This document shows positions 1 to 64,000 of a DNA stretch of 64,000 nt, one piece after another. Source of the stretch: a virus; IMG/VR virus record IMGVR_UViG_3300036820_000005, positions 47,057 to 111,056 of that record. One strand, given 5' to 3'. The translations under genes were made by a program, and so were the position numbers. The notes beneath the pieces were generated by a model. That model saw only the letters and a list, made by a program, of their open reading frames with translations, did no database searches and had not been told where the DNA came from. Each line of letters starts with the position of its first letter. The stretch's first letter is position 1.

Positions 1-96
1 CGGCGGCGGCGGCTGCTGGTGCGGTGAGCCCAACGACCACGACTGGCCCGGAAAGGCCGACGGTGCCGCGCACCCGCAGCCGGACAGGAGAGCAGG

Positions 97-294
97 TTGA
101 CACCCGTCGATGTGCTGCCCGCCCCGTCCGTGACCGAATGCTGCGGGGCCCCGCTGTGCGGGATCCGCTGCACCGGATGCGGGCACCGGATGCCCGTGGG
201 CGGCGCCCCGGTCCCGCCGACGCGGGCACTGCCGCCGTGGCGGTGGCCGGGGGAACTGCTCGGCCGGTGGGTCGCCCGGAGGCTGGGCCGGTGA
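97..294 (+). CDS. Small zinc-ribbon-like protein, unrecognised
   Basis: A 65-residue Cys-rich protein. Near residues 14-32 it shows a CCGAP block followed by C-x-x-C-G-H, consistent with a small zinc ribbon. The same E/D-CCGAP opening recurs in the gene at 1551, so the two may be related. The TTG start has GGAGAGC just upstream; the longer open frame here (from base 24) translates to Arg/Pro-rich shadow-like sequence and was not used. The stop overlaps the next GTG by four bases. Function unknown. Confidence 0.6.
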   Translation: MTPVDVLPAPSVTECCGAPLCGIRCTGCGHRMPVGGAPVPPTRALPPWRWPGELLGRWVARRLGR

Positions 295-569
295 ACTGGG
301 CTGGAGGGTTCCTGGCCGGGTGGCTCGCGTCTTACCTGCCGACCTTGGCCGCCGTCGTGGCCCTGGCCCTGGCAGGGGTGCTGAAGGTTGAGCTGAAACG
401 GCCTACCCAGTCCGGATCGCGTAACCGGGCCACGCGGCCGCCGGCGTCCGGCCCGCCGATGACGTCGCTGCCCCCAGCTGGCGGCCTGCCTGCCGGCTCT
501 GGCAAGCCCGCCGTGACGGTAACTGCCGCGTCGAAGCCGTCACAGGCCGGGGATGCGGGTGCGCCGTGA
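291..569 (+). CDS. Small membrane protein, unrecognised
   Basis: 92 residues beginning at a GTG that overlaps the preceding TGA (GTGA). Residues about 5-32 form one long hydrophobic segment rich in Leu, Ala and Val, followed by a Pro/Ser/Ala-rich hydrophilic tail, so it is probably a single-pass inner membrane protein with a flexible tail. No family recognised. Confidence 0.6.
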   Translation: MNWAGGFLAGWLASYLPTLAAVVALALAGVLKVELKRPTQSGSRNRATRPPASGPPMTSLPPAGGLPAGSGKPAVTVTAASKPSQAGDAGAP

Positions 570-738
570 ACGCTGCCCCCACTGCGGCGCGGCCCTGCCG
601 CCGCCCAAGACCTGCCCAGAGTGCGGGCGGACCTTCTACCGCTCCGAAGGCGGCCGGAAAGACGCCCTGTACTGCACGCGGCGCTGCGGGACCAGAGCCC
701 GGATGCGCCGCTGGCGGAAACGCCGCACCCGCAAGTAA
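553..738 (+). CDS. Small double zinc-finger protein
   Basis: 61 residues with two C-x-x-C pairs (CPHC at 8-11 and CPEC about 21-24) and a later C-x3-C (CTRRC), followed by a very basic tail (RMRRWRKRRTRK). The pattern suggests zinc binding and possible nucleic-acid contact. It overlaps the end of the preceding gene by 17 bases in another frame. Specific family not recognised. Confidence 0.65.
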   Translation: MRVRRERCPHCGAALPPPKTCPECGRTFYRSEGGRKDALYCTRRCGTRARMRRWRKRRTRK

Positions 739-783
739 CGGCAACCGGCGGCCCGAAGCCGTCACGGAAGGAAGGACCAGCGA

Positions 784-1137
784 GTGAGCGAAAGCGAGAT
801 GGAGCCCGACGACACCGGGCGAGCACCCGCCGTGGTGGTGTACCGGGCCACGATCCTGGACGGCCCGGTCCTGTCGTGGTTCGTGAACCTCGGCGCCGCC
901 CAGAACGGCCGCGAGGTGATCTCCGCGTCCCGGAACGGCGTCATGATCCACGGCGACGTGTACCTGCACACGATCCGCCGCGACTGGCTCACCACAGCGG
1001 AGGAAGCCCACGCGGCCCTCTGCCTCGGCCAGGACGTCGGCCACCTGGCCACCCACGTGCACCGCAAGGTCATCATCGGCGGCCGCCCGTACCTGACCGT
1101 CGAACCGGTCGACGACGGCCGGACGGTGGCCCTGTGA
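784..1137 (+). CDS. Hypothetical phage protein, 117 aa
   Basis: Starts at GTG 784 behind AGGAAGGA. The translation has balanced composition with an acidic N-terminus and a folded-looking body (VVVYRATILDGPVLSWFVNL, later HVHRKVIIGGRPYLTVEPV). It is the first gene here with a strong Shine-Dalgarno sequence and probably begins a translational unit coupled to the next gene through GTGA. No family recognised. Confidence 0.75.
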   Translation: MSESEMEPDDTGRAPAVVVYRATILDGPVLSWFVNLGAAQNGREVISASRNGVMIHGDVYLHTIRRDWLTTAEEAHAALCLGQDVGHLATHVHRKVIIGGRPYLTVEPVDDGRTVAL

Positions 1138-1355
1138 GCCGCTGGCTGGACTGGAAGCACTGGCTGCTCTGCGCCTCCTCCAGGACCTACCGGGAGTTCG
1201 CCACCTGGGACAAAGCCGAGGTGACGCTCCAGCAGACCGCCCAGCTGCACGACATCACCCGGGCGCAGGCGTTCGCGCTGATCTGGGCGAACGCCTGGCC
1301 GCCGATGCGGATCTGGCTCGCGAAGTACCGGGACCCGAGGAAGGCAGCCGTATGA
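1134..1355 (+). CDS. Hypothetical protein, 73 aa
   Basis: GTG start overlapping the previous TGA. The product is Trp-rich at both ends (WLDWKHWLL near the start, WANAWPPMRIWL near the end) and has no Cys pairs. Its stop overlaps the next ATG (ATGA), so it is translationally coupled on both sides. Unrecognised. Confidence 0.7.
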   Translation: MSRWLDWKHWLLCASSRTYREFATWDKAEVTLQQTAQLHDITRAQAFALIWANAWPPMRIWLAKYRDPRKAAV

Positions 1356-1558
1356 GCGAGCAGCCCGCGGCCATGGTGGTGCACCGTAAAGGCCGCTGCC
1401 CCTGCGGCGACTGCGCGGAGGCCCGCACGGTCACGATCAGCCCGCTCGGCACCGTCAGCCTCGGCCAGGCCGTCACCGGCCACGACCGGCTGATCAAGAA
1501 GCTGCAGCGCCGCAACTCCCGCGGCAAGGCCAGGCGCAGGGGAGGCCGGCGTGGCTGA
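1352..1558 (+). CDS. Small basic Cys-containing protein
   Basis: 68 residues: a C-P-C-G-D-C knot at about residues 16-21, then a hydrophobic strand-like stretch, then a strongly basic C-terminus (KKLQRRNSRGKARRRGGRRG). The composition suggests nucleic-acid contact with a small metal or disulfide site. ATG overlaps the previous stop; no family recognised. Confidence 0.65.
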   Translation: MSEQPAAMVVHRKGRCPCGDCAEARTVTISPLGTVSLGQAVTGHDRLIKKLQRRNSRGKARRRGGRRG

Positions 1559-2000
1559 CGTGACCTACAGGACCGACTGCTGCGGCGCCCCAGTCGGAGC
1601 CTTGCACCGTCTCAGGTGCAAGTGGAGGTCGGGGGAGTGGCGGGACACCAAGCCGGGCGCGGCCGCCTGCGAGCACTGCGGCGCACGGTTCCGGTTCACG
1701 TCCCTGGGCCTGCTCCGGCACCCGCTGCCGTGGTGCCCCGCAGCACAGGCAGACGCCCAGAAGCCCGCCGCCAAGGCCAGGCCCCGGCCTGGCTGGACCC
1801 GTCCCGGGAACCTGATCGCCGCAGCCGCCCTGCTGGTCAGCGCCGCCGGAATGCTCGCAACTGGATGGCAGCTGGCCACCGGGTCGACCACCGAACCGGC
1901 CTGGCTGGCCCGGACCGTCAGCGGCGCAGCGGTCCTCGCGGGCCTGATCCTCGCCGCAGCGATCGTCACGTTGCACCAGGAGCGCCGCAATGACTGCTGA
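1551..2000 (+). CDS. Zinc-ribbon protein with two transmembrane helices
   Basis: 149 residues. The N-terminal half has CCGAP at 10-14 and CEHCG at about 42, then HPLPWC, a zinc-ribbon-like set. The C-terminal half has two hydrophobic helices (about residues 86-107 and 120-141), so the zinc module is anchored to the membrane. The GTG start overlaps the preceding gene; the N-terminus resembles the gene at 97. Function unknown. Confidence 0.75.
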   Translation: MADVTYRTDCCGAPVGALHRLRCKWRSGEWRDTKPGAAACEHCGARFRFTSLGLLRHPLPWCPAAQADAQKPAAKARPRPGWTRPGNLIAAAALLVSAAGMLATGWQLATGSTTEPAWLARTVSGAAVLAGLILAAAIVTLHQERRNDC

Positions 2001-2334
2001 GCATGTCCCCGACCCCGTGATCGCCGACGCGGCCCGACTAGTCCAGCAGACCGCGGTCGGCCTTTCCCTGATCACGGCCGAACGGCTGCGACAGATCGCC
2101 GTCGAGGGCTACACGCCCGAGCACGACGCGGAGCACGGCGGCGGCGAACTGGCGCTTGCCGCCGCCGCGTACGCACTGGCAGCCTCGTGCAGGCAGAATC
2201 AGGGCGCGGTGTGGTGGCCGTGGGACAGCGGCTACAAGCCGGGCCCGCAACCGCTCGACAGCCTCGTCAAGGCTGGCGCCCTCATCGCTGCCGAGATAGA
2301 CCGGATCGTCGCGGAGGAGGCCCGCCGTGGCTGA
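1990..2334 (+). CDS. Conserved phage protein (EGYTPEHD / GELA / WPWD type)
   Basis: 114 residues with the order ERLRQIAVEGYTPEHD, then GGELALAAAAYA, then WWPWDSGYKP, then LVKAGALIAAEIDRI. I recognise this set from many actinobacterial phages and prophages, where it is all-helical and of unknown function. The spaced His/Asp/Glu residues could bind a metal, as in helical nucleotide pyrophosphohydrolases, but that is inference only. Confidence 0.85.
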   Translation: MTAEHVPDPVIADAARLVQQTAVGLSLITAERLRQIAVEGYTPEHDAEHGGGELALAAAAYALAASCRQNQGAVWWPWDSGYKPGPQPLDSLVKAGALIAAEIDRIVAEEARRG

Positions 2335-2629
2335 CCCAGCCCCCGAGGCCTGCCTGACCCGCGACAAGCTGCTGGCCCGGTACGGCGAACTCGAACGGGC
2401 CGACGCGGCCACCGTCCTGCGCCTGGTCGGCCAGCCCGCCGAAGCGGCACCGCACGCCATGGCCTGGCGGTACCCGTCCGTCGAAGCGTTCGAGGCCTAC
2501 GCGACCGCCAACCGGATCCACTACCGCATCCAGGACCACGGCATCACGCAGCACGGCCCCGCCGTCACCGAAGACGGCGTGTTCGGCGTGCTCCTCATCC
2601 TGCCGCCCGCGGGGGCCAGCCGTGCCTGA
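2327..2629 (+). CDS. Hypothetical protein, 100 aa
   Basis: GTG start 8 bases inside the previous gene, behind GGAGGAGGCCCGCC. The N-terminal half is helical and acidic (ERADAATVLRLV) and the C-terminal half looks strand-rich. The same AGGCCCGCCGTGGCTGA junction precedes the gene at 3473, a sign of junction-level duplication. Unrecognised. Confidence 0.7.
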   Translation: MADPAPEACLTRDKLLARYGELERADAATVLRLVGQPAEAAPHAMAWRYPSVEAFEAYATANRIHYRIQDHGITQHGPAVTEDGVFGVLLILPPAGASRA

Positions 2630-2987
2630 GAATGCAAGCACCCGGGACGCGCCCGACTGGAACGTCCAGGGCTACTGCCCGATGGGCTGCGGCAAGACGC
2701 TGGTCCTGGCTGGCGGCGGCTGCGTCACCTGCATGTCGCTGCGCTGCCCCCGCCCGGACGCGGTAACCAGCCTGCTAGACGACCCGGAGACCGCCCATAT
2801 CGTCGTCCTCGGCGACCGGGACTTCACGATCCGCCACCCGCTCCGCGAACGCCTCGACGACGCCCTCATGGACTGCGCGCTGCACGAGTACATCGCGGGG
2901 CTCGACGGTCCGCCGGCCGCGCCTGGCCGGTACCGGGTCACCGGCCAGCCTGGAAACCTGACATGGACGGAGGCCAGCGATGGCTGA
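2622..2987 (+). CDS. DUF6085-like protein with N-terminal zinc ribbon
   Basis: 121 residues. C-P-M-G-C-G near residue 19 and C-V-T-C-M-S-L-R-C-P near residue 35 form a likely zinc ribbon. It is followed by H-I-V-V...FTIRHPLRERLDDALMDCALH and GPPAAPGRYRV. From memory this matches the actinobacterial DUF6085 family, whose function is unknown; a profile search should settle it. GTG start overlaps the previous gene. Confidence 0.8.
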   Translation: MPENASTRDAPDWNVQGYCPMGCGKTLVLAGGGCVTCMSLRCPRPDAVTSLLDDPETAHIVVLGDRDFTIRHPLRERLDDALMDCALHEYIAGLDGPPAAPGRYRVTGQPGNLTWTEASDG

Positions 2988-3480
2988 CATGACGATAGAC
3001 CCGCGCGAAGGCGTCACCCGGGAACAAGCCGGCCATCTCGCCGAGCAGACGCTCGCGACTTTCGCGCCTGGCGAACTCAGCCTCGGACAGGTGGCCTGGG
3101 AGGCGTGGCAGGACTGGCGCGACGCCTACTACAGCGACAACCCCCGAGGCCGCGAGGCTTGGCAGGACGTCCCGGAGAAGTTCCGCGCGGCATACGACCA
3201 GATCGGCGCCGCCGTAGAGGCAGCCGCCCGCGAGCGGGCACTTGCTGCGCTAGACGCATGCCTGCCCGAAGGCGCCGACCGGCCCCTGACGCCCGAGCTG
3301 GTCACCGCCCTGCTGGCCCTTCACGACGTAGCCCGCGAGCTGGGGACCGCCGAAAGCGGCGTCCTGGGCTACCAGCTGATAGCCCACGAGGACGTGGGCG
3401 GGCTCGACGAGGCATCCGGCACCGTCGAGGACCTGCTGCACCCGCCGACCACCGACGAGGAAGAGGCCCGCCGTGGCTGA
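2980..3480 (+). CDS. Hypothetical acidic protein, 166 aa
   Basis: Mostly helical and acidic. It contains AWEAWQDWRDAYY followed by a W-Q-D-V-P-E-K-F element, a pattern that recurs more loosely in the gene at 5979 (FEAWRDYSDGNRLWSDV), so the two look like diverged paralogs. The C-terminus ends EEEARRG across the junction used by the next gene. Function unknown. Confidence 0.75.
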   Translation: MADMTIDPREGVTREQAGHLAEQTLATFAPGELSLGQVAWEAWQDWRDAYYSDNPRGREAWQDVPEKFRAAYDQIGAAVEAAARERALAALDACLPEGADRPLTPELVTALLALHDVARELGTAESGVLGYQLIAHEDVGGLDEASGTVEDLLHPPTTDEEEARRG

Positions 3481-3700
3481 GCGGACGATCACCGAGACCG
3501 AGCTCGCCGAGGCGCTTGACAGGCTCGGCGGTGAGCCTCCCGTCGTGCTCTTCGCCGCACCCGAGAAAGTAGCCGCGCTGATCGTCGCCGACGTGGAAGC
3601 CCACCGCACCGAGCCCGGCAGTCAGCCGACCGTCTACGACCAGGCCCGCGCGGAGGTCCGCCAGATGTGGAACACCGCGTTCGGCCACGACCCATACTGA
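3473..3700 (+). CDS. Hypothetical protein, 75 aa
   Basis: GTG start overlapping the preceding gene, with GGAAGAGG upstream. A short helical protein (TITETELAEALDRLGG, then VAALIVADVEAHR). No motif recognised. Confidence 0.65.
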   Translation: MAERTITETELAEALDRLGGEPPVVLFAAPEKVAALIVADVEAHRTEPGSQPTVYDQARAEVRQMWNTAFGHDPY

Positions 3701-3727
3701 ACCCCGACCCCGTTGAAGGAGACCCTG

Positions 3728-4045
3728 ATGACCGCCCAGTTCGTGAAGATCGAGACCGTGCCCGCCGTCGTGGAGGCGGCCCGCTACCGGTACGGCCAGC
3801 CGCTCGACGAGATACGCGCGATCGCCCTGCGCGGCAGCCACGCCGCCCAGATCGTCGAAGTGCCCGAATGGCGGCTGCTGCTCGTCCGCACCGGCCCCCC
3901 CGAGGACCACCCGTTCTACGAGGTGGTCGCTGACGGGACGTGGCTGGTGTACGACCCGGCCGACGGGAAGCTGGCCGCGTGGGACGACGACGAGTTCGCC
4001 GAGGAGTACCGGGCGCTCCGGCAGGCAGGCGCTGATGTGGGCTAG
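3728..4045 (+). CDS. Hypothetical protein, 105 aa
   Basis: The ATG at 3728 is preferred over the one 15 bases upstream because AAGGAG sits 6 bases before it. The translation has alternating strand and loop character (AAQIVEVPEWRLLLVRTG, DGTWLVYDPADGKLAAW) and an acidic end. Unrecognised. Confidence 0.75.
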   Translation: MTAQFVKIETVPAVVEAARYRYGQPLDEIRAIALRGSHAAQIVEVPEWRLLLVRTGPPEDHPFYEVVADGTWLVYDPADGKLAAWDDDEFAEEYRALRQAGADVG

Positions 4046-4148
4046 GCCGAAGCGCCGCGCATGGTTCAGCGACCTGCGAGCTGACCTGTCCAGGCTGCAC
4101 GCATGCCGCGGCACCGGACCGGACCCTCTGCTGGCGGCGGCGCGGTGA
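4035..4148 (+). CDS. Very small basic protein, 37 aa
   Basis: An ATG inside the end of the preceding gene opens a 37-codon frame (starting MWARPKRRAW) that ends in TGA overlapping the next GTG. It exactly fills the gap between neighbours, as coupled small phage genes do. Too short to show conservation by eye. Confidence 0.45.
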   Translation: MWARPKRRAWFSDLRADLSRLHACRGTGPDPLLAAAR

Positions 4149-4492
4149 AGGAGACCATCTACCTGGCCGTATCGCGGACCAAGATCGAGCGGATGACGAA
4201 GCGGCTGCCGGACCTCCAGCGCGGCGAGATCCCCGTCAAGCTCCTGATCGAGGTCGACCCGGCCGCGTTCGGCGAACCCGTCCTCGAGCAGCATGTGCGG
4301 GTGACGGACTGGCGGGAAGGGATCGACATCCGGCCGGTCGATGTCCAGGACGGGATCATCACCGAGAGGGAAGCGGCGATGATCCGGGAAACCCGCCTAG
4401 CGGAGCTGACCGCGATCCTGGAGGCACGCGGCTACATGATCACCCCGCCGGTTGCCGCGGCAGCCGGGCAAGAGGAAGGCTTGACGGCATGA
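4145..4492 (+). CDS. Hypothetical protein, 115 aa
   Basis: GTG start overlapping the previous stop; the longer upstream reading is shadow-like. The first half resembles a strand/helix fold (TIYLAVSRTKIERMTKRL, IPVKLLIEVDPAAFG) and the second half is a long charged helix ending in a Pro/Ala tail. The stop overlaps the next ATG in TGACGGCATGA context. No family recognised. Confidence 0.7.
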   Translation: MKETIYLAVSRTKIERMTKRLPDLQRGEIPVKLLIEVDPAAFGEPVLEQHVRVTDWREGIDIRPVDVQDGIITEREAAMIRETRLAELTAILEARGYMITPPVAAAAGQEEGLTA

Positions 4493-4938
4493 CACCCGAA
4501 CACGTCGAGGGCATGTGGCGCCGGATCAACGAACTCGCCGGGACCAACCCGGCTGAGGCCGCCCGCACCAAGCAAGACCACTACCTGTCGGTCCTGGTCG
4601 CGATCGCTAACGGGAACGCGCAACCCGACCCGGCGAGTCTCGCGCGGGCGGTGCTGCGGCAGGTAGCCGAGAGCGGGCCGACGGCTGACCAGGCCGAACC
4701 TGCCGCCAAGGCGTCGAGTGGCCCCGGCTGGCCACGGGACACGCAGCCGGCAGGGCAGTCTTCCACCGACGGTGCTGGCCGCCAGTGGGTGACGGACTTG
4801 ACCGGCCGGGCGTGGATCGAAGCTGACGGCCTGTGGTATCCGTCGCATCCCGAGACGATGAGCGCTGAAGAGGCCGAGCTGGCCGAGACCCGCCGGCAAG
4901 CCTCGCAGCGGCTCCAAAGGTACCGACAGGAAGGCTAG
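4489..4938 (+). CDS. Hypothetical protein, 149 aa
   Basis: A helical N-terminus (EHVEGMWRRINELAG), a Pro/Ala/Ser-rich linker, a small aromatic module (WVTDLTGRAWIEADGLWYPSH), then a charged C-terminal helix ending QEG. The ending EG* is repeated by the next several genes because they share the GGAAGGCTAG junction. Function unknown. Confidence 0.7.
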   Translation: MTPEHVEGMWRRINELAGTNPAEAARTKQDHYLSVLVAIANGNAQPDPASLARAVLRQVAESGPTADQAEPAAKASSGPGWPRDTQPAGQSSTDGAGRQWVTDLTGRAWIEADGLWYPSHPETMSAEEAELAETRRQASQRLQRYRQEG

Positions 4939-4943
4939 ACGCC

Positions 4944-5102
4944 ATGGCTGACGAGCTGGAGCCGGTGGTGCTGCCGGACACGCTGAAGCACATTCAGGTG
5001 GCGGCCAGCCTGGCTGCCGAGGCGACACGCCCGCTGGTGCATGCCCTCCGCGACCTGGGCCGCGCCATCGTGACCCAGAAGGAGGCTAGACGGCATGGCT
5101 GA
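4944..5102 (+). CDS. Small protein, 52 aa
   Basis: Begins at the ATG of a GGCTAGACGCCATGG junction and encodes an amphipathic helical protein (TLKHIQVAASLAAEAT). Unlike its neighbours it reads through the next junction in another frame, ending QKEARRHG at the TGA that overlaps the following gene. Unrecognised. Confidence 0.55.
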   Translation: MADELEPVVLPDTLKHIQVAASLAAEATRPLVHALRDLGRAIVTQKEARRHG

Positions 5103-5367
5103 GGACCGGCCGACCTTCAACGAGGCGGCGGCCGAGTTCCAGTCCGCTCTCGTCGAGCTCATCATCCTTAGGACGTTCCCGTGGATGACCAGGCTGCTGC
5201 GGTGGGCGACCAGGCTGCTCGTGAAGTGCCGAGACGGCATGGAGCTTCGCCTAGAACGCGACCCGGCCCTGACGACCGGGCACTGCCTGATGCTGCGTAT
5301 GGGCCGCCGCGAATGGTTCGCCTGGTGGGATCGGCGGCCCCGCTTCGCAACGTGGAAGGAAGGCTAG
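5095..5367 (+). CDS. Hypothetical protein, 90 aa
   Basis: ATG behind AGAAGGAGGC. The N-terminus is amphipathic with a hydrophobic run (LVELIILRTF), the middle is basic and aromatic (WMTRLLRWATRLLVK), and the end is Trp-rich (REWFAWWDRRPRFATW). Possibly membrane-associated. No family recognised. Confidence 0.65.
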   Translation: MAEDRPTFNEAAAEFQSALVELIILRTFPWMTRLLRWATRLLVKCRDGMELRLERDPALTTGHCLMLRMGRREWFAWWDRRPRFATWKEG

Positions 5368-5372
5368 ACGCC

Positions 5373-5723
5373 ATGGCTGAAGACGTGGACGACCAGTTGC
5401 GGGCGACGCTCGCGAAGGCCGCAGCGGCGAAGGTGCTGCTGATCGACGGGCCGATGCGCGGCCAGATGTTCGACGGCCCAGGCAGCGCCGCGATCTACTA
5501 CCAGCAGCCGCCGCAGAGCCTCGGCGAGGAACCCAGCGAGGGCGCGTACCGGATCGGGTCCTACCGGCTGTGTGGCCGGAAGGTGCTGCTCGGCACGATC
5601 GACCCGGACTCGCTGACCGAGCAGACGCTCAACGACGTGTTCTGGACGTGGCTGGCCAGCGAGGATGCCCTGCTCGTGTCCGAACTGCCCGTCCCGCAGC
5701 CCGCCGGGCAGAAGGAAGGCTAG
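5373..5723 (+). CDS. Hypothetical protein, 116 aa
   Basis: ATG in the repeated junction, with GGAAGGAAGG upstream. After a short acidic helix it carries AAKVLLIDGPMRGQMFDGPGS, then a Tyr/Pro-rich loop and YRIGSYRLCGRKVLLGTIDP, a strand-rich half. Ends QKEG at the next junction. Unrecognised. Confidence 0.7.
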   Translation: MAEDVDDQLRATLAKAAAAKVLLIDGPMRGQMFDGPGSAAIYYQQPPQSLGEEPSEGAYRIGSYRLCGRKVLLGTIDPDSLTEQTLNDVFWTWLASEDALLVSELPVPQPAGQKEG

Positions 5724-5728
5724 ACGGC

Positions 5729-5986
5729 ATGGGTAAGTGGCTGTCCCGCTACCAGTACAGGCGGACGCAGGGGTTCGGCCCGGTGGCCGCGTTCCGTTTC
5801 GCCAGCCGTGGCCTGCGCGCGCTGGACGCGGCCACCCGGCTTAGGCATGGGCCGCCTGAGACGGGGGCGTGGAAGACAGGAGACACCTTCAAGGATGGCG
5901 TCCGCTCAGGGACCTACACGGAACTCCCGCCACCGGGGAGCTGGCTGCCCGCCGAGGGACCGGGGGAGGGCAGACGGCATGGCTGA
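5729..5986 (+). CDS. Small basic protein, 85 aa
   Basis: Begins MGKWLSRYQYRRTQGFG, an N-terminus loosely shared with the genes at 9747 and 9937 (both MGK, Trp/Arg-rich, with a GF element). The remainder is Gly/Pro-rich. The next ATG overlaps its stop region. Function unknown. Confidence 0.6.
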   Translation: MGKWLSRYQYRRTQGFGPVAAFRFASRGLRALDAATRLRHGPPETGAWKTGDTFKDGVRSGTYTELPPPGSWLPAEGPGEGRRHG

Positions 5987-6272
5987 CGAGCAGGGCGTCA
6001 CGCCCGACGAGGCACTAGCTCAGATCGCTTTCGAGGCGTGGCGCGACTACAGCGACGGCAACAGGTTGTGGAGCGACGTCACCGGGAGCGAACGCGAGGC
6101 GTGGGAAGCAGCAGCAGGAGAAGTCGCAGACGCAGTGCGGCAGCGGCACGGCCTGCCTGAGGACGTCCGCGAGCTGCTGACCCTGATCAGCGAAGGCCAC
6201 GTCCGGAAACGGGAGCACGCCATGCACCGGGCCACTGGCCTGCTGGAGAAGTACCGAGGGGAGACGCCATGA
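5979..6272 (+). CDS. Hypothetical acidic helical protein, 97 aa
   Basis: Contains FEAWRDYSDGNRLWSDV followed by an R-E-A-W-E element, resembling residues 40-75 of the gene at 2980, so it is a likely diverged paralog. The C-terminal half is a charged helix ending LLEKYRGETP; a related LLEKYGWEG ending is seen in the gene at 7409. No function assigned. Confidence 0.7.
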   Translation: MADEQGVTPDEALAQIAFEAWRDYSDGNRLWSDVTGSEREAWEAAAGEVADAVRQRHGLPEDVRELLTLISEGHVRKREHAMHRATGLLEKYRGETP

Positions 6273-6769
6273 CTGAGGTCCGATACGAGCGAGGTCGCGC
6301 CGACCCCGTCGGCATATTCAACGTCCACACGCGCGGCCGGATCTACCACGGCGACGACGACACCCAGTGCGAGCATGGCGTCGACCTGACCCGCGAACTG
6401 CCCCGGTACAACCCGCCCGGCCGGCTCGGCGACGTGATCCTGCCGCTCCCGCTGCTCTGCACCGCGGGCCGGGCCTTGACCCGCCTGGAGTTCGACGACC
6501 AGGCCGGATTCATCGCGGCACCGGCGGCCACGCTGTCGGCTGCCCTGGTGCTCTCCGACAAAGCGGCCCTGGCCGGAGCCGGCACGATCACCGCCATGCC
6601 GCCCGATCCCAGGTACGGGGCCGGTTACAGGGACGGCGGGAACAGCGTCATCGCCGACATCCGCATCCAGTTCGACGACGCCGCCGACACGATGGACGAC
6701 CTGCTCGGGTTCTTCCGCCGCCTGACCGGCGACCCTGACCTTGCATGGCCCGGACACGAGGAAGGCTAG
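6269..6769 (+). CDS. Hypothetical protein, 166 aa
   Basis: ATG overlapping the previous TGA. Mixed alpha/beta composition with FNVHTRGRIYHGDDDTQCEH near the start, a hydrophobic middle (VILPLPLLCTAGRALTRLEF) and an acidic C-terminus. Ends GHEEG at the next junction. No family recognised. Confidence 0.7.
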   Translation: MTEVRYERGRADPVGIFNVHTRGRIYHGDDDTQCEHGVDLTRELPRYNPPGRLGDVILPLPLLCTAGRALTRLEFDDQAGFIAAPAATLSAALVLSDKAALAGAGTITAMPPDPRYGAGYRDGGNSVIADIRIQFDDAADTMDDLLGFFRRLTGDPDLAWPGHEEG

Positions 6770-6772
6770 ACG

Positions 6773-7408
6773 ATGGCTGACGAGACCGAGGTCACCTGGC
6801 CTGAGCCGAGGCCGGTCCTCCCGGTCACAGGCGAGGTTGACGAGTTCACGCTGACCGGCGACGGCCGCCTGGTGCCTAAGCCAGGACCAGGCGAGACAGC
6901 CGAGCTGGTCGCTGGCCAACTGAAGCGCGCGATCGACCAGGACCCCCGGGCCAAGCTGATCGGCGAGCTTGAGCACCAGCTCGCCGAGCACAGGTCGATC
7001 GTCTACCTGCTCGTGGAACGGCTCGGCGGGCACGTCCTGATGCCCGACATCGACCTGATCCAGCTCCCGCAGGAGGCCGGGCTGACGTGGTGGGAGTCCC
7101 GGGCCGACGGCGGCTGGCACCTGTCCACCAGAAGGGGGCCAGGCGCTGCTAAGCCCGCGCAGGACGACCGGACTCCATGGCAGGCCGATCGTGCCCGTGT
7201 AGAGGCTTCCGGCAAGTGGCCTCCGTCATGGGGTCCGTTCCACCGGCACTTTGCTAACGACGCGGTCCACCGAGACGGCGGCCAGGAATGCGATCAGCCC
7301 GGTACTCCCCGGCGGGTCTACGTGTTCGACGACGACTATCTGCACGCGCACGAGCTGGCGGTAGCCCGGTGGGCCATCCAGCACCCGGACTTGTTTGAGG
7401 AGGCTTAG
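6773..7408 (+). CDS. Hypothetical protein, 211 aa, paralog of the gene at 7828
   Basis: A central charged helix and strand (residues about 60-100) reads HRSIVYLLVERLGGHVLMP. The gene at 7828 has QQQVIWLLVHRLGGTVRIT in the same setting, so they share a module. The C-terminal part has FDDDYLHAHELAVARW. Function unknown. Confidence 0.75.
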   Translation: MADETEVTWPEPRPVLPVTGEVDEFTLTGDGRLVPKPGPGETAELVAGQLKRAIDQDPRAKLIGELEHQLAEHRSIVYLLVERLGGHVLMPDIDLIQLPQEAGLTWWESRADGGWHLSTRRGPGAAKPAQDDRTPWQADRARVEASGKWPPSWGPFHRHFANDAVHRDGGQECDQPGTPRRVYVFDDDYLHAHELAVARWAIQHPDLFEEA

Positions 7409-7822
7409 ATGGCTGAACGTGAACCGATCCAGCCGATCGTTCCCGAACCGATCCGGATCGACGACGACAACTACGCCGAGGGTCACTGGGATTACCCCCG
7501 CCGCTGCGTCGACATAGAGATGGCCCTCGACGTCGCGCGTGAGCGTGTCGAGGAGTGGGATCAGAGGACCGACCCGAGCGGCTGGTGGCACGAACGCCCG
7601 TACTGGATAGCGCTGCACAACGAAGTGGTGCGGCTGCGCCGGGAACTACCCGCCGACGTGCGCGAGTTCCTGGTCGGCATGGCGACCACGTGGACGCTCC
7701 AGGCCGCTCAAGACCTGCTGGTAGCTGTCAGCCGTGGGGGAGAGGGCGCTGCCGCGATCGACGCAGCTGAGGCCCGGGTCGGCGCGATCCTGCTGCTTGA
7801 GAAGTACGGATGGGAAGGGTAG
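7409..7822 (+). CDS. Hypothetical protein, 137 aa
   Basis: Starts directly after the previous TAG behind GAGGAGGC. Acidic N-terminus, Trp-rich middle (WWHERPYWIALHNEVVRLRR), then helices ending LLEKYGWEG. The C-terminal element resembles that of the gene at 5979. Unrecognised. Confidence 0.7.
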   Translation: MAEREPIQPIVPEPIRIDDDNYAEGHWDYPRRCVDIEMALDVARERVEEWDQRTDPSGWWHERPYWIALHNEVVRLRRELPADVREFLVGMATTWTLQAAQDLLVAVSRGGEGAAAIDAAEARVGAILLLEKYGWEG

Positions 7823-7827
7823 ACGGC

Positions 7828-8655
7828 ATGCATATCCGCACCCCTGCCTGCAAGGGCGCCTGGTACGACACCGACGAGTCGGCGGCCGCGCATGGCCCGC
7901 ACGAGTTCTTCCCCGACCCGCTGCTCGGCGCGAGCCGTTGCCCCGGCTGGAGCGATGGCGATGCCCGCGCCACCGACCTGGAGGCCCGACTCCGCAGCCA
8001 CGTGGAGGGCCGGGCGATGGTAGCCGGCGTCCGACTCGAAGTGTCTCCGGCGGTCCTGGCCGAGTTGACCTGGCTGACAGAGCCGTCTCTCTCCGAGTGT
8101 CCTGTCATGCCAGCTGCCCCTGTGGACAGGCTGTATGGCGTGCCGATCGTCGCGACCCGCATGGAAGCCGGGACGTGGCGGCTGCTGGCCGCTGACGGCA
8201 CGCTGATCGACACGTCGGCCGTACCGAGAGGCATCACACCGGACCCCAGCGGCTTGCGTCACCCGCTGTCCGTCGAGTACCGCAAGACCGGCCTGCCCGC
8301 CTACGGGGACGCCACCGGTCGGCTCCTCACCGACGACGAGATCGCCGCACGCCTCGCCGCTGCGGCTGATGGCGCCCCGCCGAGCCTGGCGTCCACCCGG
8401 GACTGGCTCGACACGACCACCGCTAAGCTGGCCCGCCTCGCCGTCCTCCAGCAGGAACACGACCTGCAACAGCAGGTGATCTGGCTGCTGGTCCACCGGC
8501 TCGGCGGGACGGTACGGATCACCGACGACGAACTGGCCGGGCTCCCCGCCCACCTGCCGCTGGCCTTCCAACGCGACGACGACGGCATCGGCATCACCGC
8601 AGAGCCGTGGATCGCGCCGCCCGGTATCGGACCGCTACCGACAGATGAGGGCTAG
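7828..8655 (+). CDS. Hypothetical protein, 275 aa, two-part
   Basis: The N-terminal part starts MHIRTPACKGAWYDTDESAAAHG. A Val/Leu/Glu-rich middle carries SPAVLAELTWLTEPSLSECP, the type of sequence found where an immunity-like or reader domain binds a ligand, but I cannot assign it. The C-terminal part shares the LLVHRLGG module with the gene at 6773. ATG chosen in the repeated AGACGGCATG junction. Confidence 0.7.
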   Translation: MHIRTPACKGAWYDTDESAAAHGPHEFFPDPLLGASRCPGWSDGDARATDLEARLRSHVEGRAMVAGVRLEVSPAVLAELTWLTEPSLSECPVMPAAPVDRLYGVPIVATRMEAGTWRLLAADGTLIDTSAVPRGITPDPSGLRHPLSVEYRKTGLPAYGDATGRLLTDDEIAARLAAAADGAPPSLASTRDWLDTTTAKLARLAVLQQEHDLQQQVIWLLVHRLGGTVRITDDELAGLPAHLPLAFQRDDDGIGITAEPWIAPPGIGPLPTDEG

Positions 8656-8660
8656 ACGGC

Positions 8661-9212
8661 ATGGCCACTGACCCGCCAGCTAGCGGACCGCCGATGAACG
8701 CGATGCCGCCAGCTGACTTCACCGCCGAACTCCGGGCCGCAGCCCAGGACGAACAGCTCAACAAGGCCCTGGCCGCCCTGCACTGTGCCGCTGGGGCAGC
8801 CGGGATACCAGACGCGCAGCCGGGCAGCATCGCCGAGGTCGGCGCCCTTATCGCCGCCAGCTACGCCAATCTCCGCAGGGAGCTGGATGAGCGCACCCGC
8901 CAGGGCAACCGTGCCGATCGGGCGATTGTGGCGCTCCGCGAGAAGGCGATCGCCGCCTTGTCGACCAGCCAGCACAGCATGACGATAAGCGGCGGGCTGC
9001 CGTTCTGCACCTGCGGCCTGTCCCTGGCTGGCGGCCGCGCGTCAGAGACGTTCGTCGACCACGTCCTGCCGTTGCACGCCTGGGTGGCGGGCGCGGCCGA
9101 CCGGATCCGCGCGCTGTGCCGCGACGAAACCATCGTCTGGGGCGGCCCGAATGGCAACGAATCCGCGTACGTGGCGGACGTCCTAGCAGCCCTGGACGGC
9201 CAGCATGGCTGA
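8661..9212 (+). CDS. Hypothetical protein, 183 aa
   Basis: After a Pro/Ala leader comes a helical stretch (residues about 20-90) including VGALIAASYANLRRELDERTR, a C-T-C-G pair near residue 114, then helices (LHAWVAGAADRIRALC). It overlaps the next gene by 8 bases. No family recognised. Confidence 0.7.
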   Translation: MATDPPASGPPMNAMPPADFTAELRAAAQDEQLNKALAALHCAAGAAGIPDAQPGSIAEVGALIAASYANLRRELDERTRQGNRADRAIVALREKAIAALSTSQHSMTISGGLPFCTCGLSLAGGRASETFVDHVLPLHAWVAGAADRIRALCRDETIVWGGPNGNESAYVADVLAALDGQHG

Positions 9213-9540
9213 GCAGCAACGGGCTGGCTACCTGGCCGGGGATGCTGAACCGCTCCCGGACCTGCCGCACGACCCCGGCGGCGTCTACTGCGGGGTCGGC
9301 ACTGGCCCTCCGAAGCCCGGCCACCCCGAGTACCGCCGCTGCCATTGCGGGCAGTGGTACGGCTGGTCCGGCAGCTGGCAGTCCATACAGCATCCGCCGC
9401 GACGCTGGCTCAAGCGGCACGGCCTGGACGCCGGGGAACTGCTGGATTACGGCGGCAAGGTAGACGGCGGCTTCCTCCGCTCGCGGCCGCCGCTGCGCCT
9501 TCGCATCCGCTGGCTGCTGGAGAGGATCAGGAATGGCTAG
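9205..9540 (+). CDS. Hypothetical Cys/His-containing protein, 111 aa
   Basis: Contains VYCGVGTGPPKPGHPEYRRC followed by HCGQWY, a compact Cys/His/Trp module that may bind zinc. A basic C-terminal helix (LRLRIRWLLERIRNG) follows. Start ATG overlaps the preceding gene. Function unknown. Confidence 0.65.
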   Translation: MAEQQRAGYLAGDAEPLPDLPHDPGGVYCGVGTGPPKPGHPEYRRCHCGQWYGWSGSWQSIQHPPRRWLKRHGLDAGELLDYGGKVDGGFLRSRPPLRLRIRWLLERIRNG

Positions 9541-9754
9541 GCTTCCGCTGCCCGGCTGGCTGGCCCGGCAGCTGCTCGGCTCGATCCCGACCGGGCCCTG
9601 CCAGGTCAAGCTGATCACCAGCTCGCCGGTCACGCCCCTGGAACAGGAACTCCCGTCGCCCTGGCCTGGCGACGGGCTCGATTCGGTGAGATACGCGGCG
9701 CACGCCGCCACCGAATGGAACTGGCTGGGCAGACCGGAGGTCACCGATGGGTAA
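9533..9754 (+). CDS. Small protein, 73 aa
   Basis: Short protein with an amphipathic, basic N-terminus (LPLPGWLARQLLGSI) and an AATEWNWLGRPEVTDG end over the next gene start. It overlaps both neighbours by 8 bases. No motif recognised. Confidence 0.55.
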   Translation: MARLPLPGWLARQLLGSIPTGPCQVKLITSSPVTPLEQELPSPWPGDGLDSVRYAAHAATEWNWLGRPEVTDG

Positions 9755-9944
9755 GCGGCAGGCCACCGTCTGGGCAGACGGCGACTCCTGGTACTTCGCC
9801 CTGGCCCGCCCTGGCCGTGTCGCTCGAGCATGGGACTGGCTGATGCGCCGCCCGCTGATAGCCCGCTGGCAGCTGCGGAACTGGCAGCAGATCGGCTTCA
9901 CAGAGGACTCGGACGAATCGGAGCCGGAGGGCACCAATGGGTAA
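9747..9944 (+). CDS. Small Trp/Arg-rich protein, 65 aa
   Basis: Starts MGKRQATVWADG and continues WDWLMRRPLIARWQLRNWQQ with an acidic tail ending EGTNG. The Trp/Arg block followed by IGF resembles WPWQVRQMKALGF in the next gene, so it may be a partial duplication of it. The GGAGG-type start context is also shared with that gene. Confidence 0.55.
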   Translation: MGKRQATVWADGDSWYFALARPGRVARAWDWLMRRPLIARWQLRNWQQIGFTEDSDESEPEGTNG

Positions 9945-10791
9945 GCCGCTGCCGCCACCACTAGCCCCGTGGCCTGTCCGTGCCTGGTCGCGGGTCTGGT
10001 GCTACCTGTCGTGGCCGTGGCAGGTCCGCCAGATGAAGGCCCTCGGGTTCCGCCGGGTCGGGTGGATGACCTGGGAAACCGGGCCGGAGCTGCGCGCGGA
10101 GATAACCGAGCAGATCCTCACGCTGCCTGGCGTCACCGGCGTCCCGGCCGACCTTGACCAGCCGTCCTCGTTCCAGTACCCGCACGGGGTCACCGCCGCG
10201 CAGGCTGCTGAGCAGTTCGACTGGCTCACTGCCCACGCGAGGGAAGGCGGCTGGACGGCTATCGGCAGCGGCTATGCTGTCGCGCCGCCAGGCACGCCGG
10301 AGCCGACGCTGTCGGAGTTCCTGAAGGCGACCCACCGCCCCTCCCGATGGGACGACCCGGACGAGGTAGAGCGCTTCTGCGATGCGATCCTGACGCCATC
10401 CGGCCAGGCCGGGCCGGTCGTTAACACGCCGTGGGCTGACCTGGGGTATGACGTCCTAGCCGACATCCACGAGGTTGGGCAGGAGCGACCGTTCGCCAAC
10501 CTGGCCGGCTCGTCGGCAACCATTCAGTTCTCGTGGGGGCTGGAACGCATGGCCGCTCTAGGCCGCGATCTGGTGATAGCCGCAGCCGAACGCCACGCAC
10601 AGATCCACTGCGCGCCGGATGTGGTCGGCACGCTCCGCTGCTCGGCTGGCCAGGACGGTCGGGAAGCGCCGATGACGCTGGCGATCCTGCTCGGCGTCGA
10701 CATCATCGCTGAGGGCGACATGGAGGCCGGCCGGTGGGAGCTGCGGAAAGGCGACACTGTGATCGACTCAGGCCGACTGGAGGAGCTGTAG
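9937..10791 (+). CDS. Hypothetical protein, 284 aa
   Basis: A Trp-rich basic N-terminus (residues 1-45), then a mixed alpha/beta body with DLDQPSSFQYPHGVTAAQAA and a C-terminal section (MTLAILLGVDIIAEGDMEAG). One of the longer genes of this array. It overlaps the previous gene by 8 bases; the downstream gene starts two bases after its TAG. No family recognised. Confidence 0.7.
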   Translation: MGKPLPPPLAPWPVRAWSRVWCYLSWPWQVRQMKALGFRRVGWMTWETGPELRAEITEQILTLPGVTGVPADLDQPSSFQYPHGVTAAQAAEQFDWLTAHAREGGWTAIGSGYAVAPPGTPEPTLSEFLKATHRPSRWDDPDEVERFCDAILTPSGQAGPVVNTPWADLGYDVLADIHEVGQERPFANLAGSSATIQFSWGLERMAALGRDLVIAAAERHAQIHCAPDVVGTLRCSAGQDGREAPMTLAILLGVDIIAEGDMEAGRWELRKGDTVIDSGRLEEL

Positions 10792-10793
10792 CC

Positions 10794-11162
10794 GTGCAGT
10801 GGATGGAGGTGCCCACCCCGGCTGGCTTGCTGAGGGTCACGTTCCCGCAGATGGAAGTCGTGGACGGTCTGGACCTGGTGTCCAGTGTCACCGTTGCTGA
10901 GCCCTGGGCGACGCTGAACGGCAAGCCGGTCAGCATGGACGGGGCACGTGAAATCCTGGCCGCTATGCGATCCGCCGCCGGTCACCCGATGAACGCCCCG
11001 TCGAACTACCAGGGCAAGGCGACGATCACGGTCACGCTGGACACCGGCTACGAGTACACGCTCGCACCGGTCCCGTACCACGGCGACACGCCAGAGGAAG
11101 CCGCCAAGCGGGCCATCGCGTTCGCTGGGCGGATCATGCTGAAAGACGAGGTGACGCATTGA
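10794..11162 (+). CDS. Hypothetical protein, 122 aa
   Basis: GTG start in the second recurrent junction type, a GGAG-rich end then TAGCCGTG. The protein looks like a small beta-sandwich (VTFPQMEVVDGLDLVSSVTV, KATITVTLDTGYEYTLAPV), ending in a helix. Function unknown. Confidence 0.7.
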   Translation: MQWMEVPTPAGLLRVTFPQMEVVDGLDLVSSVTVAEPWATLNGKPVSMDGAREILAAMRSAAGHPMNAPSNYQGKATITVTLDTGYEYTLAPVPYHGDTPEEAAKRAIAFAGRIMLKDEVTH

Positions 11163-11647
11163 GCCGGTGGAAGCGGATCTCGGTGGAGCTGTCCCATTCG
11201 TGGCCTGGCGAGCCGTACCTGCGGTTCGAACCGGCAGACGGGGGGCCGCCGGTGATGGTGGCCGTCGATGATGACGACCTCGCCCGGATCGGCCAGCTGC
11301 AGGGCGCGCTCGGCGTTCCTCCCGTCGGCTGGCTGGGCAGGTTGCGACCCCAGCCAGCCACGCTGACCGCAGAGCTGACCCTCGCGGACGGGAACGTCGT
11401 TCACGTGCCGCAGGACGTCCGCGCGCTGGCCGCCGCGCACAAGAGCAGGATCACGGTCAGGGTGCCGTGCGCCGCGGTGCCGTTCGGGGCGCGGATCGGC
11501 CGGGTGACGGTCCGCAACGAGCAGGATGTCGAAGCGGCGTACGTGTTCAATCCGCCTGTGCAGATCCCGACGACCGGTCATCTGGACGTGACGTTCAGCC
11601 CGCAGGATCTGCGGATCCCGGCGGGCTGGCTGCCCGAGGAGGTGTAG
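11159..11647 (+). CDS. Hypothetical beta-rich protein, 162 aa
   Basis: TTG start overlapping the previous TGA. Predominantly strand-forming sequence (RISVELSHSWPGEPYLRFEP, ATLTAELTLADGNVVHVP, RITVRVPCAAVPFG, HLDVTFSPQDLRIP). Composition suggests a structural or binding fold. Unrecognised. Confidence 0.7.
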   Translation: MSRWKRISVELSHSWPGEPYLRFEPADGGPPVMVAVDDDDLARIGQLQGALGVPPVGWLGRLRPQPATLTAELTLADGNVVHVPQDVRALAAAHKSRITVRVPCAAVPFGARIGRVTVRNEQDVEAAYVFNPPVQIPTTGHLDVTFSPQDLRIPAGWLPEEV

Positions 11648-11649
11648 CT

Positions 11650-11988
11650 GTGGCAATCCAGCGTTACCGACGCAGGCCCCAGACGGTCAAGCCCCGTGAC
11701 ACCGGACTGACCACAGCCCGGTACGACCCCGGCGAGCCGCTCGACGACTTGCAGGCCGTCGCCCGGATGGCCAACCAGCTCGCTGAGCTGGCCGAAGCTG
11801 AGCTGCCGTCCGGCCGGGTCCTGGTCGTCAAGTACATCCACCTGTTCGGTAACGGTGACGGCGAGCCCGAGTTCGTCGTGGTGCTCCCGCGCGGGCTGCT
11901 GGGGTTCAGCCACGCGGCCGGTGACCTGACCGCTTACGACGGACCCGGCGACCTGCGGCGCTGGTATGAGCCGGTGGAGGTGCTGTAG
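11650..11988 (+). CDS. Hypothetical protein, 112 aa
   Basis: GTG start behind GAGGAGGTGTAGCTGTG. Basic N-terminus, then ARMANQLAELAEAELPSGRV and LVVKYIHLFGNGDGEPEFVV, ending YEPVEVL. Coupled to the following DUF6221-like genes through the TAGCCGTG junction. No function assigned. Confidence 0.65.
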   Translation: MAIQRYRRRPQTVKPRDTGLTTARYDPGEPLDDLQAVARMANQLAELAEAELPSGRVLVVKYIHLFGNGDGEPEFVVVLPRGLLGFSHAAGDLTAYDGPGDLRRWYEPVEVL

Positions 11989-11990
11989 CC

Positions 11991-12368
11991 GTGGACCCTG
12001 TAGCGTTCGCGGTGGCCCGGCTCGCCGAGGAAGAGGCGGGAGCCCAAGCTGCATCGCCTTGTGACTGGTATCCCACCGGGGAGGACGTCCTTGCCAGGTC
12101 GGCCGATCCGCATTGGGACGGTGTGGTGGTCGCCAACGCGGAAGGCGCTTACGCCGAGCACATCGCCCGCCACGACCCGGCCCGCACGCTCCGCGAGGCT
12201 GACGCCGACCGGAGGCTCTTGGCCCGGTACGAGCAGCTTCGGAAGCCGCGGACCCTCCGGGAGCGGGTGATCTTCCCGATGCTCGCCGAAGTGGTCCTTG
12301 CCTGCATCCGCGACCGTGTTGCTGTCTGGAGCGACCACCCGGATTACGCGACGCTGGAGGACGTGTGA
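11991..12368 (+). CDS. DUF6221-like protein, copy 1
   Basis: 125 residues. The order VARLAEEE at the start, then EHIARHDPARTLREADADRR, then WSDHPDYATLE at the end matches the actinobacterial DUF6221 family as I know it (function unknown, common in phages and prophages). It is the best match of four related genes at 11991, 12368, 12733 and 13496. Confidence 0.85.
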   Translation: MDPVAFAVARLAEEEAGAQAASPCDWYPTGEDVLARSADPHWDGVVVANAEGAYAEHIARHDPARTLREADADRRLLARYEQLRKPRTLRERVIFPMLAEVVLACIRDRVAVWSDHPDYATLEDV

Positions 12369-12730
12369 TGGGGGACCCGGTAGTGTTCGGCCAGGCCCGC
12401 CTCGACGAAGACGAGCAGCAGACGCGCCATCTGCTGTGCCGCGCTCAGAACGTCTCCCTGGAGTTGAAGGAGCCGAAGCTGCTTGGCCGGCATATTCCCG
12501 GCTGGGACTCGTGGGGTGACGTCGAGAAGCTGTGCGAACGCGCGCTCCGTGAGGTCGAGTCGGGGCGGCGCATCCTGGCCCGCCACACCGAGTGCGCCCG
12601 GCGTGGCACCGGTCCTTGCTGGGAATTCCCGTACGGCGACCATGACGTCTGCCGCGAGTTGGCCGACCTGCTGTACCGGTGGGCCGACCACGCCGAGTAC
12701 GAGCCTGCTTGGCTGCCGGAGGAGGAGTAG
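12368..12730 (+). CDS. DUF6221-like protein, copy 2
   Basis: 120 residues. ATG 12368 preferred over GTG 12365 because GGAGG is then 6 bases away. It has GQARLDEDEQQ at the start, LREVESGRRILARH in the middle and WADHAEYEPAWLPEE at the end, the degenerate hallmarks of DUF6221. The usual HIARHDPARVL helix is replaced by EKLCERALREVESG. Confidence 0.75.
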   Translation: MGDPVVFGQARLDEDEQQTRHLLCRAQNVSLELKEPKLLGRHIPGWDSWGDVEKLCERALREVESGRRILARHTECARRGTGPCWEFPYGDHDVCRELADLLYRWADHAEYEPAWLPEEE

Positions 12731-12732
12731 CT

Positions 12733-13098
12733 GTGGACCCGATAACGTTTGCCCACGCCCGGCTCAACGAGGAAGCCGCCCGCATCGAAGCCTCGATCGA
12801 AGGCGAGATCGAACGCTTGGCCGCTGACGGCGTCGAGGTTAACCGTAACGAGCTGCTGACGGATGATCCTCCGCACTACGAGTCGCCGTTCCTCCGCCCG
12901 CTCCGCGAGGTCGACGTACACCGGAAGCTCGCCCACCTGCACAGGCCCGTAGGGGACGGCGACGTATGCGCATCCCTGTGTCATGCGCGGGCTCCCGGAG
13001 TCATAGCGCAGTACCCGTGTCCATCGGCGCGCGTTCTTGCCACCCTGTGGCCTGATCATGCCGACTACGACCAGACCTGGAAGCCGGAGGAAGCGTAG
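12733..13098 (+). CDS. DUF6221-like protein, copy 3
   Basis: 121 residues beginning AHARLNEE and ending WPDHADYDQTWKPEEA. The middle has diverged from the other copies (LREVDVHRKLAHLH). The C-terminal DYDQTWKPEE is identical to that of the gene at 13496, which suggests recent duplication or gene conversion of the 3' ends. Confidence 0.75.
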   Translation: MDPITFAHARLNEEAARIEASIEGEIERLAADGVEVNRNELLTDDPPHYESPFLRPLREVDVHRKLAHLHRPVGDGDVCASLCHARAPGVIAQYPCPSARVLATLWPDHADYDQTWKPEEA

Positions 13099-13100
13099 CC

Positions 13101-13499
13101 GTGGGTGATCCTCGCGTGACCGAAGACATGGTGACCCGCGCCTCGGAAGTGCTCTGGAGCGAGGTAAGTCCAGCCCACCTGGCGAATGTCCACGACTTCA
13201 CCGACGCCGATATCGCGGCCGGGAAGCTCCACGAGGCCGACAGCGAAGCAACCGCCGAGAACCGGGCTATCGTCCGCCGTGTACTCGAGGCAGCCGTGCT
13301 GGGTCTCGGCAGCAGCGTGGTCGTGACCGAGTACGCCAACGACCTGAGCGGCGGCTGGCACCTCTGGGACACCGCGCCGTACATGGAGCGGGTCGCGCCG
13401 CTCGTACAGCGGATCGAGGCCGCCCGGACCAGCGGTTTCCGGATCCGCCGTCGCACTGTGATCGTGGTCGACGACTGGACGGAGGTCACCGAGCCATGA
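13101..13499 (+). CDS. Hypothetical protein, 132 aa
   Basis: GTG start in a GGAAGCGTAGCCGTG junction. It sits between two DUF6221-like genes but lacks their start and end signatures. A helical N-terminus (VTRASEVLWSEVSPAHLANV) is followed by a mixed C-terminus ending RRRTVIVVDDWTEVTEP. Unrecognised. Confidence 0.7.
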   Translation: MGDPRVTEDMVTRASEVLWSEVSPAHLANVHDFTDADIAAGKLHEADSEATAENRAIVRRVLEAAVLGLGSSVVVTEYANDLSGGWHLWDTAPYMERVAPLVQRIEAARTSGFRIRRRTVIVVDDWTEVTEP

Positions 13500-13780
13500 C
13501 GTCCGCGGACCAGCTGGCATTCGCAGAGGCCCGGCTCGCCGAGGAAGAGGTCTTCTGGCGAACCCGCCTCGTGGTGATCGGCGCGGATCGCGCTCTCCGG
13601 GACATTGAGTTCAAGCAGGCGATCCTGCGCGGCTGCCGGGAGGCGTTCGCCTACAAGGATGGCAGCCAGGAGGAAGCAGAGATCTGGCGCGAGTACGCGA
13701 CGGTGATCATGCCGCCGCTGCTTGCCGTCTGGGACGACCATCCGGACTACGACCAGACCTGGAAGCCGGAGGAGCCGTAA
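13496..13780 (+). CDS. DUF6221-like protein, copy 4 (short)
   Basis: 94 residues: FAEARLAEEE near the start and VWDDHPDYDQTWKPEEP at the end, with a shortened middle. Shares its last residues with the gene at 12733. ATG overlaps the previous TGA. Confidence 0.75.
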   Translation: MTSADQLAFAEARLAEEEVFWRTRLVVIGADRALRDIEFKQAILRGCREAFAYKDGSQEEAEIWREYATVIMPPLLAVWDDHPDYDQTWKPEEP

Positions 13781-13782
13781 TC

Positions 13783-13905
13783 GTGCATAACTACAGGTCC
13801 GAGTACCGCCTGTGCGGTGTGAAGGTGCCGAGCCGCTGGTACCGGCGCCTCGGCCGGTTCATCCCTGAACGGCTCCGCGACGTCCGGTCGGTGGCCACGC
13901 CGTGA
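13783..13905 (+). CDS. Very small basic protein, 40 aa
   Basis: GTG start in the same GGAGGAGCCGTAATCGTG type of junction, ending at a TGA that overlaps the next GTG. The product is Arg/Tyr-rich (VPSRWYRRLGRFIPERLRDV). It fills the gap between neighbours exactly. Function unknown. Confidence 0.5.
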   Translation: MHNYRSEYRLCGVKVPSRWYRRLGRFIPERLRDVRSVATP

Positions 13906-14168
13906 CCGCCGTCATCCACATCGCCGGAGTGCAGGTCCAGGTCGGCACCCATCTCCGGCAGCGGTGTTCCTGGTGCGGCGCGGTCCTGTGCGACTACGAG
14001 CTGACCCTGATCGCCGTCCCTATCGGCCAGGACCCGACGCCGGGTATGTGGGAGACCGGCCGGCTGGTAGCGGTCGACGGGAACGTCTCCTACGTCGTAG
14101 ACCACGAGGACGGCGTCGAGTTGCCCGAGGAGGCGTGCGCGCAGCTCGACCACGAGATCACCGCATGA
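13902..14168 (+). CDS. Small protein with CxxC, 88 aa
   Basis: GTG start coupled to the previous gene. It carries RCSWCGAVLCDYELTLIAVP, a zinc-ribbon-like half site, then a strand-rich C-terminus ending in an acidic helix. No family recognised. Confidence 0.65.
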   Translation: MTAVIHIAGVQVQVGTHLRQRCSWCGAVLCDYELTLIAVPIGQDPTPGMWETGRLVAVDGNVSYVVDHEDGVELPEEACAQLDHEITA

Positions 14169-14494
14169 CCCGGCTGAGGATCACGCCCGGCGTGCCGGGC
14201 CGTCTCCGATGGGCAATCCGCGCTCCCCGCCGCCCGGTCAACCTGGCTGCGCGCCTGCGGATGTGGTGGTACGACTTCGCTGTGCACGTCCCGTTCGGCG
14301 ACCGGGAACGCTGCCAGGACTGCGGCCGCGGCTACGTCCACTGGCACGCCCCCGACGACCTGTACGCCGAAGTCCACGGGTCACCGTATGGGCTGTTGTG
14401 CCCGGCATGCTTTACCCGGCAGGCCCGGGCGAAGGGCATCGTCGTCTGTTTCGAGGCGGCTGTCTTCCGCCGTGACGACGAGGTCCCCGCGTGA
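14165..14494 (+). CDS. Small zinc-ribbon protein, 109 aa
   Basis: After a basic N-terminus come C-Q-D-C-G-R-G-Y-V-H-W and, about 30 residues later, LLCPAC, giving the four Cys of a zinc ribbon. The ATG overlaps the previous stop (ATGA). Probably binds nucleic acid or protein; the specific role is unknown. Confidence 0.7.
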   Translation: MTRLRITPGVPGRLRWAIRAPRRPVNLAARLRMWWYDFAVHVPFGDRERCQDCGRGYVHWHAPDDLYAEVHGSPYGLLCPACFTRQARAKGIVVCFEAAVFRRDDEVPA

Positions 14495-14898
14495 CCGGCG
14501 GCCAGCCTGAAGAACTCGCCGTCGTCATCTACGACCGGCTAGGAAAGCGCGGCGGACTGGCCCCGGTCCTCGTCCACGCCGACGGCACCAACTGCTCCCA
14601 CGCGGGCAGGCCGCAGCCGATCGCCAGCATGAGCGACGTCCCGGCCTGCCCGGCCGGGCAGCCAGTGACCGGCGTCCGCTTCGACGGGCGGACGCTCACC
14701 CTGGAGCAGGTGTACCGGTCGCTGAAGTCGATCGCCGAAGCGTGGACCAAGCTGCTCACGCCGAGCATGTCAGCGCTCCTCGCCGCAGCTGGGCCGCTGC
14801 TGGACGCTGACCCGCAGATCCGCGCGCTGGCCGCCGCAACCGCGGTGATCGACGAGGCACGCCAGCGGAACAGTAGCGCCGGAGCTGCCGAGGCATGA
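14491..14898 (+). CDS. Hypothetical protein, 135 aa
   Basis: GTG start overlapping the previous TGA. The N-terminal half is loop-rich (YDRLGKRGGLAPVLVHADG) with two Cys; the C-terminal half is helical (LEQVYRSLKSIAEAWTKLL). Ends with an ATGA coupling to the next gene. Confidence 0.65.
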   Translation: MTGGQPEELAVVIYDRLGKRGGLAPVLVHADGTNCSHAGRPQPIASMSDVPACPAGQPVTGVRFDGRTLTLEQVYRSLKSIAEAWTKLLTPSMSALLAAAGPLLDADPQIRALAAATAVIDEARQRNSSAGAAEA

Positions 14899-15041
14899 CC
14901 GCTGAACCCCGCTGGGCCTGTGCCGAGCACGATAGGGAACTGGTGTACAACGAGGCCCTGTGCTGGCTGGAATGCCCCACTACGGGTTGCCAGGCCCGGA
15001 TCACCGACGAGATGCGCGCCGAACTCGGCTGGGCCTCCTGA
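14895..15041 (+). CDS. Very small Cys-rich protein, 48 aa
   Basis: ATG overlapping the previous TGA and TGA overlapping the next ATG. Cys at about positions 9, 23, 27 and 32 (RWACAEH, LCWLECPTTGC) suggest a metal site. Too short for a family call. Confidence 0.5.
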   Translation: MTAEPRWACAEHDRELVYNEALCWLECPTTGCQARITDEMRAELGWAS

Positions 15042-15238
15042 TGGCCGCTGAGCGCCGCCCGTGGTGCTGTGCCCGGTGCGAGTCCCGGACGGTCGTCGCG
15101 CACTGCACCGGGGCTGGCTGCCCGTGGACCCGCTGCCTGAAATGCACGGCGATCTCGTACCTCTGGCGGGGTCGGCGCTGGTACCGCGGCGGGTACGACC
15201 GTCCTGGCCGACGCTCGACTGACTGGCAAGCCGGGTAG
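15041..15238 (+). CDS. Small zinc-ribbon protein, 65 aa
   Basis: Contains C-C-A-R-C, then HCTGAGCPWTRCLKC, i.e. at least four Cys suited to one zinc site, then a Trp/Arg/Tyr-rich tail. It is the last gene of the dense left array; the next 213 bases contain no convincing gene. Confidence 0.6.
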   Translation: MAAERRPWCCARCESRTVVAHCTGAGCPWTRCLKCTAISYLWRGRRWYRGGYDRPGRRSTDWQAG

Positions 15239-15451
15239 CCTGACTGCTGGCGGTGACAAGCGGCGGGCGGTAGCCCGTCCTTCCGCTGCGGGATAGCCTT
15301 TGCGCACCCGTGGCGGATAGCCGCCCCTGCTTTTATGGTGGTCTCGCATCGTTGCAGCGCACGCCATTCCAGCGGTGTATGAGGGCGGCAGCCATCCGGA
15401 CGGTTGGTGGGCCGCCCTTCGGCTGCCACTGGCCGCTTGACGCTGCGTGGC
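15239..15451. other. Non-coding gap with inverted repeats
   Basis: No convincing reading frame. It contains GGGCGGC pairing with a downstream GCCGCCC and an overlapping GGCAGCC pairing with GGCTGCC (about 15384-15428). These two hairpins share bases, so only one can form at a time. It separates the dense left array from the fibre genes and may hold a promoter, terminator or leader RNA, but I see no clear -10/-35 pair. Confidence 0.4.
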
Positions 15452-15775
15452 ATGTCATTCTCCTTCAGCGCAGGCGGGACCAAGGAGCAGACGCTCCACT
15501 CGCTCGGCGAGCTGCACCACGACCACGACTCCCACTCCAAGACCACCGCTGACCTGGTGACCAGCATGGTCACGGCAGGCCCGTCCGAGAGCGACGGCGC
15601 CGACGGCCAGGTCTACGACGCCATCTACCAGGTGTCCGCCTACGGCCACTCGAGCGCGGGCCACGACACCCCCAGCCTCAGCGTCTCCGTCTCGTCCAGC
15701 CTCAGGCTCCGCGAGACCCCCGCAGAGGTCGAGGTCGACGTCGTGGTTGAGGAAGACGACCCGGCCGGTGAGTGA
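15452..15775 (+). CDS. Hypothetical protein, 107 aa
   Basis: A His/Ser-rich N-terminus (LHSLGELHHDHDSHSKTT) and a Ser-rich strand-like middle (PSLSVSVSSSLRLRE), ending in an acidic Val/Glu tail. ATG 15452 is chosen because the extension to 15404 looks non-coding; there is no strong ribosome binding site, so the start is uncertain. Possibly a virion or fibre-associated protein from its position. Confidence 0.6.
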   Translation: MSFSFSAGGTKEQTLHSLGELHHDHDSHSKTTADLVTSMVTAGPSESDGADGQVYDAIYQVSAYGHSSAGHDTPSLSVSVSSSLRLRETPAEVEVDVVVEEDDPAGE

Positions 15776-16067
15776 CCCCCGCGGCGGGATCGAGAGCCCC
15801 GCGGACCCGGCCGACGTCGGCCTCCAGGCAGGCAGCCGGAGCATGCCCGCCCCCGCCGACATCGGCCCGCCCGCCCCCGCAGTGCTGAAGCACTTCGAGT
15901 TCGCCCACCTCCCCGGCGACCTCGCCGAGGTCAGCCGCATGTTCCACGCCCTCGCCCACGAGCTCGCAGGCCGGTTCCGCGGCGACGAGCTCGACGTCGC
16001 GCTGAACAAGCTCGTCGAGGCGAAGGACTGGGCGGTCCGCGCTGCCCTGGCGGCCCGGCACCGCTGA
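15768..16067 (+). CDS. Conserved small phage protein (HLPGDLAEVS type)
   Basis: 99 residues. After a Pro/Ala leader it has HFEFAHLPGDLAEVSRMFHA and LVEAKDWAVRAAL. I recognise this pair as a helical protein common in actinobacterial phages, of unknown function. GTG start overlaps the preceding TGA. Confidence 0.8.
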   Translation: MSDPRGGIESPADPADVGLQAGSRSMPAPADIGPPAPAVLKHFEFAHLPGDLAEVSRMFHALAHELAGRFRGDELDVALNKLVEAKDWAVRAALAARHR

Positions 16068-16071
16068 CACC

Positions 16072-16266
16072 GTGAGTCTCCCCAAGGTCCAGCTCCGGGT
16101 CGACGTCGACGGGCGGGAGTACAAGATCGCCGAGGCGACGTTCGTCCCGGTAGTCCGGCTGGCCCCAGACATGGCCAGAGGCGTAGCAGCGGCCCGCGTG
16201 GACGTGGTTACGCCTCTGGCCCAGCTGCTCCGCGACATGGCCGACCAGCTGACCCGTGGCTGCTGA
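16072..16266 (+). CDS. Small protein, 64 aa
   Basis: GTG start five bases after the previous stop. A beta-rich N-terminus (VQLRVDVDGREYKIAEATFV) followed by a helix (VTPLAQLLRDMADQLTRG). Overlaps the next gene by 11 bases. No family recognised. Confidence 0.6.
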   Translation: MSLPKVQLRVDVDGREYKIAEATFVPVVRLAPDMARGVAAARVDVVTPLAQLLRDMADQLTRGC

Positions 16267-16540
16267 CGAGCCCGGCCAGCCGCTGGTCCAGCTGGAATGG
16301 CATGTCATGTGGTGCGCGCGGCACCTGGAGCCGTACCGGCATCAATGGCCCGCCGGTGCTGGCGTGGCAATGGTGGCACTGTTCAAGGCCGCCGCCGCGA
16401 TGCCCGCTGTAGCCGACGCAGCCCACGGCGACGCCGGCCAGCTGCCCGCCGCCCTCGCCCGGTTCGCCCCTGTCTGCTGCTTCGTCGGCAAGCAGGTCCT
16501 CGACCAGATCTACGCCGCCACGCGGCCGCCCTCGCCCTGA
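16256..16540 (+). CDS. Hypothetical helical protein, 94 aa
   Basis: GTG start. Contains WHVMWCARHLEPYRHQWPAG, an Ala-rich helix and CCFVGKQVLDQIYAAT. It could form a small metal site with its Cys/His residues. Function unknown. Confidence 0.6.
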   Translation: MAADEPGQPLVQLEWHVMWCARHLEPYRHQWPAGAGVAMVALFKAAAAMPAVADAAHGDAGQLPAALARFAPVCCFVGKQVLDQIYAATRPPSP

Positions 16541-16598
16541 CCGCGAGCCTTCTGCCGGAGCCCGCCGGCGCTGCCACCGCCCGCCCGACGATCAGCTC

Positions 16599-17012
16599 AT
16601 GTTCACCCTGACCTGCGACGGCGTCTGCGGTACGACCGCGTACGCGGACTGCCAGTGCCCCGACGGGTACGACCCGCGGACGGCCGGGCACCTGCCCGGC
16701 TGCCAGATGGTAAACCTGGGCGCCCTGGTGGTCTGCCCGGCAGACTCCGACTGCTGCCAGGAGGACCACGACCACGACGCGGCCGGCAACGCCTGCACCG
16801 CCGACCACCCGGCCGGGTCCTGCCCGGCCCCGGCGGCGTGCAAGCTCTGGGCGAACGTCCGGTCCCACCACGAGGACCCCGACGCCGCAGGGCTCCCGGT
16901 GTCCTGCCCCGGCGGGCACTGCGGCAAGGGCGTACCGGACTGCACGGTCTGCAGGCCGATCACGGTAACCGTCCCGCCGGGTCACACCACGATCAAGAGG
17001 GCGGGGGCCTGA
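16599..17012 (+). CDS. Cys/His-rich protein, 137 aa
   Basis: About fifteen Cys in 137 residues (LTCDGVCGTTAYADCQC, ADSDCCQEDHDHD, CPGGHCGKGVPDCTVC). The density suggests several metal sites or disulfides rather than one ribbon. It precedes the first fibre-like gene by one base. No ribosome binding site is obvious, so the start is tentative. Confidence 0.6.
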   Translation: MFTLTCDGVCGTTAYADCQCPDGYDPRTAGHLPGCQMVNLGALVVCPADSDCCQEDHDHDAAGNACTADHPAGSCPAPAACKLWANVRSHHEDPDAAGLPVSCPGGHCGKGVPDCTVCRPITVTVPPGHTTIKRAGA

Positions 17013-17013
17013 C

Positions 17014-17439
17014 ATGGGAGCCAAGGACAACGCGCTCATCAGCAACATCCTGAACGCGACCCTGCCGACCGCCACAGGCGGCAAGCCGACCGCGTGGTCC
17101 GCGTACTCCACCACCAGCGCGATGCTGATGCGGCTCGACTCCACCGTCGCGACCGCCTCCGCGGCGGGCACCCAGCTGACCGGCACCGGGTACACCACTG
17201 GCGGGACCGCGCTCGGCGCGTCGTCCGCGTCCAGCTCCGGCTCCAACGTGACCCTGCCCGCCTCGACCACCTCCTGGACGAACGGGTCCGGTTCCGCGTG
17301 GACGATCGACAGCCTCGACATCACCGACGCGACCCCGACCCGCACCTGGTACGGCGCGTGGAACGGCGAGCCGATTTCGGTGGCGAATGGGAACACGTTC
17401 CAGGTCGCCGCGAACGCGGTGACAGCGTCCGACAGCTGA
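17014..17439 (+). CDS. Phage tail-fibre-like protein, 141 aa
   Basis: Ser/Thr/Ala/Gly-rich beta protein: LTGTGYTTGGTALGASSASS followed by S-x-N-V-T-L, then W-T-I-D-S-L-D-I-T-D-A and an ending of NGNTFQVAANAVTAS. I recognise this as the small fibre/decoration-type protein found beside minor tail genes in many actinobacterial phages. It probably acts on the virion surface. ATG starts right after the previous TGA. Confidence 0.75.
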   Translation: MGAKDNALISNILNATLPTATGGKPTAWSAYSTTSAMLMRLDSTVATASAAGTQLTGTGYTTGGTALGASSASSSGSNVTLPASTTSWTNGSGSAWTIDSLDITDATPTRTWYGAWNGEPISVANGNTFQVAANAVTASDS

Positions 17440-17443
17440 CCTC

Positions 17444-20059
17444 ATGCTGCGGGCAGCCGTCCCGCGGCACACCGGCCAGGTAGCACGGCGCCGCCACTCC
17501 CCGCCTCCCCGGGCCCGGCAGATCATCGGGTACCGCCGCAACGGCATCCCGGTCCGCCGGATAGCCGGCGGATCCGGCCCCACAGTCGTCCAGCACGCTT
17601 CCGGCACCGCCCAGTACACCAGCGGCACCACGGGCACGGTCTCCGCGTCGTTCGGCAGCAGCATGACCGACGGCAACACCATCGTCGCCCTCGCCACGAT
17701 GAACGGGCCGTGCCTCCCCGCCATCAGCTCGGTCACGACCGCCGGGGCGCCGGAGAACTGGGCGCAGGCCGCCATAGACGACTCCGGCCTGTGGTGCGCC
17801 TGGGTGAACAACCCCACCGCAGGCGGCGCCACGACCGTCGACGTGAACCTGACGTTCGACAGTGCGGCGACGACCACCGACGGCGGCTGCGTCCTCCTCG
17901 ACATCTACGAAGTCAGCGGCCTGGCCTCCGGCGAGATCGTCGACCAGACCGCCGACAACGAGTTCGGCACCGAAAACGAAGCCTGGACGAGCGGCGCCAC
18001 CGACACGACCACCTCCCCGTCCGAGATCGCGTTCGGGGTCGTGTTCGCCCAGCCGACCAGCGACAACGAGACCGCCAGCCTGACCGGGCCATCGTCGCCG
18101 TGGACCAACGAGACGCTGCTGTCGTCCAGCTTCCAGGAGGGCGGCACTGGCGCCACCCACCAGGTCAACGTCTACCAGCTGACCGGTTACCAGGTCCTGG
18201 CGTCCGAGCAGGCAGTCACCTACTCCGGTACGGCATCGGTCAATGTCGCCTGGGTGGTCGGCGTCATCACCCTGGTCGGGGCGAGCGGATCCGCCGACTC
18301 CGCGGCCCTGGCCGGCGCCGGAACCCTCGCCACAGGGGCTCGCCTGGAAGCCGACGCAACCCTGGCCGGCGCCGGGACAGTCGGCCCGGCTGACGTGCAC
18401 GAGCAGGCGACAGCGGCCCTGACGGGGGCCGGGACGCTGACCCCGCCTGCCGCGACCCGGGCGACCGCCACGCTGACCGGCGCCGGGACGCTCACGGGCA
18501 GCGGGGTGTCGGGCCTCCCCGGAACCGCCGCCCTGACCGGCGCAGGGACGATCACCGGCAACGCCCAGCAGCGCGCCCCCGCCACCCTGACCGGCGCCGG
18601 AGCGCTGGCCGCGCCGCAGGAATACCAGGACGCTGCCGCCACGCTCGCCGGCGCCGGCACGGTCACCCCCGCCTCCGGTTCCCAGGCCGCCGCGACCCTG
18701 CCCGGCGCCGGCGCGCTGACCCCGCTGTCGCAGGCGCAGTCCGCCGCCACCCTGACCGGCGGTAGCACGCTCACCACAGCGGCCCGCCAGTCGGCCCCCG
18801 CGGCACTCACCGGCTCAGGCGCAGTCGCCACGGCCACCGCCCAGGAGCCCCCCGCCACACTCGCCGGCGCCGGGACGCTGGCCGGTGCAGCCGAGCTCAG
18901 CGCTCCCGCGCCCCTGGCCGGCGGCGGGACGCTCACCCCGGCCGCCAGCGGGCAAACCTCGAGTGTCCTGGCCGGGGCCGGAACGCTGGCCTCGCCCGCC
19001 GCCGGCCAGGCCGCCGCCGCGACCCTGACCGGCCAGGGCCACCTTGCAGTGCCCGCCGGTGCCGGCGCCGGAGCCACCCTGACCGGGGCCAGCCAGCTCA
19101 CCGCGCTGCCATCCGCCGACGCCGCCGGGACGCTGGCCGGGGCCGGGACACTTACCGCCCCGGCCGCCGGCCAGGGTGCAGCCGCGACACTGGCCGGCGG
19201 CGGGACGCTGACCGCACCAGGCACCGCCGGGCAGGCAGCCGCGACAGTGGCCGGCGGCGGGACGCTGACCGCCCCGCAAGCGGCCCAGCTGGCCGGGACG
19301 CAGCTCACCGGCCAGTCGGCGCTCACCGCCGAGGCCGCCGGGCAAGCAGGCGCCGCGCTGACCGGCTCGGGCGCTCTGGCCGCGCCCGGCACCGCAGACC
19401 AGGCCGGGGCCGCCCTCACCGGATCCGCCACGATCGGCACGCCCCTAGCCGGGGAAGACGCCGGGACGACCCTCGCCGGGGCGTCCGGACTGGCCGGGGC
19501 ATCATCCGGAACCTCAGCCGGCCAGCTGGCCGGCGCGGGCACGCTGACCAGCCCCGCGCAGCAGCAAGCCGGAACCGGACTGCAGGGCCGCGGCGCCCTG
19601 ACCGGCGCGGAGATCCTGGCCGGCGCCCCGGCGGCCCTCACCGGCGCAGGGATGCTCGGGGCTGACGCGGGCGCCCGGGCTGGCGCGCAGCTGGCCGGCC
19701 AGGGGCAGCTCACCCAGTACGGCACGATCGCCGCCGGCATGAGCCTGGCCGGCGCCGCCCAGCTCACCGCTGCGGTCACGGAGGCCGCCGCCGCCCAGCT
19801 CGCCGGGCTCGCCCAGATCCAGGGCGGCGGGATCGTCGCCTGGCTGGGAGCCGCCCAGCTCGCCGGCAGCAGCGCCCTGACCGGCGCCGGGACGCAGGGC
19901 GCCGGGGCGGTCCTCGCTGGTGCCGGGGCGCTGGCTGCCTCACCGTCGCCTACCGTGCCGCTGCCACCACTCGGCACGCTCCGGGCCGGGCCGCCCCGCG
20001 GCCAGTGGTCAGCTGACCAGCCCCGCGGCCAGTGGTCGGCCGGGCCGCCGCACGGATAG
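17444..20059 (+). CDS. Large repeat-containing surface/fibre protein, 871 aa
   Basis: Residues 1-45 are basic. Residues about 45-285 are a beta-rich domain (VVQHASGTAQYTSGTTGTVS ... YSGTASVNVAWVVGVITLVG) that recurs in the proteins at 21214 and 52512. Then come 30 imperfect repeats of 17-20 residues with core L-(A/T)-G-A-G-T-L, and a Pro/Gly-rich tail with a duplicated RGQWSA element. Repeats of this kind occur in actinophage minor tail proteins; a fibrous virion role is inferred. No enzymatic motif. Confidence 0.8.
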   Translation: MLRAAVPRHTGQVARRRHSPPPRARQIIGYRRNGIPVRRIAGGSGPTVVQHASGTAQYTSGTTGTVSASFGSSMTDGNTIVALATMNGPCLPAISSVTTAGAPENWAQAAIDDSGLWCAWVNNPTAGGATTVDVNLTFDSAATTTDGGCVLLDIYEVSGLASGEIVDQTADNEFGTENEAWTSGATDTTTSPSEIAFGVVFAQPTSDNETASLTGPSSPWTNETLLSSSFQEGGTGATHQVNVYQLTGYQVLASEQAVTYSGTASVNVAWVVGVITLVGASGSADSAALAGAGTLATGARLEADATLAGAGTVGPADVHEQATAALTGAGTLTPPAATRATATLTGAGTLTGSGVSGLPGTAALTGAGTITGNAQQRAPATLTGAGALAAPQEYQDAAATLAGAGTVTPASGSQAAATLPGAGALTPLSQAQSAATLTGGSTLTTAARQSAPAALTGSGAVATATAQEPPATLAGAGTLAGAAELSAPAPLAGGGTLTPAASGQTSSVLAGAGTLASPAAGQAAAATLTGQGHLAVPAGAGAGATLTGASQLTALPSADAAGTLAGAGTLTAPAAGQGAAATLAGGGTLTAPGTAGQAAATVAGGGTLTAPQAAQLAGTQLTGQSALTAEAAGQAGAALTGSGALAAPGTADQAGAALTGSATIGTPLAGEDAGTTLAGASGLAGASSGTSAGQLAGAGTLTSPAQQQAGTGLQGRGALTGAEILAGAPAALTGAGMLGADAGARAGAQLAGQGQLTQYGTIAAGMSLAGAAQLTAAVTEAAAAQLAGLAQIQGGGIVAWLGAAQLAGSSALTGAGTQGAGAVLAGAGALAASPSPTVPLPPLGTLRAGPPRGQWSADQPRGQWSAGPPHG
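18302..19940 (+). repeat. 30 tandem coding repeats, about 54 bp each
   Basis: Imperfect tandem repeats inside the 871-residue protein. The unit is about 18 residues: A-x-L-(A/T)-G-(A/Q/S)-G-x-L-(T/A)-x-P, then 5-7 variable residues often containing Q. Gly and Leu positions are constant and the linker varies, as expected for a repetitive beta fibre. Units 16-18 are the most alike, suggesting recent expansion there. Confidence 0.85.
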
Positions 20060-20071
20060 GAGGGACCGCCG

Positions 20072-20779
20072 GTGCAGATACCAGCCACCAGCAGCGCGTG
20101 GGTGTTCATCCCGCTGTACGGGCCGCCGAACACTGACCTGACCCAGTACCCCGTCGTGATCGCGATCGTCGACGAGGACGCGGGCGAACCCGCCACGGGT
20201 GCCTACACGGCGGGCGTGTGGACGTGGAAAGACATCCGGGCGGGCCGGGCAACCGCCGCCCTCCTGGTGTCCTCGGGGACCTACCCGAACGGCGACTACA
20301 TGGCCTACGCGAAGCTGACCGCGTCGGACGGCGAGGCGCCCGTCGTCCAGTCCGGCCGGATCCGCATCGGCGACGGGGTAAGCCCCGCAGGCACGCCCGG
20401 AGCGCCCTCGGCCACCTGGGTCACCTCCGTGAACGGGCAGGCCGGGACCGTCGTCCTGCCAGCCGGGGCAGCGCTCGCGTTCGGCGCCAGCATCCTGGTC
20501 GACGCAGCCGACGTCACAGACCTGGAGGTCACCCTGACCGGCGCGGCGACCCTGCAGAACCCGTCCGGCCTGACCGACTGGCAGATCATCCGGTTCCACG
20601 TCACCCAGGGCACGGGTGCGCCGTGGACGCTGGCGTACGGCTCCATGTACGACTTCGGCGCCGACGGCCCGCCGCAGCTCAGCGTCACGCCCGGCGCCGT
20701 CGACATCGTGGCGTTCCAGTTCGACCCGACCCTGAACGCGCTGTGCTGCTCCGGGTGGAAACTCAGGTTCGGAGGCTGA
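20072..20779 (+). CDS. Fibre/decoration-type protein, 235 aa
   Basis: GTG start behind AGGAGGG. Residues 1-105 are an Ig-like beta domain (WVFIPLYGPPNTDLTQYPVV). Residues about 135-235 form a second beta domain (LEVTLTGAATLQNPSGLTDW ... FHVTQGTGAPWTLAYGSMYDF) that recurs in the protein at 35448 (VTLAGNRTLGAPTNPTDGQT). A virion surface role is inferred from composition, context and domain sharing. Confidence 0.75.
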   Translation: MQIPATSSAWVFIPLYGPPNTDLTQYPVVIAIVDEDAGEPATGAYTAGVWTWKDIRAGRATAALLVSSGTYPNGDYMAYAKLTASDGEAPVVQSGRIRIGDGVSPAGTPGAPSATWVTSVNGQAGTVVLPAGAALAFGASILVDAADVTDLEVTLTGAATLQNPSGLTDWQIIRFHVTQGTGAPWTLAYGSMYDFGADGPPQLSVTPGAVDIVAFQFDPTLNALCCSGWKLRFGG

Positions 20780-20806
20780 ATGGACAGCCTCCAGCTGACT
20801 GCCCGG

Positions 20807-21175
20807 TCACCCGTCCTGCGGGTGCCTGCCCTCGGTGTCCAGGAACGCCGACAGCGGCCCGTTGACGATCCCGCGGCCAGGTGCAGGCCATCCGCTGAAG
20901 GGCGGAAACAGGGACGTGACGGCAACCGCGGACCCGGCTGTGAACGGCTGGGCGGGCGCGGAGCTCCAGCCGAACGCCGCATACGGCACGTCGACCTCGA
21001 CCTGCTCGCCTGCCTCGATGCTGACCGGCTCGGCCAGCACGACCCGGCCGTAGCCGCCCCACGGCGGCGGCTCCCCAGGCGCGATGACGCGGATGCACAC
21101 CGTCCCGTCGCAGCGGGTCACCTCAGCCTCAGCGGTGGTCTCGGGCTGCACGCCCATGACCTGGTAGCTCGTCAT
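20807..21175 (-). CDS. Isolated minus-strand protein, 122 aa, probably leaderless
   Basis: The only minus-strand gene inside the fibre region. Its translation is well balanced (CDGTVCIRVIAPGEPPPWGG, VVLAEPVSIEAGEQVEVDVP) and unlike a shadow. On the minus strand a TACACT hexamer lies six bases before the ATG and there is no Shine-Dalgarno sequence, so transcription would start at the ATG itself. Convergent with the gene at 20072. Function unknown; possibly a lysogeny-expressed accessory gene. Confidence 0.7.
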   Translation of the reverse strand: MTSYQVMGVQPETTAEAEVTRCDGTVCIRVIAPGEPPPWGGYGRVVLAEPVSIEAGEQVEVDVPYAAFGWSSAPAQPFTAGSAVAVTSLFPPFSGWPAPGRGIVNGPLSAFLDTEGRHPQDG

Positions 21176-21213
21176 GGCGACAGTGTAGGCCCGCAGCCGC
21201 GAAATGGCGGTGG

Positions 21214-24147
21214 GTGCCCGTGACCACCTACCGGCTGATGGACGGCGCCTCTGGCCGTCCCGGCGTGGGCTCGTCGGGCACCCAGCCGCCCTCAGCGGCC
21301 ACGTCGTACAGCGGGGACTACCTCGCAGGGCTCGTCTTCAACGTCTCCCAGGGCGGCCTATGGTTCGAGGGGTACTGGTGGTGGGTGCCCGCGACCGGCG
21401 GCCAGACCGGGGCGCAGGAGTTCGCCCTGTGGCAGGTGGTGTCCGGCGGGGGCGGCGGGTCGGGGACGCTCGTGCCGGGCAGCGTGGTCACGTCCGGGAC
21501 CCTGACCGCGGGGGTATGGAACTTTGTGGCGCTGGCCACTCCGCTGCTGCTGAGCGCGAATATCCCATACGTCGCGGCTACCGGGTTCGTGTGCACGACA
21601 GGTTTCCCGCTCACCCAGAACCAGTTCGGCGCCAGCGACCCCTACGCATCGGGTATCACCAACGGGCCGCTGGTGGCCTACCCGTCGGGCAGCACGCTGA
21701 CAGGCGTGGCCCAGATGCCGTTCTCCGTCGGCGCCTCCGACCCGACGGTTGGCATGCCGAACGAAAATGACCAGGACGACAACCTGTGGATCGACGTCCA
21801 GGTCACCGACATCGCGCCGTCTGGGGCGACATACCGGGCGTGGCCGAACATGCCCGGCGTATGGCCCGAGGTAGTCACCTCCAGCGACACGACCGGCTAC
21901 ACGCTCGGCCTGGCGTTCTCCCTGACGGAACTCTGCCTGCTGAGCAAGATCTGGCACTACTCGCCGCCAGGCGTCGGCATCGCGGCACTGCCGACCCGCT
22001 GCCTGATCTGGGACGTCGCCAGCCAGGCTGCCGTGGCCAGCACTGACAACACGTCTCCGTCGTGGCTGGACCCGGACGGCTCTCCCGCGACGGCCGGCGA
22101 TGGCTGGGTGTACTGCGACTACGCCAGCTCGAACGTAATCCTGAACAACAGCCAGAATTACAAGGTCAGCACGTACCATGCGCCTGGATCCACATGGTTC
22201 GGCGCCACGCCCGGTGTGTACGGCACAGGCGACCTGCAGGCGGCCGGGTTCACCCAGGGTCCGATTAACGTGCCCGGCAACGCCGCGGCGCCGTCACCAG
22301 GCCAGCAGTCCTGGAACGCCGCGTCGTTCGGCTACCCGGCCACGTCGACAGACCCGGAAGCCGACTGGATCGATGTCGAGGTTATCCCGCTCGGTCTCTC
22401 GGTGCTCCAGGCAGCGACCGCCAGCGGGTTCAGCAATGAGGCCACGTTCGGGAACCCGGTCACCGAGGGCAGCTACCTGCTCATCGCATCCAGCGCCTAC
22501 GCATTCGGCAGCACGCCGCCGGATAACACCGACAGCCCGACCCTGGGCGGCACTCCCCCGGCTGGCGCTGCGCAGCTGCAGTACATCCAGAGCCCGACTG
22601 CCGGCGGCGACACCGTAGCCGAAGCCCTCTGGCTGCTGCCGGTCACGGCCGCTATCGCCGGCGCCACTGCCATCGAGTGCCCTTGGAGCGGCGAAGACGG
22701 CTACGCCGGCGTTGTCGCCATCGAGACGTCAGGGTGGGCAGCCGCGCCCGCAGTCGACCAGTCCAGCACCGGCCAGGGGGCCAGCGACACCGTGACCTCC
22801 GGTGACACCGGCGCCACCCTGCAGCAGCCTGAGTTGATCTTTGGCATGTCAATCGGATTCGCGCAAGTGCAGGCGTTCCCGTCCGGCTACGTCAATTACA
22901 ACGGCCAGGGCAGTGGTGCCGACCAGTATTTCGTCGCCGGCTGGACGGCAGCGCTGACTTCCGGCGGCACGTACGCTTACGGCGGTACGGCGGAGTCGTC
23001 AGCGAACTGGGCAGCCGGGATCGTCACCCTTGCCGTCCAGGCCGGATCGTCCGGCGCCGCAACGCTGGCCGGCGCCGGTACGCTCGCGACGGCCGCCGGG
23101 CAGGGCGCGGGAGCATCCCCTCAGGGCGCGGGAACCGTCGCCACGGCCGCAGCCGACCGCGCCGGGGCCGCCCTGGCCGGGGCGGGCACCCTCACGACGC
23201 CTGACTCGGCGCTCCAGGGCGTCGCGTCTCTGACAGGCGCCGGATCGGTCGGTACCGCCGCCACGCTAGAAGCCGGGGCGGCACTCACCGGGAACGGGTC
23301 GGTCGCTGCCCCGGCTGGACAAGACACGGACGGGGCACTCGCCGGATCGGGGCAGCTCGCCGCGCCAGACTCGATCCTGGAACCGGGCGCCTCCCTGACC
23401 GGCGCAGGCTCGCTGGCGGATACCACGGAGCAGGGCGTCGGCGGCCCGCTGACCGGCTCAGGAACGCTCGGCCAGCCGGCCGCTGCCGGGCAGGCTGGGA
23501 GCACCCTCACTGGTTCGGCGACGCTTGCGGCGCCAGCCTCCGCGCAGGCTGCAGCCGCCACCCTGACCGGCGTCGGCACGCTCACCGGTCTGCCTGCCGG
23601 GCAAGGCGGCGCCGACCTGACCGGCGCCGGTCAGGTCGGCGCGCCCGGCTCGGCGCAAGACGCCCCAGCATCCCTGGCAGGATCCGCCACGCTCGCCACG
23701 GCCTCAGCAGAAGCGGCTGGGACCGCACTGGCCGGAGCCGGGAACATGACCGCCCCGCCGGCCGTCCAGGAAGCCGGCGGCACGCTGACCGGTCAGGGCA
23801 CGCTCACAGGCAGCGGCAGCCAGCCATCAGGCGCCTCGGCCGCCTTCGACGGTGCCGGGACGCTGACCGCTGGCCTCGCTGAACAAGCCCCCGCCGCGCT
23901 CACCGGCGCCGGTACCCTCACGGCACCGGTCGCACCGCCTGGTGCTGCCGGCCTGCAAGGCGCCGGGGCTCTCACCGCCCCGTCCGCCGGGCTGCCCGCC
24001 CTCAGCCTGGCCGGCGCCGGGACACTCGCCCAGGCAGCTACGCAATCCGCGGCCGCCGTTCTGGCCGGCGCTGGCCAGCTTGCCGGGACACCAGCCGGAC
24101 AGGGTCAGACCGGGACGTCCGGCCTGCTGATGGCCGGGTTCCCGTGA
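21214..24147 (+). CDS. Large repeat-containing tail/fibre protein, 977 aa
   Basis: Residues about 5-195 and 205-395 are two copies of a DUF4082-like beta domain (YSGDYLAGLVFNVSQGGLWF, WNFVALATPLLLSANIPYVA). Residues 395-610 are the beta domain also present in the proteins at 17444 and 52512. Residues 615-970 are 19 repeats of the L-x-G-A-G-x-L type. GTG 21214 or 21220 are both possible starts. Likely a virion surface protein; the duplicated domain and repeats suggest growth by internal duplication. Confidence 0.8.
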   Translation: MPVTTYRLMDGASGRPGVGSSGTQPPSAATSYSGDYLAGLVFNVSQGGLWFEGYWWWVPATGGQTGAQEFALWQVVSGGGGGSGTLVPGSVVTSGTLTAGVWNFVALATPLLLSANIPYVAATGFVCTTGFPLTQNQFGASDPYASGITNGPLVAYPSGSTLTGVAQMPFSVGASDPTVGMPNENDQDDNLWIDVQVTDIAPSGATYRAWPNMPGVWPEVVTSSDTTGYTLGLAFSLTELCLLSKIWHYSPPGVGIAALPTRCLIWDVASQAAVASTDNTSPSWLDPDGSPATAGDGWVYCDYASSNVILNNSQNYKVSTYHAPGSTWFGATPGVYGTGDLQAAGFTQGPINVPGNAAAPSPGQQSWNAASFGYPATSTDPEADWIDVEVIPLGLSVLQAATASGFSNEATFGNPVTEGSYLLIASSAYAFGSTPPDNTDSPTLGGTPPAGAAQLQYIQSPTAGGDTVAEALWLLPVTAAIAGATAIECPWSGEDGYAGVVAIETSGWAAAPAVDQSSTGQGASDTVTSGDTGATLQQPELIFGMSIGFAQVQAFPSGYVNYNGQGSGADQYFVAGWTAALTSGGTYAYGGTAESSANWAAGIVTLAVQAGSSGAATLAGAGTLATAAGQGAGASPQGAGTVATAAADRAGAALAGAGTLTTPDSALQGVASLTGAGSVGTAATLEAGAALTGNGSVAAPAGQDTDGALAGSGQLAAPDSILEPGASLTGAGSLADTTEQGVGGPLTGSGTLGQPAAAGQAGSTLTGSATLAAPASAQAAAATLTGVGTLTGLPAGQGGADLTGAGQVGAPGSAQDAPASLAGSATLATASAEAAGTALAGAGNMTAPPAVQEAGGTLTGQGTLTGSGSQPSGASAAFDGAGTLTAGLAEQAPAALTGAGTLTAPVAPPGAAGLQGAGALTAPSAGLPALSLAGAGTLAQAATQSAAAVLAGAGQLAGTPAGQGQTGTSGLLMAGFP
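23056..24120 (+). repeat. 19 tandem coding repeats, about 54 bp each
   Basis: The same repeat family as at 18302-19940 (L-(A/T)-G-x-G-x-L core, linker often with A-Q-x-A), at the C-terminus of the 977-residue protein. The repeat is therefore shared by two genes 3 kb apart. Confidence 0.85.
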
Positions 24148-24247
24148 CCACGCCGGACGTTTCTACGTTTCCGGTCCGCTGGTAGCCGGGCCGCGTTATC
24201 CTGCTCGCCCATACGCGCGCAAAAGCGGAAAAGGGGAGGGGCAGGAC

Positions 24248-24772
24248 ATGAGAATGACGATCATCGAGGGCAGCCCGGAAGAACTCGCCGAATACCAGGC
24301 CCGATCCGGCGGCGACATCGAGAAGCTCACCGCCGAAGCGTACGAGGAGGCGATGACGATCAGGTCGCACATCTTCCGCAAGGCCAGGACTCCCGTCACC
24401 GGCGGCCTGGTCGACAGCTACGTCACCCGGATGCGGATCCTCGGCGGGATCGTCCCAGTGCGCGGCACATCCCACCAGCACGAAGACGGCTACGGCCCGA
24501 ACGTGCTCCTCTACGCCGAGGGGCCGCGCAGCCTGGGTGCTGCCGCGGACGCACACCCGGAGAAAGGCACGGTCGACTTCCGGCTATCACCGGATGACGT
24601 CGGGGACATCGACGACCCTGCGATGAAGGTCTACCCGAACCGGAAGCTGAGCCTGCTGCCTGTGTCCTGCCGCCTGGCTAGCCCGGAGGATGTAGAACTC
24701 GCGGTCAGCTTGACCCAGCGCGCCCTGGATAAGGTCCGCCGGGAACGCGGCGAGCGGGCCGCCGCCCATTAG
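24248..24772 (+). CDS. Hypothetical protein upstream of terminase, 174 aa
   Basis: ATG with GGGGAGGGGCAGGAC upstream, a strong ribosome binding site. Acidic N-terminal half (SPEELAEYQARSGGDIEKLT), then GTSHQHEDGYGPNVLLYAEG and a charged C-terminal helix. Its position just before the large terminase is where a small terminase is often encoded, but I see no helix-turn-helix, so I leave it unassigned. Confidence 0.75.
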   Translation: MRMTIIEGSPEELAEYQARSGGDIEKLTAEAYEEAMTIRSHIFRKARTPVTGGLVDSYVTRMRILGGIVPVRGTSHQHEDGYGPNVLLYAEGPRSLGAAADAHPEKGTVDFRLSPDDVGDIDDPAMKVYPNRKLSLLPVSCRLASPEDVELAVSLTQRALDKVRRERGERAAAH

Positions 24773-24834
24773 CCTGCCCGCCTTGGCCTAGCTCCCGCTG
24801 CCACTGCCCGTCTCAGCATCGCGCCCATGACGGG

Positions 24835-26367
24835 GTGGCAGTGGTAGCGGTCAGCGCGTGGGAGTATGCGGCCCGCCAGTTCGAGCCGAAACCCCGCACG
24901 TACGTTTCCCCGCTCGCGCTCGCAAAGCACCTCGACCCGCGGACCGGGACCAGCGCGGCGCTGAGGCTCATCGACCAGGCCCTCGTCGCCCTAGCCGACG
25001 GCGACACCCCCGAGAACGCCCTCCTGGTCACGATCCCGCCGCAGGAGGCCAAGAGCACGACCATCGTGCGCCGGTTCCCCGAATGGCTGCTCGACAACGA
25101 CCCAGCCTGCCGGATCGCCATCGCCAGCTACGAGCTCGACACTGCCGTCCGGTGGGGCCGCGACATCCGCCAGGACATCCAGCAGTCCGACGGGAAGCTC
25201 GACATCCCGTTCCGCCCCGACGCCACCGCGATGGCCAGGTGGGAGACACCCCAGGGCGGCGGCGTCTACTGTGTCGGCGTCGGCGGCCCGCTGACCGGCC
25301 GCGCCGTCGACGTGCTCCTGGTCGACGACCCCGTCAAGGACCGCGCCGAGGCCGAATCGGCGAAGATCCGGCAGAACATCTGGGACTGGTGGGAGTCCGT
25401 CGCCCTGACCCGCCTCGCACCCGGCGCCCGCACGGTGCTCGTCATGACCCGCTGGCACGAGGACGACCTGGCCGGCCGGATCCTGTCCCGGCCAAGCCCG
25501 CTGAAATGGCGGGTCCTGAAGATCCCCGCCATCGCCGAAGCCGCCGACCCGCTCGGCCGCCGGCCAGGCGAGGAACTGGTCTCGGTCCGCGGCCGGGAAG
25601 CCGGCTACTTCCTGAACCTCCGCGCGACGATGAGCCCGTACACGTTCTCCTCGATCTACCAGCAGTCCCCCACCGCGGCGGAAGGGAACTTCTTCCGCAG
25701 GGCCACGTTCAGGTACTGGCGGCCGGCCGTGTCGTGGTCGGACGGCCGGGTCCGCCTCGACCTCGAAGGCCGCATCGTCACCCTGCCGGACTGCTGGCGG
25801 TTCGGCACCGTCGACGTCGCCGCCAGCGTCAAGACCAGCGCCGACTACACGGTCATCAGCATGTGGGCGGTGTCGCCGGACGGAGACCTGATCCTCCTCG
25901 ACCGGGCCCGCCAGCAGGTCGCGGAACACGACCACTTCGCCCTCGCCCAGGGCCTGTTCGACTCGTGGGGGGAATGCCAGCTGTACGTCGAGCGGCATTT
26001 CTTCGCCACCACCCTGGTAACTGACGCGCAGGCCGCCAACATCCCCGTTGCCGAGGTCGTCGCCGACACCGACAAGGTCACGCGCGCCATCCCCGCCGCC
26101 GGCCGGGTCCACGCGGGCCGGGTGTGGTTCCCCGCAGAGGCGTCCTGGCTGGACGAGTGGACCGACGAGCTGGCCTCCTTCCCGAACGGCACGCACGACG
26201 ACCAGGTCGACACGCTCTCCTACGCGGCCAGGGTCCAGTCGGCCGAATGGACGCCGCCGCGGCCGCCGCCCCGGCCAGGCGTCGACCCGCACGAACGGGC
26301 CATCAACATCGCCGCACGCTCGGCGACAGGCGAAGACGGGTTCGACCCGATGACCGCCCAATGGTAA
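24835..26367 (+). CDS. terL: Terminase large subunit
   Basis: 510 residues: the ATPase-nuclease that packages phage DNA into the procapsid. The ATPase part has a Walker A-like TIPPQEAKST (67-75), Walker B VLLVDDP (160-166) and motif III TRWHEDDLAGRIL (205-217). The C-terminal RNase H-like nuclease has VDVAAS with D327, an acidic E386 in YVERHFF and HDDQVDTLSYA with D455/D456. Walker A is unusual in having Ala where Gly normally precedes the Lys. GTG start without a strong ribosome binding site. All other motifs look intact. Confidence 0.93.
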   Translation: MAVVAVSAWEYAARQFEPKPRTYVSPLALAKHLDPRTGTSAALRLIDQALVALADGDTPENALLVTIPPQEAKSTTIVRRFPEWLLDNDPACRIAIASYELDTAVRWGRDIRQDIQQSDGKLDIPFRPDATAMARWETPQGGGVYCVGVGGPLTGRAVDVLLVDDPVKDRAEAESAKIRQNIWDWWESVALTRLAPGARTVLVMTRWHEDDLAGRILSRPSPLKWRVLKIPAIAEAADPLGRRPGEELVSVRGREAGYFLNLRATMSPYTFSSIYQQSPTAAEGNFFRRATFRYWRPAVSWSDGRVRLDLEGRIVTLPDCWRFGTVDVAASVKTSADYTVISMWAVSPDGDLILLDRARQQVAEHDHFALAQGLFDSWGECQLYVERHFFATTLVTDAQAANIPVAEVVADTDKVTRAIPAAGRVHAGRVWFPAEASWLDEWTDELASFPNGTHDDQVDTLSYAARVQSAEWTPPRPPPRPGVDPHERAINIAARSATGEDGFDPMTAQW

Positions 26368-26375
26368 ACCGCGCC

Positions 26376-26449
26376 TGACCTGCGAAAATGCCGCGTCTTT
26401 GTGCTGCCCGATCTTGTCACGCTCTACACTCCATCGATATTATTTATAC
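26376..26449 (+). promoter_or_regulatory. Promoter P1 with 22-bp-spaced half-sites
   Basis: TTGTCA (26414-26419), 18-base spacer, TATTAT (26438-26443), a sigma70-type promoter in AT-rich DNA. An upstream TGACCTGCGAAAA box lies at 26376-26388. CTCTAC at 26422 and TTATAC at 26444 are half-sites exactly 22 bp apart flanking the -10, a likely operator. Nearly identical to P2 (about 41965-42057). Confidence 0.8.
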
Positions 26450-26483
26450 ATAAGCAAAAAACATCCAGGCGAGGGAGCGCGAA

Positions 26484-26897
26484 ATGGCCAGCAAGCCCGT
26501 ATGGGAGATGACCCCCCGGCAGGCGATCAAGTACTGGGCAGGCCAGTGGACGAAGCTGACCGGGCGGGCAGCCAGCGACAACCCGGCGATCGCCGAAGAC
26601 GCCAAGCTGGCCCTCATCGAGGTCGAGGCGTCCCTGACCGACCTGAACGCTGTCCGCGACGGTGACAGCTGGAAGCTCGGCCCCATCGACCGGGCTACGT
26701 TCCTCCCCGCCATCCGCAGCCACGCGCTCGCCCACTACGAGGAGGGCTGGGACATGGTGATCGAGACCATGACCGACGTCGAGATCCTCGTGGAGATCAA
26801 GTGGTGCGAGAGCCCGGCCGGTGCCATCCGCAAGCTCGGCGAGGGCGTCCGGATCCGCCACTCCGTCTACCTCGACATCTGCGCGACCGCGTTCTGA
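26484..26897 (+). CDS. Promoter-proximal conserved phage protein, 137 aa
   Basis: First gene after P1. The middle (residues 75-125) reads AIRSHALAHYEEGWDMVIET followed by a D-V-E-I-L-V-E-I element. The gene at 41034 has AVKAHAQANSAKGWDILGV followed by D-A-E-I-V-E-L-I in the same position, so the two are paralogs, each first behind an AT-rich promoter. I recall this G-W-D element from other actinobacterial phages; function unknown. Confidence 0.8.
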   Translation: MASKPVWEMTPRQAIKYWAGQWTKLTGRAASDNPAIAEDAKLALIEVEASLTDLNAVRDGDSWKLGPIDRATFLPAIRSHALAHYEEGWDMVIETMTDVEILVEIKWCESPAGAIRKLGEGVRIRHSVYLDICATAF

Positions 26898-26904
26898 CCG
26901 ACCA

Positions 26905-26945
26905 CAGCCCGGCAGGCAGGCAGCCCCCGTTCAAGCCGGGGCCGG
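26905..26945 (+). ncRNA. tRNA-minihelix-like element A
   Basis: GCCCGG (26905-26910) pairs with CCGGGC (26940-26945). Between them are an 11-base linker and a T-arm-like hairpin CCCCG-TTCAAGC-CGGGG. The loop follows the tRNA TTCRANN rule with the closing G-C pair, and the T-like stem abuts the acceptor-like stem with no gap. It starts 8 bases after a stop codon and ends 36 bases before the next start. Confidence 0.75.
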
Positions 26946-26981
26946 GCACGCAGGAACCAACCCCGAACCGAGGAGGACAGC

Positions 26982-27302
26982 ATGACCGCCGCCATCGACT
27001 TCCACCAGTGGCATTCGGCAGGTACCGACGAGCCCCGCGACCAAGAGCGCGACCTGCACGGTCCGTACTTCGCGGGGATCGGCCCGGACCACCCGGAGGG
27101 CTGGAGCTGGACGATCTCCGAGTCCGCCACGTCGGAGGACATGGCACAGGGCAACGCGCCCGACGAGACCGCCGCCAAGCAGGCCGTCGACGAGTGGGAG
27201 CGCGGCCTGGTGACCTTCGGCAACGGACAGGTGGTCCATGTGCCCGACCCGATCTGCCGCGCCCAGGGCTACTGCCCGACCGTCCGCCGTTGCAGCTGCT
27301 AG
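26982..27302 (+). CDS. Hypothetical protein, 106 aa
   Basis: ATG behind GAGGAGGACAGC. Contains RDLHGPYFAGIGPDHPEGWS followed by WTISES, an acidic middle, and a Cys-containing end (CRAQGYCPTVRRCSC) that may bind metal. Lies between tRNA-like elements A and B. Unrecognised. Confidence 0.7.
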   Translation: MTAAIDFHQWHSAGTDEPRDQERDLHGPYFAGIGPDHPEGWSWTISESATSEDMAQGNAPDETAAKQAVDEWERGLVTFGNGQVVHVPDPICRAQGYCPTVRRCSC

Positions 27303-27316
27303 CCCCGCTCCACTGA

Positions 27317-27356
27317 GCCCGGCTGGAAGCCAGAGCGGTTCGAGGCCGCTCCGGGC
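27317..27356 (+). ncRNA. tRNA-minihelix-like element B
   Basis: GCCCGG (27317-27322) pairs with CCGGGC (27351-27356). Inside is CTGG-AAG-CCAG, a small hairpin, and the T-arm-like AGCGG-TTCGAGG-CCGCT. The T-like stem differs from the other copies at four of five pairs yet stays fully paired. Followed by ACGCAGAACC, shared with element D. Confidence 0.75.
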
Positions 27357-27391
27357 ACGCAGAACCCGATCCCGAACAGGAGGAAGCCGTG

Positions 27392-27595
27392 ATGAACGCG
27401 AACCGGGGGCCACGTCACCCGAACCGCCGCCGCCGTAGCCCCGGAGTCATGCTCGCGGGCCGTCCCGCCGCTGGCCGGTGCGACATTGTGGTGACCGGCG
27501 ACGGCGGGAAAGCGAAGTTGCACCGTACCGCCCGCCGTGTCGAGGACCGGCGGTGGCGGGCAGAGGCCGCCGCTGAACTGGCCGATCCGACATGA
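27392..27595 (+). CDS. Small basic protein, 67 aa
   Basis: ATG 27392 preferred over GTG 27389 because AGGAGG is then 8 bases away. A basic N-terminus (HPNRRRRSPGVMLAGRP) and a short strand (CDIVVTGDGGKAKLHRTARR) suggest nucleic-acid contact. The stop overlaps the next ATG. Confidence 0.6.
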   Translation: MNANRGPRHPNRRRRSPGVMLAGRPAAGRCDIVVTGDGGKAKLHRTARRVEDRRWRAEAAAELADPT

Positions 27596-27861
27596 GCGGC
27601 ACCGCGCATCTGATGGAGGGAACTGAGCAGCGCGGCTACCGCACCGTCCGCGTCAACCACGCCGCCCTCGACCAAGCCGTCACGCTCACCGGCCGCGGCC
27701 CGCAACGCGGGATCACCCGGCACGCAGGCGAGTCCATCTGCGGCGAACCGGCCGGGAGGCTGTCGGACACCCCGGTCGGCCTGTTCGACGCCGAGCTGAC
27801 CTGCGGCCTGTGCTACCTGCTGTGCCGCACCGAAGCCGTCCAGATCCAGGAGGCGCTGTGA
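27592..27861 (+). CDS. Small Cys-containing protein, 89 aa
   Basis: Contains RTVRVNHAALDQAVTLTGRG, then ITRHAGESICGEPAG and LTCGLCYLLC. The C-x-x-C plus flanking Cys and His could form one zinc site. ATGA and GTGA couplings on both sides. Function unknown. Confidence 0.65.
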   Translation: MSGTAHLMEGTEQRGYRTVRVNHAALDQAVTLTGRGPQRGITRHAGESICGEPAGRLSDTPVGLFDAELTCGLCYLLCRTEAVQIQEAL

Positions 27862-28217
27862 TCGCCGTCGACCGCATCTGGCAGCCGGAAGAGAGCCAGT
27901 GGCGGTTTGACCTCCTGGTCGGTGGGGCCCACGCGGGGCTGGCCGAGGTGATCGTCCTGGACCACGATGTGCGGCTCGCCGACCTGTGGATCCGGCCGGC
28001 CTACCGCGGCCGCGGCTTTGCCCGGCACCTCCTGGCCGACGTGCTCGCTGCGATGGGCGACCGGGACATGACCCTGTCCGCCGAGCCGTTCGAGTACCCA
28101 GACCAGCCGCCAGGCCCGGCGCTGACCGGAGGCCAGCTCGCCGCCTGGTACGCCCGGCACGGCTTCCAGCCGACCGGCACCGGCCACATGATGCACCGAC
28201 CCAAGGAGACCGCGTGA
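27858..28217 (+). CDS. GNAT-family acetyltransferase
   Basis: 119 residues. It has the GNAT acetyl-CoA loop after a strand (ADLWIRPAYRGRGFARHLL, the R-G-x-G-x-A motif) and the typical end AAWYARHGFQPTGTGHMMHR. Such enzymes move an acyl group from CoA to an amine; the substrate here cannot be inferred. GTG start coupled to the preceding gene. Slightly short for the family but the core looks complete. Confidence 0.85.
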   Translation: MIAVDRIWQPEESQWRFDLLVGGAHAGLAEVIVLDHDVRLADLWIRPAYRGRGFARHLLADVLAAMGDRDMTLSAEPFEYPDQPPGPALTGGQLAAWYARHGFQPTGTGHMMHRPKETA

Positions 28218-28615
28218 TCGCCATCATCGGCTGCGGTGCCCGTAAGCTCGACCGGCCCGCCCCTGCCCGGGAGCTGTACGTCGGCTCGTACTTCCAGGCC
28301 TGCAGCCGGGCGGCCGAGGCGATCGCGCCGGGCCGGTGGTTCATCCTGTCCGCCAAGCACGGCCTGCTGCGCCCCGGCGACGAGATCGAGCCGTACGACC
28401 TGACGCTCGGCCAGCCCGGATCGGTCACGGCCCAGCAAGCCACCTGGCAGGCCCTTACCTGCGGGATCTGGTTTGAGCCCGTGACCGCCCTGTGCGGTTC
28501 CCGCTACGCCGACCTGGCCCGCCAGGTCTGGCCGCAGGTCGAGGTCCCGCTCGCCGGACTCGGGATCGGCCGGCAGCTGCAAGCCCTGGCCCGCATAGCC
28601 GCTGGCCGCGCCTAG
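28214..28615 (+). CDS. DUF6884-like protein
   Basis: 133 residues: VIAIIGCGARKLDRPAPARE, LYVGSYFQACSRAAEAI, FILSAKHGLLRPGDEIEPYD. This matches DUF6884 as I know it, common in phages and actinomycetes; function unproven. GTG start overlaps the preceding TGA. Its TAG shares a CTAG palindrome with the TAG of the convergent minus-strand gene. Confidence 0.8.
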   Translation: MIAIIGCGARKLDRPAPARELYVGSYFQACSRAAEAIAPGRWFILSAKHGLLRPGDEIEPYDLTLGQPGSVTAQQATWQALTCGIWFEPVTALCGSRYADLARQVWPQVEVPLAGLGIGRQLQALARIAAGRA

Positions 28616-28836
28616 CTGTCGGGGCCAGCCGTCCCGTTCCCCACCGCGGGGGCGGGCTGCCGGGGCTTCCACGCCCGTGCGAGGCACGCCAGTCCCCAGA
28701 GCGTGGGGAGCGTCATCCAGTAGCCGTGATGGGCGGCATACAGCCACCCGGCCACGCCGAGCAGGATCACCCCGAAGACGGCCAGGCCGCCTCTGCTGGT
28801 CTTGCCTGCCACTGCCTGCTGCCCGCTGCCTGCCAC
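28612..28836 (-). CDS. Small membrane protein, minus strand, 74 aa
   Basis: Two hydrophobic segments (GLAVFGVILLGVAGWLYAA and WMTLPTLWGLACLARAW) with hydrophilic ends: a small two-helix membrane protein. GTG start with AAGGGG upstream and a CTACAC/GTGTAG palindrome in its promoter region. It opposes the surrounding phage transcription, so it may be expressed in the lysogen, for example in exclusion or host envelope change; this is inference from position and topology. Confidence 0.7.
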   Translation of the reverse strand: MAGSGQQAVAGKTSRGGLAVFGVILLGVAGWLYAAHHGYWMTLPTLWGLACLARAWKPRQPAPAVGNGTAGPDS

Positions 28837-28848
28837 GGCCGCCCCTTT

Positions 28849-28866
28849 CTACACGCGGGAGTGTAG
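28849..28866. promoter_or_regulatory. CTACAC/GTGTAG palindrome
   Basis: CTACAC-N6-GTGTAG, with TTTCTACAC on its left arm. It lies upstream of the minus-strand membrane gene (TACACT would be a -10 on that strand) and between it and the portal gene. The half-site resembles those in P1-P3 and the palindrome at 61496. Confidence 0.5.
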
Positions 28867-28937
28867 CGCGGGCCTTGCTGCCACGGCAGGCGGAACCCTG
28901 ACCGTGGCAGCGACAGGTCGGCGGCGGTGGAGGTGGG

Positions 28938-31148
28938 ATGGCGCAGCAGCAGTTCAGCGGCGCCCCCACCTCCGACATGGGCACCCCGGACCTGTACTGG
29001 GGCACCTGGGGCCAGGGACTCCTGTCCGAATGGTGGGAGACCGCCCCGCAGCTGATCTGGCCCGAAGCCGTCATCACCTACGGGCGGATGCGTCACGACC
29101 CCCAGTGCAAAGGGGTCCTGTCCGCGTACAAGCTGCCGCTGATGCGCGCCACCTGGGCGATCGACCCGGCAGGCTGCCGCGACGAGGTAGTCCAGCTCTG
29201 CTCAGAAGACCTGGACCTGCCGATCCTCGGCAACGCCGACGACGACTCGTGGAACGCCGACAACGACGGCCAGCCTGCCCGGACCAGCGGCGTGACGTGG
29301 AAACGGCACCTGTCCCAGGTGCTGCAGTACCTCGAGTTCGGCCACATGATCTTCGAGCGCAAATACCAGATCGTCGGCGACCAGCTGCGGCTGCTCGCGC
29401 TCGGCGAGCGGATGCCGTGGACCGTGGCCAGGATCATGCTCAACCAGGACGCCACGATCAACCACCTCGTGCAGTACATGCAGGAAAAGCCGATCCCGGC
29501 GAACCGGCTGGTCTGGTACGCGCACGAGCACGAGGGCGCGAACTGGGCCGGGTTCTCCCTGCTGCGGTCGGCGTTCGCCCCGTGGCTGCTGAAGCACGAA
29601 TGCTGGCGGGTGCTGGCCACGTCGATCCGCCGGTTCGGGATGGGCGTCCCTACCGTCGAAGCGCCGCCCGGCGCGACGCAGAACCAGGTGCAGCAGGCCA
29701 GCAGCCTCGCCTCCAGCATGCGGGTCGGCGACATGTCCGGTGTCGGCCTGCCCAGCGGGTTCAAGTTCAGCCTGGCCGGGCTGACAGGGAACGTGCCGGA
29801 CTCGCTGGCGTTCATCCAGTACCTCGACGGGCAGATCGCCAAGCAGGCCCTGGCCGGGCTGATGGAGCTCGGCGACACCCAGAACGGCAGCAGGGCGCTC
29901 GGCGAGACGTTCCTTGACCTGTTCCTCCTGTCCCTGCAGGGCGTCGCCGACGAGATCGCGACCGCGGCGACGGTCGGCTGGCCGCAGATGCCCGGCATCC
30001 TCGCCGACCTCGTGGCCTGGAACTGGGGCGCCGACGAGCCAGTCCCGAAAATCGTCTGCACCGACGTAGGCGAAAACTACGAGGTCTCCGCCCAGGCGAT
30101 CGACCAGCTGGTGCAGCACGGCGCACTCGACCCCGACCCGACCCTGGACGCCTGGATCCGCAAGGCATGGCGGCTGCCCGCCCGCGACCCCGACGCGCCG
30201 TCCAGCCTCCCGCCGAAGCCGGGCCCGCCCCTCGGGCCGGAGCCGGGGCCCGGCGGCGGGCCCGCCGGAGACCAGGCCCCCGCCAGCCAGGGACAGGCAG
30301 GAACGGCAGCGAGCCGCCGCTCAGGCAGGCACCGGGCCGCCGCGCCGGGCGGGTTCCGCCGCCAGCCGACACAGATCGAGGCGGCCTCCGGGTTCGACCC
30401 CGCCATGGTCCGGCAGGAATGGCTCGACGCCCGGACCGCCCTGATCGCCTCATACAAGCTGCAGGTCCTCGGCGGCCTGCAAGACGACCTCGCCGGGCAG
30501 GTTGAGGCCAGCGTCCAGGCCGGGCAGCTCGGCAAGCTCGCCTCGCTGACCGTCGACACGGACGCGGCCGCGACGCTGATCGGCGGGGCGATGCTCGGCC
30601 TGGCCCGCACCGCGGCGAACCGGGCGCGGGCCGAAGCCGCGTCGCAAGGCGTCAAGATCCCCGCCGCCGGGGTGGCACTGCCCGAGGCGAAGATCGGCCA
30701 GGTCGCCGCGGCCAGGGCCGGGCTGCTCGGCTCCTGGTGGGCGCAGCAGGCCAGCGGCAAGGCCCTCCAGGTGTCCGCGGCGGCCGCCCACCCGCCCCTT
30801 CCGGTTCGGCTGCCCGCCGACATCGCCGACCTGATCCGCGAGTTCCTCGAGGGGCTGTCCGACGCCAGCCTTACCGACCAGCTCGGCGCCGCGCTCACCG
30901 CAGGCCAGAACGTCGGCCGGATCTCCGTCATGGAAGCCGCGGCCGCGTCGGGCGGGACCGCCCAGTACGTGGCCACGGAGATCGAGGACGACAACACCTG
31001 CAAGCCCTGCCAGGACGAGGACCAGCGCGTGTTCGCCAGCCTCGCCGGCGCGCAGGCCGCCTACCCGTCCGGCGGCTATATCGGCTGCCTCGGCGGGATG
31101 CGGTGCCGCGGCACGGTCATCGCCTACTGGGGAGGGCTGACGCCATGA
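28938..31148 (+). CDS. Portal protein fused to MuF-like head morphogenesis domain
   Basis: 736 residues. Residues 1-430 look like a DUF935/Mu gp29-type portal (HDPQCKGVLSAYKLPLMRAT; LEFGHMIFERKY; GFSLLRSAFAPWLLK; LGETFLDLFLLSLQGVADE). It forms the dodecameric vertex for DNA passage. A Pro/Gly linker (about 425-450) leads to a helical C-terminus ending with a MuF-type Cys motif (DNTCKPCQDEDQRVF). In many phages these are separate genes; here one frame covers both. Translationally coupled to the protease (ATGA). Confidence 0.88.
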   Translation: MAQQQFSGAPTSDMGTPDLYWGTWGQGLLSEWWETAPQLIWPEAVITYGRMRHDPQCKGVLSAYKLPLMRATWAIDPAGCRDEVVQLCSEDLDLPILGNADDDSWNADNDGQPARTSGVTWKRHLSQVLQYLEFGHMIFERKYQIVGDQLRLLALGERMPWTVARIMLNQDATINHLVQYMQEKPIPANRLVWYAHEHEGANWAGFSLLRSAFAPWLLKHECWRVLATSIRRFGMGVPTVEAPPGATQNQVQQASSLASSMRVGDMSGVGLPSGFKFSLAGLTGNVPDSLAFIQYLDGQIAKQALAGLMELGDTQNGSRALGETFLDLFLLSLQGVADEIATAATVGWPQMPGILADLVAWNWGADEPVPKIVCTDVGENYEVSAQAIDQLVQHGALDPDPTLDAWIRKAWRLPARDPDAPSSLPPKPGPPLGPEPGPGGGPAGDQAPASQGQAGTAASRRSGRHRAAAPGGFRRQPTQIEAASGFDPAMVRQEWLDARTALIASYKLQVLGGLQDDLAGQVEASVQAGQLGKLASLTVDTDAAATLIGGAMLGLARTAANRARAEAASQGVKIPAAGVALPEAKIGQVAAARAGLLGSWWAQQASGKALQVSAAAAHPPLPVRLPADIADLIREFLEGLSDASLTDQLGAALTAGQNVGRISVMEAAAASGGTAQYVATEIEDDNTCKPCQDEDQRVFASLAGAQAAYPSGGYIGCLGGMRCRGTVIAYWGGLTP

Positions 31149-33175
31149 CGGAACCGCAGGTTGTCGCGCTGCCGCAGCTGGTCACCGTCCCGGACGTCGA
31201 GATCGTCGCCGCGGGGACGTGGAAGCTGGCCTCGGGTGAGGCGACGTTCACCGCCGAAGACCTGGCCGCCGCGGTGCAGGCCAGCGCCTGCCCGGCGATC
31301 GGCTCGCCGGTCCTCAAGCTGGGCCACGTCGATCCGAGGTTCGACGGGGAACCGGCGGTCGGCCGGGTCACCAACCTGCGGCTGACCAGCAGCGGGGCGA
31401 AGATCAGCGGCGACCTGGCCGGGGTGCCTGCCTGGCTGGCCGCCGCGCTGCCGTCCGCGTACCCGCAGCGGTCGATCGAAGGCATGTACGGCTACACGTG
31501 CCAGATCGGCCACACGCACCCGTTCGTGATCACCCACCTTGCTCTGCTCGGCGTCACCGCGCCGGGCGTTGGAGTGCTGTCCAGCCTGAAGGACGTCGCC
31601 GCCCTGTACGGCGTCGCGGCCGCCGCAGGCGACCAGGGCAGCGCATGGACGTTCCGTTTTGGAGGAGTCATGGCAGACGCCGCCCCCAGCCCGGCTACGA
31701 CGGTCGAGGACATCCGCCGCGCGTACTACGACGACCCGGCGACGCCGCCGACGATGTGGATCACTGAGATCCAGCTGTCCCCGCTGCAGCTGATCGTCGC
31801 TGACGAGTCGCAGGGCACCCTGAGCCGCTTGCCCGTGAAGATCGGGTCCGACGGGACGGTGACGTTCGGTGCCCCGGTCCAGGTGCAGGTCTCCTACGTC
31901 GACGCGGCCGACCAAACGACTGCCGCATCAGCGGGCACGCCGTCCGGCCGGGCACTCGCGGTCGCTGCGAAGCTCCGCGGCCAGGCCGACGATCACATGG
32001 CGCAGCTCGCCGCCATGCGGGTCACCGCGTCCTGGGACGCGGACGCGCAGATCGGCAACCTCGGCGACGACCCGACACAGACCCAGCTCGACGAGCTGTT
32101 CGCGCTGCCGGGCGACACCAGGTCCGACAGCAAGCTCCCGCACCACCAGGTGTCCAGCGGCGGCGACGTCGGCGAGGCGAACCTGGACGGCTGCGACGCG
32201 GGGATCGCCGCGCTGAACGGCGCCCGCGGCGGCGTATCAGGCGTGTCAGACACTGCCCGCAAGGCCGCGTACGACCACCTGGCCGCCCACATGACGGCAG
32301 GCGGGAAGACCCCGCCCGACTTGAAGACCTCCGCGTCAGGTGGCCTGCCGGATCCCGCCACTCCAGCGGCTGACCAGCAGAACCCCGCCGGGGAAGGCCC
32401 CGCGAACTCCGGGCCGGTGCACGGCCAGTTCGTCGGCACCCACACGCACCCGCACTCCGCGTACGGCGCCGCCAGCCAGGCGGACGACCACGCGGACGAA
32501 GGCCACCCGCACACGCACGCGGATGACAACAACCACGACCACCACAACGCTGCCACCGCCGGTGCGACTGTGAGCGCGTCAGCCGGTGACGGCAGTACGG
32601 AGGATGCAGACATGCAGTTCAGCGACGCTCAGCTGGCCACGATGCGGACGAAGCTCGGCCTTGCCGGCGACGCGGAGCTGACCCCGGACCTGATCCTGGC
32701 CGCGCTCCAGCCGGCAGCCGGTGTCCAGGCCAGCGGCCAGCCCGCGCCCGCCGCTGCGGCACCAGCCGCTGACCCGGCGCCCGCCGCCCAGCCTGCGACC
32801 GCAAGCCCGGTCCCCGTGCAGGCCGCGGCGCTGCCGCCCGGCATGGCCCTGGTCGACCAGGCCGCGCTCGACGAGCTGAAGCGGAACGCCAACCTCGGCG
32901 CCGAGGCCCGCGCTGAGCAGCGCCGCGCATACCGCGACCAGGTGATCACGGCGGCGATCGGTGACGGCAAGACGCCGCCGGTCCGCCGGGAGCACTGGGA
33001 GAAGGCGTGGGAGGTCGACGCGGAAGGGACCGAGCAGGTCCTCGCCAGCCTCGCGCCCGGCCTGATCCCGCTGGCCGATATCGGCACCCCGGGCGGCGAG
33101 CAGGTGACCGGCGGCGGGACGACGGAGATGCGGGAGTACAGCGCGCTGTTCGGCCCGCCGAAGAAGGACCAGTAA
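31145..33175 (+). CDS. Capsid maturation protease / scaffold polyprotein
   Basis: 676 residues. Residues 20-165 match Mu gpI-like protease (VLKLGHVDPRFDGEPAVGRV, VPAWLAAALPSAYPQRSIEG, HPFVITHLALLGVTAPGVGV). Residues 180-260 carry RRAYYDDPATPPTMWITEIQ and a strand-rich element also typical of actinophage capsid proteases. A His-rich segment (about 425-465: GTHTHPHSAYG, HPHTHADDNNHDHHN) follows. The C-terminal 187 residues look like an Ala/Pro-rich scaffold with internal start 32612. Another ATG (31670) follows GGAGGAG and may also be used. Confidence 0.85.
   Translation: MTEPQVVALPQLVTVPDVEIVAAGTWKLASGEATFTAEDLAAAVQASACPAIGSPVLKLGHVDPRFDGEPAVGRVTNLRLTSSGAKISGDLAGVPAWLAAALPSAYPQRSIEGMYGYTCQIGHTHPFVITHLALLGVTAPGVGVLSSLKDVAALYGVAAAAGDQGSAWTFRFGGVMADAAPSPATTVEDIRRAYYDDPATPPTMWITEIQLSPLQLIVADESQGTLSRLPVKIGSDGTVTFGAPVQVQVSYVDAADQTTAASAGTPSGRALAVAAKLRGQADDHMAQLAAMRVTASWDADAQIGNLGDDPTQTQLDELFALPGDTRSDSKLPHHQVSSGGDVGEANLDGCDAGIAALNGARGGVSGVSDTARKAAYDHLAAHMTAGGKTPPDLKTSASGGLPDPATPAADQQNPAGEGPANSGPVHGQFVGTHTHPHSAYGAASQADDHADEGHPHTHADDNNHDHHNAATAGATVSASAGDGSTEDADMQFSDAQLATMRTKLGLAGDAELTPDLILAALQPAAGVQASGQPAPAAAAPAADPAPAAQPATASPVPVQAAALPPGMALVDQAALDELKRNANLGAEARAEQRRAYRDQVITAAIGDGKTPPVRREHWEKAWEVDAEGTEQVLASLAPGLIPLADIGTPGGEQVTGGGTTEMREYSALFGPPKKDQ
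32612..33175 (+). CDS. Internal-start scaffold protein (nested in protease gene)
   Basis: ATG 32612 follows GGAGG by 8 bases inside the protease frame and would give a 187-residue protein: short helix (SDAQLATMRTKLGLAGDAEL), Ala/Pro linker, then a charged helix (LGAEARAEQRRAYRDQVITA) and a conserved-looking end. In Mu (gpI/gpZ) and lambda (C/Nu3) scaffolds arise from internal starts in the same way. Expression from this start is inference. Confidence 0.55.
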   Translation: MQFSDAQLATMRTKLGLAGDAELTPDLILAALQPAAGVQASGQPAPAAAAPAADPAPAAQPATASPVPVQAAALPPGMALVDQAALDELKRNANLGAEARAEQRRAYRDQVITAAIGDGKTPPVRREHWEKAWEVDAEGTEQVLASLAPGLIPLADIGTPGGEQVTGGGTTEMREYSALFGPPKKDQ

Positions 33176-33212
33176 CAGCCGCCCAGCAGGAGACGGCAGA
33201 CAGGAGACGGCA

Positions 33213-33587
33213 GTGCCGGACTACAACCCGCTATCCGACGAGTGCGCGGCCTCGTGGACCGCTTCGGCGTCCATCACGGGCGGCAACCTCGTCGAGGTGA
33301 CCGGAAACGGCACCGTCGGGCCGGCCGGGGAGACCTCGCAGAAGGTCCTCGGCGTCGCAGGGTTCGACTCGATCGACGGCACCAACGTGACCGTCCTGGA
33401 CCTGGACGACTACCACGTCACGGCCATCAGCGCGGTCGGCTCGATAGCCGCCGGGAACCCGATCAAGGCCGGGGCGTCCGGGACGGTCGAAGAGTACGTC
33501 GTCGGCACGGACCCGATCACCGCCTACCTCGGGACCTGCATCATCGGCGGTGCCGCGAGCGGCACTTGCACCTGGAAGGGCCGCTAG
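33213..33587 (+). CDS. Head decoration (capsid cement) protein
   Basis: 124 residues, beta-rich: VEVTGNGTVGPAGETSQKVL, GSIAAGNPIKAGASGTVEEY, ending in a small Gly/Ala/Thr loop. This matches the short capsid-cement proteins encoded between protease and major capsid genes. The Shine-Dalgarno region is a tandem duplication (AGGAGACGGCAG twice, 33188-33212), giving two candidate ribosome sites. Confidence 0.8.
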   Translation: MPDYNPLSDECAASWTASASITGGNLVEVTGNGTVGPAGETSQKVLGVAGFDSIDGTNVTVLDLDDYHVTAISAVGSIAAGNPIKAGASGTVEEYVVGTDPITAYLGTCIIGGAASGTCTWKGR

Positions 33588-33643
33588 GCCGCAACCGCAT
33601 AAGGGCCATGCCGCCCCCGCGGGCGGCCTGACGGAGGAACGAG

Positions 33644-34609
33644 ATGTCTGGTTACACCTACCCGCCGCTCCCGCCGACGTTGTCGGGTGATCTGGAGACC
33701 ATCTCCCGGTTCCTCCAGTCGCCGACCCAGATCCGCAGGCGCCTCCGCGACTACGTGGACCTGAGGTTCATCAGCGACCAGATCCTGACGAACCGGTGGA
33801 ACTCGACCGGCGGCGCGGCCCTGTACGAGCAGACCGAACCTTTCGTCACGGATAGGCCCGTTCAGTCGGTTGCCCCCGGGTCCGAGTACCCGCAGGCAGA
33901 CGCCCCGACCGGCACCGGCGGCATCGCGGCCGTCCAGAAGTGGGGCCAGATGGTCCCGCTCACCGACGAGCAGATCGACAGGAACGTTTACGCAGGTCAG
34001 ATAGTTGACCGGACCTTGCAGAAGGTGGTCAACTCGGTGATCGCCCAGGTCGACAACATCACGATGTCGGCCGTCATGAGCACCGTCTCCCTCGAGGTCT
34101 CCCCGACCGCGGCATGGGACGGGTCCGGCGATGCGGCGCCGACGATCCTGCGGGACGTCCTGCTCGGCGTCCGGCAGATCACCGGCCAGCTGCAGGGCTA
34201 CAACCCGGACACGCTGCTGGTCACCGACGTCATGTACGCCTACATGATGTCCGACCTCACCGTGTCGAACCTGCTCAAGCGCGAGGACAGCACCAACCCG
34301 ATCTACACCGGTGAGATCGAGATCCTGTCCGGGCTGACGCTGGTCCACTCGCCGCACGCCCCGAACGACCCGCTGATCCTGGACTCGGCCGAGTTCGGCG
34401 GAATGGCCGACGAGATCTCCGGCTCCCCGGGCTGGGCGATCTCCGACCTGGCCGTGCAGATCAAGTCGATCCGCAACGACCGCCGCGACCGCTGGGAACT
34501 CCAGGGCAGAAGGATCACGGTCCCGATCATCCAGAACCCGAACTCGGCCTGCGCGATCCTTGGCGCGTCCGGGTCCGAGGGCGGCGGCGAAGGGAGCTTC
34601 TCCGTATGA
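33644..34609 (+). CDS. Major capsid protein (HK97 fold)
   Basis: 321 residues. It has an N-terminal arm (PTQIRRRLRDYVDLRFISDQ), WGQMVPLTDEQIDRNVY in the E-loop/spine region, then LLGVRQITGQLQGYNPDTLL and a beta-hinge end (WELQGRRITVPIIQNPNSAC). Order and length fit an HK97-fold capsid subunit without a long delta domain, which agrees with a separate scaffold upstream. ATG has GGAGGAACGAG upstream. Most likely the most abundant virion protein. Confidence 0.9.
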   Translation: MSGYTYPPLPPTLSGDLETISRFLQSPTQIRRRLRDYVDLRFISDQILTNRWNSTGGAALYEQTEPFVTDRPVQSVAPGSEYPQADAPTGTGGIAAVQKWGQMVPLTDEQIDRNVYAGQIVDRTLQKVVNSVIAQVDNITMSAVMSTVSLEVSPTAAWDGSGDAAPTILRDVLLGVRQITGQLQGYNPDTLLVTDVMYAYMMSDLTVSNLLKREDSTNPIYTGEIEILSGLTLVHSPHAPNDPLILDSAEFGGMADEISGSPGWAISDLAVQIKSIRNDRRDRWELQGRRITVPIIQNPNSACAILGASGSEGGGEGSFSV

Positions 34610-34887
34610 GCGACGTGAAGCCCCGCCGCTACCAGGTGACCGCGCCGATGGTGGTCGCGCACGCCCAAACCGCGGACGGCATCAGGCTGCTGAACTTCTA
34701 CCGGAACGCGTTCCTCCCGCCGGAAGTGCCGCAGAAGAAGATCGACCTGCTCCTGCGCCGCCGGATGATCGTCGAGGTCGACGAGCACAACCGTCCCGTC
34801 CAGGCCGAGGCGCCAGCGCCGGCCACCCCGCCCGCTGCTGCGGGTGCGGCGGCCAAGCCTGTCCGGACGGGCGCGAAGACCGGATAA
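34606..34887 (+). CDS. Small head protein, 93 aa
   Basis: ATG overlaps the stop of the major capsid gene. Starts YQVTAPMVVAHAQTADG, then IDLLLRRRMIVEV, and ends in an Ala/Pro/Lys tail. Position and size suggest a head-completion or decoration component; no profile recognised. Confidence 0.6.
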   Translation: MSDVKPRRYQVTAPMVVAHAQTADGIRLLNFYRNAFLPPEVPQKKIDLLLRRRMIVEVDEHNRPVQAEAPAPATPPAAAGAAAKPVRTGAKTG

Positions 34888-34890
34888 CTG

Positions 34891-35433
34891 GTGGCGGCGC
34901 TGACGTGGGCGCCGACGCTCGCCGACGTCGCCCGCCACATCCCGACCCGCACGAGGGACACCCGCACGCCCGGGTCGGACCAGCTGCTCAACACGTTCAC
35001 CGAGTCCACCACGCCGTCATCTGACGCGGCGCAAGGGTTTATTGACGACGCTGTCCAGTGGGTCCTGGCCAGCGCGGGTGCGCTGCCGACGAACCTGCCG
35101 CCGACCGACGAGATCATGGTCGCCGCCCGCACCGCCGCCGAATGGCGGGCCAGCGCGGACATTGAGGTGGCGTATCCGAACCGCGACATGGATGTCCAGC
35201 TGTTCCGGACGCTGGACCAGCGGGCCAAGGACGCCCTCTCCACCCTGATCTCGGGGCTGCAGAAGGAAAACGAAGGCGTCATCGAGCTCGTCCCTGTGTG
35301 GAGCATGCCGCCGCCCTGGGCCGGGTCGATGGGCTCTGCGTATGGTCGCGCCGCCGAGATCGTGGCGCACGGCTTCTCCGACATGACCTGGCCGTTCCCC
35401 GGCCAGGGCTCATACCCCGACATCGGTTTCTAG
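34891..35433 (+). CDS. Probable head-tail connector (gp6-like)
   Basis: 180 residues. TWAPTLADVARHIPTRTRDT near the start and AAQGFIDDAVQWVLASAG are typical of the helical connector that docks on the portal. The C-terminus (EGVIELVPVWSMPPPW) is strand-like. Position directly after the capsid genes fits. GTG start. Confidence 0.7.
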   Translation: MAALTWAPTLADVARHIPTRTRDTRTPGSDQLLNTFTESTTPSSDAAQGFIDDAVQWVLASAGALPTNLPPTDEIMVAARTAAEWRASADIEVAYPNRDMDVQLFRTLDQRAKDALSTLISGLQKENEGVIELVPVWSMPPPWAGSMGSAYGRAAEIVAHGFSDMTWPFPGQGSYPDIGF

Positions 35434-35447
35434 CCAGGAGGCAGACG

Positions 35448-36071
35448 ATGACAGCCACCTACACCCAGCCGTCCCCGGTCGCTACCGCGGAGGACGGCGA
35501 GGAGACCGGCGACCTCGCCTTCCCGTTCCACCAGCACGGCATGCCGCCCATGCTCGCGCCGACCGGCCTCACCGGCGCTGTCGCGGCCAGCCGGTACGTC
35601 GGCGCGACCGCCAGCGGCCACCCGACCGCCGGGACGTTCGCTGTCGGGGATGTCGTAGTGGACCAGACCGGCGCGTGGTGGTTCTGCACCGTCGCCGGGA
35701 CGCCCGGCACATGGGTGTCGCCGGCCGGGCCCGCGCTGTTCTCCGCGATGACCGCAGTCGCGCTGACCGACGCGGCAACCGTCGCCGTGAACGCCGCGCT
35801 CGGCAACCTGTTCCGCGTCACCCTGGCCGGTAACCGGACCCTCGGCGCCCCGACGAACCCGACCGACGGGCAGACGATCGACTTCGAGATCACGCAGGAC
35901 GGCACGGGTTCGCGGACGCTCGCCTACGCCTCCGCGTACGAGTTCTCGACCACGCTGGCGTCGCCGACGCTATCCACCGCGGCGGGGAAGGTGGACCTGC
36001 TGTCGTTCCGGTACAGCTCCGTCGCGTCGAAGTGGCGTTGCAAGCTGATCGACCTCGGGTTCGCGAGCTGA
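35448..36071 (+). CDS. Fibre/decoration-type protein, 207 aa
   Basis: N-terminal Pro/Glu leader, residues about 35-105 a small beta domain (AGTFAVGDVVVDQTGAWWFC), residues 115-207 the beta domain shared with the protein at 20072 (FRVTLAGNRTLGAPTNPTDG ... GSRTLAYASAYEF). Virion surface role inferred. It lies between connector and neck genes, which is unusual for a fibre gene. Confidence 0.7.
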   Translation: MTATYTQPSPVATAEDGEETGDLAFPFHQHGMPPMLAPTGLTGAVAASRYVGATASGHPTAGTFAVGDVVVDQTGAWWFCTVAGTPGTWVSPAGPALFSAMTAVALTDAATVAVNAALGNLFRVTLAGNRTLGAPTNPTDGQTIDFEITQDGTGSRTLAYASAYEFSTTLASPTLSTAAGKVDLLSFRYSSVASKWRCKLIDLGFAS

Positions 36072-36091
36072 CCGGCGTTACCGGCAACGCG

Positions 36092-36445
36092 ATGAACCCC
36101 ACCCAGTCGAACCACAACGTCACGACCGGCCCGGCAGCAGGCGCCACGCTGGCGTCGCTGACCGGGCTGGCCGCGGGCCGGTACGACATCACCGTGTACG
36201 CCTACCTCGCGGGCACGGTCACCGCGGCCGACGCCGACAACGTGGAGCTGCTGGTCGACGGGTCGGTGACCGATGTCCTCGCCGTCCCGCCTGTCGCCGC
36301 AGCCAGCGGGGTGCCCGGCCAGAAGTTCGAGCACATCACGACGACCGGGGCGATCAAGCTCCAGGCCGTCGGCGCCGGCGGCGGGTCCGCCGTCTACCAC
36401 ACGCTCCTCGTCGCCGCCACGCCCGGAGACTACGTGCCGGAGTGA
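36092..36445 (+). CDS. Small beta-rich fibre-type protein, 117 aa
   Basis: TTGPAAGATLASLTGLAAGR then Y-D-I-T-V-Y-A-Y, and DNVELLVDGSVTDVLAV: a compact beta sandwich like phage or carbohydrate-binding domains. ATG 36092 is chosen because upstream sequence in frame looks non-coding; no strong ribosome site is visible. Confidence 0.6.
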   Translation: MNPTQSNHNVTTGPAAGATLASLTGLAAGRYDITVYAYLAGTVTAADADNVELLVDGSVTDVLAVPPVAAASGVPGQKFEHITTTGAIKLQAVGAGGGSAVYHTLLVAATPGDYVPE

Positions 36446-36511
36446 GACTGCCACGCCCGCGTAGAAACTCAGGGCTCGTCTAGACACGATCCCCTACACG
36501 GGAGGGCAGAA

Positions 36512-37675
36512 ATGCTCAGAAGGCTCACCGGCACGATGGCGCTCACGCTGCTCGCAGGGCTTGGCCTGGCGGTCAGCGGGAACGTCGCCGCCGCAACGGC
36601 GGCGTCAGCCGGCACTCCGCTGGTCAGCGCGACGACCAGCATCGCGAACGACCCCGATACCGGCGGCAACGGCACCTGGGCCGACGACGACTTCACCAGG
36701 ACGCTGACGGTCAGCACCGACCCGACGAGCAGCGACTGCGCGGCACTCGCCGGCTGGACCGCCTCGGCCGACGTCTGCTACTCGGCGGCCATCACGGACG
36801 CCGGGACCGCGAACACGGTCGTCAACGCCTTCCAGCCCAACCAGGGCAGCAGCACCCTGGCGGACCAGACCGGCGACAAGATCACCGGCCCGTCCGAAGG
36901 GGTGCCGTTCACCGGCACCGCCAGCTACCAGTTCTACGCGCCAGCCGGCGGCATCCCCTCCGCCGCGGACGTCCCCGCCACGCTGAACGACAACTTCGCG
37001 AAGCCTTCCGGAGCTGCGAGCACGTCGGAGTGGTACCTGGAGGCGTTCGCCGCCACCGGCCGCACAGGTGTCTACACGGGCGGCATCGGGAACTGGTCGT
37101 GGACCTACGCCGATTCCTGCGAGTCGTGGACCGACGCGAACACGAACAGCCAGGGGCAGTCGACGCCGCTGTCGGACGACGGGAACATCACCGGCAAGGC
37201 CTGCGCGACCCCCGCCGGGTTCAGCGGCGGCCAGGGCGACGTGATCAACCGGTTCGGCAACGGCCTCGACGTCCGCGACCAGCGGCCCGCGGTGAACAAC
37301 CTGATCATCGCCTACCCGGTGACGGGCACCGATCCGGCCGTCCAGTTCGACGTGATCCCGGTCGGGGACGGCTGGGCGTTCGAGTACGCGCCGCTCAAGG
37401 TCGACTCGGGGCTGTGCGTGTCCGAGGCAGTCGGCAGTGAGCCTGCCGGATCCAACCCGACCGGCCTGGTACTGCGGGACTGCCTGTGGAACAAGTTCCA
37501 GCGGTTCACCCTCAGTGTCGGCGCGAACGGCAGCTTCCAGCTCGTCAACGCGGCCACCGGCCAGACGATCCAGCCGAACGGCACCCGCGCCCAGATCACC
37601 GGGGAAAACACGCTGAGCAACGTGGCCGGGTCGTGGTGGGCGTGGAACACGCCCGGGTCGGCACCCGCCGCGTAA
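36512..37675 (+). CDS. Secreted protein of unknown function, 387 aa (likely moron)
   Basis: Residues 1-33 are a signal peptide (LRRLTGTMALTLLAGLGLAV, then small residues ending ASA). The mature protein is Thr/Ser/Gly-rich with paired Cys, including DSGLCVSEAV and VLRDCLWNKFQRF; the end (QLVNAATGQTIQPNGTR) has a lectin-like look but I cannot name a fold. ATG behind GGGAGGGCAGAA. The gene is not a virion type and lies inside the structural operon, consistent with a lysogenic-conversion gene. Confidence 0.75.
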   Translation: MLRRLTGTMALTLLAGLGLAVSGNVAAATAASAGTPLVSATTSIANDPDTGGNGTWADDDFTRTLTVSTDPTSSDCAALAGWTASADVCYSAAITDAGTANTVVNAFQPNQGSSTLADQTGDKITGPSEGVPFTGTASYQFYAPAGGIPSAADVPATLNDNFAKPSGAASTSEWYLEAFAATGRTGVYTGGIGNWSWTYADSCESWTDANTNSQGQSTPLSDDGNITGKACATPAGFSGGQGDVINRFGNGLDVRDQRPAVNNLIIAYPVTGTDPAVQFDVIPVGDGWAFEYAPLKVDSGLCVSEAVGSEPAGSNPTGLVLRDCLWNKFQRFTLSVGANGSFQLVNAATGQTIQPNGTRAQITGENTLSNVAGSWWAWNTPGSAPAA

Positions 37676-37689
37676 GACAAGAAGACCTG

Positions 37690-38235
37690 ATGCCTGCCCG
37701 CTGGGTTGAGACGCGGATGATCCCGCTCGACGAGCTGACCCCGTTCCCGGGTAACGCCCGCCGAGGCCTCATCCCGAAGATCCAGGATTCGCTCCGGCGG
37801 AACGGGCAGTACAGGTCGCTGGTGGTCCGCCAGGACGGCGTAGCACTCGTCGTCCTGGCGGGCAACCACACCATGCAAGCCCTCGCAGCCGAGGGGCACG
37901 CTGAGGCCCGCTGCGACGTGATCGAATGCACGGACCAGGAAGCCCGCCGGATCAACCTGGCCGACAACCGGCTATCCGACCTCGCCACCGACGACAAGCA
38001 GGCCCTCGCCGACCTGCTCGCCGAGATCGACGACCTCGAAGGCGCCGGGTACACCGCCAAAGACGTCGAGAAGCTCACCGGCACCCCGCCGGGTCCTGAA
38101 CCCGGCGAAGCGCCCGTAGACGACCTGGAGACGGTGTGGGGCGTGATCATCGAATGCGACACCGAAGCGCAGCAGGACGCCCTGATCGCCCGGTTCACCG
38201 GCCAGGGCCTCGACGTCCAGCCGCTGACGGGATGA
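37690..38235 (+). CDS. ParB/Srx-fold protein, copy 1
   Basis: 181 residues. Contains LTPFPGNARRG, NGQYRSLVVRQDG, VLAGNHTMQALAAEGH and ARRINLADNRLSDLA, the order of ParB/sulfiredoxin-fold domains (nucleotide-binding, DNA-cleaving or kinase-like in different families). The ParB box GERRxRA is replaced by AGNHTMQA, so it is not a classical partition protein. First of two tandem copies that open the modification-like cassette. Confidence 0.85.
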   Translation: MPARWVETRMIPLDELTPFPGNARRGLIPKIQDSLRRNGQYRSLVVRQDGVALVVLAGNHTMQALAAEGHAEARCDVIECTDQEARRINLADNRLSDLATDDKQALADLLAEIDDLEGAGYTAKDVEKLTGTPPGPEPGEAPVDDLETVWGVIIECDTEAQQDALIARFTGQGLDVQPLTG

Positions 38236-38239
38236 CCTG

Positions 38240-38764
38240 ATGCCCGCCCGGTGGATCGACACCCGGGAACTGCCGATCGACGAGCTGACCCCGTTCCCCG
38301 GCAACGCCCGCCGCGGGAACGTCGACCTGATCCGCCAGTCGGTCCGCCGCAACGGCCAGTACCGGTCCCTCGTCGTCCGCGCCGACCGGGGCGCCTTCGT
38401 AGTCCTGGCCGGGAACCACACGATGCGTGCGCTCGCCGCCGAGGGCCACACGACTGCCCGGTGCGAGCTGATCGAATGCACCGACCAGGAAGCGAGGCGG
38501 ATCAACCTGGTCGACAACCGCCTGTCCGACCTCGCCACGGACGACAAGACAGCGCTCGCCGCCCTGCTCGCCCTGCTCGACGGGGACCTGGAAGGCACCG
38601 GTTACACCGCGAAGGACGCCGAGCTGATGAAACCGCAGAAAGGCGACACAGAGCTGTTCAGGCTCTACGGCGTGATCATCCGCGTCCCCGCCGAGGAGCA
38701 GCAGCTCCAGCTGCTCGAGCAGCTGTCCGGCGAGGGCCTGAACGTCCGCGCGCTGATCGCATGA
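38240..38764 (+). CDS. ParB/Srx-fold protein, copy 2
   Basis: 174 residues, a close paralog of the preceding gene over the first 130 residues: GNARRG (21-26), NGQYRSLVV (38-46), VLAGNHT (55-61), then RRINLVDNRLSDLATDDK. The C-terminal 40 residues differ but both end in a similar strand-helix (VIIRVPAEEQQLQLLEQLSG). Duplication followed by divergence suggests distinct targets or a heterodimer. Confidence 0.85.
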   Translation: MPARWIDTRELPIDELTPFPGNARRGNVDLIRQSVRRNGQYRSLVVRADRGAFVVLAGNHTMRALAAEGHTTARCELIECTDQEARRINLVDNRLSDLATDDKTALAALLALLDGDLEGTGYTAKDAELMKPQKGDTELFRLYGVIIRVPAEEQQLQLLEQLSGEGLNVRALIA

Positions 38765-38779
38765 CCCGAGGAGAGCCCT

Positions 38780-39862
38780 GTGAAAGCTGACTTCACCCTG
38801 ACCTGCCCGATCGAGAAGTCAGGGCGGGTGATGCAGCTCGCCTCACTGTTCGACCTGCCCGTCGAGGCGAAGGCCAGCGTCCACGTGCAGGCGTCCCTGC
38901 CGGTCGAGGAACGCGACTGGAACGTCGGCCTGATCGTCGGCCCGTCCGGCGCCGGCAAGTCGTCGCTGGCCCGGCACCTGTGGCCCGGCCAGGTCGTGAC
39001 CGGGTTCGACTGGCCCGACGGCCGGTCCCTGGTCGACGCGTTCCCCGCCAGCATCGGGATCCGCGACGTGACCGGCCTGCTGACCGCTGTCGGCCTCGGC
39101 TCCACGCCGACGTGGCTGCGGCCGTACTCGACCCTGTCGACCGGCGAAGCGTTCCGCGCGACCATCGCCCGCGCGCTGGCCGAAACCGGCGACCTGATCG
39201 TCGTCGACGAGTACACCAGCGTGGTAGACCGGCAGGTCGCCAAGGTCGCCTCCCACACGGTCCAGAAAGCGGTCAGGCGGGCCGGGCGGCAGCTCGTCGC
39301 GGTCACGTGCCACTACGACGTGGAGGAGTGGCTGCAGCCCGACTGGGTGTACGACGTGGCCGCCGCCGAGTTCCGCTGGAGGTCCGTTCAACCCCACCCA
39401 GAGCTCCACCTTGAGATCTACGAGAGCGGGAAAGCCCTCTGGCCCGTGTTTGCGCGCCATCACTATCTGAGCGGCGCCCTGTCCGGCGACGCGGAATGCT
39501 ACGCCGGGTGGATCGACGGACGGCCGGTCGCGTTCACCTCGGCGATCCCCTGGTCAGGCAAGACCAGCCCCGTGATGAAAGGGCACCGGCTGGTCGTCCT
39601 GCCCGACTACCAGGGCCTCGGGATCGGCGGCAGGCTCGACGACTGGCTCGGCCAGCTGCTCTACCGGCGGGGCCTGCGGTACCGGAACACGGTCGCCCAC
39701 CCGCTGATGGTCCGGTTCTACTCCCGGTCCCCCAGGTGGCGGGCCACGGCGAAGCCGATGAGGCAGCTCGGCGCCAGCCACGACGGGCAACGCCACCAGT
39801 GGCAGAACCCGCGGCTGCTCGGCACCTGGACATTCGAGTACGTGCCCACGAGGGAGGGGTAA
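38780..39862 (+). CDS. ABC-type ATPase fused to GNAT acyltransferase
   Basis: 360 residues. ATPase half: Walker A GPSGAGKS (54-61), signature LSTGEAFR (119-126), Walker B DLIVVDEYTSVVD (138-150) and an H-loop VTCHYD (175-180). GNAT half: WPVFARHHYLSGALSG (221-236), DGRPVAFTSAIPW (246-258), acyl-CoA loop LPDYQGLGIGGRL (274-286) and an RFYSRSPRW segment. There are no membrane segments, so this is not a transporter. Phage Mu Mom, a GNAT-fold enzyme, modifies adenine in DNA; a similar role is inferred here. GTG behind GAGGAG. Confidence 0.85.
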   Translation: MKADFTLTCPIEKSGRVMQLASLFDLPVEAKASVHVQASLPVEERDWNVGLIVGPSGAGKSSLARHLWPGQVVTGFDWPDGRSLVDAFPASIGIRDVTGLLTAVGLGSTPTWLRPYSTLSTGEAFRATIARALAETGDLIVVDEYTSVVDRQVAKVASHTVQKAVRRAGRQLVAVTCHYDVEEWLQPDWVYDVAAAEFRWRSVQPHPELHLEIYESGKALWPVFARHHYLSGALSGDAECYAGWIDGRPVAFTSAIPWSGKTSPVMKGHRLVVLPDYQGLGIGGRLDDWLGQLLYRRGLRYRNTVAHPLMVRFYSRSPRWRATAKPMRQLGASHDGQRHQWQNPRLLGTWTFEYVPTREG

Positions 39863-40224
39863 TGCTGAGGACCTGGGTGACCGCGAAGCTGCACGGGATC
39901 ACCGTCACCGCCGCCAGCGTCGACTACCACGGGTCGGTGACCATCGGCGCCGACCTGATGGACGCCGCCGGCATCGAGCACGGCGAGCAGGTCCACGTGG
40001 TGAACCTGTCGACCGGCGGCCGGTGGGTGACCTACGCCCTGCCCGGCCCCGAAGGCGTGTTCACGCTGAACGGCGGCGGCGCCCGCCTCGGCGTGCCCGG
40101 AGACAAATGCGTGGTCATGACGTTCGGCCTTGCCGAGCACGCGCCCGGCGCGGCTGTCGTGTTCTGCGGCGTCGGCAACGAGGCGATCGACCAGGCGTTC
40201 TACCCGGCCGGGCTGCCGCGGTGA
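39862..40224 (+). CDS. panD: PanD-like aspartate 1-decarboxylase (pyruvoyl type)
   Basis: 120 residues aligning without gaps to E. coli PanD over the first 60. K9, H11, Y22, the G24-S25 self-cleavage pair (DYHGSVTI), R54, T57 and Y58 all sit at the E. coli positions, and N70 with LNGGGA matches N72. PanD cleaves itself to form a pyruvoyl group and converts aspartate to beta-alanine. A decarboxylase inside a phage structural operon, between an acyltransferase and a CoA-transferase, is very unusual. TAATG coupling to the ATPase-GNAT gene. Confidence 0.9.
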   Translation: MLRTWVTAKLHGITVTAASVDYHGSVTIGADLMDAAGIEHGEQVHVVNLSTGGRWVTYALPGPEGVFTLNGGGARLGVPGDKCVVMTFGLAEHAPGAAVVFCGVGNEAIDQAFYPAGLPR

Positions 40225-40925
40225 GAATCCTCGAACTCGGGTCATACGTGGTCGTCGGGTACGCCGGCCTCCTGCTGGCCGAGCAAGGCCACCAGGTCAC
40301 GAAATGGACCGCCAGCCACCCCGACCCGATCGAGGGCCTGCACCGCGGCCCGGAACTGTGGGCGTGGATCAACCACGGCAAGACGCTGACCGAACGGCAC
40401 GCCGCCACCGTCGGAGACGCGCTCCTCGCAGACGAGTTTGACGCGGTGATCGATAACATCCGCGCCGACACGTGGGCGAAGTGGGGAGTCCGGCCGGGAT
40501 GCCTGGCCGCCGCGCTCGACCTGACCTGGGTGTCGATGCGCGACGACTTCGACGGCCGGTCCTTCGACGCGATCGCCCAGGCCCGCGCCTGGGGTGACCA
40601 CCTCGGCTACCTCCCCGCATACCTCGGCGACACCACAGGCGGCCTGTGGCTCGCCTACAAGCTCCTGGCGGCCCCTCCAGGCCACCACATCCTCCGGCAG
40701 GCCGCATGCCTCGCCAAGCTCGTCGAGGGCGAGCTGGTCGTCCCGCCGCCGACCCCGCGGCAGGGGCCCGGCGGCGAACCGCCATGGGACCAGGCCGGCA
40801 CCTACGGGCAGGACGGCGACGGCACACGGGTCTGGTACCGCGGCGCAGAGGTCCGGGAGCCGTTCCGTGACACGGAATGGCGGCGGACCAATTTGCGCCA
40901 TTCCGGCGGCCGTTACGTCATCTGA
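40221..40925 (+). CDS. Short family III (CaiB/BaiF-type) CoA-transferase-like protein
   Basis: 234 residues. ILELGSYVVVGYAGLLLAEQ (3-22), INHGKTL (50-56), DAVIDNIRADTWAKWGV (74-90), FDAIAQARAWG (115-125) and LGDTTGGLWLAYKLLAA (135-151) follow the order of formyl-CoA transferase family enzymes, with D137 in the place of the catalytic Asp. Family members are usually about 400 residues, so the C-terminal half is missing or replaced. GTG overlaps the PanD-like stop. It would move CoA between acids; possible acceptor beta-alanine. Confidence 0.8.
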   Translation: MRILELGSYVVVGYAGLLLAEQGHQVTKWTASHPDPIEGLHRGPELWAWINHGKTLTERHAATVGDALLADEFDAVIDNIRADTWAKWGVRPGCLAAALDLTWVSMRDDFDGRSFDAIAQARAWGDHLGYLPAYLGDTTGGLWLAYKLLAAPPGHHILRQAACLAKLVEGELVVPPPTPRQGPGGEPPWDQAGTYGQDGDGTRVWYRGAEVREPFRDTEWRRTNLRHSGGRYVI

Positions 40926-40963
40926 CGCCCGGGTAATACCCGCGTCAATTATTGCGCTCTCTC

Positions 40964-40992
40964 TATTCGCCGAATAGCCGGTCAATTAGAAT
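40964..40992 (+). promoter_or_regulatory. Promoter P5
   Basis: TATTCG (40964-40969), 17-base spacer, TAGAAT (40987-40992) in AT-rich DNA after the modification cassette and before the gene at 41034. The CGCTCTCTCT upstream stretch and a GGTC before the -10 are shared with P4 at 60.8 kb. It lacks the TGACCTGCGAAAA box. Confidence 0.6.
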
Positions 40993-41033
40993 TTGATTGT
41001 AAGCAAAAATAAACCGGCGAAATGGAGTGCGAC

Positions 41034-41369
41034 ATGAATACCGCGCAGAAGCTACAGCGCCAGCCAGTCCTGCTAGCAGCAGTGAAGGCCCACGCGCAGG
41101 CGAATAGCGCGAAGGGCTGGGACATCCTCGGCGTCTGCGACGACGCGGAAATCGTCGAGCTGATCGGCTGGTCGGAAACGCCGGAGAGCGCGATCGCGAA
41201 AGTGGCGAAGGCCCTCGGCCTCCACGTCCAGGCGGCGACGGCCCCGGCCAGGGGCCGTTGCACCGAGCGCGTCGTGTTCATCGACGACCGGGCGGTGTCC
41301 ATGCACTACGACTGCCCCCTGCACGTCCAGTACACGGAGCGTGAGCGGTACGACCTCCTCCCCGTCTGA
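41034..41369 (+). CDS. Promoter-proximal protein, paralog of the gene at 26484
   Basis: 111 residues. AVKAHAQANSAKGWDILGV with E-I-V-E-L-I-G-W and ESAIAKVAKALGLHV matches the core of the gene at 26484. The C-terminal part is different. ATG 41034 preferred over 41022 because GGAG lies 6 bases upstream. First gene behind P5. Function unknown. Confidence 0.75.
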   Translation: MNTAQKLQRQPVLLAAVKAHAQANSAKGWDILGVCDDAEIVELIGWSETPESAIAKVAKALGLHVQAATAPARGRCTERVVFIDDRAVSMHYDCPLHVQYTERERYDLLPV

Positions 41370-41378
41370 CCGTGACCA

Positions 41379-41420
41379 GCCCGGCAGGCAGGCAGCCCCG
41401 GTTCGAGCCCGGGGCCGGGC
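41379..41420 (+). ncRNA. tRNA-minihelix-like element C
   Basis: GCCCGG (41379-41384) pairs with CCGGGC (41415-41420); 11-base linker; T-arm-like CCCCGG-TTCGAGC-CCGGGG, here with six pairs. Loop and closing G-C obey the tRNA T-loop rule. Followed by ACGCAGTACC. Lies 9 bases after a stop and 27 before the ASCH-protein start. Confidence 0.75.
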
Positions 41421-41447
41421 ACGCAGTACCAACCAAGAGGAGAGCCT

Positions 41448-41912
41448 GTGAAGGTCCTGTCCGTACGCCAGCCGTGGGCTGGCGCCATCATGCTCGGCCT
41501 GAAGCCGGTCGAGAACCGCAGCTGGGAGCCATGGGAGAAGGTCGACGGCGGAAGGGTGAAGTTCCGCGGCCGGCTGCTGATCCACGCGAGCGCCCGGCCC
41601 GACAGCGACGGCCCGCGGTTCATCGCCAGCCTCGGCATCCGAATGCCGCATGACCTGCCGATGGGCGTCATCCTCGGCAGCGTCGAGCTGTACGACGTCG
41701 TGACCGATAGCCGGTCGCCGTGGGCCGAGCCCGGCCAGAAGCACTGGCTGATGCGCGACCCGAAGCCGTGGCTGCGGCCGATCAAGGCGAACGGCGAGCT
41801 GGGCCTGTGGGAGTGGGACGCGGTCCCAGGCGGCGGGCCGGTCCAGGCCCGCCGTGACCCGCCTGCACCGCCGCCGGATCAGGGCGGCGTAGTGCCGGTC
41901 TGGACCGTCTGA
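41448..41912 (+). CDS. ASCH-domain protein
   Basis: 154 residues: LSVRQPWAGAIMLGLKPVENRSW at the start (read as LSVRQPWA, then VENRSW), RGRLLIHAS (about 40-48), GVILGSVELYDVV and a W-AEPGQKHWLM region ending GELGLWEW. This is the ASCH fold, an RNA-binding/nucleotide-acting relative of PUA; one ASCH protein, YqfB, hydrolyses N4-acetylcytidine. The phage role is not known. GTG behind GAGGAGAGCC. Confidence 0.85.
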   Translation: MKVLSVRQPWAGAIMLGLKPVENRSWEPWEKVDGGRVKFRGRLLIHASARPDSDGPRFIASLGIRMPHDLPMGVILGSVELYDVVTDSRSPWAEPGQKHWLMRDPKPWLRPIKANGELGLWEWDAVPGGGPVQARRDPPAPPPDQGGVVPVWTV

Positions 41913-41925
41913 CCGAACAGGATGT

Positions 41926-41956
41926 GAGCGCCCGGCGGGCTGCCTGCCGGGCGCTC
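41926..41956 (+). terminator. Strong hairpin, probable terminator
   Basis: GAGCGCCCGGC (41926-41936) pairs with GCCGGGCGCTC (41946-41956), 11 perfect pairs and a 9-base loop. It has no clear U-tract but separates the ASCH gene from promoter P2. Confidence 0.65.
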
Positions 41957-41966
41957 ACGCATGCTC

Positions 41967-42040
41967 TGACCTGCGAAAATACGGCGTCTTTGTGCTGCCC
42001 GATCTTGTCGCGTTCTACACTCTTCATATATTATTTTTAC
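41967..42040 (+). promoter_or_regulatory. Promoter P2 with 22-bp-spaced half-sites
   Basis: TGACCTGCGAAAA box (41967-41979), TTGTCG (42005-42010), 18-base spacer, TATTAT (42029-42034). Half-sites TTCTAC (42013) and TTTTAC (42035) are 22 bp apart. About 90 bp are almost identical to P1, including the ACATAAGCAAAAAACATCC leader. Confidence 0.85.
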
Positions 42041-42077
42041 ATAAGCAAAAAACATCCAGAACGCGAAGGAGCAAGCC

Positions 42078-42269
42078 ATGGGCGAGCGCGAAGTCCGCGA
42101 AATCCTCACCGAGATGCTGCTGAACGACGAGGAAGGCTACTTCCCCGGCGGCGGTGTCCGCGACGTCCGCTCCTTCAGCGAGGGCGGCCTGATGACTAGC
42201 AACGAGGGCCTGGTCCTCAAGCTGGCCGACGGCAGCGAGTTCCAGATCCAGATCCTCCAGAGCCGCTAG
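42078..42269 (+). CDS. Small acidic protein, 63 aa
   Basis: ATG behind GAAGGAGCAAGCC. Acidic helical N-terminus (REVREILTEMLLNDEEGYF) and a strand-rich end (LVLKLADGSEFQIQILQS). First gene behind P2. Unrecognised; size and position fit an early phage effector. Confidence 0.7.
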   Translation: MGEREVREILTEMLLNDEEGYFPGGGVRDVRSFSEGGLMTSNEGLVLKLADGSEFQIQILQSR

Positions 42270-42277
42270 ACGGCCAG

Positions 42278-42317
42278 CCCGGCTGGAAGCCAGCACCGTT
42301 CGAGGCGGTGCCGGGCA
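42278..42317 (+). ncRNA. tRNA-minihelix-like element D
   Basis: GCCCGG (42278-42283) pairs with CCGGGC (42312-42317); CTGG-AAG-CCAG small hairpin as in B; T-arm-like CACCG-TTCGAGG-CGGTG. Compared with B the T-like stem is changed but still fully paired. Followed by ACGCAGAACC. Confidence 0.78.
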
Positions 42318-42347
42318 CGCAGAACCCCCGACCGGCAGGAGATAGCC

Positions 42348-42641
42348 ATGATCGTGTCCACGCGTACGACCTACACCTTCAGCTTCACGCCCAACGAGCT
42401 GGGCGCCGTCACCGGAGCGCTCGAAACGACCGCAGAGCACTCCGTGCTCACCGAGACCGCGACCGAGGTGGCCACCGTCCTTGGCCTGCTGAACACGGGC
42501 GAGCCGCTGACCTGGCAGCAGGCCGACGACCTGCGCGTGTGGGTCGTCCGGTACTGCAAGGCGACCAGCGGCACCGACGAGATGCCGGCGTGGCCAGGCC
42601 TGATCGGCGAGATCGCCCGGCGTCTCCAGCAGGGCATCTGA
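42348..42641 (+). CDS. Hypothetical protein, 97 aa
   Basis: ATG behind CAGGAGATAGCC. TYTFSFTPNELGAVTGALET, then LGLLNTGEPLTWQQADDLRV and a C-terminal helix. A small alpha/beta protein between elements D and E. No family recognised. Confidence 0.7.
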   Translation: MIVSTRTTYTFSFTPNELGAVTGALETTAEHSVLTETATEVATVLGLLNTGEPLTWQQADDLRVWVVRYCKATSGTDEMPAWPGLIGEIARRLQQGI

Positions 42642-42647
42642 CCTGCA

Positions 42648-42688
42648 GCCCGACTTGGCAGCCAGCCCTGTTCGAGGCAGGGCCGGGC
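42648..42688 (+). ncRNA. tRNA-minihelix-like element E
   Basis: GCCCGA (42648-42653) pairs with CCGGGC (42683-42688) with one A-C mismatch at the inner end; 12-base linker with TTGG-CAG-CCAG; T-arm-like CCCTG-TTCGAGG-CAGGG. The most diverged copy, followed by ACGAACGGC. Confidence 0.7.
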
Positions 42689-42731
42689 ACGAACGGCGGC
42701 AACCCGGCCGCCCCACCGAGAGGAGAAGACG

Positions 42732-42899
42732 ATGACCGTCCGGATCGACCAGTTCGGCAACATGCGCCGCCCGGACCCCAGCGGCCACCGCGGCGTCAAG
42801 CGCGTCGAGAGCCACCTGTCGCGGATCAGAAGGGCCGAGGACGTCCGCCGAGACCGCCGCGCCCGCGTCCTGCTCACCCGCACCCGCACCGAGCTGTGA
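42732..42899 (+). CDS. Small basic protein, 55 aa
   Basis: ATG behind GAGAGGAGAAGACG. Very Arg-rich (HRGVKRVESHLSRIRRAEDV, RRDRRARVLL), suggesting nucleic-acid binding. Too short for a family assignment. Confidence 0.65.
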   Translation: MTVRIDQFGNMRRPDPSGHRGVKRVESHLSRIRRAEDVRRDRRARVLLTRTRTEL

Positions 42900-42916
42900 C
42901 CTGAGAGGAGACGGCA

Positions 42917-43273
42917 ATGGCTGCCAGCACCACCGGCCAGATCCCAATCGGAACCATCATCACCGCCCGCCCTTGGGCACAGGGAGTCGAGCAGGACCCG
43001 CGGAGCGCCATCGTGATCGGCGGCGCGTGGGACGGCGAGTTCATTACGGTGTGGTTCCACACGCTCGGTGAGCTGTCCCGGGAGGACGACGGCCGCGCTG
43101 TCCAGGCCATCATGACCAGCAAGATCCAGGTGACCGGCAGCCTGACTGACTGGGCGCCGTCGACGCTGAAGACGCTTGCCAGGCGGGTGAAGCGGGGTGG
43201 GCACTCCCGCGACGTGTACGTGCTCAGCGCGATCGGGACGGCCTACCGGGTAGCGACGGAGCGCGCGGCATGA
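42917..43273 (+). CDS. Hypothetical protein, 118 aa
   Basis: ATG behind GAGAGGAGACGGCA. A beta-rich N-terminal half (IPIGTIITARPWAQGV, SAIVIGGAWDGEFITVWFHT) and a basic end. The stop overlaps the next ATG. Unrecognised. Confidence 0.7.
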   Translation: MAASTTGQIPIGTIITARPWAQGVEQDPRSAIVIGGAWDGEFITVWFHTLGELSREDDGRAVQAIMTSKIQVTGSLTDWAPSTLKTLARRVKRGGHSRDVYVLSAIGTAYRVATERAA

Positions 43274-43647
43274 CCGGTGTCCAGCCTGGCCATCGGGTCC
43301 GGCGGCCGACGCTCCGCACCATGACCCCGTTCGACCTGGCACGGGCGCTCGATGCAGCCGACCACCAGACAGATGACCGCCTACGGCAGGCGGTCCTCAA
43401 CGCGATGCGTGCCCGTTTCCCTCGGGCTGCAGATCAGTTCACGGCATGGCTGGCCGGGCGGGAACGAGCCGTTCAGGCCGCCACCGCGTACCGGGCTCAG
43501 GCGGCCAAGAAGTGGACGCAGATGCGGCAGGACGTCTACTGGCCGGAGGTGGAGGAGCTCGGCCGGTTCCGGTCGGCATGGGCCGATGCGAGCCGCGAGT
43601 ACGGACTGCTCCGCATGGAGTGGGTGATCGCCGCGACGGTTCGCTGA
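43270..43647 (+). CDS. Hypothetical helical protein, 125 aa
   Basis: ATG overlapping the previous TGA. Contains FDLARALDAADHQTDDRLRQ and an Ala/Arg-rich helical middle ending in WVIAATVR, just before P3. No motif recognised. Confidence 0.65.
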   Translation: MTGVQPGHRVRRPTLRTMTPFDLARALDAADHQTDDRLRQAVLNAMRARFPRAADQFTAWLAGRERAVQAATAYRAQAAKKWTQMRQDVYWPEVEELGRFRSAWADASREYGLLRMEWVIAATVR

Positions 43648-43718
43648 CCTGCGAAAACCAGGTCTTTTCGGACTGCCCCTTATTGTCGTGTTCTACACTT
43701 ATGCGATATAATTTCTAC
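43645..43718 (+). promoter_or_regulatory. Promoter P3 with 22-bp-spaced half-sites
   Basis: TGACCTGCGAAAA (43645-43657), TTGTCG (43683-43688), 18-base spacer, TATAAT (43707-43712). TTCTAC at 43691 and TTCTAC at 43713 are perfect half-sites 22 bp apart. The upstream box overlaps the stop of the preceding gene. Confidence 0.85.
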
Positions 43719-43756
43719 ATAGTTGAAAATTTCCCGAGCCTGCGAGGAGACCAGAG

Positions 43757-43831
43757 ATGCCCAGCAGCCAGGCCGGCACAATCCAACCCCCATCCGAGGG
43801 CGCCACGACCGAAAGGAGCACGCAGCAGTGA
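43757..43831 (+). CDS. 24-residue leader peptide
   Basis: ATG 43757 has GAGGAGACCAGAG upstream and the 24-codon frame ends in TGA overlapping the GTG of the next gene. It may serve to couple translation of the ArdC-like gene rather than make a functional protein. Confidence 0.5.
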   Translation: MPSSQAGTIQPPSEGATTERSTQQ

Positions 43832-44442
43832 CTGCTGGAACCGCTACCCGCCGTAAGCCGAGGCGCAAGGTCTCGGACGAGCGCGTCCAGGAGATCGAAG
43901 CCCGCCGGGCCGAGATCGAGGCCGCAGCCGAAGCCATAGATGACACCGAGCCGGATTTCGTGGCGTTCCTGGCCCGGTGGGGTGACCGGTACAACGAGAA
44001 CAACCTGCGCCGCCTTTGGGTGCAGGCACCCCGCGCGACGTGCTTGCACAAGTTCCCGACGTGGCGGGGGATGGGCCGCCAGGTCCGCCGTGGCGAGACC
44101 GCGATCATGCTGATGCACCCGCGGACAGGAACCGACCCGGACAAGGTAAGCCCCGCGAACCCGACCGGCGAGGTGTTCTACGGCGCGTCATGGATGGCGC
44201 TGTTCGACTACGCCCAGACCGACCCGATCGGCGACTTCACCGACCAGGCCGACCCGGACGCCGACCCGGCCTTGGTGGCTGAGGTAGCACGCCTGCGGAA
44301 AGCGGCACTCGCCGAGCATCCCGACGTCTCCGCCCCGAACACCGGTCCCACCGATAAGGCGTTCCTGGCCGCGTGTGAGAAGTTCACGGCTGCATGGAAG
44401 CGCTACGAGGACGCCAAGGCGCAGTTGAAGGGCGACCGCTAG
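43828..44442 (+). CDS. ArdC-N-like (antirestriction) protein
   Basis: 204 residues. After a charged coiled stretch (residues 14-40), ENNLRRLWVQAPRATCLHKF, PTWRGMGRQVRRGETAIMLM and HPRTG follow the order of the ArdC N-terminal ssDNA-binding domain. The usual C-terminal protease is absent; the end is an acidic helical tail. ArdC-type proteins protect incoming DNA; here activity is inferred. GTG start, ribosome site AAAGGAG. Confidence 0.75.
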   Translation: MTAGTATRRKPRRKVSDERVQEIEARRAEIEAAAEAIDDTEPDFVAFLARWGDRYNENNLRRLWVQAPRATCLHKFPTWRGMGRQVRRGETAIMLMHPRTGTDPDKVSPANPTGEVFYGASWMALFDYAQTDPIGDFTDQADPDADPALVAEVARLRKAALAEHPDVSAPNTGPTDKAFLAACEKFTAAWKRYEDAKAQLKGDR

Positions 44443-44444
44443 CC

Positions 44445-45071
44445 GTGACCGGCGACGACGGGATGGCGCAATGGCAGCTCGCCGAACTGGCGGGCAAGGT
44501 CGGCGCGCTGCTCGGGATGCCTCTGGACCTTACTTGGAAAGGATGCGGGGTGCGGATCGGGATAGAGGGCAACGGGCTCTACGTGCAGGAGCCGTACAAC
44601 CGCCGCGGGCGCATCTCGATCACCGGCTGGTTTCCCGTCACGTCGCACGGCTTCGACAAGGGTGAGAGGGCGGCCATCACCGTCCGCGCCGACCGCGGGC
44701 CCCGTGCCATCGCGGCCGAGATCAACTCGCGGCTGATGCCCGGCTACCGGGCAGCGATGGTCAAGGTCCGCGAGTGCGACGCGGCCGAGCGGGCTGCGCG
44801 GCAGGCGCGGGCGACGCTGACCGCGTACATCACCGGCTTGTTCCCGGCCGGCCGCGCCGTGATGCCTGCCCACTGCCAGAGCGACAACCGCAACGAGATC
44901 ATCCTGTACCTGCCCGGCCACGCAGGCGGGTCGGTCAGGTTCCACGGAGACGGCCGGGAGGTCGAGTTCGACCGGTTCCGTGTCCCCGCAGCGGTGGCGC
45001 TGCGGATGCTCGAAATCTCAGCGCTCCTAGTGAGCGCCGACCAGCAAGAGGAGGCATCGTGCCGAAGCTAG
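44445..45071 (+). CDS. Hypothetical protein, 208 aa
   Basis: GTG three bases after the previous TAG. A beta-rich N-terminal half (GVRIGIEGNGLYVQEPYNRR, RISITGWFPVTSHG), a helical middle (AAMVKVRECDAAERAARQAR) and ENEIILYLPGHAGG-like strands near the end (NEIILYLPGHAGGSVRFHG). Regularly spaced but not recognised. Confidence 0.7.
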   Translation: MTGDDGMAQWQLAELAGKVGALLGMPLDLTWKGCGVRIGIEGNGLYVQEPYNRRGRISITGWFPVTSHGFDKGERAAITVRADRGPRAIAAEINSRLMPGYRAAMVKVRECDAAERAARQARATLTAYITGLFPAGRAVMPAHCQSDNRNEIILYLPGHAGGSVRFHGDGREVEFDRFRVPAAVALRMLEISALLVSADQQEEASCRS

Positions 45072-45403
45072 GGATCGCAGCAGCAACGTACGCCTGGGTG
45101 ATCGACAAGGACCACCTGGCCGAAGAGGGCGCGGAGCCCGGCAGCCTGGCCGGTAATGCGGCCACTGTCATCGGGCCGGGTGCTGCTCCCGACGAGCTGC
45201 TGGCCAAGCTGGCGGCCGGTGAGGGTCGTGGGTTCTGCCTGTTCGACGACGACGGCGAGTTGTACTACGAGGGCCGGATCGTCAGCAGCGAAGGCGAGGG
45301 GTCGGAGGACGATTTCGGGCCGCTCGACGACTTCGGCATGCCGAACGCCGGGTGCACGTCCATCGAGTATCAGAACGCCGAGGGGAAGTGGAAGACGCTC
45401 TGA
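45059..45403 (+). CDS. Hypothetical acidic protein, 114 aa
   Basis: GTG behind AAGAGGAGGC. Asp/Glu-rich with GFCLFDDDGELYYEGRIV and EDDFGPLDDFGMPNAGC. Acidic, small, phage-encoded proteins are sometimes DNA mimics, but nothing here proves it. Ends before a strong terminator. Confidence 0.7.
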   Translation: MPKLGIAAATYAWVIDKDHLAEEGAEPGSLAGNAATVIGPGAAPDELLAKLAAGEGRGFCLFDDDGELYYEGRIVSSEGEGSEDDFGPLDDFGMPNAGCTSIEYQNAEGKWKTL

Positions 45404-45421
45404 CCTGATCGAAGGCTGAGG

Positions 45422-45453
45422 GGCCCCGCGCGGCTATGAGCCTGCGCGGGGCC
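45422..45453. terminator. Convergent terminator hairpin
   Basis: GGCCCCGCGC (45422-45431) pairs with GCGCGGGGCC (45444-45453), 10 perfect pairs, followed by TTCCCGT. It overlaps the end of the minus-strand gene and stands between it and the plus-strand gene at 45059, so it can serve both. Confidence 0.75.
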
Positions 45454-45796
45454 TTCCCGTGCGGAGACCTCCGCTGAAAGGCAGCTGCCGGGCCCGTGCG
45501 GCCCGCTCACGGCCGGTCTGCGCCCAGCCGGGGATAGCGGCCTCGGCCGCTCCTGCGAGACGGCAGAATACGGCCATGTTCGCGGCCTGGGGCGCGTCCG
45601 GCCGGCCTTCGGCGGCGCCGAGCGCGACACCCGCGACCTCGGCTAGCAGGTCGGCACGGCCACCCGCGATCTCCCGCAGTTCGGCCACCGCGGCGTCGAT
45701 AACGGCGTCGCCGGGCGGTTCCCATCCGGCGTGGCGGCACGCTGCCCCGGACAGCTCGGCGACGATGAGCCGGTCCGTCTTCGCGCGCTCGCCCAT
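45434..45796 (-). CDS. Minus-strand hypothetical protein, 120 aa
   Basis: Residues 1-90 are a helical, well-composed sequence (ERAKTDRLIVAELSGAACRH, VIDAAVAELREIAGGRADLL, ANMAVFCRLAGAAEAAIPGW). ATG 45796 is chosen because the upstream frame looks like shadow. Opposes all surrounding genes; possible lysogeny-expressed gene. Not recognised. Confidence 0.65.
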   Translation of the reverse strand: MGERAKTDRLIVAELSGAACRHAGWEPPGDAVIDAAVAELREIAGGRADLLAEVAGVALGAAEGRPDAPQAANMAVFCRLAGAAEAAIPGWAQTGRERAARARQLPFSGGLRTGRPRAGS

Positions 45797-45839
45797 GCGT
45801 TCCAGTCTGCACCGGGACCTGCGAACGGGGGAAGAGGCA

Positions 45840-45883
45840 GAGGCCGCGCGGCTGTGAGCCCGTAGCTCTGGCCGCGCGGCCTC
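45840..45883. terminator. 12-bp hairpin upstream of the minus-strand gene
   Basis: GAGGCCGCGCGG (45840-45851) pairs with CCGCGCGGCCTC (45872-45883). It lies between divergent transcription units, so it may block read-through in either direction rather than end a known gene. No U-tract. Confidence 0.5.
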
Positions 45884-45979
45884 GCTAGCCGGCCGCCCGC
45901 CTGGCCTTACACGCGCATCGGCTGGCAGGCAGCAGCTTCGCGCCACCCAGGCTAGCACTGCCACTGCCAGGGGGATTCT

Positions 45980-46456
45980 GTGCGCGTGGCAGAGGTGACG
46001 ATCACGTTCGACGAGGCCGTGATAGCGGGCCTCGCCAAGAACACTGACGTCGCCGCCGTGATGGACATGCTGGCCGGCCGGGTCCTGTCCGCGCAGAAAG
46101 CCCGCTGCCCGGTGTCGCCGGTCCAGCCGGTCTACGCCTCCGGCGGGGCGACCGTGGCAGGCGGCACCCGGTACGCAGGCGACTTCCCGCTCAGGCCGTC
46201 AGGGTACCTGCGGTCATCGTGCCGGGCGCTGCGGGAACCGGACGGGTCAGTCATCATCGGCCCGACCGCCCCCTACGGCATCTGGGTCAACAACGGCACG
46301 CCGCCCCACGTCATCGAGTCACACGGCCCCTGGCCGCTGCGGAACCGGGCCACAGGCCAGGTGTTCGGCCCGATCGTCCACCACCCCGGCACCCGCCCGC
46401 AGCCGTTCATCACCGACAGCCTGTCGGCCATCGCCGGCGCGATCGTGGAGGCGTGA
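45980..46456 (+). CDS. HK97 gp10-like neck/tail-completion protein
   Basis: 158 residues. DEAVIAGLAKNTDVAAVMDM, YGIWVNNGTPPHVIESHGPW and HHPGTRPQPFITDSLSAIAG are typical of the gp10-like neck protein (the G-T-R-P-Q-P-F end). GTG behind GGGGG. Starts the neck-to-tail operon after the minus-strand gene. Confidence 0.85.
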   Translation: MRVAEVTITFDEAVIAGLAKNTDVAAVMDMLAGRVLSAQKARCPVSPVQPVYASGGATVAGGTRYAGDFPLRPSGYLRSSCRALREPDGSVIIGPTAPYGIWVNNGTPPHVIESHGPWPLRNRATGQVFGPIVHHPGTRPQPFITDSLSAIAGAIVEA

Positions 46457-46457
46457 C

Positions 46458-46904
46458 GTGGCCGTCTCCGCTGAGCTTGCCATCGCCGCCTGGGTGAACA
46501 GCCGCGCCGACCTGATCGGGACACCGCCCGACGAACCGGGCCCGCTCGGCATGGGCGCGTACCTGCGTCAGCAGCGCTCCCCGGCCTCCGGCGCGTACGC
46601 GGTGATCGACCGGCAAGGCGGACCCGTCGGCGCGCTGATCGCCGAAGACAACCCGTTCGACGTCGCCCACATCATCGCGGAGATCCGCGCGGGAACCATC
46701 GAAGCCGCCGAAGCCGCCGCCGCCGCCTACGCGACCGCTGTCCGCGGGATGAACGGCAACCCGCAGCCGTGCGGCGACACGAAGGTGATCGTCCGCTCCG
46801 CGGACAACGTGACCGGCCCGCAATACGTCCAGCAGGCCCAGGACTCCGGCGAGCAGTGGGAGTTCACCGTGGCTGCGGATTTCCTGCTCCAAGGAGGCAT
46901 CTGA
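46458..46904 (+). CDS. Probable tail terminator / tail-completion protein
   Basis: 148 residues. VSAELAIAAWVNSRADLIG then YAVIDRQGGPVGALIAEDNP and the end TVAADFLLQGG. This order and place, between a gp10-like gene and the tail tube gene, fit a tail terminator. No specific motif proves it. Confidence 0.65.
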   Translation: MAVSAELAIAAWVNSRADLIGTPPDEPGPLGMGAYLRQQRSPASGAYAVIDRQGGPVGALIAEDNPFDVAHIIAEIRAGTIEAAEAAAAAYATAVRGMNGNPQPCGDTKVIVRSADNVTGPQYVQQAQDSGEQWEFTVAADFLLQGGI

Positions 46905-47236
46905 TGGCCCAGCTCGACACCCAGTTCGTCAACCGGGAGACCCCCCTGTCGGGCAAGACGTTCGCCGAGTGCACGTCGACCGGCGACCAGTTCTCAGCCG
47001 GCGACGACGTGTACCTCGAAGTGAAGAACACAAGCGGGTCCGCGGCGACCTGCACCGTCGCGACGCCGGGCAGCGTCGACGGGATCGACCTGGACGACTA
47101 CGAGTTCACCGTCCCCGCGACCACCGGCGACGTCGAGGTCGGCCCGTTCGAGTCGGACCTGTTCGGCGCCCAGGCCGTGATCACCTACTCCGCGGTCAGC
47201 GACCTGACGATCGCGGTCAAGCAGTACGGGAGCTGA
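46904..47236 (+). CDS. Small beta-rich virion protein, 110 aa
   Basis: ATG overlapping the previous TGA. Thr/Asp-rich beta sequence with VTVATPGSVDGIDL-like strands (ATCTVATPGSVDGIDLDDYE, EVGPFESDLFGAQAVITYSA). Position suggests a small tail or decoration protein. Confidence 0.65.
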   Translation: MAQLDTQFVNRETPLSGKTFAECTSTGDQFSAGDDVYLEVKNTSGSAATCTVATPGSVDGIDLDDYEFTVPATTGDVEVGPFESDLFGAQAVITYSAVSDLTIAVKQYGS

Positions 47237-47240
47237 CCAA

Positions 47241-47801
47241 GTGACCGACCGTGGCAACCCTGAGGCGATATCGCTCGGGCCGGGCTACCTGTGGTGGAGC
47301 CTGCTCGGCACGACCGAGCCGGTCGACCTGGTGACCCCGTGGTTCGAGGTCGACAACAGCTGGGTGAAGATCGGCTACACCAAGCAGGGCAGCGAGTTTG
47401 ACTACCAGCTGTCAACCGGGGCGGTCGAGGTCGCCGAAGAACTGGACGCGATCAAGATGGCCCCCACCGGCCGGACGTCTAGCGTCACGTTCGAGATGGC
47501 CCAGCTCACCGCGACGAACCTGTCGATCGCGATGAACGGCGGGACGATCGCCGACGAGAACGGCCTGGTCGTCTTCGAGCCGCCCGACCTCGGCGAGGAG
47601 CAGCGGGCGATGCTCGGCTTCGAAGCCGAGGACCACACCGAGCGGTGGGTATGGCGGCAGGCGATCATGGACGGCGCGCTGAAGATCGCCCGCCAGAAGG
47701 GCAACACCAACGCCACGATGGCCTGCCAGTTCAGCCTGGAGCGGCCCCAGAGCGGCGCGAAGCTGTTCAAGGCGCTGTTCGCCTCGCCGCTGCGCGCTTG
47801 A
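47241..47801 (+). CDS. Major tail (tube) protein
   Basis: 186 residues. GYLWWSLLGTTEPVDLVTPW, FEVDNSWVKIGYTKQGSEFD and AMLGFEAEDHTERWVWRQAI with a C-terminal KLFKALFASPL strand fit the tail tube family of siphoviruses. It is followed by the frameshifted chaperone, as usual. GTG start. Confidence 0.85.
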   Translation: MTDRGNPEAISLGPGYLWWSLLGTTEPVDLVTPWFEVDNSWVKIGYTKQGSEFDYQLSTGAVEVAEELDAIKMAPTGRTSSVTFEMAQLTATNLSIAMNGGTIADENGLVVFEPPDLGEEQRAMLGFEAEDHTERWVWRQAIMDGALKIARQKGNTNATMACQFSLERPQSGAKLFKALFASPLRA

Positions 47802-47810
47802 CCGGCTAGT

Positions 47811-47841
47811 CTCTACGTACAGCAGAACAATGCTCTACGTA
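47811..47841. promoter_or_regulatory. Direct CTCTACGTA repeats 22 bp apart
   Basis: CTCTACGTA at 47811-47819 and 47833-47841, with the same 22-bp spacing as the half-sites in P1-P3. Located between the tail tube gene and the tail chaperone gene. No AT-rich -10 is obvious, so this may be an operator or a stoperator-like site. Confidence 0.55.
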
Positions 47842-47857
47842 GCAGAGAGGTGCGGGC

Positions 47858-48376
47858 ATGCCCACAGTGGAGTTCAGCTCGGACGTGCCAGGGTCGGAGA
47901 ACCCGCTCAAGGATGTCGTGGTTCCGCTCGACGGGGTGGAGTTCCGGTGCGAGGGCCAGCTGTCGATCCTGGACCTGTCCGAGCTCGCGGCGAAGGCGAT
48001 CGACGACGCGACCGCCGACGCCGCGGAGGCCGCGTCGTACTACCAGACACTCCTGCAGTCGTTCGGCCCGGCCGAGTACGCCAGGTTCAAGCGGCATGTC
48101 CACGACCACAAGACGCCCGACGAGGTCGTCGTCAAGATCATCCAGTACCTCAACGAGCAGGTGCAGGCCAACATCGAGCGGATGACGGCCCGCCCTACCG
48201 AGCCGTCCTCAAGCTCCTCTGGTGGGCGGGAGGGCCCGGCCGAGCAGCCTGTGCGCTCTATTTCAGCCGACCGGCGCAGTGTCAAGGTGGTGGAAGAGGG
48301 CGGGGATGTTGCGGCGGCCAGGGCTGCCCGCCAGCCGAAGACGCGGGCGCGTGGCACCGGCCGCCGTACGGGCTGA
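47858..48376 (+). CDS. Tail assembly chaperone (G-type product)
   Basis: 172 residues. VEFSSDVPGSENPLKDVVVP, VEFRCEGQLSILDLSELAAK and a helical middle with SYYQTLLQSFGPAEYARFKR match the first tail chaperone. The C-terminus is a basic/Glu-rich linker. ATG with AGAGAGGTGCGGGC upstream. Ends at a TGA close to the frame change. Confidence 0.85.
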   Translation: MPTVEFSSDVPGSENPLKDVVVPLDGVEFRCEGQLSILDLSELAAKAIDDATADAAEAASYYQTLLQSFGPAEYARFKRHVHDHKTPDEVVVKIIQYLNEQVQANIERMTARPTEPSSSSSGGREGPAEQPVRSISADRRSVKVVEEGGDVAAARAARQPKTRARGTGRRTG

Positions 48377-48612
48377 CATGGCCCCAGTTCTTCGACGTCG
48401 CCGAAAGCCTGTACGTCGCCCAGTGTGAGAGGGACCAGCACCTGCACCTGCTCGCGCTGATCGCCACGGGGCTCGGCGCGAAAGGGCTCTCCGGCCTGGA
48501 CACGCCCGCCCAGCAGGTCGCTGAATGGCTCGCCCCTCCCGCCAACCCGGTGGAGGACCGGCGGGCCCGGATCGCCCGGATCGCCCTGCTCGGAGGCGGG
48601 GAGGTGGGCTGA
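48232..48612 (+). CDS. Tail chaperone frameshift extension (GT-type)
   Basis: After the first product a -1 frame encodes LTWPQFFDVAESLYVAQCER, LIATGLGAKGLSGLDTPAQQ and ends IALLGGGEVG, with no start codon of its own. A G|GGC|CCG heptamer (GGGCCCG, 48232-48238) lies in the zero frame and allows a -1 slip, but slippage at it gives a Cys/Gly-rich linker, so the true slip site could be later. The fusion is usual for tail chaperones. Confidence 0.7.
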   Translation, partial: GPGRAACALYFSRPAQCQGGGRGRGCCGGQGCPPAEDAGAWHRPPYGLTWPQFFDVAESLYVAQCERDQHLHLLALIATGLGAKGLSGLDTPAQQVAEWLAPPANPVEDRRARIARIALLGGGEVG

Positions 48613-48615
48613 CCG

Positions 48616-51600
48616 ATGGCGACATTCGGCGCCGCCATGGCGCAGGCCTTCGTCAGGCTCCGCGTTGACAGCTCTGCCGTCGCAGCGGACACCTCGAAGG
48701 GCATAGAGGAAGGCGCCGGCTCGGCCGATGTCGAGCAGGCCGGGACGTCAGCCGGGACGAAAGCCGCGTCCGCGTTCAGCAAGGCGTTCAAAGTCGGGGT
48801 CCTCGGCGCGATCGCGATAGTCGCCGCGTCGGTCGCTACGGCGGTCGACTTCCAGACCCAGATGACGAAGATCCAGACGCAGGCCGGCGCGTCCGCGTCC
48901 CAGGTGAAGCAGCTATCCCAGCAGGTGCTCCAGCTGGCCCCCTCGACCCAGCAGGGGCCGCTGCAGCTCGCCGAGGCCCTGTACCACCTGAAGTCCGTCG
49001 GCATGGACGACGCGACCGCCATGAAGGACCTGAAGACCGCCTCGGACCTCGCCGCGACCGGCGGGTCGAACCTGGAGCAGACCACCAACGCGCTGGCCGC
49101 GGCGTGGCGGTCCGGGATCAAGGGCGCCCAGAACTTCGGCACGGCCGCCGCCACGGTGAACGCGATCGTCGGCGCCGGCAACATGACCATGTCGCAGCTC
49201 GTCGGCGCCCTGTCGACCGGGATCCTGTCCGCGGCGAACACGTTCGGCGTGTCCATGGTCCAGGTCGGCGGTGCCCTGGCGCTGATGACCGACGAAGGCG
49301 TGCCCGCCCAGCTCGCCGCGACCCGGCTGCGGATGTCCCTGTCGCTGCTCGGCGCGCCGTCCGTCACGGCGTCGAAGCAGCTCGCCTCGATCGGCCTGTC
49401 GTCCACGTCCCTCGCCCAGGCGCTGCGGTCCGGCGGGCTGATCGGCGCGATCGGCCTGCTGAAGCAGCACATCCAGGACGCAGGCCTGTCCGCCGTGCAG
49501 ACCTCCCAGCTGCTGTCCAGGGCGTTCGGCGGCGGCGAGTCGTCCAGCGCGATCCTGACGATGGTCAACAACTTCGCCACGCTGAAGCGGAAGCAGGACC
49601 AGATCAACGCCGGGATCTCCCGGTACGGCGCCGACGTCCAGGCGCAGCGGCAGACCGTGCAAGCCCAGCTCGACCTGCTCAAGTCGTCGTTCGAGACGCT
49701 GGGCATCCGGATCGGCGCGGCTCTGCTGCCGCCGGTGACCAGGTTCGTGACATTCCTGGCCGGCACGGTCGTGCCGAAGGTCGCCGGGTTCGTCCAGCAG
49801 GTCCTGCAGCTCCTCGGCCTCGCCCCGAAAGCCGCCCCGCCGGGGATCAACCGGTCGGCGGGTACGCCTGCCGTGACGCCGATGCTGTCGTCCGTCGCCG
49901 CGACCACCATCGCGATGAAAGGCGGCCTGACCGGGCAGACCGGCACCGCGGCGCAGCTCAACCCGGCGTCGTACACGCAGCCCGCAGCCGCCCAGGCGAA
50001 GCAGCAGGCAGCCCGGACCGGCACGCAGATCGTCAACTCCATCGTGGACGCCCTGGTCCGCGGGGCCGGGAAAATCGGCCAGGCGCTCATCACCATGCTC
50101 GGGAAGATCGACTGGGGCTCCCTCGGCAACATGGCGGTCCATGCGGCGATTCCGTTCATCGTCGAGTTCGTGAACAACTTCATCAACGCGGTCGTGGATG
50201 AAGCCATCCACCATCCTCTCGACCTGCTGATGTTCATCACGGCACTGATCCCCCTGGGCAAGGTGGCGGACATCACGGAGAAGCTGTTCGGCGAGATCCC
50301 GATCCTGGGTCCGCTGGTCAAGGCGATAACCAAGCCGCTGGTCAAGGTCGGCGAGCTGGTCGAGAAGCCGCTGTTCGGGCTGCTGAAGAAGATCTTCGGG
50401 CCACTCGGCGACATCATCGTCACCTCGGCTAAGGACGGCCTGGAGACCGCGTGGACCTGGCTGTTCGTCAAGGGCGACGACCTGATCGGCGGCCTGCTGG
50501 ACGGGGCGAGGGAAAAGCTCGGCGGGGTGCTGTCGTGGTTCGGGCGGATCGGCTCCCGGGTCATCAGCGCGGTCGGGGATCTCGCCGAGAAGCTGCTGAA
50601 ACCCGGCATTGACCTGATCAAGGGCCTCCTGGACGGGGCGAAGGGCAAGTGGGGCGACGCGGCCGCGCTGTTCAAGGGGATCCCGGGGAAGATCCTCGAG
50701 TTCTTCACCGGGTCGTCGAAGCTGCTGGACAAAGCCGGAACCGACCTGATCAAGGGGCTCCTCGACGGAGCGGAGGCGCGCGAGCCGGGGGTGATGTCGT
50801 GGCTGCGGTCGATCCCGTCGAAGATCATCAGCATTTTCGCTGATGCCGGGTCGTGGCTGCTAGACGCAGGCAAGAAGCTCATCGGCGGGCTGATCAGCGG
50901 GATCACCTCGAAACTCGGCGGGATCGGCCACGCCATGGGCTCCATAGGGTCGCTGATCAAGAGCTTCCTGCCGTTCTCCCCGGCCAAGCAGGGCCCCCTG
51001 TCCGGCAAGGGCGACCCGTACTACTCGGGCCTGTCGATCGGCAAGAAACTCGCCGCCGGTATCACCGCGACGCTGCCCGTCCTGAAGAACGCAGTGTCCG
51101 GAACGCTCGCCCAGATCAACTCGGCGCTGTCCCAGGCCGCCACCGAGCAGAAGTCCGGCACGTCCCAGCTGGGCAAGCTCACCTCCCACTACAACAGCCT
51201 CGAAGCCGCCCGCAAGAAGGAAGAGGCCTCGATCGAGAAGCTCGTCCAGGAGCGGTCAGCCGAATACAAGAAGGAAGGCGCGGCATCCGATGCGCTGCGC
51301 GCGCAGCAGGAGCTGGAGATCAAGAGCCTGGAGAAGCTCCGCTCCACCCAGGAAACCCAGGTCAAGCAGACCGAGGCCGTGATCAAGACCCTCCGCGCGT
51401 CGCTGACCAAGCTGAAGGACGAGGTCGACAAGCTGAAGGAGGCAGCTAAAAAAGCCGCCGCCTCATCGGGCAGCTCGTCATCGGACGACGGCTCGTCGGA
51501 CGATCAGCCCCCGGACTGGGCGAACTTCAACCAGTGGCTCGCGGAAACCGGCCCCGCCGGCCCCGGCGGGCCAGCGGCCGGCGGGTCATGGCAGGGGAAC

Positions 51601-51846
51601 CCGGGCCCGCTCGGCGGGTTCGGTCTCGCGTTCGACCAGGACGGCAGGCCGCGCCCGTCCGGCAGGTTCGACGGCCCCCCGCCGGGCTTCGGCCGGCAGG
51701 GCGGCGACCCGCTGATGGCGATGCTGATCGACCGGATGGACCAGGTGGTCAGCACGCTGAGGACGCAGCCGGGGAAGAACGCCGCTGCCACGGCTAGCGC
51801 GATGAACGGTGTGGCCGGGACAGCGATCGTGAGGGGGAACTGGTGA
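48616..51846 (+). CDS. Tape measure protein
   Basis: 1076 residues. The N-terminal helical part ends in LGAIAIVAASVATAVDFQTQ, then TMP-core sequence (LQLAEALYHLKSVGMDDATA, LVGALSTGILSAANTFGVSM, LGAPSVTASKQLASIGLSST). Hydrophobic helices in the middle, internal repeats of LIKGLLDGAKGK/LIKGLLDGAEAR type (about 655-730) and a coiled-coil C-terminus. By the rule of about 0.15 nm per residue the tail would be near 160 nm. Starts right after the chaperone stop. Confidence 0.92.
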   Translation: MATFGAAMAQAFVRLRVDSSAVAADTSKGIEEGAGSADVEQAGTSAGTKAASAFSKAFKVGVLGAIAIVAASVATAVDFQTQMTKIQTQAGASASQVKQLSQQVLQLAPSTQQGPLQLAEALYHLKSVGMDDATAMKDLKTASDLAATGGSNLEQTTNALAAAWRSGIKGAQNFGTAAATVNAIVGAGNMTMSQLVGALSTGILSAANTFGVSMVQVGGALALMTDEGVPAQLAATRLRMSLSLLGAPSVTASKQLASIGLSSTSLAQALRSGGLIGAIGLLKQHIQDAGLSAVQTSQLLSRAFGGGESSSAILTMVNNFATLKRKQDQINAGISRYGADVQAQRQTVQAQLDLLKSSFETLGIRIGAALLPPVTRFVTFLAGTVVPKVAGFVQQVLQLLGLAPKAAPPGINRSAGTPAVTPMLSSVAATTIAMKGGLTGQTGTAAQLNPASYTQPAAAQAKQQAARTGTQIVNSIVDALVRGAGKIGQALITMLGKIDWGSLGNMAVHAAIPFIVEFVNNFINAVVDEAIHHPLDLLMFITALIPLGKVADITEKLFGEIPILGPLVKAITKPLVKVGELVEKPLFGLLKKIFGPLGDIIVTSAKDGLETAWTWLFVKGDDLIGGLLDGAREKLGGVLSWFGRIGSRVISAVGDLAEKLLKPGIDLIKGLLDGAKGKWGDAAALFKGIPGKILEFFTGSSKLLDKAGTDLIKGLLDGAEAREPGVMSWLRSIPSKIISIFADAGSWLLDAGKKLIGGLISGITSKLGGIGHAMGSIGSLIKSFLPFSPAKQGPLSGKGDPYYSGLSIGKKLAAGITATLPVLKNAVSGTLAQINSALSQAATEQKSGTSQLGKLTSHYNSLEAARKKEEASIEKLVQERSAEYKKEGAASDALRAQQELEIKSLEKLRSTQETQVKQTEAVIKTLRASLTKLKDEVDKLKEAAKKAAASSGSSSSDDGSSDDQPPDWANFNQWLAETGPAGPGGPAAGGSWQGNPGPLGGFGLAFDQDGRPRPSGRFDGPPPGFGRQGGDPLMAMLIDRMDQVVSTLRTQPGKNAAATASAMNGVAGTAIVRGNW

Positions 51847-52199
51847 CCCGTAACGGGACAGGCAGCCGCTGGCTGGCCCTCGCCGCGATCATCGCCGTCC
51901 TCTGCGTGGCGCATCAGTGGTGGCCGCAGATCCGCAACGAGTTTTTCGTGGTCCTCGGCTCCAGGGATGAGGCCGGCGGCTGGTACGGGTTCAACTCCGG
52001 CGCCGCCGGGGCGTTCTTCATGAACGCGATTCCTTTCGGGCTGGGGCTGTGGTGGCATCACACCTGCCACGTGGACGCCTGCTTCCTGCCCGGCCGTCAC
52101 GTGGTCGACGGCACCCGCTGGTGCAACCGGCACCACATCGACGCGCGCAGGCGGCTGGCCGCCACGGGCAGCGCACACGACCTCCTGCTGGCCGCGTGA
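51843..52199 (+). CDS. Small membrane protein with Cys/His tail, 118 aa
   Basis: GTG overlapping the tape-measure stop. One hydrophobic helix (WLALAAIIAVLCVAHQWW) and a second (AGAFFMNAIPFGLGLWW), then HHTCHVDACFLPGRHVVDG and WCNRHHIDARRR, a possible metal site. Role unknown; encoded among tail genes. Confidence 0.65.
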   Translation: MTRNGTGSRWLALAAIIAVLCVAHQWWPQIRNEFFVVLGSRDEAGGWYGFNSGAAGAFFMNAIPFGLGLWWHHTCHVDACFLPGRHVVDGTRWCNRHHIDARRRLAATGSAHDLLLAA

Positions 52200-52522
52200 A
52201 CCGCCGGGCCTGCACCCTGTTCGCGGCCACCGCGGCGGTCATCGGAGCGGGCGGGGAACTGCTCGCCGCGACCTGGCACCTCGGGTACTGGCATGGCCTG
52301 TACTGCTCGCTCGGCACCGCGGCCACGGCCGGCTGTGACACGGCGCCGCGGGCGCCTGCCGGGTGGGCCGCTGCGTGCGCCGTGATCCTGATCGCGATCC
52401 CGCTGCTCGCCACGGCGTTCGGCCAGCTCCACCTCGACAAGATCCGGGCCCACGTGGACACGCGGTTCGCCGAGAACCGCAAGGACACCAGCGACCAGGC
52501 CGGGGGCGGCGATGGCGGATAG
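52196..52522 (+). CDS. Small membrane protein, 108 aa
   Basis: GTG overlapping the previous TGA. Two hydrophobic segments (CTLFAATAAVIGAGGELLA and WAAACAVILIAIPLLATAF) and a charged C-terminal helix. Together with the preceding gene it forms a coupled membrane pair between tape measure and distal tail genes. Function unknown. Confidence 0.65.
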   Translation: MNRRACTLFAATAAVIGAGGELLAATWHLGYWHGLYCSLGTAATAGCDTAPRAPAGWAAACAVILIAIPLLATAFGQLHLDKIRAHVDTRFAENRKDTSDQAGGGDGG

Positions 52523-55500
52523 CCTGCTGATCTCCGGCCAGATCGAGCTGCTCGGCGGCGGCGCCCAGTCCAACCTGCCGCAGTGCACTGGGGCGAAGTT
52601 CCGGCTCACCCCCGGCTGGGACCTGTCCGCGCCGCAGCCGATCACAGACGCGGTCATCTCCCTTCTGCTCGATGGCAGTCGACCGGTGGGGGACCGGTCG
52701 GACAACCGCGTCATCAGCCTGCCTGTGGTGATCATGGCGGCGGACCGGGACATCCTGGCCGCCGCGGTGGAGGTGCTGCTCCAGACCATCGACCAGGGCC
52801 AGTGGTCGCTCACCTGGACCCGCGACGGCGGCCTCCCCGTGGTCTTCGACTGCTTCCGCGCGACGCCCACAGTCGTGCAGTACAACCTGCTGCAGCAGCA
52901 GTCCGACATGCCCGCCCAGGCGCTGAAGATCAGTTTCCCCGCGTTGCCGTACATCCACGCCGACACGCCTGTGCCGCTGACGTTCGACAGCCCGTTCAGC
53001 GGGACGCTCGCGCCGCCCAGTTCCGTCGAGCTCGACAACTACGCCACGGTCGACGTGGCGGGCTGGTCGCAGTCGACGCAGCATGTGCTCGACTCGTATT
53101 CCGCGTACTGGTCCAACGGTGAGGGCGGGTTCCCGACCTATACGAGGACGTTCCCGGCCGCTGATATCAGCCAGCTGTCCGCGATCACCTGGTGGCTCGG
53201 CCTGGGAACTGGGTGGCAGGACTACTGGGGGTGGAACCGCGGCCAGGTCACGTTCAGCGTCACCCTGACCGACGGCAACGGGTCGTCGGTGACGTTCGGA
53301 ACGACGATGTTCGCGGCCGCGTCGAACAACCCGGCAGCGCCGAACTGGACGCAGATCACGGTCCCGCTGCCCTACTCCGACACGTTCGACTTCTCAGCCG
53401 TGGTCGGCTACCAGTGGTCCTGCTGGACGGCGTCCTACTGGGACCAGGGCCAGCAGATGCAGGCGTCGGTCTACCTGAACGCGTTCACCGCCGCGCCGGC
53501 GTCGGCCAGCACGCCCGCCTCCACGCGGGGCTGGATGGCCAAGCTGTACGGCATTGAGGGCAGCGCGCACGCCCCGATCGCGGTCCAGTTCCAGTTGCTC
53601 GAGCAAGGCCAGACCGTCGAGACGTTCGACACGCCCGGCCCGTTCTCCATCACGCCCCCGGACGACGTGGTCCAGGCCCGCGTGCAGCTGCTGGCCGGCG
53701 GCGGGACCGGCGCGACCATGACCGCGGCGGGGGAAGGCGGCGCAGGGTCGGGTGCCGGGTACGGCGAGGAGCCCGCCTATCCGATCGTCGGCGGGGCCAC
53801 GTACAACGGCGTGATCGGCGGGCCGAACGAAAACACGACGTTCGACGCGGGCGGTGAGGCCGGGGGAGTGCTGGCCACCGCCGGCACCCCCGCGACGGAG
53901 AACAGCTCCGCGGGCGCGGTCGCGGCAGACACCAGCACGAACAGCATCCACTACCCGGGCGGCGACGGCGCGGCCGGCACCTCGACGAGCGCCGAGACAC
54001 CTGACCTGCTCCAGCAGAAGCCGGGCAGTTTCACCGGCGACTCGGGCACGATCACGCTCAGCGCGGAGACCACTGCAGGGTCCTGCCTCGTCGTCGTGGT
54101 CACGACCTGCGGGTCGGACGCCAACCCGTCCGTCGAATCGGTCCTCATCGGCGGTGACGTCGAGAACTTCGCCCAGGTCCTCGCGGCCGACGAGAACCCG
54201 ACCCCGCCGTACATCTTCGCGTGGCTCGACCCGGACCACGCCGGCGGGCAGACCGAGATCACCGTCACCCTGACCGGCGGTGAGGGGACGATCGGCGCGA
54301 CCGTCGAAGTGTTCGAGTGGGCCGACCTCGAACTCGCCGACCCGCTGGACCAGTCGGACAGCGGCAACGGCGAAGGCGGCACCTTCACGTCCGGCACGAC
54401 AGGCGAGACCGGCCAGCTGCATGAGGTGATCCTCGGCGCCGCCGCGACGCTGGGGGAGTTCTTCGAGCCGCCGAGCCTGACCGGGCCCAGTAGCGGGTGG
54501 ACCAACCAGTCGATGCAGACCCTCAGCCTCAGCGGCCTGGAAGCCGGGTCGATCACCGGGTACAAGGTGGTCAGCACCGAGCAGACCGCCGCCTACGCCG
54601 GCACGGTCGGCAGCGAAGGCAGGTGGAACGCCGCGGTCCTGACCCTGAAAGGCGGCGGTGGTACTGCGGCGGGCGGCGGCGGCAGCTCGGCTGGGGTGTC
54701 GTCGGTCGGTAACCCCGGCGACGGCCCAGCGGGCGGCGCGGCGCCGACAGGCGGGGCTGCGGGCGGCGAGGGCGCGGTCGAGGCCGGGCCCGGGTCTGCT
54801 GGCGCTTCGCCTGGCGGCGGTGGCGGCGGCGCCCTGTCCGGCGGGTCGACGGAGGACGGCGGGGAGGGCGGGAACGGGCAGGCGGTCATCACGTACCAGG
54901 GGACCACGCTGGCGCCGTTCAGCACGCTGATCGCCCACATCCCCGGCCCGGACGCCCCCGCCTCGCTGATCCCGTTCGTGTCGGTGGGGAACGGCGGCGA
55001 CGTCCCGAACGGCGGAACCGAGTACCTGATCGCCTCCGCAGCCCCCGGGGTGGCCGCCCGGTTCGGCGGCACCTACAGCGTCCTGCTCGTCGCCGAGACG
55101 ATCAACGACCCGTCGGCCAGCCGGACCCTCACCGTCACGATCCTCGAGCACGAGTACGAGGGCGGCACCGTTACCCAGACGCCGGTCGGCCGGACGCTGG
55201 TCCCGGACACGGCCGGCGCCAGCGACCTGACCTCGGGCCTGAACGGGATCCTGTGCCTCGGCCAGGTCACCCTCCCGACCCGCGACATCGCCCCGGACAA
55301 CACCCTGTCGTACTTCGGCGTGACCGTGACCAGCACCGACACCAGCGACCGGTTCCTGGACGTGCTGTTCATTGACACGGCCGGCCAGCTGGCCCTGATC
55401 AACATGACCGGCAGCCAGGAGTACGACACGTACTACCTGGACGTGCCGGACCAGACGACCCAGCTGGGCCGGGTCCTCGGCTCCCAGGGGGACCGCAACC

Positions 55501-55652
55501 AGGCCGCGTCCGTCATCGCCTGCGCGATCGTCAGCGGAGGCCCGTTGTACGTGAACCCTGGCGACAACACGATGCTGGTCTACTCGCTGCAGGGTGCCCC
55601 GTCCATGGTGGCGACGTACCGGCCCGCGTTCCGCATCGACCGGCCGAGCTGA
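52512..55652 (+). CDS. Distal/minor tail protein with Gly-rich domains, 1046 aa
   Basis: N-terminal Dit-like part (residues about 1-160: LLISGQIELLGGGAQSNLPQ, GDRSDNRVISLPVVIMAADR, FDCFRATPTVVQYN). A beta domain (170-340), a Gly-rich stretch (400-500: GGTGATMTAAGEGG), the shared beta domain (about 500-715) also found at 17444 and 21214, a second Gly-rich stretch (720-800) and a C-terminal beta domain. The Gly-rich parts resemble receptor-binding tail proteins. GTG-independent ATG start overlapping the previous gene. Confidence 0.85.
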   Translation: MADSLLISGQIELLGGGAQSNLPQCTGAKFRLTPGWDLSAPQPITDAVISLLLDGSRPVGDRSDNRVISLPVVIMAADRDILAAAVEVLLQTIDQGQWSLTWTRDGGLPVVFDCFRATPTVVQYNLLQQQSDMPAQALKISFPALPYIHADTPVPLTFDSPFSGTLAPPSSVELDNYATVDVAGWSQSTQHVLDSYSAYWSNGEGGFPTYTRTFPAADISQLSAITWWLGLGTGWQDYWGWNRGQVTFSVTLTDGNGSSVTFGTTMFAAASNNPAAPNWTQITVPLPYSDTFDFSAVVGYQWSCWTASYWDQGQQMQASVYLNAFTAAPASASTPASTRGWMAKLYGIEGSAHAPIAVQFQLLEQGQTVETFDTPGPFSITPPDDVVQARVQLLAGGGTGATMTAAGEGGAGSGAGYGEEPAYPIVGGATYNGVIGGPNENTTFDAGGEAGGVLATAGTPATENSSAGAVAADTSTNSIHYPGGDGAAGTSTSAETPDLLQQKPGSFTGDSGTITLSAETTAGSCLVVVVTTCGSDANPSVESVLIGGDVENFAQVLAADENPTPPYIFAWLDPDHAGGQTEITVTLTGGEGTIGATVEVFEWADLELADPLDQSDSGNGEGGTFTSGTTGETGQLHEVILGAAATLGEFFEPPSLTGPSSGWTNQSMQTLSLSGLEAGSITGYKVVSTEQTAAYAGTVGSEGRWNAAVLTLKGGGGTAAGGGGSSAGVSSVGNPGDGPAGGAAPTGGAAGGEGAVEAGPGSAGASPGGGGGGALSGGSTEDGGEGGNGQAVITYQGTTLAPFSTLIAHIPGPDAPASLIPFVSVGNGGDVPNGGTEYLIASAAPGVAARFGGTYSVLLVAETINDPSASRTLTVTILEHEYEGGTVTQTPVGRTLVPDTAGASDLTSGLNGILCLGQVTLPTRDIAPDNTLSYFGVTVTSTDTSDRFLDVLFIDTAGQLALINMTGSQEYDTYYLDVPDQTTQLGRVLGSQGDRNQAASVIACAIVSGGPLYVNPGDNTMLVYSLQGAPSMVATYRPAFRIDRPS

Positions 55653-55663
55653 GGGAGGGCGCC

Positions 55664-56131
55664 GTGAACAGGCTGCGGGACTGGGCGGGCACCATCGTCG
55701 CCCTCGCCACCGCCGGAGTCGAGCACTGGCTCGGGGAGACAGCCGCGCTGGCCGCACTGGCCGCCATCGTGGCGGTATTCGGCGGCATCCTCTGGCGGCG
55801 GGTCAGCATGCTGATGGCCACAGGCGGGTCACGCAGCTGCGCCAAGGCCTACGCCGTCGACCAGCGGCTGGCCGACTACATCGACATCATGGCGCCGGTC
55901 TCCCCGATCGTGGTAGCCAACCAGTCGTCCACCGTGAACGCCCAGTTCCTCGCAGGCCTCGGCCAGATGGGCGGGATCTCCGGCTACCCGATCGACACGC
56001 TCGACGAGACCACGCCCGGCGGCGCCAACGCGGCCTGGTACAGCAACGTCGCCTCCCAGCTCAACGCCATCATCACCTTCGTAGACACGATGTACGGCGA
56101 GGGGCAGAACAAAGGCCTGTACCCGGAATGA
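55664..56131 (+). CDS. Minor tail-region protein, 155 aa
   Basis: GTG behind GAGGGAGG. One hydrophobic helix (TAALAALAAIVAVFGGILW) and a C-terminal half (YAVDQRLADYIDIMAPVSPI, NAAWYSNVASQLNAIITFVD). Located between two minor tail genes. No family recognised. Confidence 0.65.
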   Translation: MNRLRDWAGTIVALATAGVEHWLGETAALAALAAIVAVFGGILWRRVSMLMATGGSRSCAKAYAVDQRLADYIDIMAPVSPIVVANQSSTVNAQFLAGLGQMGGISGYPIDTLDETTPGGANAAWYSNVASQLNAIITFVDTMYGEGQNKGLYPE

Positions 56132-56134
56132 CCG

Positions 56135-57235
56135 ATGCAACGGCCTGACGCAACCCAGCTGGTCACGCTGAAACCTGACCTGTCCGACCCGCGGTGGCTC
56201 GGCGCGATCGGCGCCGTCGGCGGCCTCACCTACTCCGACATCATGCCCGGCGGGAACGACACCCTCTCCTGCACGCTGCAGATGGAGCCCGGCCGGGAAG
56301 ACGCCGCCATAGCCCCCGGCCGGGTACTCCGCGGGTACCGGGGCGCGACCTGGACGTGGGAAGGGATCCTGACCACCCCCGCGCCGGACGCGCAGGGCTG
56401 GAGGCTCACCGCCCAGGGCGCCGGCCACTACGGCGAAAACTACGTCGCAGTCGACCCCGGGGGATTCGCCAACGCCGACCCGGCCGTCTCCGGCGCGATC
56501 GGCCGCGGGATGCGGTGGCTCGACCCGGGCATCTCCAACACGGGCATGTTCTTGTCCCAGCCGCCCGAGAACGCCAGCCAGATGGTGTCCGACTGGCTCA
56601 ACCAGATCACCTCCGCAGGCGCCTACACCTGGCATGTGGGGCCGTGGAACGAGCTGGAAGTGCTCCCGATCCCGTCCGCCGTCACCCGCCTCCTCGTGAC
56701 CTCCAGCCCCGCCGCCAGGACCCTGCACGGGTACATCAACACGCTCTGGACGCTCTACCAGGTCACTGCCGACAGTTCATCAGGCGCCAGCCAGTACGGC
56801 ACCGCCGAATCCGTCAACCAGGCAAGCGTGAACGTGCATGGCCGGATGGAAGCCCCCTGGGACCTGTCGTCCGCCGGGGTGATCCTCGGCGCCCAGGCCA
56901 CCACCGCCGGCCTGGACGTCCTGTCCAGGTACATCGCCGCCAGCTTCGCGAGCCCGTTCGCGGTTTCGTACGGCGAGTACTTGACGACCGGCGGCACCCC
57001 TGTTGACCTGGGGTGTGAGCGGGCCGGGGAAGTGGTCCGGCTGCTGCTGGCCGACCGCGGCTACGGCGGCCAGGTCACCCCCGGCGTGTCCGTGACCTTC
57101 CCGGTCGGCCGGATCGAATACGACGACGACTCGATGACCGCCCAGGTCACGCCGTTCCAGAACATCCGCACCGACATGGCCTCCATGCTCAGCGCGCTGG
57201 CCAGCCTCATCCAGCCGCCCACCACGCCGTCGTAG
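56135..57235 (+). CDS. Minor tail / baseplate-hub protein, 366 aa
   Basis: GGLTYSDIMPGGNDTLSCTL near the start, GREDAAIAPGRVLRGYRGAT and TWTWEGILTTP, then GNPGGF-type loops and a C-terminal half with VTFPVGRIEYDDDSMTAQVT. This is the hub-type minor tail protein layout of actinobacterial siphoviruses. Starts 3 bases after the previous stop. Confidence 0.75.
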   Translation: MQRPDATQLVTLKPDLSDPRWLGAIGAVGGLTYSDIMPGGNDTLSCTLQMEPGREDAAIAPGRVLRGYRGATWTWEGILTTPAPDAQGWRLTAQGAGHYGENYVAVDPGGFANADPAVSGAIGRGMRWLDPGISNTGMFLSQPPENASQMVSDWLNQITSAGAYTWHVGPWNELEVLPIPSAVTRLLVTSSPAARTLHGYINTLWTLYQVTADSSSGASQYGTAESVNQASVNVHGRMEAPWDLSSAGVILGAQATTAGLDVLSRYIAASFASPFAVSYGEYLTTGGTPVDLGCERAGEVVRLLLADRGYGGQVTPGVSVTFPVGRIEYDDDSMTAQVTPFQNIRTDMASMLSALASLIQPPTTPS

Positions 57236-57304
57236 CGGCTGCCAGGCCCGGGGCAAGCATGGGCGGCGTGATCACGCTGCTGCCAGAGCCCGGGAGGGGG
57301 CCGA

Positions 57305-57556
57305 GTGCCCGGTGACAGCTACGCCACGAGACGGGAGATCGACCAGCTGCGCGCCGAGGTCCGCAGGCTCCAGGAGCAGCTCAGCCAGGTCGAGGGCAGC
57401 AGCAAGGTCACTGCCCAGCACCTCCAGGCGCACGAGGAAGCACAGCGGGAGCGGACCGAGGCCCGCCGCTGGGCGATCGGCATCGCCTTCGCCGCCCTCG
57501 GCGCCCTCAGCGGCGTGTACCTCATGCTGATCGACCTGCTGAGCCACGCCCACTAG
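57305..57556 (+). CDS. Coiled-coil membrane protein, holin-like or tail-associated
   Basis: 83 residues. A charged coiled coil (TRREIDQLRAEVRRLQEQLS, HEEAQRERTEARRW) is followed by one transmembrane helix (IGIAFAALGALSGVYLMLI) at the C-terminus. GTG start. Such topology is seen in phage lysis regulators, but this is inference from topology and place. Confidence 0.7.
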   Translation: MPGDSYATRREIDQLRAEVRRLQEQLSQVEGSSKVTAQHLQAHEEAQRERTEARRWAIGIAFAALGALSGVYLMLIDLLSHAH

Positions 57557-57571
57557 AAGGAGTGAGGACGT

Positions 57572-58069
57572 ATGGCCCCTCCGCGCGGCGACGTCAAAGT
57601 AGCGGTCATCTCGCTGGCCACCTCGGCGGCCGTCTCCCTCCTGGTCGCTCTGCTCGCGCTGCCCGCAGCCCAGAAACTGGTGCCCGCCAGCCCCCCGGCC
57701 GCGGCGGGCCCGTCGCCACCCGCTGCCCCATCGCCCACCGCGGCCGCGAGCCCGAGCCCGAGCGAGGCACGGCCGGGCCGGACGAGCCCGGCGACGGTGA
57801 TCCTCGCGTTCGCACCGCAGCCGGGGACCACGACGGCCACGCCTCCGGCGGCCCGGCCGGCACCGCCGTCCCCCGCCCCCAGCCAGCCGACCGCGACCCG
57901 GACAGCCGCCCGGCCTTCCCCCTCGACGCTGCCGCCGGTCGCGCCTTCACCGCAGCCGGACACGTCGCCGACCCGTCCGCCGTGCACGATCACGGTGGAC
58001 CTGAGGCTCGTCCGGGTCTGCGTGTCGTCGCCGGCGCTGCCACCGGCCAACTCAGCATGGCCCGGATGA
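57572..58069 (+). CDS. Membrane-anchored Pro-rich protein, 165 aa
   Basis: ATG with AAGGAGTGAGGACGT upstream. One transmembrane segment (VAVISLATSAAVSLLVALLA) and a long Pro/Ser/Ala/Thr-rich extracytoplasmic stretch with a C-terminal Cys pair (PPCTITVDLRLVRVCVSS). It resembles an envelope-spanning spacer. Overlaps the muramidase start by 4 bases. Confidence 0.7.
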   Translation: MAPPRGDVKVAVISLATSAAVSLLVALLALPAAQKLVPASPPAAAGPSPPAAPSPTAAASPSPSEARPGRTSPATVILAFAPQPGTTTATPPAARPAPPSPAPSQPTATRTAARPSPSTLPPVAPSPQPDTSPTRPPCTITVDLRLVRVCVSSPALPPANSAWPG

Positions 58070-59022
58070 GCGTTTTCTACCCTGACATGTCCAGCGCCCA
58101 GGCGGGCATGAGCCTGGCCGGCGCGGCTGCGGTCTGCGCGAAGGTCACCCAGGGCGCCGGGTACGTCAACCCGGCCTACCCGCAGTTCAAGGCGCAGGCG
58201 GCCGCGGAGCGGGCGCTGTTCTTCGCCTACCACTTCCTGACCGCCGGTGACCTGGAAGCCCAGGCCGCATGGTGTCACCGGTACGCGGCCGACGTGCCGG
58301 TGATGGTCGACTGCGAACCCGCCTACAACCCTGACGGGTCGGTGGCTTCGGCTCCGCAGCTCGCGGACCTGACCGGGTTCGTTGACGCCTACCGGCAGCT
58401 CGGCGGCACCTGCTGGCTGGCGTACCTGCCGCGCTGGTACTGGGCTGCCCCGCCCCGCGAGGGCGGCTTCGGCTCCCCGAGCCTCGCCCCGCTCGCCGAC
58501 CGCGGGTTGCGGCTGGTCAGCTCCGACTACCTCGGATATTCCGACAGCGGGGCCGGCTGGCAGCCGTACGGCGGAATCGCTCCCCCCGCGGTCTGGCAGT
58601 TCACCGAGAACGCCGTGCTCAACGGCCGCATCGTCGACAGGAATGCGTTCAAGGGCACCCTCGCGCAGCTGCGGCAGCTCATCACCACCGGGACCACCAC
58701 CGTGCCGGAACCGGCCGGGGAGGAGGACGACATGCAGCTCGTCAGCGGTGCAGCCGCCGAGACGATCATCTCGCTCCAGCGCGGCTCTAAGAGCTGGGTC
58801 GCGTTCGCCTGCGATGCCTCCAGGACGCACAGCCCCGCGCCGGTGCTGCGGGTCGCCGTGCACTCCTTCAGCCGCGGGATGAGCCAGGTCGACGACGTCA
58901 CCATGCCGGTCAGCGGCAAGTACACCGTCACGTTCACCGCCAAGGACGTCGATTTCCTCAGCGTGGTCCGCTCGGGCGGCAACGGGGGCGACGCCGTGGC
59001 TGTCGGCTACAACTACGGCTGA
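58066..59022 (+). CDS. Endolysin: GH25 muramidase
   Basis: 318 residues. FYPDMSSAQAGMS with D7, AKVTQGAGYVNP, FFAYHFLTAGD and MVDCEPAYN with D82/E84 fit the GH25 active site; CWLAYLPRWYW follows. A C-terminal beta domain (about 215-318: IISLQRGSKSWVAFACDASR) may bind cell wall. It cleaves the glycan of peptidoglycan at lysis. ATG 58066 forms ATGA with the previous gene; ATG 58057 is an alternative. Confidence 0.9.
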   Translation: MSVFYPDMSSAQAGMSLAGAAAVCAKVTQGAGYVNPAYPQFKAQAAAERALFFAYHFLTAGDLEAQAAWCHRYAADVPVMVDCEPAYNPDGSVASAPQLADLTGFVDAYRQLGGTCWLAYLPRWYWAAPPREGGFGSPSLAPLADRGLRLVSSDYLGYSDSGAGWQPYGGIAPPAVWQFTENAVLNGRIVDRNAFKGTLAQLRQLITTGTTTVPEPAGEEDDMQLVSGAAAETIISLQRGSKSWVAFACDASRTHSPAPVLRVAVHSFSRGMSQVDDVTMPVSGKYTVTFTAKDVDFLSVVRSGGNGGDAVAVGYNYG

Positions 59023-59040
59023 GGCCGGGAAGGGACCACC

Positions 59041-59919
59041 GTGGTCACGATTTACGTCCGGGAGATCCCCGAGTTCCGCTTCGACGGCCTGCCGCTCGGC
59101 CGGCACGTCGAGCACGACGACCGGAGCCGCGAGTTCGCGTTCCAGGTGCCCGGGAAGCTCGCCGGCCAGCCGCTGCAGCCGGTCAGGCACCAGCGGTTCA
59201 TCCCGGTCCTGGACCAGGGCAACCGCGGGTCATGCACTGGCAACGCGGGTGAAGGGGCGGCCGGGACCGGCCCGGTGTTCCAGGCGATCCCGCCGACCGT
59301 CCCGGCCAGGCCCAGCACGACCGACGCGGCCGGTGACGAGAAGGAAGCGGTCGCCCTGTACTCGGCGGCGACGCAGCTGGACAGCATCCCCGGCTGCTAC
59401 CCGCCCGACGACACCGGGTCGACCGGCATCGCGGCGGCGAAGGCCATGGTGAAGGCCGGGCTGATCGCCGGATACCAGAACACGTTCACGCTGCAGGACG
59501 CCCTCGCGGCCCTGCAGTATGTCCCGCTGATGGTGGGAAGCAACTGGTACACGTCGTTCGACATGCCCGACGCGACTGGGCTGGTGACGATCGCTCCTGG
59601 CGCGACGGTCCGCGGCGGCCACGAGTACGTTGCAGACGAGCTGGACCCGGTCAACCGGATGGTCGGGTTCACGAACAGCTGGAGCCCGGCGTGGGGCCTG
59701 CAGGGCCGGTTCCGCATGAGCTGGGACGACTTCGGGACGCTGCTCGGCCAGCAAGGCGATGTCGTCGTGCCGGTGCCGCTCAGCCAGCCGAAGCCGCAGC
59801 CCGCCCACCCCATCATCCCGCAGCCCGTCCAGCAGGCCGTGCTGACGGTCGAGCAGCTGGAGCGGCAGATGTGGGAACTCGCCCAGAAGTGGGCGCACGT
59901 CCGCGGCCTGGATATCTGA
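59041..59919 (+). CDS. Papain-like cysteine peptidase
   Basis: 292 residues. VLDQGNRGSC (Q59, C65) gives the papain oxyanion/nucleophile motif, GGHEYVADE (H194) and TNSWSPAWG (N212) complete the triad, and RFRMSWDDF is the usual following strand. No signal peptide is visible. The C-terminus is Pro/Gln-rich then helical. It sits between the muramidase and a membrane protein, so it may be a second lytic enzyme cutting peptide stems, or an entry protease. Confidence 0.88.
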   Translation: MVTIYVREIPEFRFDGLPLGRHVEHDDRSREFAFQVPGKLAGQPLQPVRHQRFIPVLDQGNRGSCTGNAGEGAAGTGPVFQAIPPTVPARPSTTDAAGDEKEAVALYSAATQLDSIPGCYPPDDTGSTGIAAAKAMVKAGLIAGYQNTFTLQDALAALQYVPLMVGSNWYTSFDMPDATGLVTIAPGATVRGGHEYVADELDPVNRMVGFTNSWSPAWGLQGRFRMSWDDFGTLLGQQGDVVVPVPLSQPKPQPAHPIIPQPVQQAVLTVEQLERQMWELAQKWAHVRGLDI

Positions 59920-59930
59920 GGAGACCTTGG

Positions 59931-60422
59931 ATGACTCCTGGCACGCTCGGCCCGAACCTGATCCGCACCTACGTCCCCGTCGTCGTCGGCTCGGGGATCT
60001 CCTGGCTGATCTCCCACGGCATCCAGGTCACGACCCCGACGAAAGCCGCGCTGATTGCTCTCCTGACCAGCACGCTGATCGCCGGGTACTACACGGTGCT
60101 CCGGGTCCTCGAGGAGCGGTGGCCGTCGATCGGCCTGCTTCTCGGCGCCCGGCAGCCGGGCCTGGTCCAGGCCGCCGTGGCCGAATGGCCGGAGGACGAC
60201 CGGGCGTGGCCGCCGCGCGGGACGCCCGCCGTGCCGCCGCACGACCCGCCCGCAGCTGCGGGGCCGGCCTCTGCGGCGTTCGTGCCGACCGTCCACGTGG
60301 CTCCGCCTGCCGCAACGGGGAGCCTGGCCGACCTGGTGAACCGGACGCCTGAGCAGCCGGTGAGGCGGCGCGGGCCCGCGACCGGTGCCATCCCGAGGTA
60401 CACGCCGCCGCCCGGCCGGTGA
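59931..60422 (+). CDS. Probable holin-like membrane protein, 163 aa
   Basis: ATG with TGAGGAGACC upstream. Two hydrophobic segments (TYVPVVVGSGISWLI and AALIALLTSTLIAGYYTVLR) then a Pro/Ala-rich tail ending in basic residues. Position after two lysis enzymes and topology suggest a holin; not proven. A strong terminator follows. Confidence 0.7.
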   Translation: MTPGTLGPNLIRTYVPVVVGSGISWLISHGIQVTTPTKAALIALLTSTLIAGYYTVLRVLEERWPSIGLLLGARQPGLVQAAVAEWPEDDRAWPPRGTPAVPPHDPPAAAGPASAAFVPTVHVAPPAATGSLADLVNRTPEQPVRRRGPATGAIPRYTPPPGR

Positions 60423-60466
60423 GGTAAGCTCCAAGCCGTAGCAGGCGGCTCTGTCCAGTGAGCTGC

Positions 60467-60499
60467 GATGCCCTCCCGCCTCGACCTCGGGAGGGCATC
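60467..60499. terminator. Bidirectional terminator hairpin
   Basis: GATGCCCTCCCG (60467-60478) pairs with CGGGAGGGCATC (60488-60499), 12 perfect pairs and a 9-base loop. It stands between the lysis operon and the convergent minus-strand gene and can end both. Confidence 0.8.
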
Positions 60500-60500
60500 G

Positions 60501-60695
60501 TCATGTCTCGGGGTGGACGATCGCGGCCAGCTTCTCCTGCATCGCGCTGTAGCCCGCCATCAGCGCCCGCCACTCCATCACGAGCTCGGCGGGAACCTCA
60601 TGCCAGGCGCCGCCGGCTACGTGCGTGACGCCCGGCTGGGGCTCGTCGAGGGTGTAGCCCTCCCAGCTGTTGTGCTCGTTGATCCAGACTTGCAT
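60501..60695 (-). CDS. Small minus-strand protein, 64 aa
   Basis: Convergent to the lysis operon. Sequence is well balanced (WINEHNSWEGYTLDEPQPGV, LVMEWRALMAGYSAMQEKLA). The upstream region holds GTAGAAAC on the minus strand, similar to the operator-like half-sites. Function unknown; possibly expressed in the lysogen. Confidence 0.65.
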   Translation of the reverse strand: MQVWINEHNSWEGYTLDEPQPGVTHVAGGAWHEVPAELVMEWRALMAGYSAMQEKLAAIVHPET

Positions 60696-60722
60696 GCCGC
60701 TGTTTCTACCACGCCGTCGTGC

Positions 60723-60797
60723 TGACCTGCAGAAATATTCCAGTCATTTTCGCCGCTCTCTCTTTTGGCCCGCCTGCTGGTCGAATATGATTTCTAT
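60723..60797 (+). promoter_or_regulatory. Promoter P4
   Basis: TGACCTGCAGAAA (60723-60735), TTTTGG (60763-60768), 17-base spacer, TATGAT (60786-60791) then TTCTAT (60792). Shares the upstream box and the AT-rich -10 context of P1-P3 but lacks a clear first half-site; the CTCTCTCTTTTGG upstream run is like P5. Confidence 0.7.
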
Positions 60798-60836
60798 ATA
60801 GGAAAAAACACCGGCCAAACCAAGAGGGAGCCCCCC

Positions 60837-61052
60837 GTGACCGACCAGATCGCCCAGCAGGAAGCCAGCTTCACCAGGCAGCTGACCGAGATGGGTACCC
60901 GGCCCCGGATCTTCGGCCGGATGACGGTCGTCAGGGCTGCGGGCTTCAAGCTGACGGTCGGCGGCGAGACCCGGCTGTACGCGATCGCCAGTGAGACGGC
61001 TACCGCGATGGCCCTCGGCCGTCACACCGGCAACGGCACCCCGGCCCGCTAG
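60837..61052 (+). CDS. Small protein, 71 aa
   Basis: GTG behind AGAGGGAG. Basic/hydrophobic alpha-beta: EASFTRQLTEMGTRPRIFGR, then AAGFKLTVGGETRLYAIASE. First gene behind P4. No family recognised. Confidence 0.7.
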   Translation: MTDQIAQQEASFTRQLTEMGTRPRIFGRMTVVRAAGFKLTVGGETRLYAIASETATAMALGRHTGNGTPAR

Positions 61053-61082
61053 CCACCCGACCAGGCGAAGGAGACGAGGAAG

Positions 61083-61334
61083 ATGGCGACGATGACCACG
61101 TTCGAGCAGGTGAACGTGAAGCTCGACAGCGACCCGTGGATGCCCCGCGAGAACCTGCACTCCCTGACCGGCCGGCGGGTCCGGTACATGGGCACCGAGT
61201 GGGCGTACCAGGGCACCGAGTGGATCGTGGTGAAGGTCGACGAATTCGCTCAGGCCCACTGCCTGAAGGAGGGCCAGCCGGTCGACGAGCTGTACCCGAC
61301 CCGGTTCCACGTGAGCATGCTCGACGTGATCTGA
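61083..61334 (+). CDS. Small protein, 83 aa
   Basis: ATG with AAGGAGACGAGGAAG upstream. Trp/Tyr-rich with VRYMGTEWAYQGTEWIVVKV. Last phage-type gene before a terminator and a gene-poor boundary region. Unrecognised. Confidence 0.7.
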   Translation: MATMTTFEQVNVKLDSDPWMPRENLHSLTGRRVRYMGTEWAYQGTEWIVVKVDEFAQAHCLKEGQPVDELYPTRFHVSMLDVI

Positions 61335-61389
61335 CAGGTGGCCAGATTGCCGGCCCGGCAGTAAGCTCGACGCTGAGAAGATGCCCCTG

Positions 61390-61425
61390 GCGCCCCCGCT
61401 TCGCAGAGCGGGGGCGCTGCCGTTT
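61390..61425 (+). terminator. Intrinsic terminator
   Basis: GCGCCCCCGCT (61390-61400) pairs with AGCGGGGGCGC (61407-61417), 11 perfect pairs and a 6-base loop, followed by a short T run (61422-61425). It ends the P4 operon and marks the last phage transcription unit. Confidence 0.85.
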
Positions 61426-61495
61426 TCAGGGGCACATCGGGGGCACCGGGCACATTGGGGGCACTCGGGAAACTTCCCGTCAGCGCAGATCAGAG

Positions 61496-61526
61496 TTCTA
61501 CGTTATGTAGAAACGGGCTTGTAGAA
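61496..61526. promoter_or_regulatory. TTCTAC palindrome and extra half-site
   Basis: TTCTAC-N5-GTAGAA (61496-61512) is a perfect inverted repeat, and another GTAGAA follows at 61521-61526. The half-site is the one seen in P1-P3. It may be a repressor operator or part of a recombination site at the prophage edge. Confidence 0.5.
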
Positions 61527-61902
61527 ATCTCGGCGTATGGGGCGACCAGCAAGGCAACCGACAGTTACGACTTGTACATGTATGAGCGAGCTTGTATCGT
61601 GACGCTATGCGGCGGCGCCGCGCCGCGCGGTGCCCCCGTCCGCGCGATGCATGCTAAGCACGCGGTGCCCCCGTCCGCGTCCAGCTAAGCTGCGGCGCCG
61701 CCGCGGCCCATTTTCATGGGTTTCTGCCACTGTTCTTCCTTATGCTCTTCCTCACTTGTCTTCCTTGTGCTCTTCCTCGCTTGTCTAGCCCGCGTCCGCC
61801 CCCGGGCCGCAGCCCCGTGCCTGCCAACCGCTTCCACGTCCTCCGGGCGCTTCCCCCGTCAGCCCCATCTGCCCCTGCGGTCACTCAGGTTCCAGGCAGG
61901 TG
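61527..61902. other. Gene-poor boundary region with short repeats
   Basis: No convincing gene. It holds a 19-bp direct repeat (CGCGGTGCCCCCGTCCGCG at 61626 and 61661) and a 25-bp imperfect tandem repeat of CTTCCT-TGCTCTTCCTC type (61735-61759, 61760-61784). The base composition differs from the flanking genes. It is the likely transition from phage to host DNA; no attachment core can be named from one side. Confidence 0.5.
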
Positions 61903-61956
61903 CGCAACGATGTAAGGATGTAGCGGCTATAACCGCCACGTATTTACATCGTTGCG
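61903..61956. repeat. Perfect 13-bp inverted repeat with nested hairpin
   Basis: CGCAACGATGTAA (61903-61915) and TTACATCGTTGCG (61944-61956) are perfect inverted copies; between them GCGG-CTATAA-CCGC forms an inner hairpin. It overlaps the stop codon of the minus-strand MarR gene. It could be that gene's terminator or an attachment-site arm. Confidence 0.6.
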
Positions 61957-62540
61957 GTCGGACGGGTGCGCGAAGGGCGCTCCGGTCCGGCATCCTCGCT
62001 GTGTTCCCAGTCCCAGTCCCCGTCCGCCGCGGTGCGTTCCCGGTACTGCTCGTCAAGTTCCGCCGCGAGCCGGAGCAGGGCGGGCACGGCGTTGGTCAGG
62101 ACCTGCAGGTCGCCGGCTGGCAGCCGGTCGAGCGCCCCGGCGGCCAGGTCCGCGCGCAGGTCGCGCCATTCCGCTATCCGCTGTGTGGCCTTGTCGGTCA
62201 CCGTGAGCCGGACCGAACGTCCGTCGGAAACCGCCCGGCCCCGATTGAGCAGGCCCTCGGCGGTCAGCCTGCCCACCAGCGTGCTGACGGTGTTGGGCGC
62301 GAGCCGCAGCTCATGCGCGGCGTCGGCGACGCTGATGCCTGGCCTGGCCGCGGCCAGCCTGAGCAGTTCGGACTGAGCCGGTGCCAGCGGCTGCTGCTGC
62401 CAGGCGCCGCGCGCCGCCCGGCGGGCAATCCGCCGGATGGCGCTGACCGCGGCCAGCAGATCCGCCGCGAGGGTCTGCGAGCCCCCAGATCGCGTCGCCC
62501 GCGGCGACGCGCCAAATATGTCGTTCACAGAGCTAATCAT
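61944..62540 (-). CDS. MarR-family transcriptional regulator (host)
   Basis: 198 residues. ALAPAQSELLRLAAARPGIS-type helix (LAPAQSELLRLAAARPG), then SVADAAHELRLAPNTVSTLV (winged HTH recognition) and SDGRSVRLTVT (wing) match MarR regulators, which bind as dimers to promoters and respond to small ligands. Divergent from the MFS gene 100 bp away, its likely target. The first gene that looks chromosomal. Confidence 0.88.
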   Translation of the reverse strand: MISSVNDIFGASPRATRSGGSQTLAADLLAAVSAIRRIARRAARGAWQQQPLAPAQSELLRLAAARPGISVADAAHELRLAPNTVSTLVGRLTAEGLLNRGRAVSDGRSVRLTVTDKATQRIAEWRDLRADLAAGALDRLPAGDLQVLTNAVPALLRLAAELDEQYRERTAADGDWDWEHSEDAGPERPSRTRPTATM

Positions 62541-62641
62541 AAGCAGCTTCGTCGCAGCTAGTCCCGCATATTCGGGTCCGCCACGGGTAACCGGGTAGAC
62601 ACGGGCATCGCAGCATATAGCAGGTTAAAGAAGGAGGGGCC

Positions 62642-64000
62642 ATGTCCGCAGCCTCCGAGTCGGCGAGCAGCCAGAGCATCCGGAGCCTGATTCCCGCGAG
62701 AATAGACCGGCTTCCATGGTCCCGATTCCACACCAAGCTGGTGATGGCGCTAGGGGTCGCCTGGATCCTGGACGGGCTCGAGATCACGATCGCCGCCAAC
62801 GTCGGCCCGGACCTGACCCTCAAGAGCACGCTGAACATGTCCGCTGGCGGCGTCGCCGACATCGCGACCTGGTACCTGATCGGCGAGATCATCGGCGCCC
62901 TGTTCTTCGGCCAGCTGTCCGACAAGCTCGGGCGGCGGAACCTGTTCGTGATCACGCTCGGCGTCTACCTGATCGGCAGCGGCCTGACCGCGGCCACGCC
63001 CGCGGGCGGTAAATGGTTCATCTTCCTGTACCTCACCCGGGTCATCGCCGGATCGGGCATCGGGGGTGAGTACGCCGCGATCAATTCCGCGATCGACGAG
63101 ATGATCCCGGCGAAATACCGGGGCCGGATCGACCTGGCGGTGAACGGCACCTACTGGGCCGGCGCAATCATCGGCACCGTGGTCACGCTATGGGTGCTGA
63201 ACCACCTGGCCGCCGACTGGGGTTGGCGGATCGCCTACCTGGTCGGCCCCGTGCTTGCGCTTGTCATCATCTTCGTCCGCCGCAACCTGCCAGAAAGCCC
63301 TCGATGGCAGATCATGCACGGCCGCCAGGAGGCAGCCGAGGTGTCGATCGCCGAGATCGAAGCCGACGTGGAGAAGACCAAGGGCGCGATTCCGCCGGTG
63401 GACCCGAGCAGGGCAATCGACATCATACCGGCCGCGCAGATTGGCTACCTGGCTTTGCTGCGCGTGCTGTTCTCGCATTACCCGGGGCGCTCGGTGCTCG
63501 GCGCGGCGCTGATGATCACCCAGTCGTTCCTCTACAACGCGATCTTCTTTACCTCCGGCCTGGTGCTCGAGTTCTTTTTCCACGTCAAGGCCACCGATAC
63601 CGGCTACTACTTCTTCGCCTTCGCGGTCGGGAACCTGGCAGGCCCGCTGACGATCGGGCGGCTGTTCGACACCGTGGGCCGGAAGATCATGATCTCCAGC
63701 ACGTACATCGTCTCCGGCATCATGCTGGCGGTGACCGCCCAATTGTTCAAGGACAACGTGCTAAACGCGACCACCCAGACCGTGGCCTGGGGGGTGATCT
63801 TCTTCTTCGCCTCCGCGGGCGCGAGCGCCGCCTACCTGACCGTCAGCGAGGTCTTCCCGCTGGAGGTACGGGCGAAGGCAATCGCGGTCTTCTTCGCGAT
63901 CGCCCAGCTCTTCGGCACGCTCGGCTCGCACTGGTACGGCCACCTGATCGGTACCGGCCACGACAGGAACTCGCTCTACGCCGGCTACCTGGTCGGGGCG
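62642..64000 (+). CDS. MFS sugar-type transporter (partial, 3' end outside window)
   Basis: 453 codons visible, open at the window end. VAWILDGLEITIAANV in TM1, GQLSDKLGRRN (loop 2-3 MFS motif), RVIAGSGIGGEYAAINSAID and IPAKYRGR, then GRLFDTVGRK in the second half fit the sugar/metabolite transporter group. ATG behind GAAGGAGGGG. Likely controlled by the divergent MarR protein. Confidence 0.9.
   Translation, partial: MSAASESASSQSIRSLIPARIDRLPWSRFHTKLVMALGVAWILDGLEITIAANVGPDLTLKSTLNMSAGGVADIATWYLIGEIIGALFFGQLSDKLGRRNLFVITLGVYLIGSGLTAATPAGGKWFIFLYLTRVIAGSGIGGEYAAINSAIDEMIPAKYRGRIDLAVNGTYWAGAIIGTVVTLWVLNHLAADWGWRIAYLVGPVLALVIIFVRRNLPESPRWQIMHGRQEAAEVSIAEIEADVEKTKGAIPPVDPSRAIDIIPAAQIGYLALLRVLFSHYPGRSVLGAALMITQSFLYNAIFFTSGLVLEFFFHVKATDTGYYFFAFAVGNLAGPLTIGRLFDTVGRKIMISSTYIVSGIMLAVTAQLFKDNVLNATTQTVAWGVIFFFASAGASAAYLTVSEVFPLEVRAKAIAVFFAIAQLFGTLGSHWYGHLIGTGHDRNSLYAGYLVGA

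Follow-up and report, generated by a model that had tools for sequence, protein, structure and literature searches.

Why should a phage carry, among its structural genes, an aspartate decarboxylase and a CoA-transferase next to an acyltransferase fused to an ATPase? We analyzed the window, a stretch of 64,000 nucleotides corresponding to bases 47057-111056 of a virus record of 111,056 bases, in which five plus-strand genes at positions 37690-40925 follow one another in the order ParB1, ParB2, ATPase-GNAT, PanD and CoA-transferase (Table 1). As originally predicted, all five are real genes, found on this strand with family matches. The stop codon of ATPase-GNAT overlaps the start of PanD by one base, and PanD and the CoA-transferase gene overlap by four bases. 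The cassette lies between the terminase, portal and capsid genes on one side and the tape measure gene on the other, and its description as lying inside a structural operon is therefore correct. Gene sets of this kind are conserved in a group of soil phages. We favor, with a probability of about 0.42, the reading of the cassette as an acylation operon of the phage that brings along a dedicated source of acyl-CoA and would place a beta-alanyl group derived from aspartate on a macromolecule, most likely the phage DNA.

Table 1. Positions in the window of the five cassette genes, the adjoining ASCH-domain gene and the flanking structural genes.
Feature	Position	Strand	Family match or location
ParB1, ParB/Srx-fold, 181 aa	37690..38235	+	phrog_723 6.7e-37; conserved C-terminal tail GVIIECDTEAQQDALIARFTGQGLDVQPL
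ParB2, 174 aa, paralogue in tandem with ParB1	38240..38764	+	phrog_723 4.4e-39
ABC ATPase fused to GNAT acyltransferase, 360 aa	38780..39862	+	Pfam ABC_tran, Acetyltransf_1, Acetyltransf_7; phrog_11143 1.4e-98
PanD, pyruvoyl-dependent L-aspartate 1-decarboxylase (predicted), 120 aa	39862..40224	+	PF02261 98.6 bits
Short family III (CaiB/Frc-type) CoA-transferase, 234 aa	40221..40925	+	PF02515; Foldseek
ASCH-domain (PUA-like) protein adjoining the cassette (less certain part)	41448..41912	+	PF04266 14 bits, below cut-off
Terminase	24835-26367		upstream of cassette
Portal	28938-31148		upstream of cassette
Capsid	33644-34609		upstream of cassette
Tape measure	48616-51846		downstream of cassette

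Protein families encoded by the cassette

The two proteins encoded directly upstream of ATPase-GNAT both match the ParB family of PHROGs, in agreement with their proposed ParB/Srx fold; they share 62% identity over 139 residues and look like the products of a tandem duplication. The fusion of an ATPase to a GNAT domain was likewise borne out by the concordance of Pfam (ABC_tran 33 bits, Acetyltransf_1 28.6 bits), phrog_11143, sequence motifs and an AlphaFold model with an ABC fold. The ABC motifs are complete, comprising Walker A (GPSGAGKS), the signature (LSTGE), Walker B (IVVDE), the D-loop (VVDRQ) and the switch His (CHYD), while the GNAT domain carries the CoA-binding motif A (QGLGIG); these motifs are invariant or nearly so in relatives. 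Known defense-system models gave only weak matches to the locus, to the ABC-ATPase and ParB-MTase parts.

PanD appears to be an intact decarboxylase, as had been proposed. Its best PDB match is the aspartate 1-decarboxylase 2c45 (3.6e-22), the self-cleavage site Gly24-Ser25 and the substrate-binding residues Lys9, Arg54 and Tyr58 are all present, and K9, H11, Y22, G24, S25, R54, T57, Y58 and N72 (E. coli numbering) occur in all nine phage lineages that carry the gene. Because every catalytic residue checked is kept in the nine lineages, phage PanD should make beta-alanine. Bacterial PanD belongs to the same family and has the same cleavage site and checked catalytic residues; it serves the pantothenate pathway, whereas the phage-borne enzyme is coupled to a CoA-transferase. 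A scan of viral_contigs for PanD with the window sequence alone as the query gave no match.

The assignment of the last gene to a short family III CoA-transferase also held. The protein passes PF02515 narrowly (23.6 bits, the cut-off being 23.3, over the N-terminal part of the profile only), and in Foldseek its AlphaFold model, moderate as a whole (pLDDT 68.7) but reliable in the N-terminal half, found Rv3272 (5yit, 9.8e-9) as the best PDB match; the best 19 matches all belonged to family III, and YfdE, CaiB and formyl-CoA transferase were among the matches. Profile comparison with CaiB/Frc/YfdE by hhalign gave an E value of 3.3e-5, and both MAFFT and hhalign placed Asp137 opposite Asp169, the catalytic residue of Frc and CaiB from E. 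coli. Asp137 lies in a GDT motif that is invariant among relatives. The N-terminal fold and the catalytic Asp are thus shared with Frc and CaiB, whereas those enzymes have 405-416 aa and the phage protein, at 234 aa, falls short of the full length of about 400 aa, the C-terminal part being absent in all relatives found. The short family is apparently restricted to phages, because one scan of bacterial and archaeal genome contigs yielded no match at the sensitivity of that scan.

Conservation of the cassette and the place of PanD

Phage Jace (NC_047974) carries ParB, ATPase-GNAT, PanD and CoA-transferase in the order of the window, with 57-60% identity for the last three proteins; its PanD is gp87 and its CoA-transferase gp88. 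Jace is a temperate Rhodococcus/Gordonia phage that was isolated on Rhodococcus erythropolis and sequenced; the passages located in the Rhodococcus phage paper that describes Jace do not mention the cassette. Further loci were collected by scanning viral contigs with the CoA-transferase and with ATPase-GNAT. Each of the 18 related contigs that extend upstream, like the window itself, places ATPase-GNAT before the CoA-transferase gene, either adjacent to it or with only PanD between them (L014, whose sequence ends upstream, was left out of this count). The CoA-transferase loci represent 13 non-redundant lineages, nine with PanD (the window, L010, L012, L015, L017, the L019 group, L048, L053 and L058) and four without it (L013, L018 and the closely related pair L016 and L025). 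Wherever present in these lineages, PanD lies between ATPase-GNAT and CoA-transferase. Chance association, or an assembly of random morons, is ruled out, because the gene order, kept in about 13 lineages, recurs in Jace and many virus contigs. Judged by this order, the cassette is an evolutionary unit.

These neighborhoods contradict the possibility that PanD and the CoA-transferase never accompany ATPase-GNAT in related phages, since they occur together with it in every assessable case. PanD is an optional rather than a fixed part of the proposed five-gene set. A substitute gene in the PanD slot was considered and rejected: in the four lineages without PanD, the CoA-transferase gene starts directly after ATPase-GNAT. 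No PF02261 match was found elsewhere in the records of these lineages, which span 10 to 89 kb and may be fragments, and no CoA-transferase was found elsewhere in 11 ATPase-GNAT records that lack a local copy.

Within a 35-row clade of ATPase-GNAT, from whose count the second copy L019b was left out, PanD accompanies the CoA-transferase in nine of 13 loci, and all 21 loci that lack the CoA-transferase lack PanD as well (Fisher 1.4e-5, a value that ignores shared ancestry). A sign test on independent pairs pointed in the same direction and was not significant, with only four pairs, and the sample of loci is partly biased because many came from CoA-transferase searches. On these counts PanD is tied to the CoA-transferase and not to the GNAT, with few independent events behind the association.

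The remainder of the cassette has a far wider distribution. The scan of viral contigs with ATPase-GNAT returned at least 600 matches, and 80 loci were fetched among the matches listed. A ParB match was present on the contig in 79 of these 80, nearly always directly upstream and in one case 1.5 kb away; in the sole locus without ParB, ATPase-GNAT starts at the contig end. By this measure the pair of ParB and ATPase-GNAT is very widespread in phages. Among the annotated genes downstream of ATPase-GNAT, families of the terminase small subunit rank with the most frequent. In the 80 loci fetched among the matches listed, the CoA-transferase and PanD occurred in only five, and always together.

Proposed mechanism and competing explanations

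In the mechanism that we propose, ParB would bind the target and the ABC ATPase would load or license it. PanD would convert aspartate to beta-alanine, and the family III CoA-transferase would move CoA from a host acyl-CoA to the carboxylate of beta-alanine, producing beta-alanyl-CoA; the GNAT would then use this thioester to acylate an amine of the target with beta-alanyl. We infer that beta-alanyl-CoA is the product, that the target is most likely the phage DNA before packaging, and that the purpose would be protection from nucleases. Of the chain first envisaged from aspartate through beta-alanyl-CoA to an adduct, the gene set and the comparative data speak for the framework, while the DNA target and the beta-alanyl group are its conjectural elements. 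DNA is suggested as the target by the ParB, terminase and ASCH context, together with an earlier prediction in PMC7824862. In the four lineages that have the CoA-transferase but no PanD, host beta-alanine could serve, or the substrate may differ.

The ASCH context consists of a gene that adjoins the CoA-transferase gene, on the opposite strand, in six relatives (L010, L012, L013, L014, L015 and L017); homologues adjoining the cassette in five relatives pass the PF04266 cut-off. A reader role has been proposed for ASCH domains, and the protein is a possible reader of the modification. Such domains are also linked to RNA, and the same acylation machine could act instead on tRNA, on a protein of the host or on one involved in packaging or replication, with ParB and the ATPase as a regulatory or targeting module. 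GNATs do act on many substrates, and the jumbo-phage survey lists phage GNATs whose predicted substrates are the RNA polymerase and the ribosomal proteins of the host (PMC7824862). However, the pervasive pairing with ParB and the nearby terminase genes fit DNA better, and we consider a different target unlikely.

Two further explanations concern the role of PanD. The enzyme ordinarily supplies beta-alanine for CoA, and both of its neighbors use CoA, so that PanD might feed pantothenate and CoA synthesis and raise the host CoA pool available to the GNAT and the CoA-transferase, with no transfer of beta-alanine itself. This is rather improbable given that PanD is missing from all of the same-clade ATPase-GNAT loci without a CoA-transferase, although those GNATs need CoA as well; moreover, a search of seven virus records, among them G000, found no pantoate-beta-alanine ligase (PanC), though this step may be provided by the host. 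Alternatively, the acid that the CoA-transferase activates could be another one, perhaps a dicarboxylate of the host, in which case PanD would be an unrelated neighbor brought along by repeated joint transfer. Family III enzymes accept varied acids and CoA-transferase lineages without PanD do exist, yet the restriction of PanD to loci with the CoA-transferase, its constant slot and the retention of its checked catalytic residues make this distinctly improbable.

A last explanation draws on PanZ/PanM, an acetyl-CoA-binding GNAT that activates E. coli PanD by triggering its self-cleavage. Here the gene immediately before PanD encodes a GNAT, and the cassette could accordingly be read as a decarboxylase with its activator. 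However, most of the ATPase-GNAT loci fetched lack PanD, actinobacterial PanD matures without PanZ, and the CoA-transferase, the ATPase and ParB would be left unexplained; we disfavor this activator role as very improbable.

Relation to known systems and variation of the putative supply genes

The beta-alanyl acylation operon that we favor builds on a system already predicted in part. PMC7824862, citing an earlier paper from the Iyer/Aravind group, predicts for Tenacibaculum phage pT24 that a GNAT coupled to an ABC ATPase makes an uncharacterized acyl modification of a DNA base. The pT24 protein is homologous to the ATPase-GNAT of the window (33% identity, with 88% of the query aligned), and ParB is the usual partner of this family, as in the window; compared with the pT24-type system, the window adds PanD and the short family III CoA-transferase as a putative acyl-CoA supply. 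The claim that the five-gene set is novel thus appears to stand for this supply module and falls for the ParB and ABC-ATPase-GNAT core, for which base acylation had been predicted in that text. The new part, a lineage-specific acyl-CoA supply module, is well supported by the comparative data and has a predicted product. In the searchable literature we found neither a chemical group named for acylation by an ABC-ATPase-coupled GNAT nor an experiment that tests it, and no paper turned up that links PanD, beta-alanine or a CoA-transferase to DNA modification in phages.

To Mom of phage Mu, originally named as a known GNAT-fold modifier of DNA, comparison of shallow profiles by hhalign detected no similarity (probability 0.3, E 0.23), and we do not place the GNAT in the Mom family. 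Mom is also a GNAT-fold transferase for which a CoA-derived acyl group is considered, as in the cassette, the published view being that an acyl such as glycyl is moved from CoA to adenine N6 (PMC7824862); unlike the cassette, it operates without an ATPase, ParB, PanD or CoA-transferase. The Dnd phosphorothioation and Dpd deazaguanine systems resemble the cassette in pairing a ParB-superfamily protein with DNA-modifying enzymes, and Dnd includes an ABC-type ATPase, DndD. The ParB-superfamily members are DndB and DpdB, respectively (PMC12839542). The chemistry differs, as the cassette contains neither sulfur nor deazaguanine enzymes.

Outside the lineages with the family III enzyme, the supply slot holds other genes. 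At L059, in another part of the tree, the gene after ParB and ATPase-GNAT encodes a subunit of a family I CoA-transferase (119 bits). In a third branch, ATPase-GNAT lies directly upstream of a PurN-like formyltransferase in all 25 loci found with the formyltransferase, an arrangement also present in Porphyromonas and Pseudomonas phages; Pseudomonas phage Komp_PAO1_1 is of this PurN type. Such replacements suggest convergent recruitment of unrelated enzymes to one position, and we infer that the PurN-like branch fits the logic of a supply module because PurN formylates a glycyl amide. A broader proposal would be that DNA is beta-alanylated by self-made beta-alanyl-CoA and that ParB with ABC-ATPase-GNAT forms a general base-acylation platform, the acyl group being set by swappable supply genes (the product of the family I CoA-transferase elsewhere and a formylated aminoacyl group in the PurN-like branch); this is tentative and somewhat unlikely.

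The cassette suggests a specific group, beta-alanyl, for the predicted DNA acylation, and Jace offers an isolated and sequenced temperate phage for testing it. If the favored reading is true, amino-acyl bases derived from CoA thioesters would join the known phage DNA modifications, and an enzyme of CoA biosynthesis would have a new use; the swapping of supply enzymes at one operon position would make genome neighborhoods predictors of the adduct. We also observed that the PurN-like branch has a small upstream ORF similar to the C-terminal tail of ParB, and that L103, a single case, carries an AdoMet decarboxylase in the slot.

Neighbours of the ATPase-GNAT gene

Immediately 3' of ATPase-GNAT, L059 encodes subunit A of a family I CoA-transferase, and the end of this contig may hold the start of subunit B. 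In a single case, L103, an AdoMet decarboxylase, by family a further pyruvoyl-type decarboxylase, follows directly. Aeromonas phage PX29 (L041) carries, 3' of an ATPase-GNAT, a HAD_SAK_2 gene, an HAD type associated with RNA repair. Between the capsid genes and the cassette, the window encodes a protein of 387 aa whose N terminus resembles a signal sequence and which weakly matches ricin-B lectin.

Additional copies and ParB-like ORFs

In the formyltransferase branch, we observed small lone ORFs 5' of ATPase-GNAT, similar to the C-terminal tail of the ParB proteins. The free-standing GNAT domain immediately 5' of the complete ATPase-GNAT in L013, which lacks PanD, shares 41% identity with the C-terminal half of ATPase-GNAT. 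A second full-length ATPase-GNAT gene lies 3' of CoA-transferase in L019, L020-L024 and L026, followed by a terminase small subunit gene.

Coordinates of the features described
Feature	Locus	Position
CoA-transferase subunit A	L059	4708-5276
AdoMet decarboxylase	L103	4840-5214
HAD_SAK_2	L041	6612-7100
387-aa protein	window	36512-37675
ParB-tail-like ORF	L131	2710-2880
ParB-tail-like ORF	L148	2686-2853
ParB-tail-like ORF	L125	2737-2889
Free-standing GNAT	L013	6275-6898
Second ATPase-GNAT	L019	3035-4138
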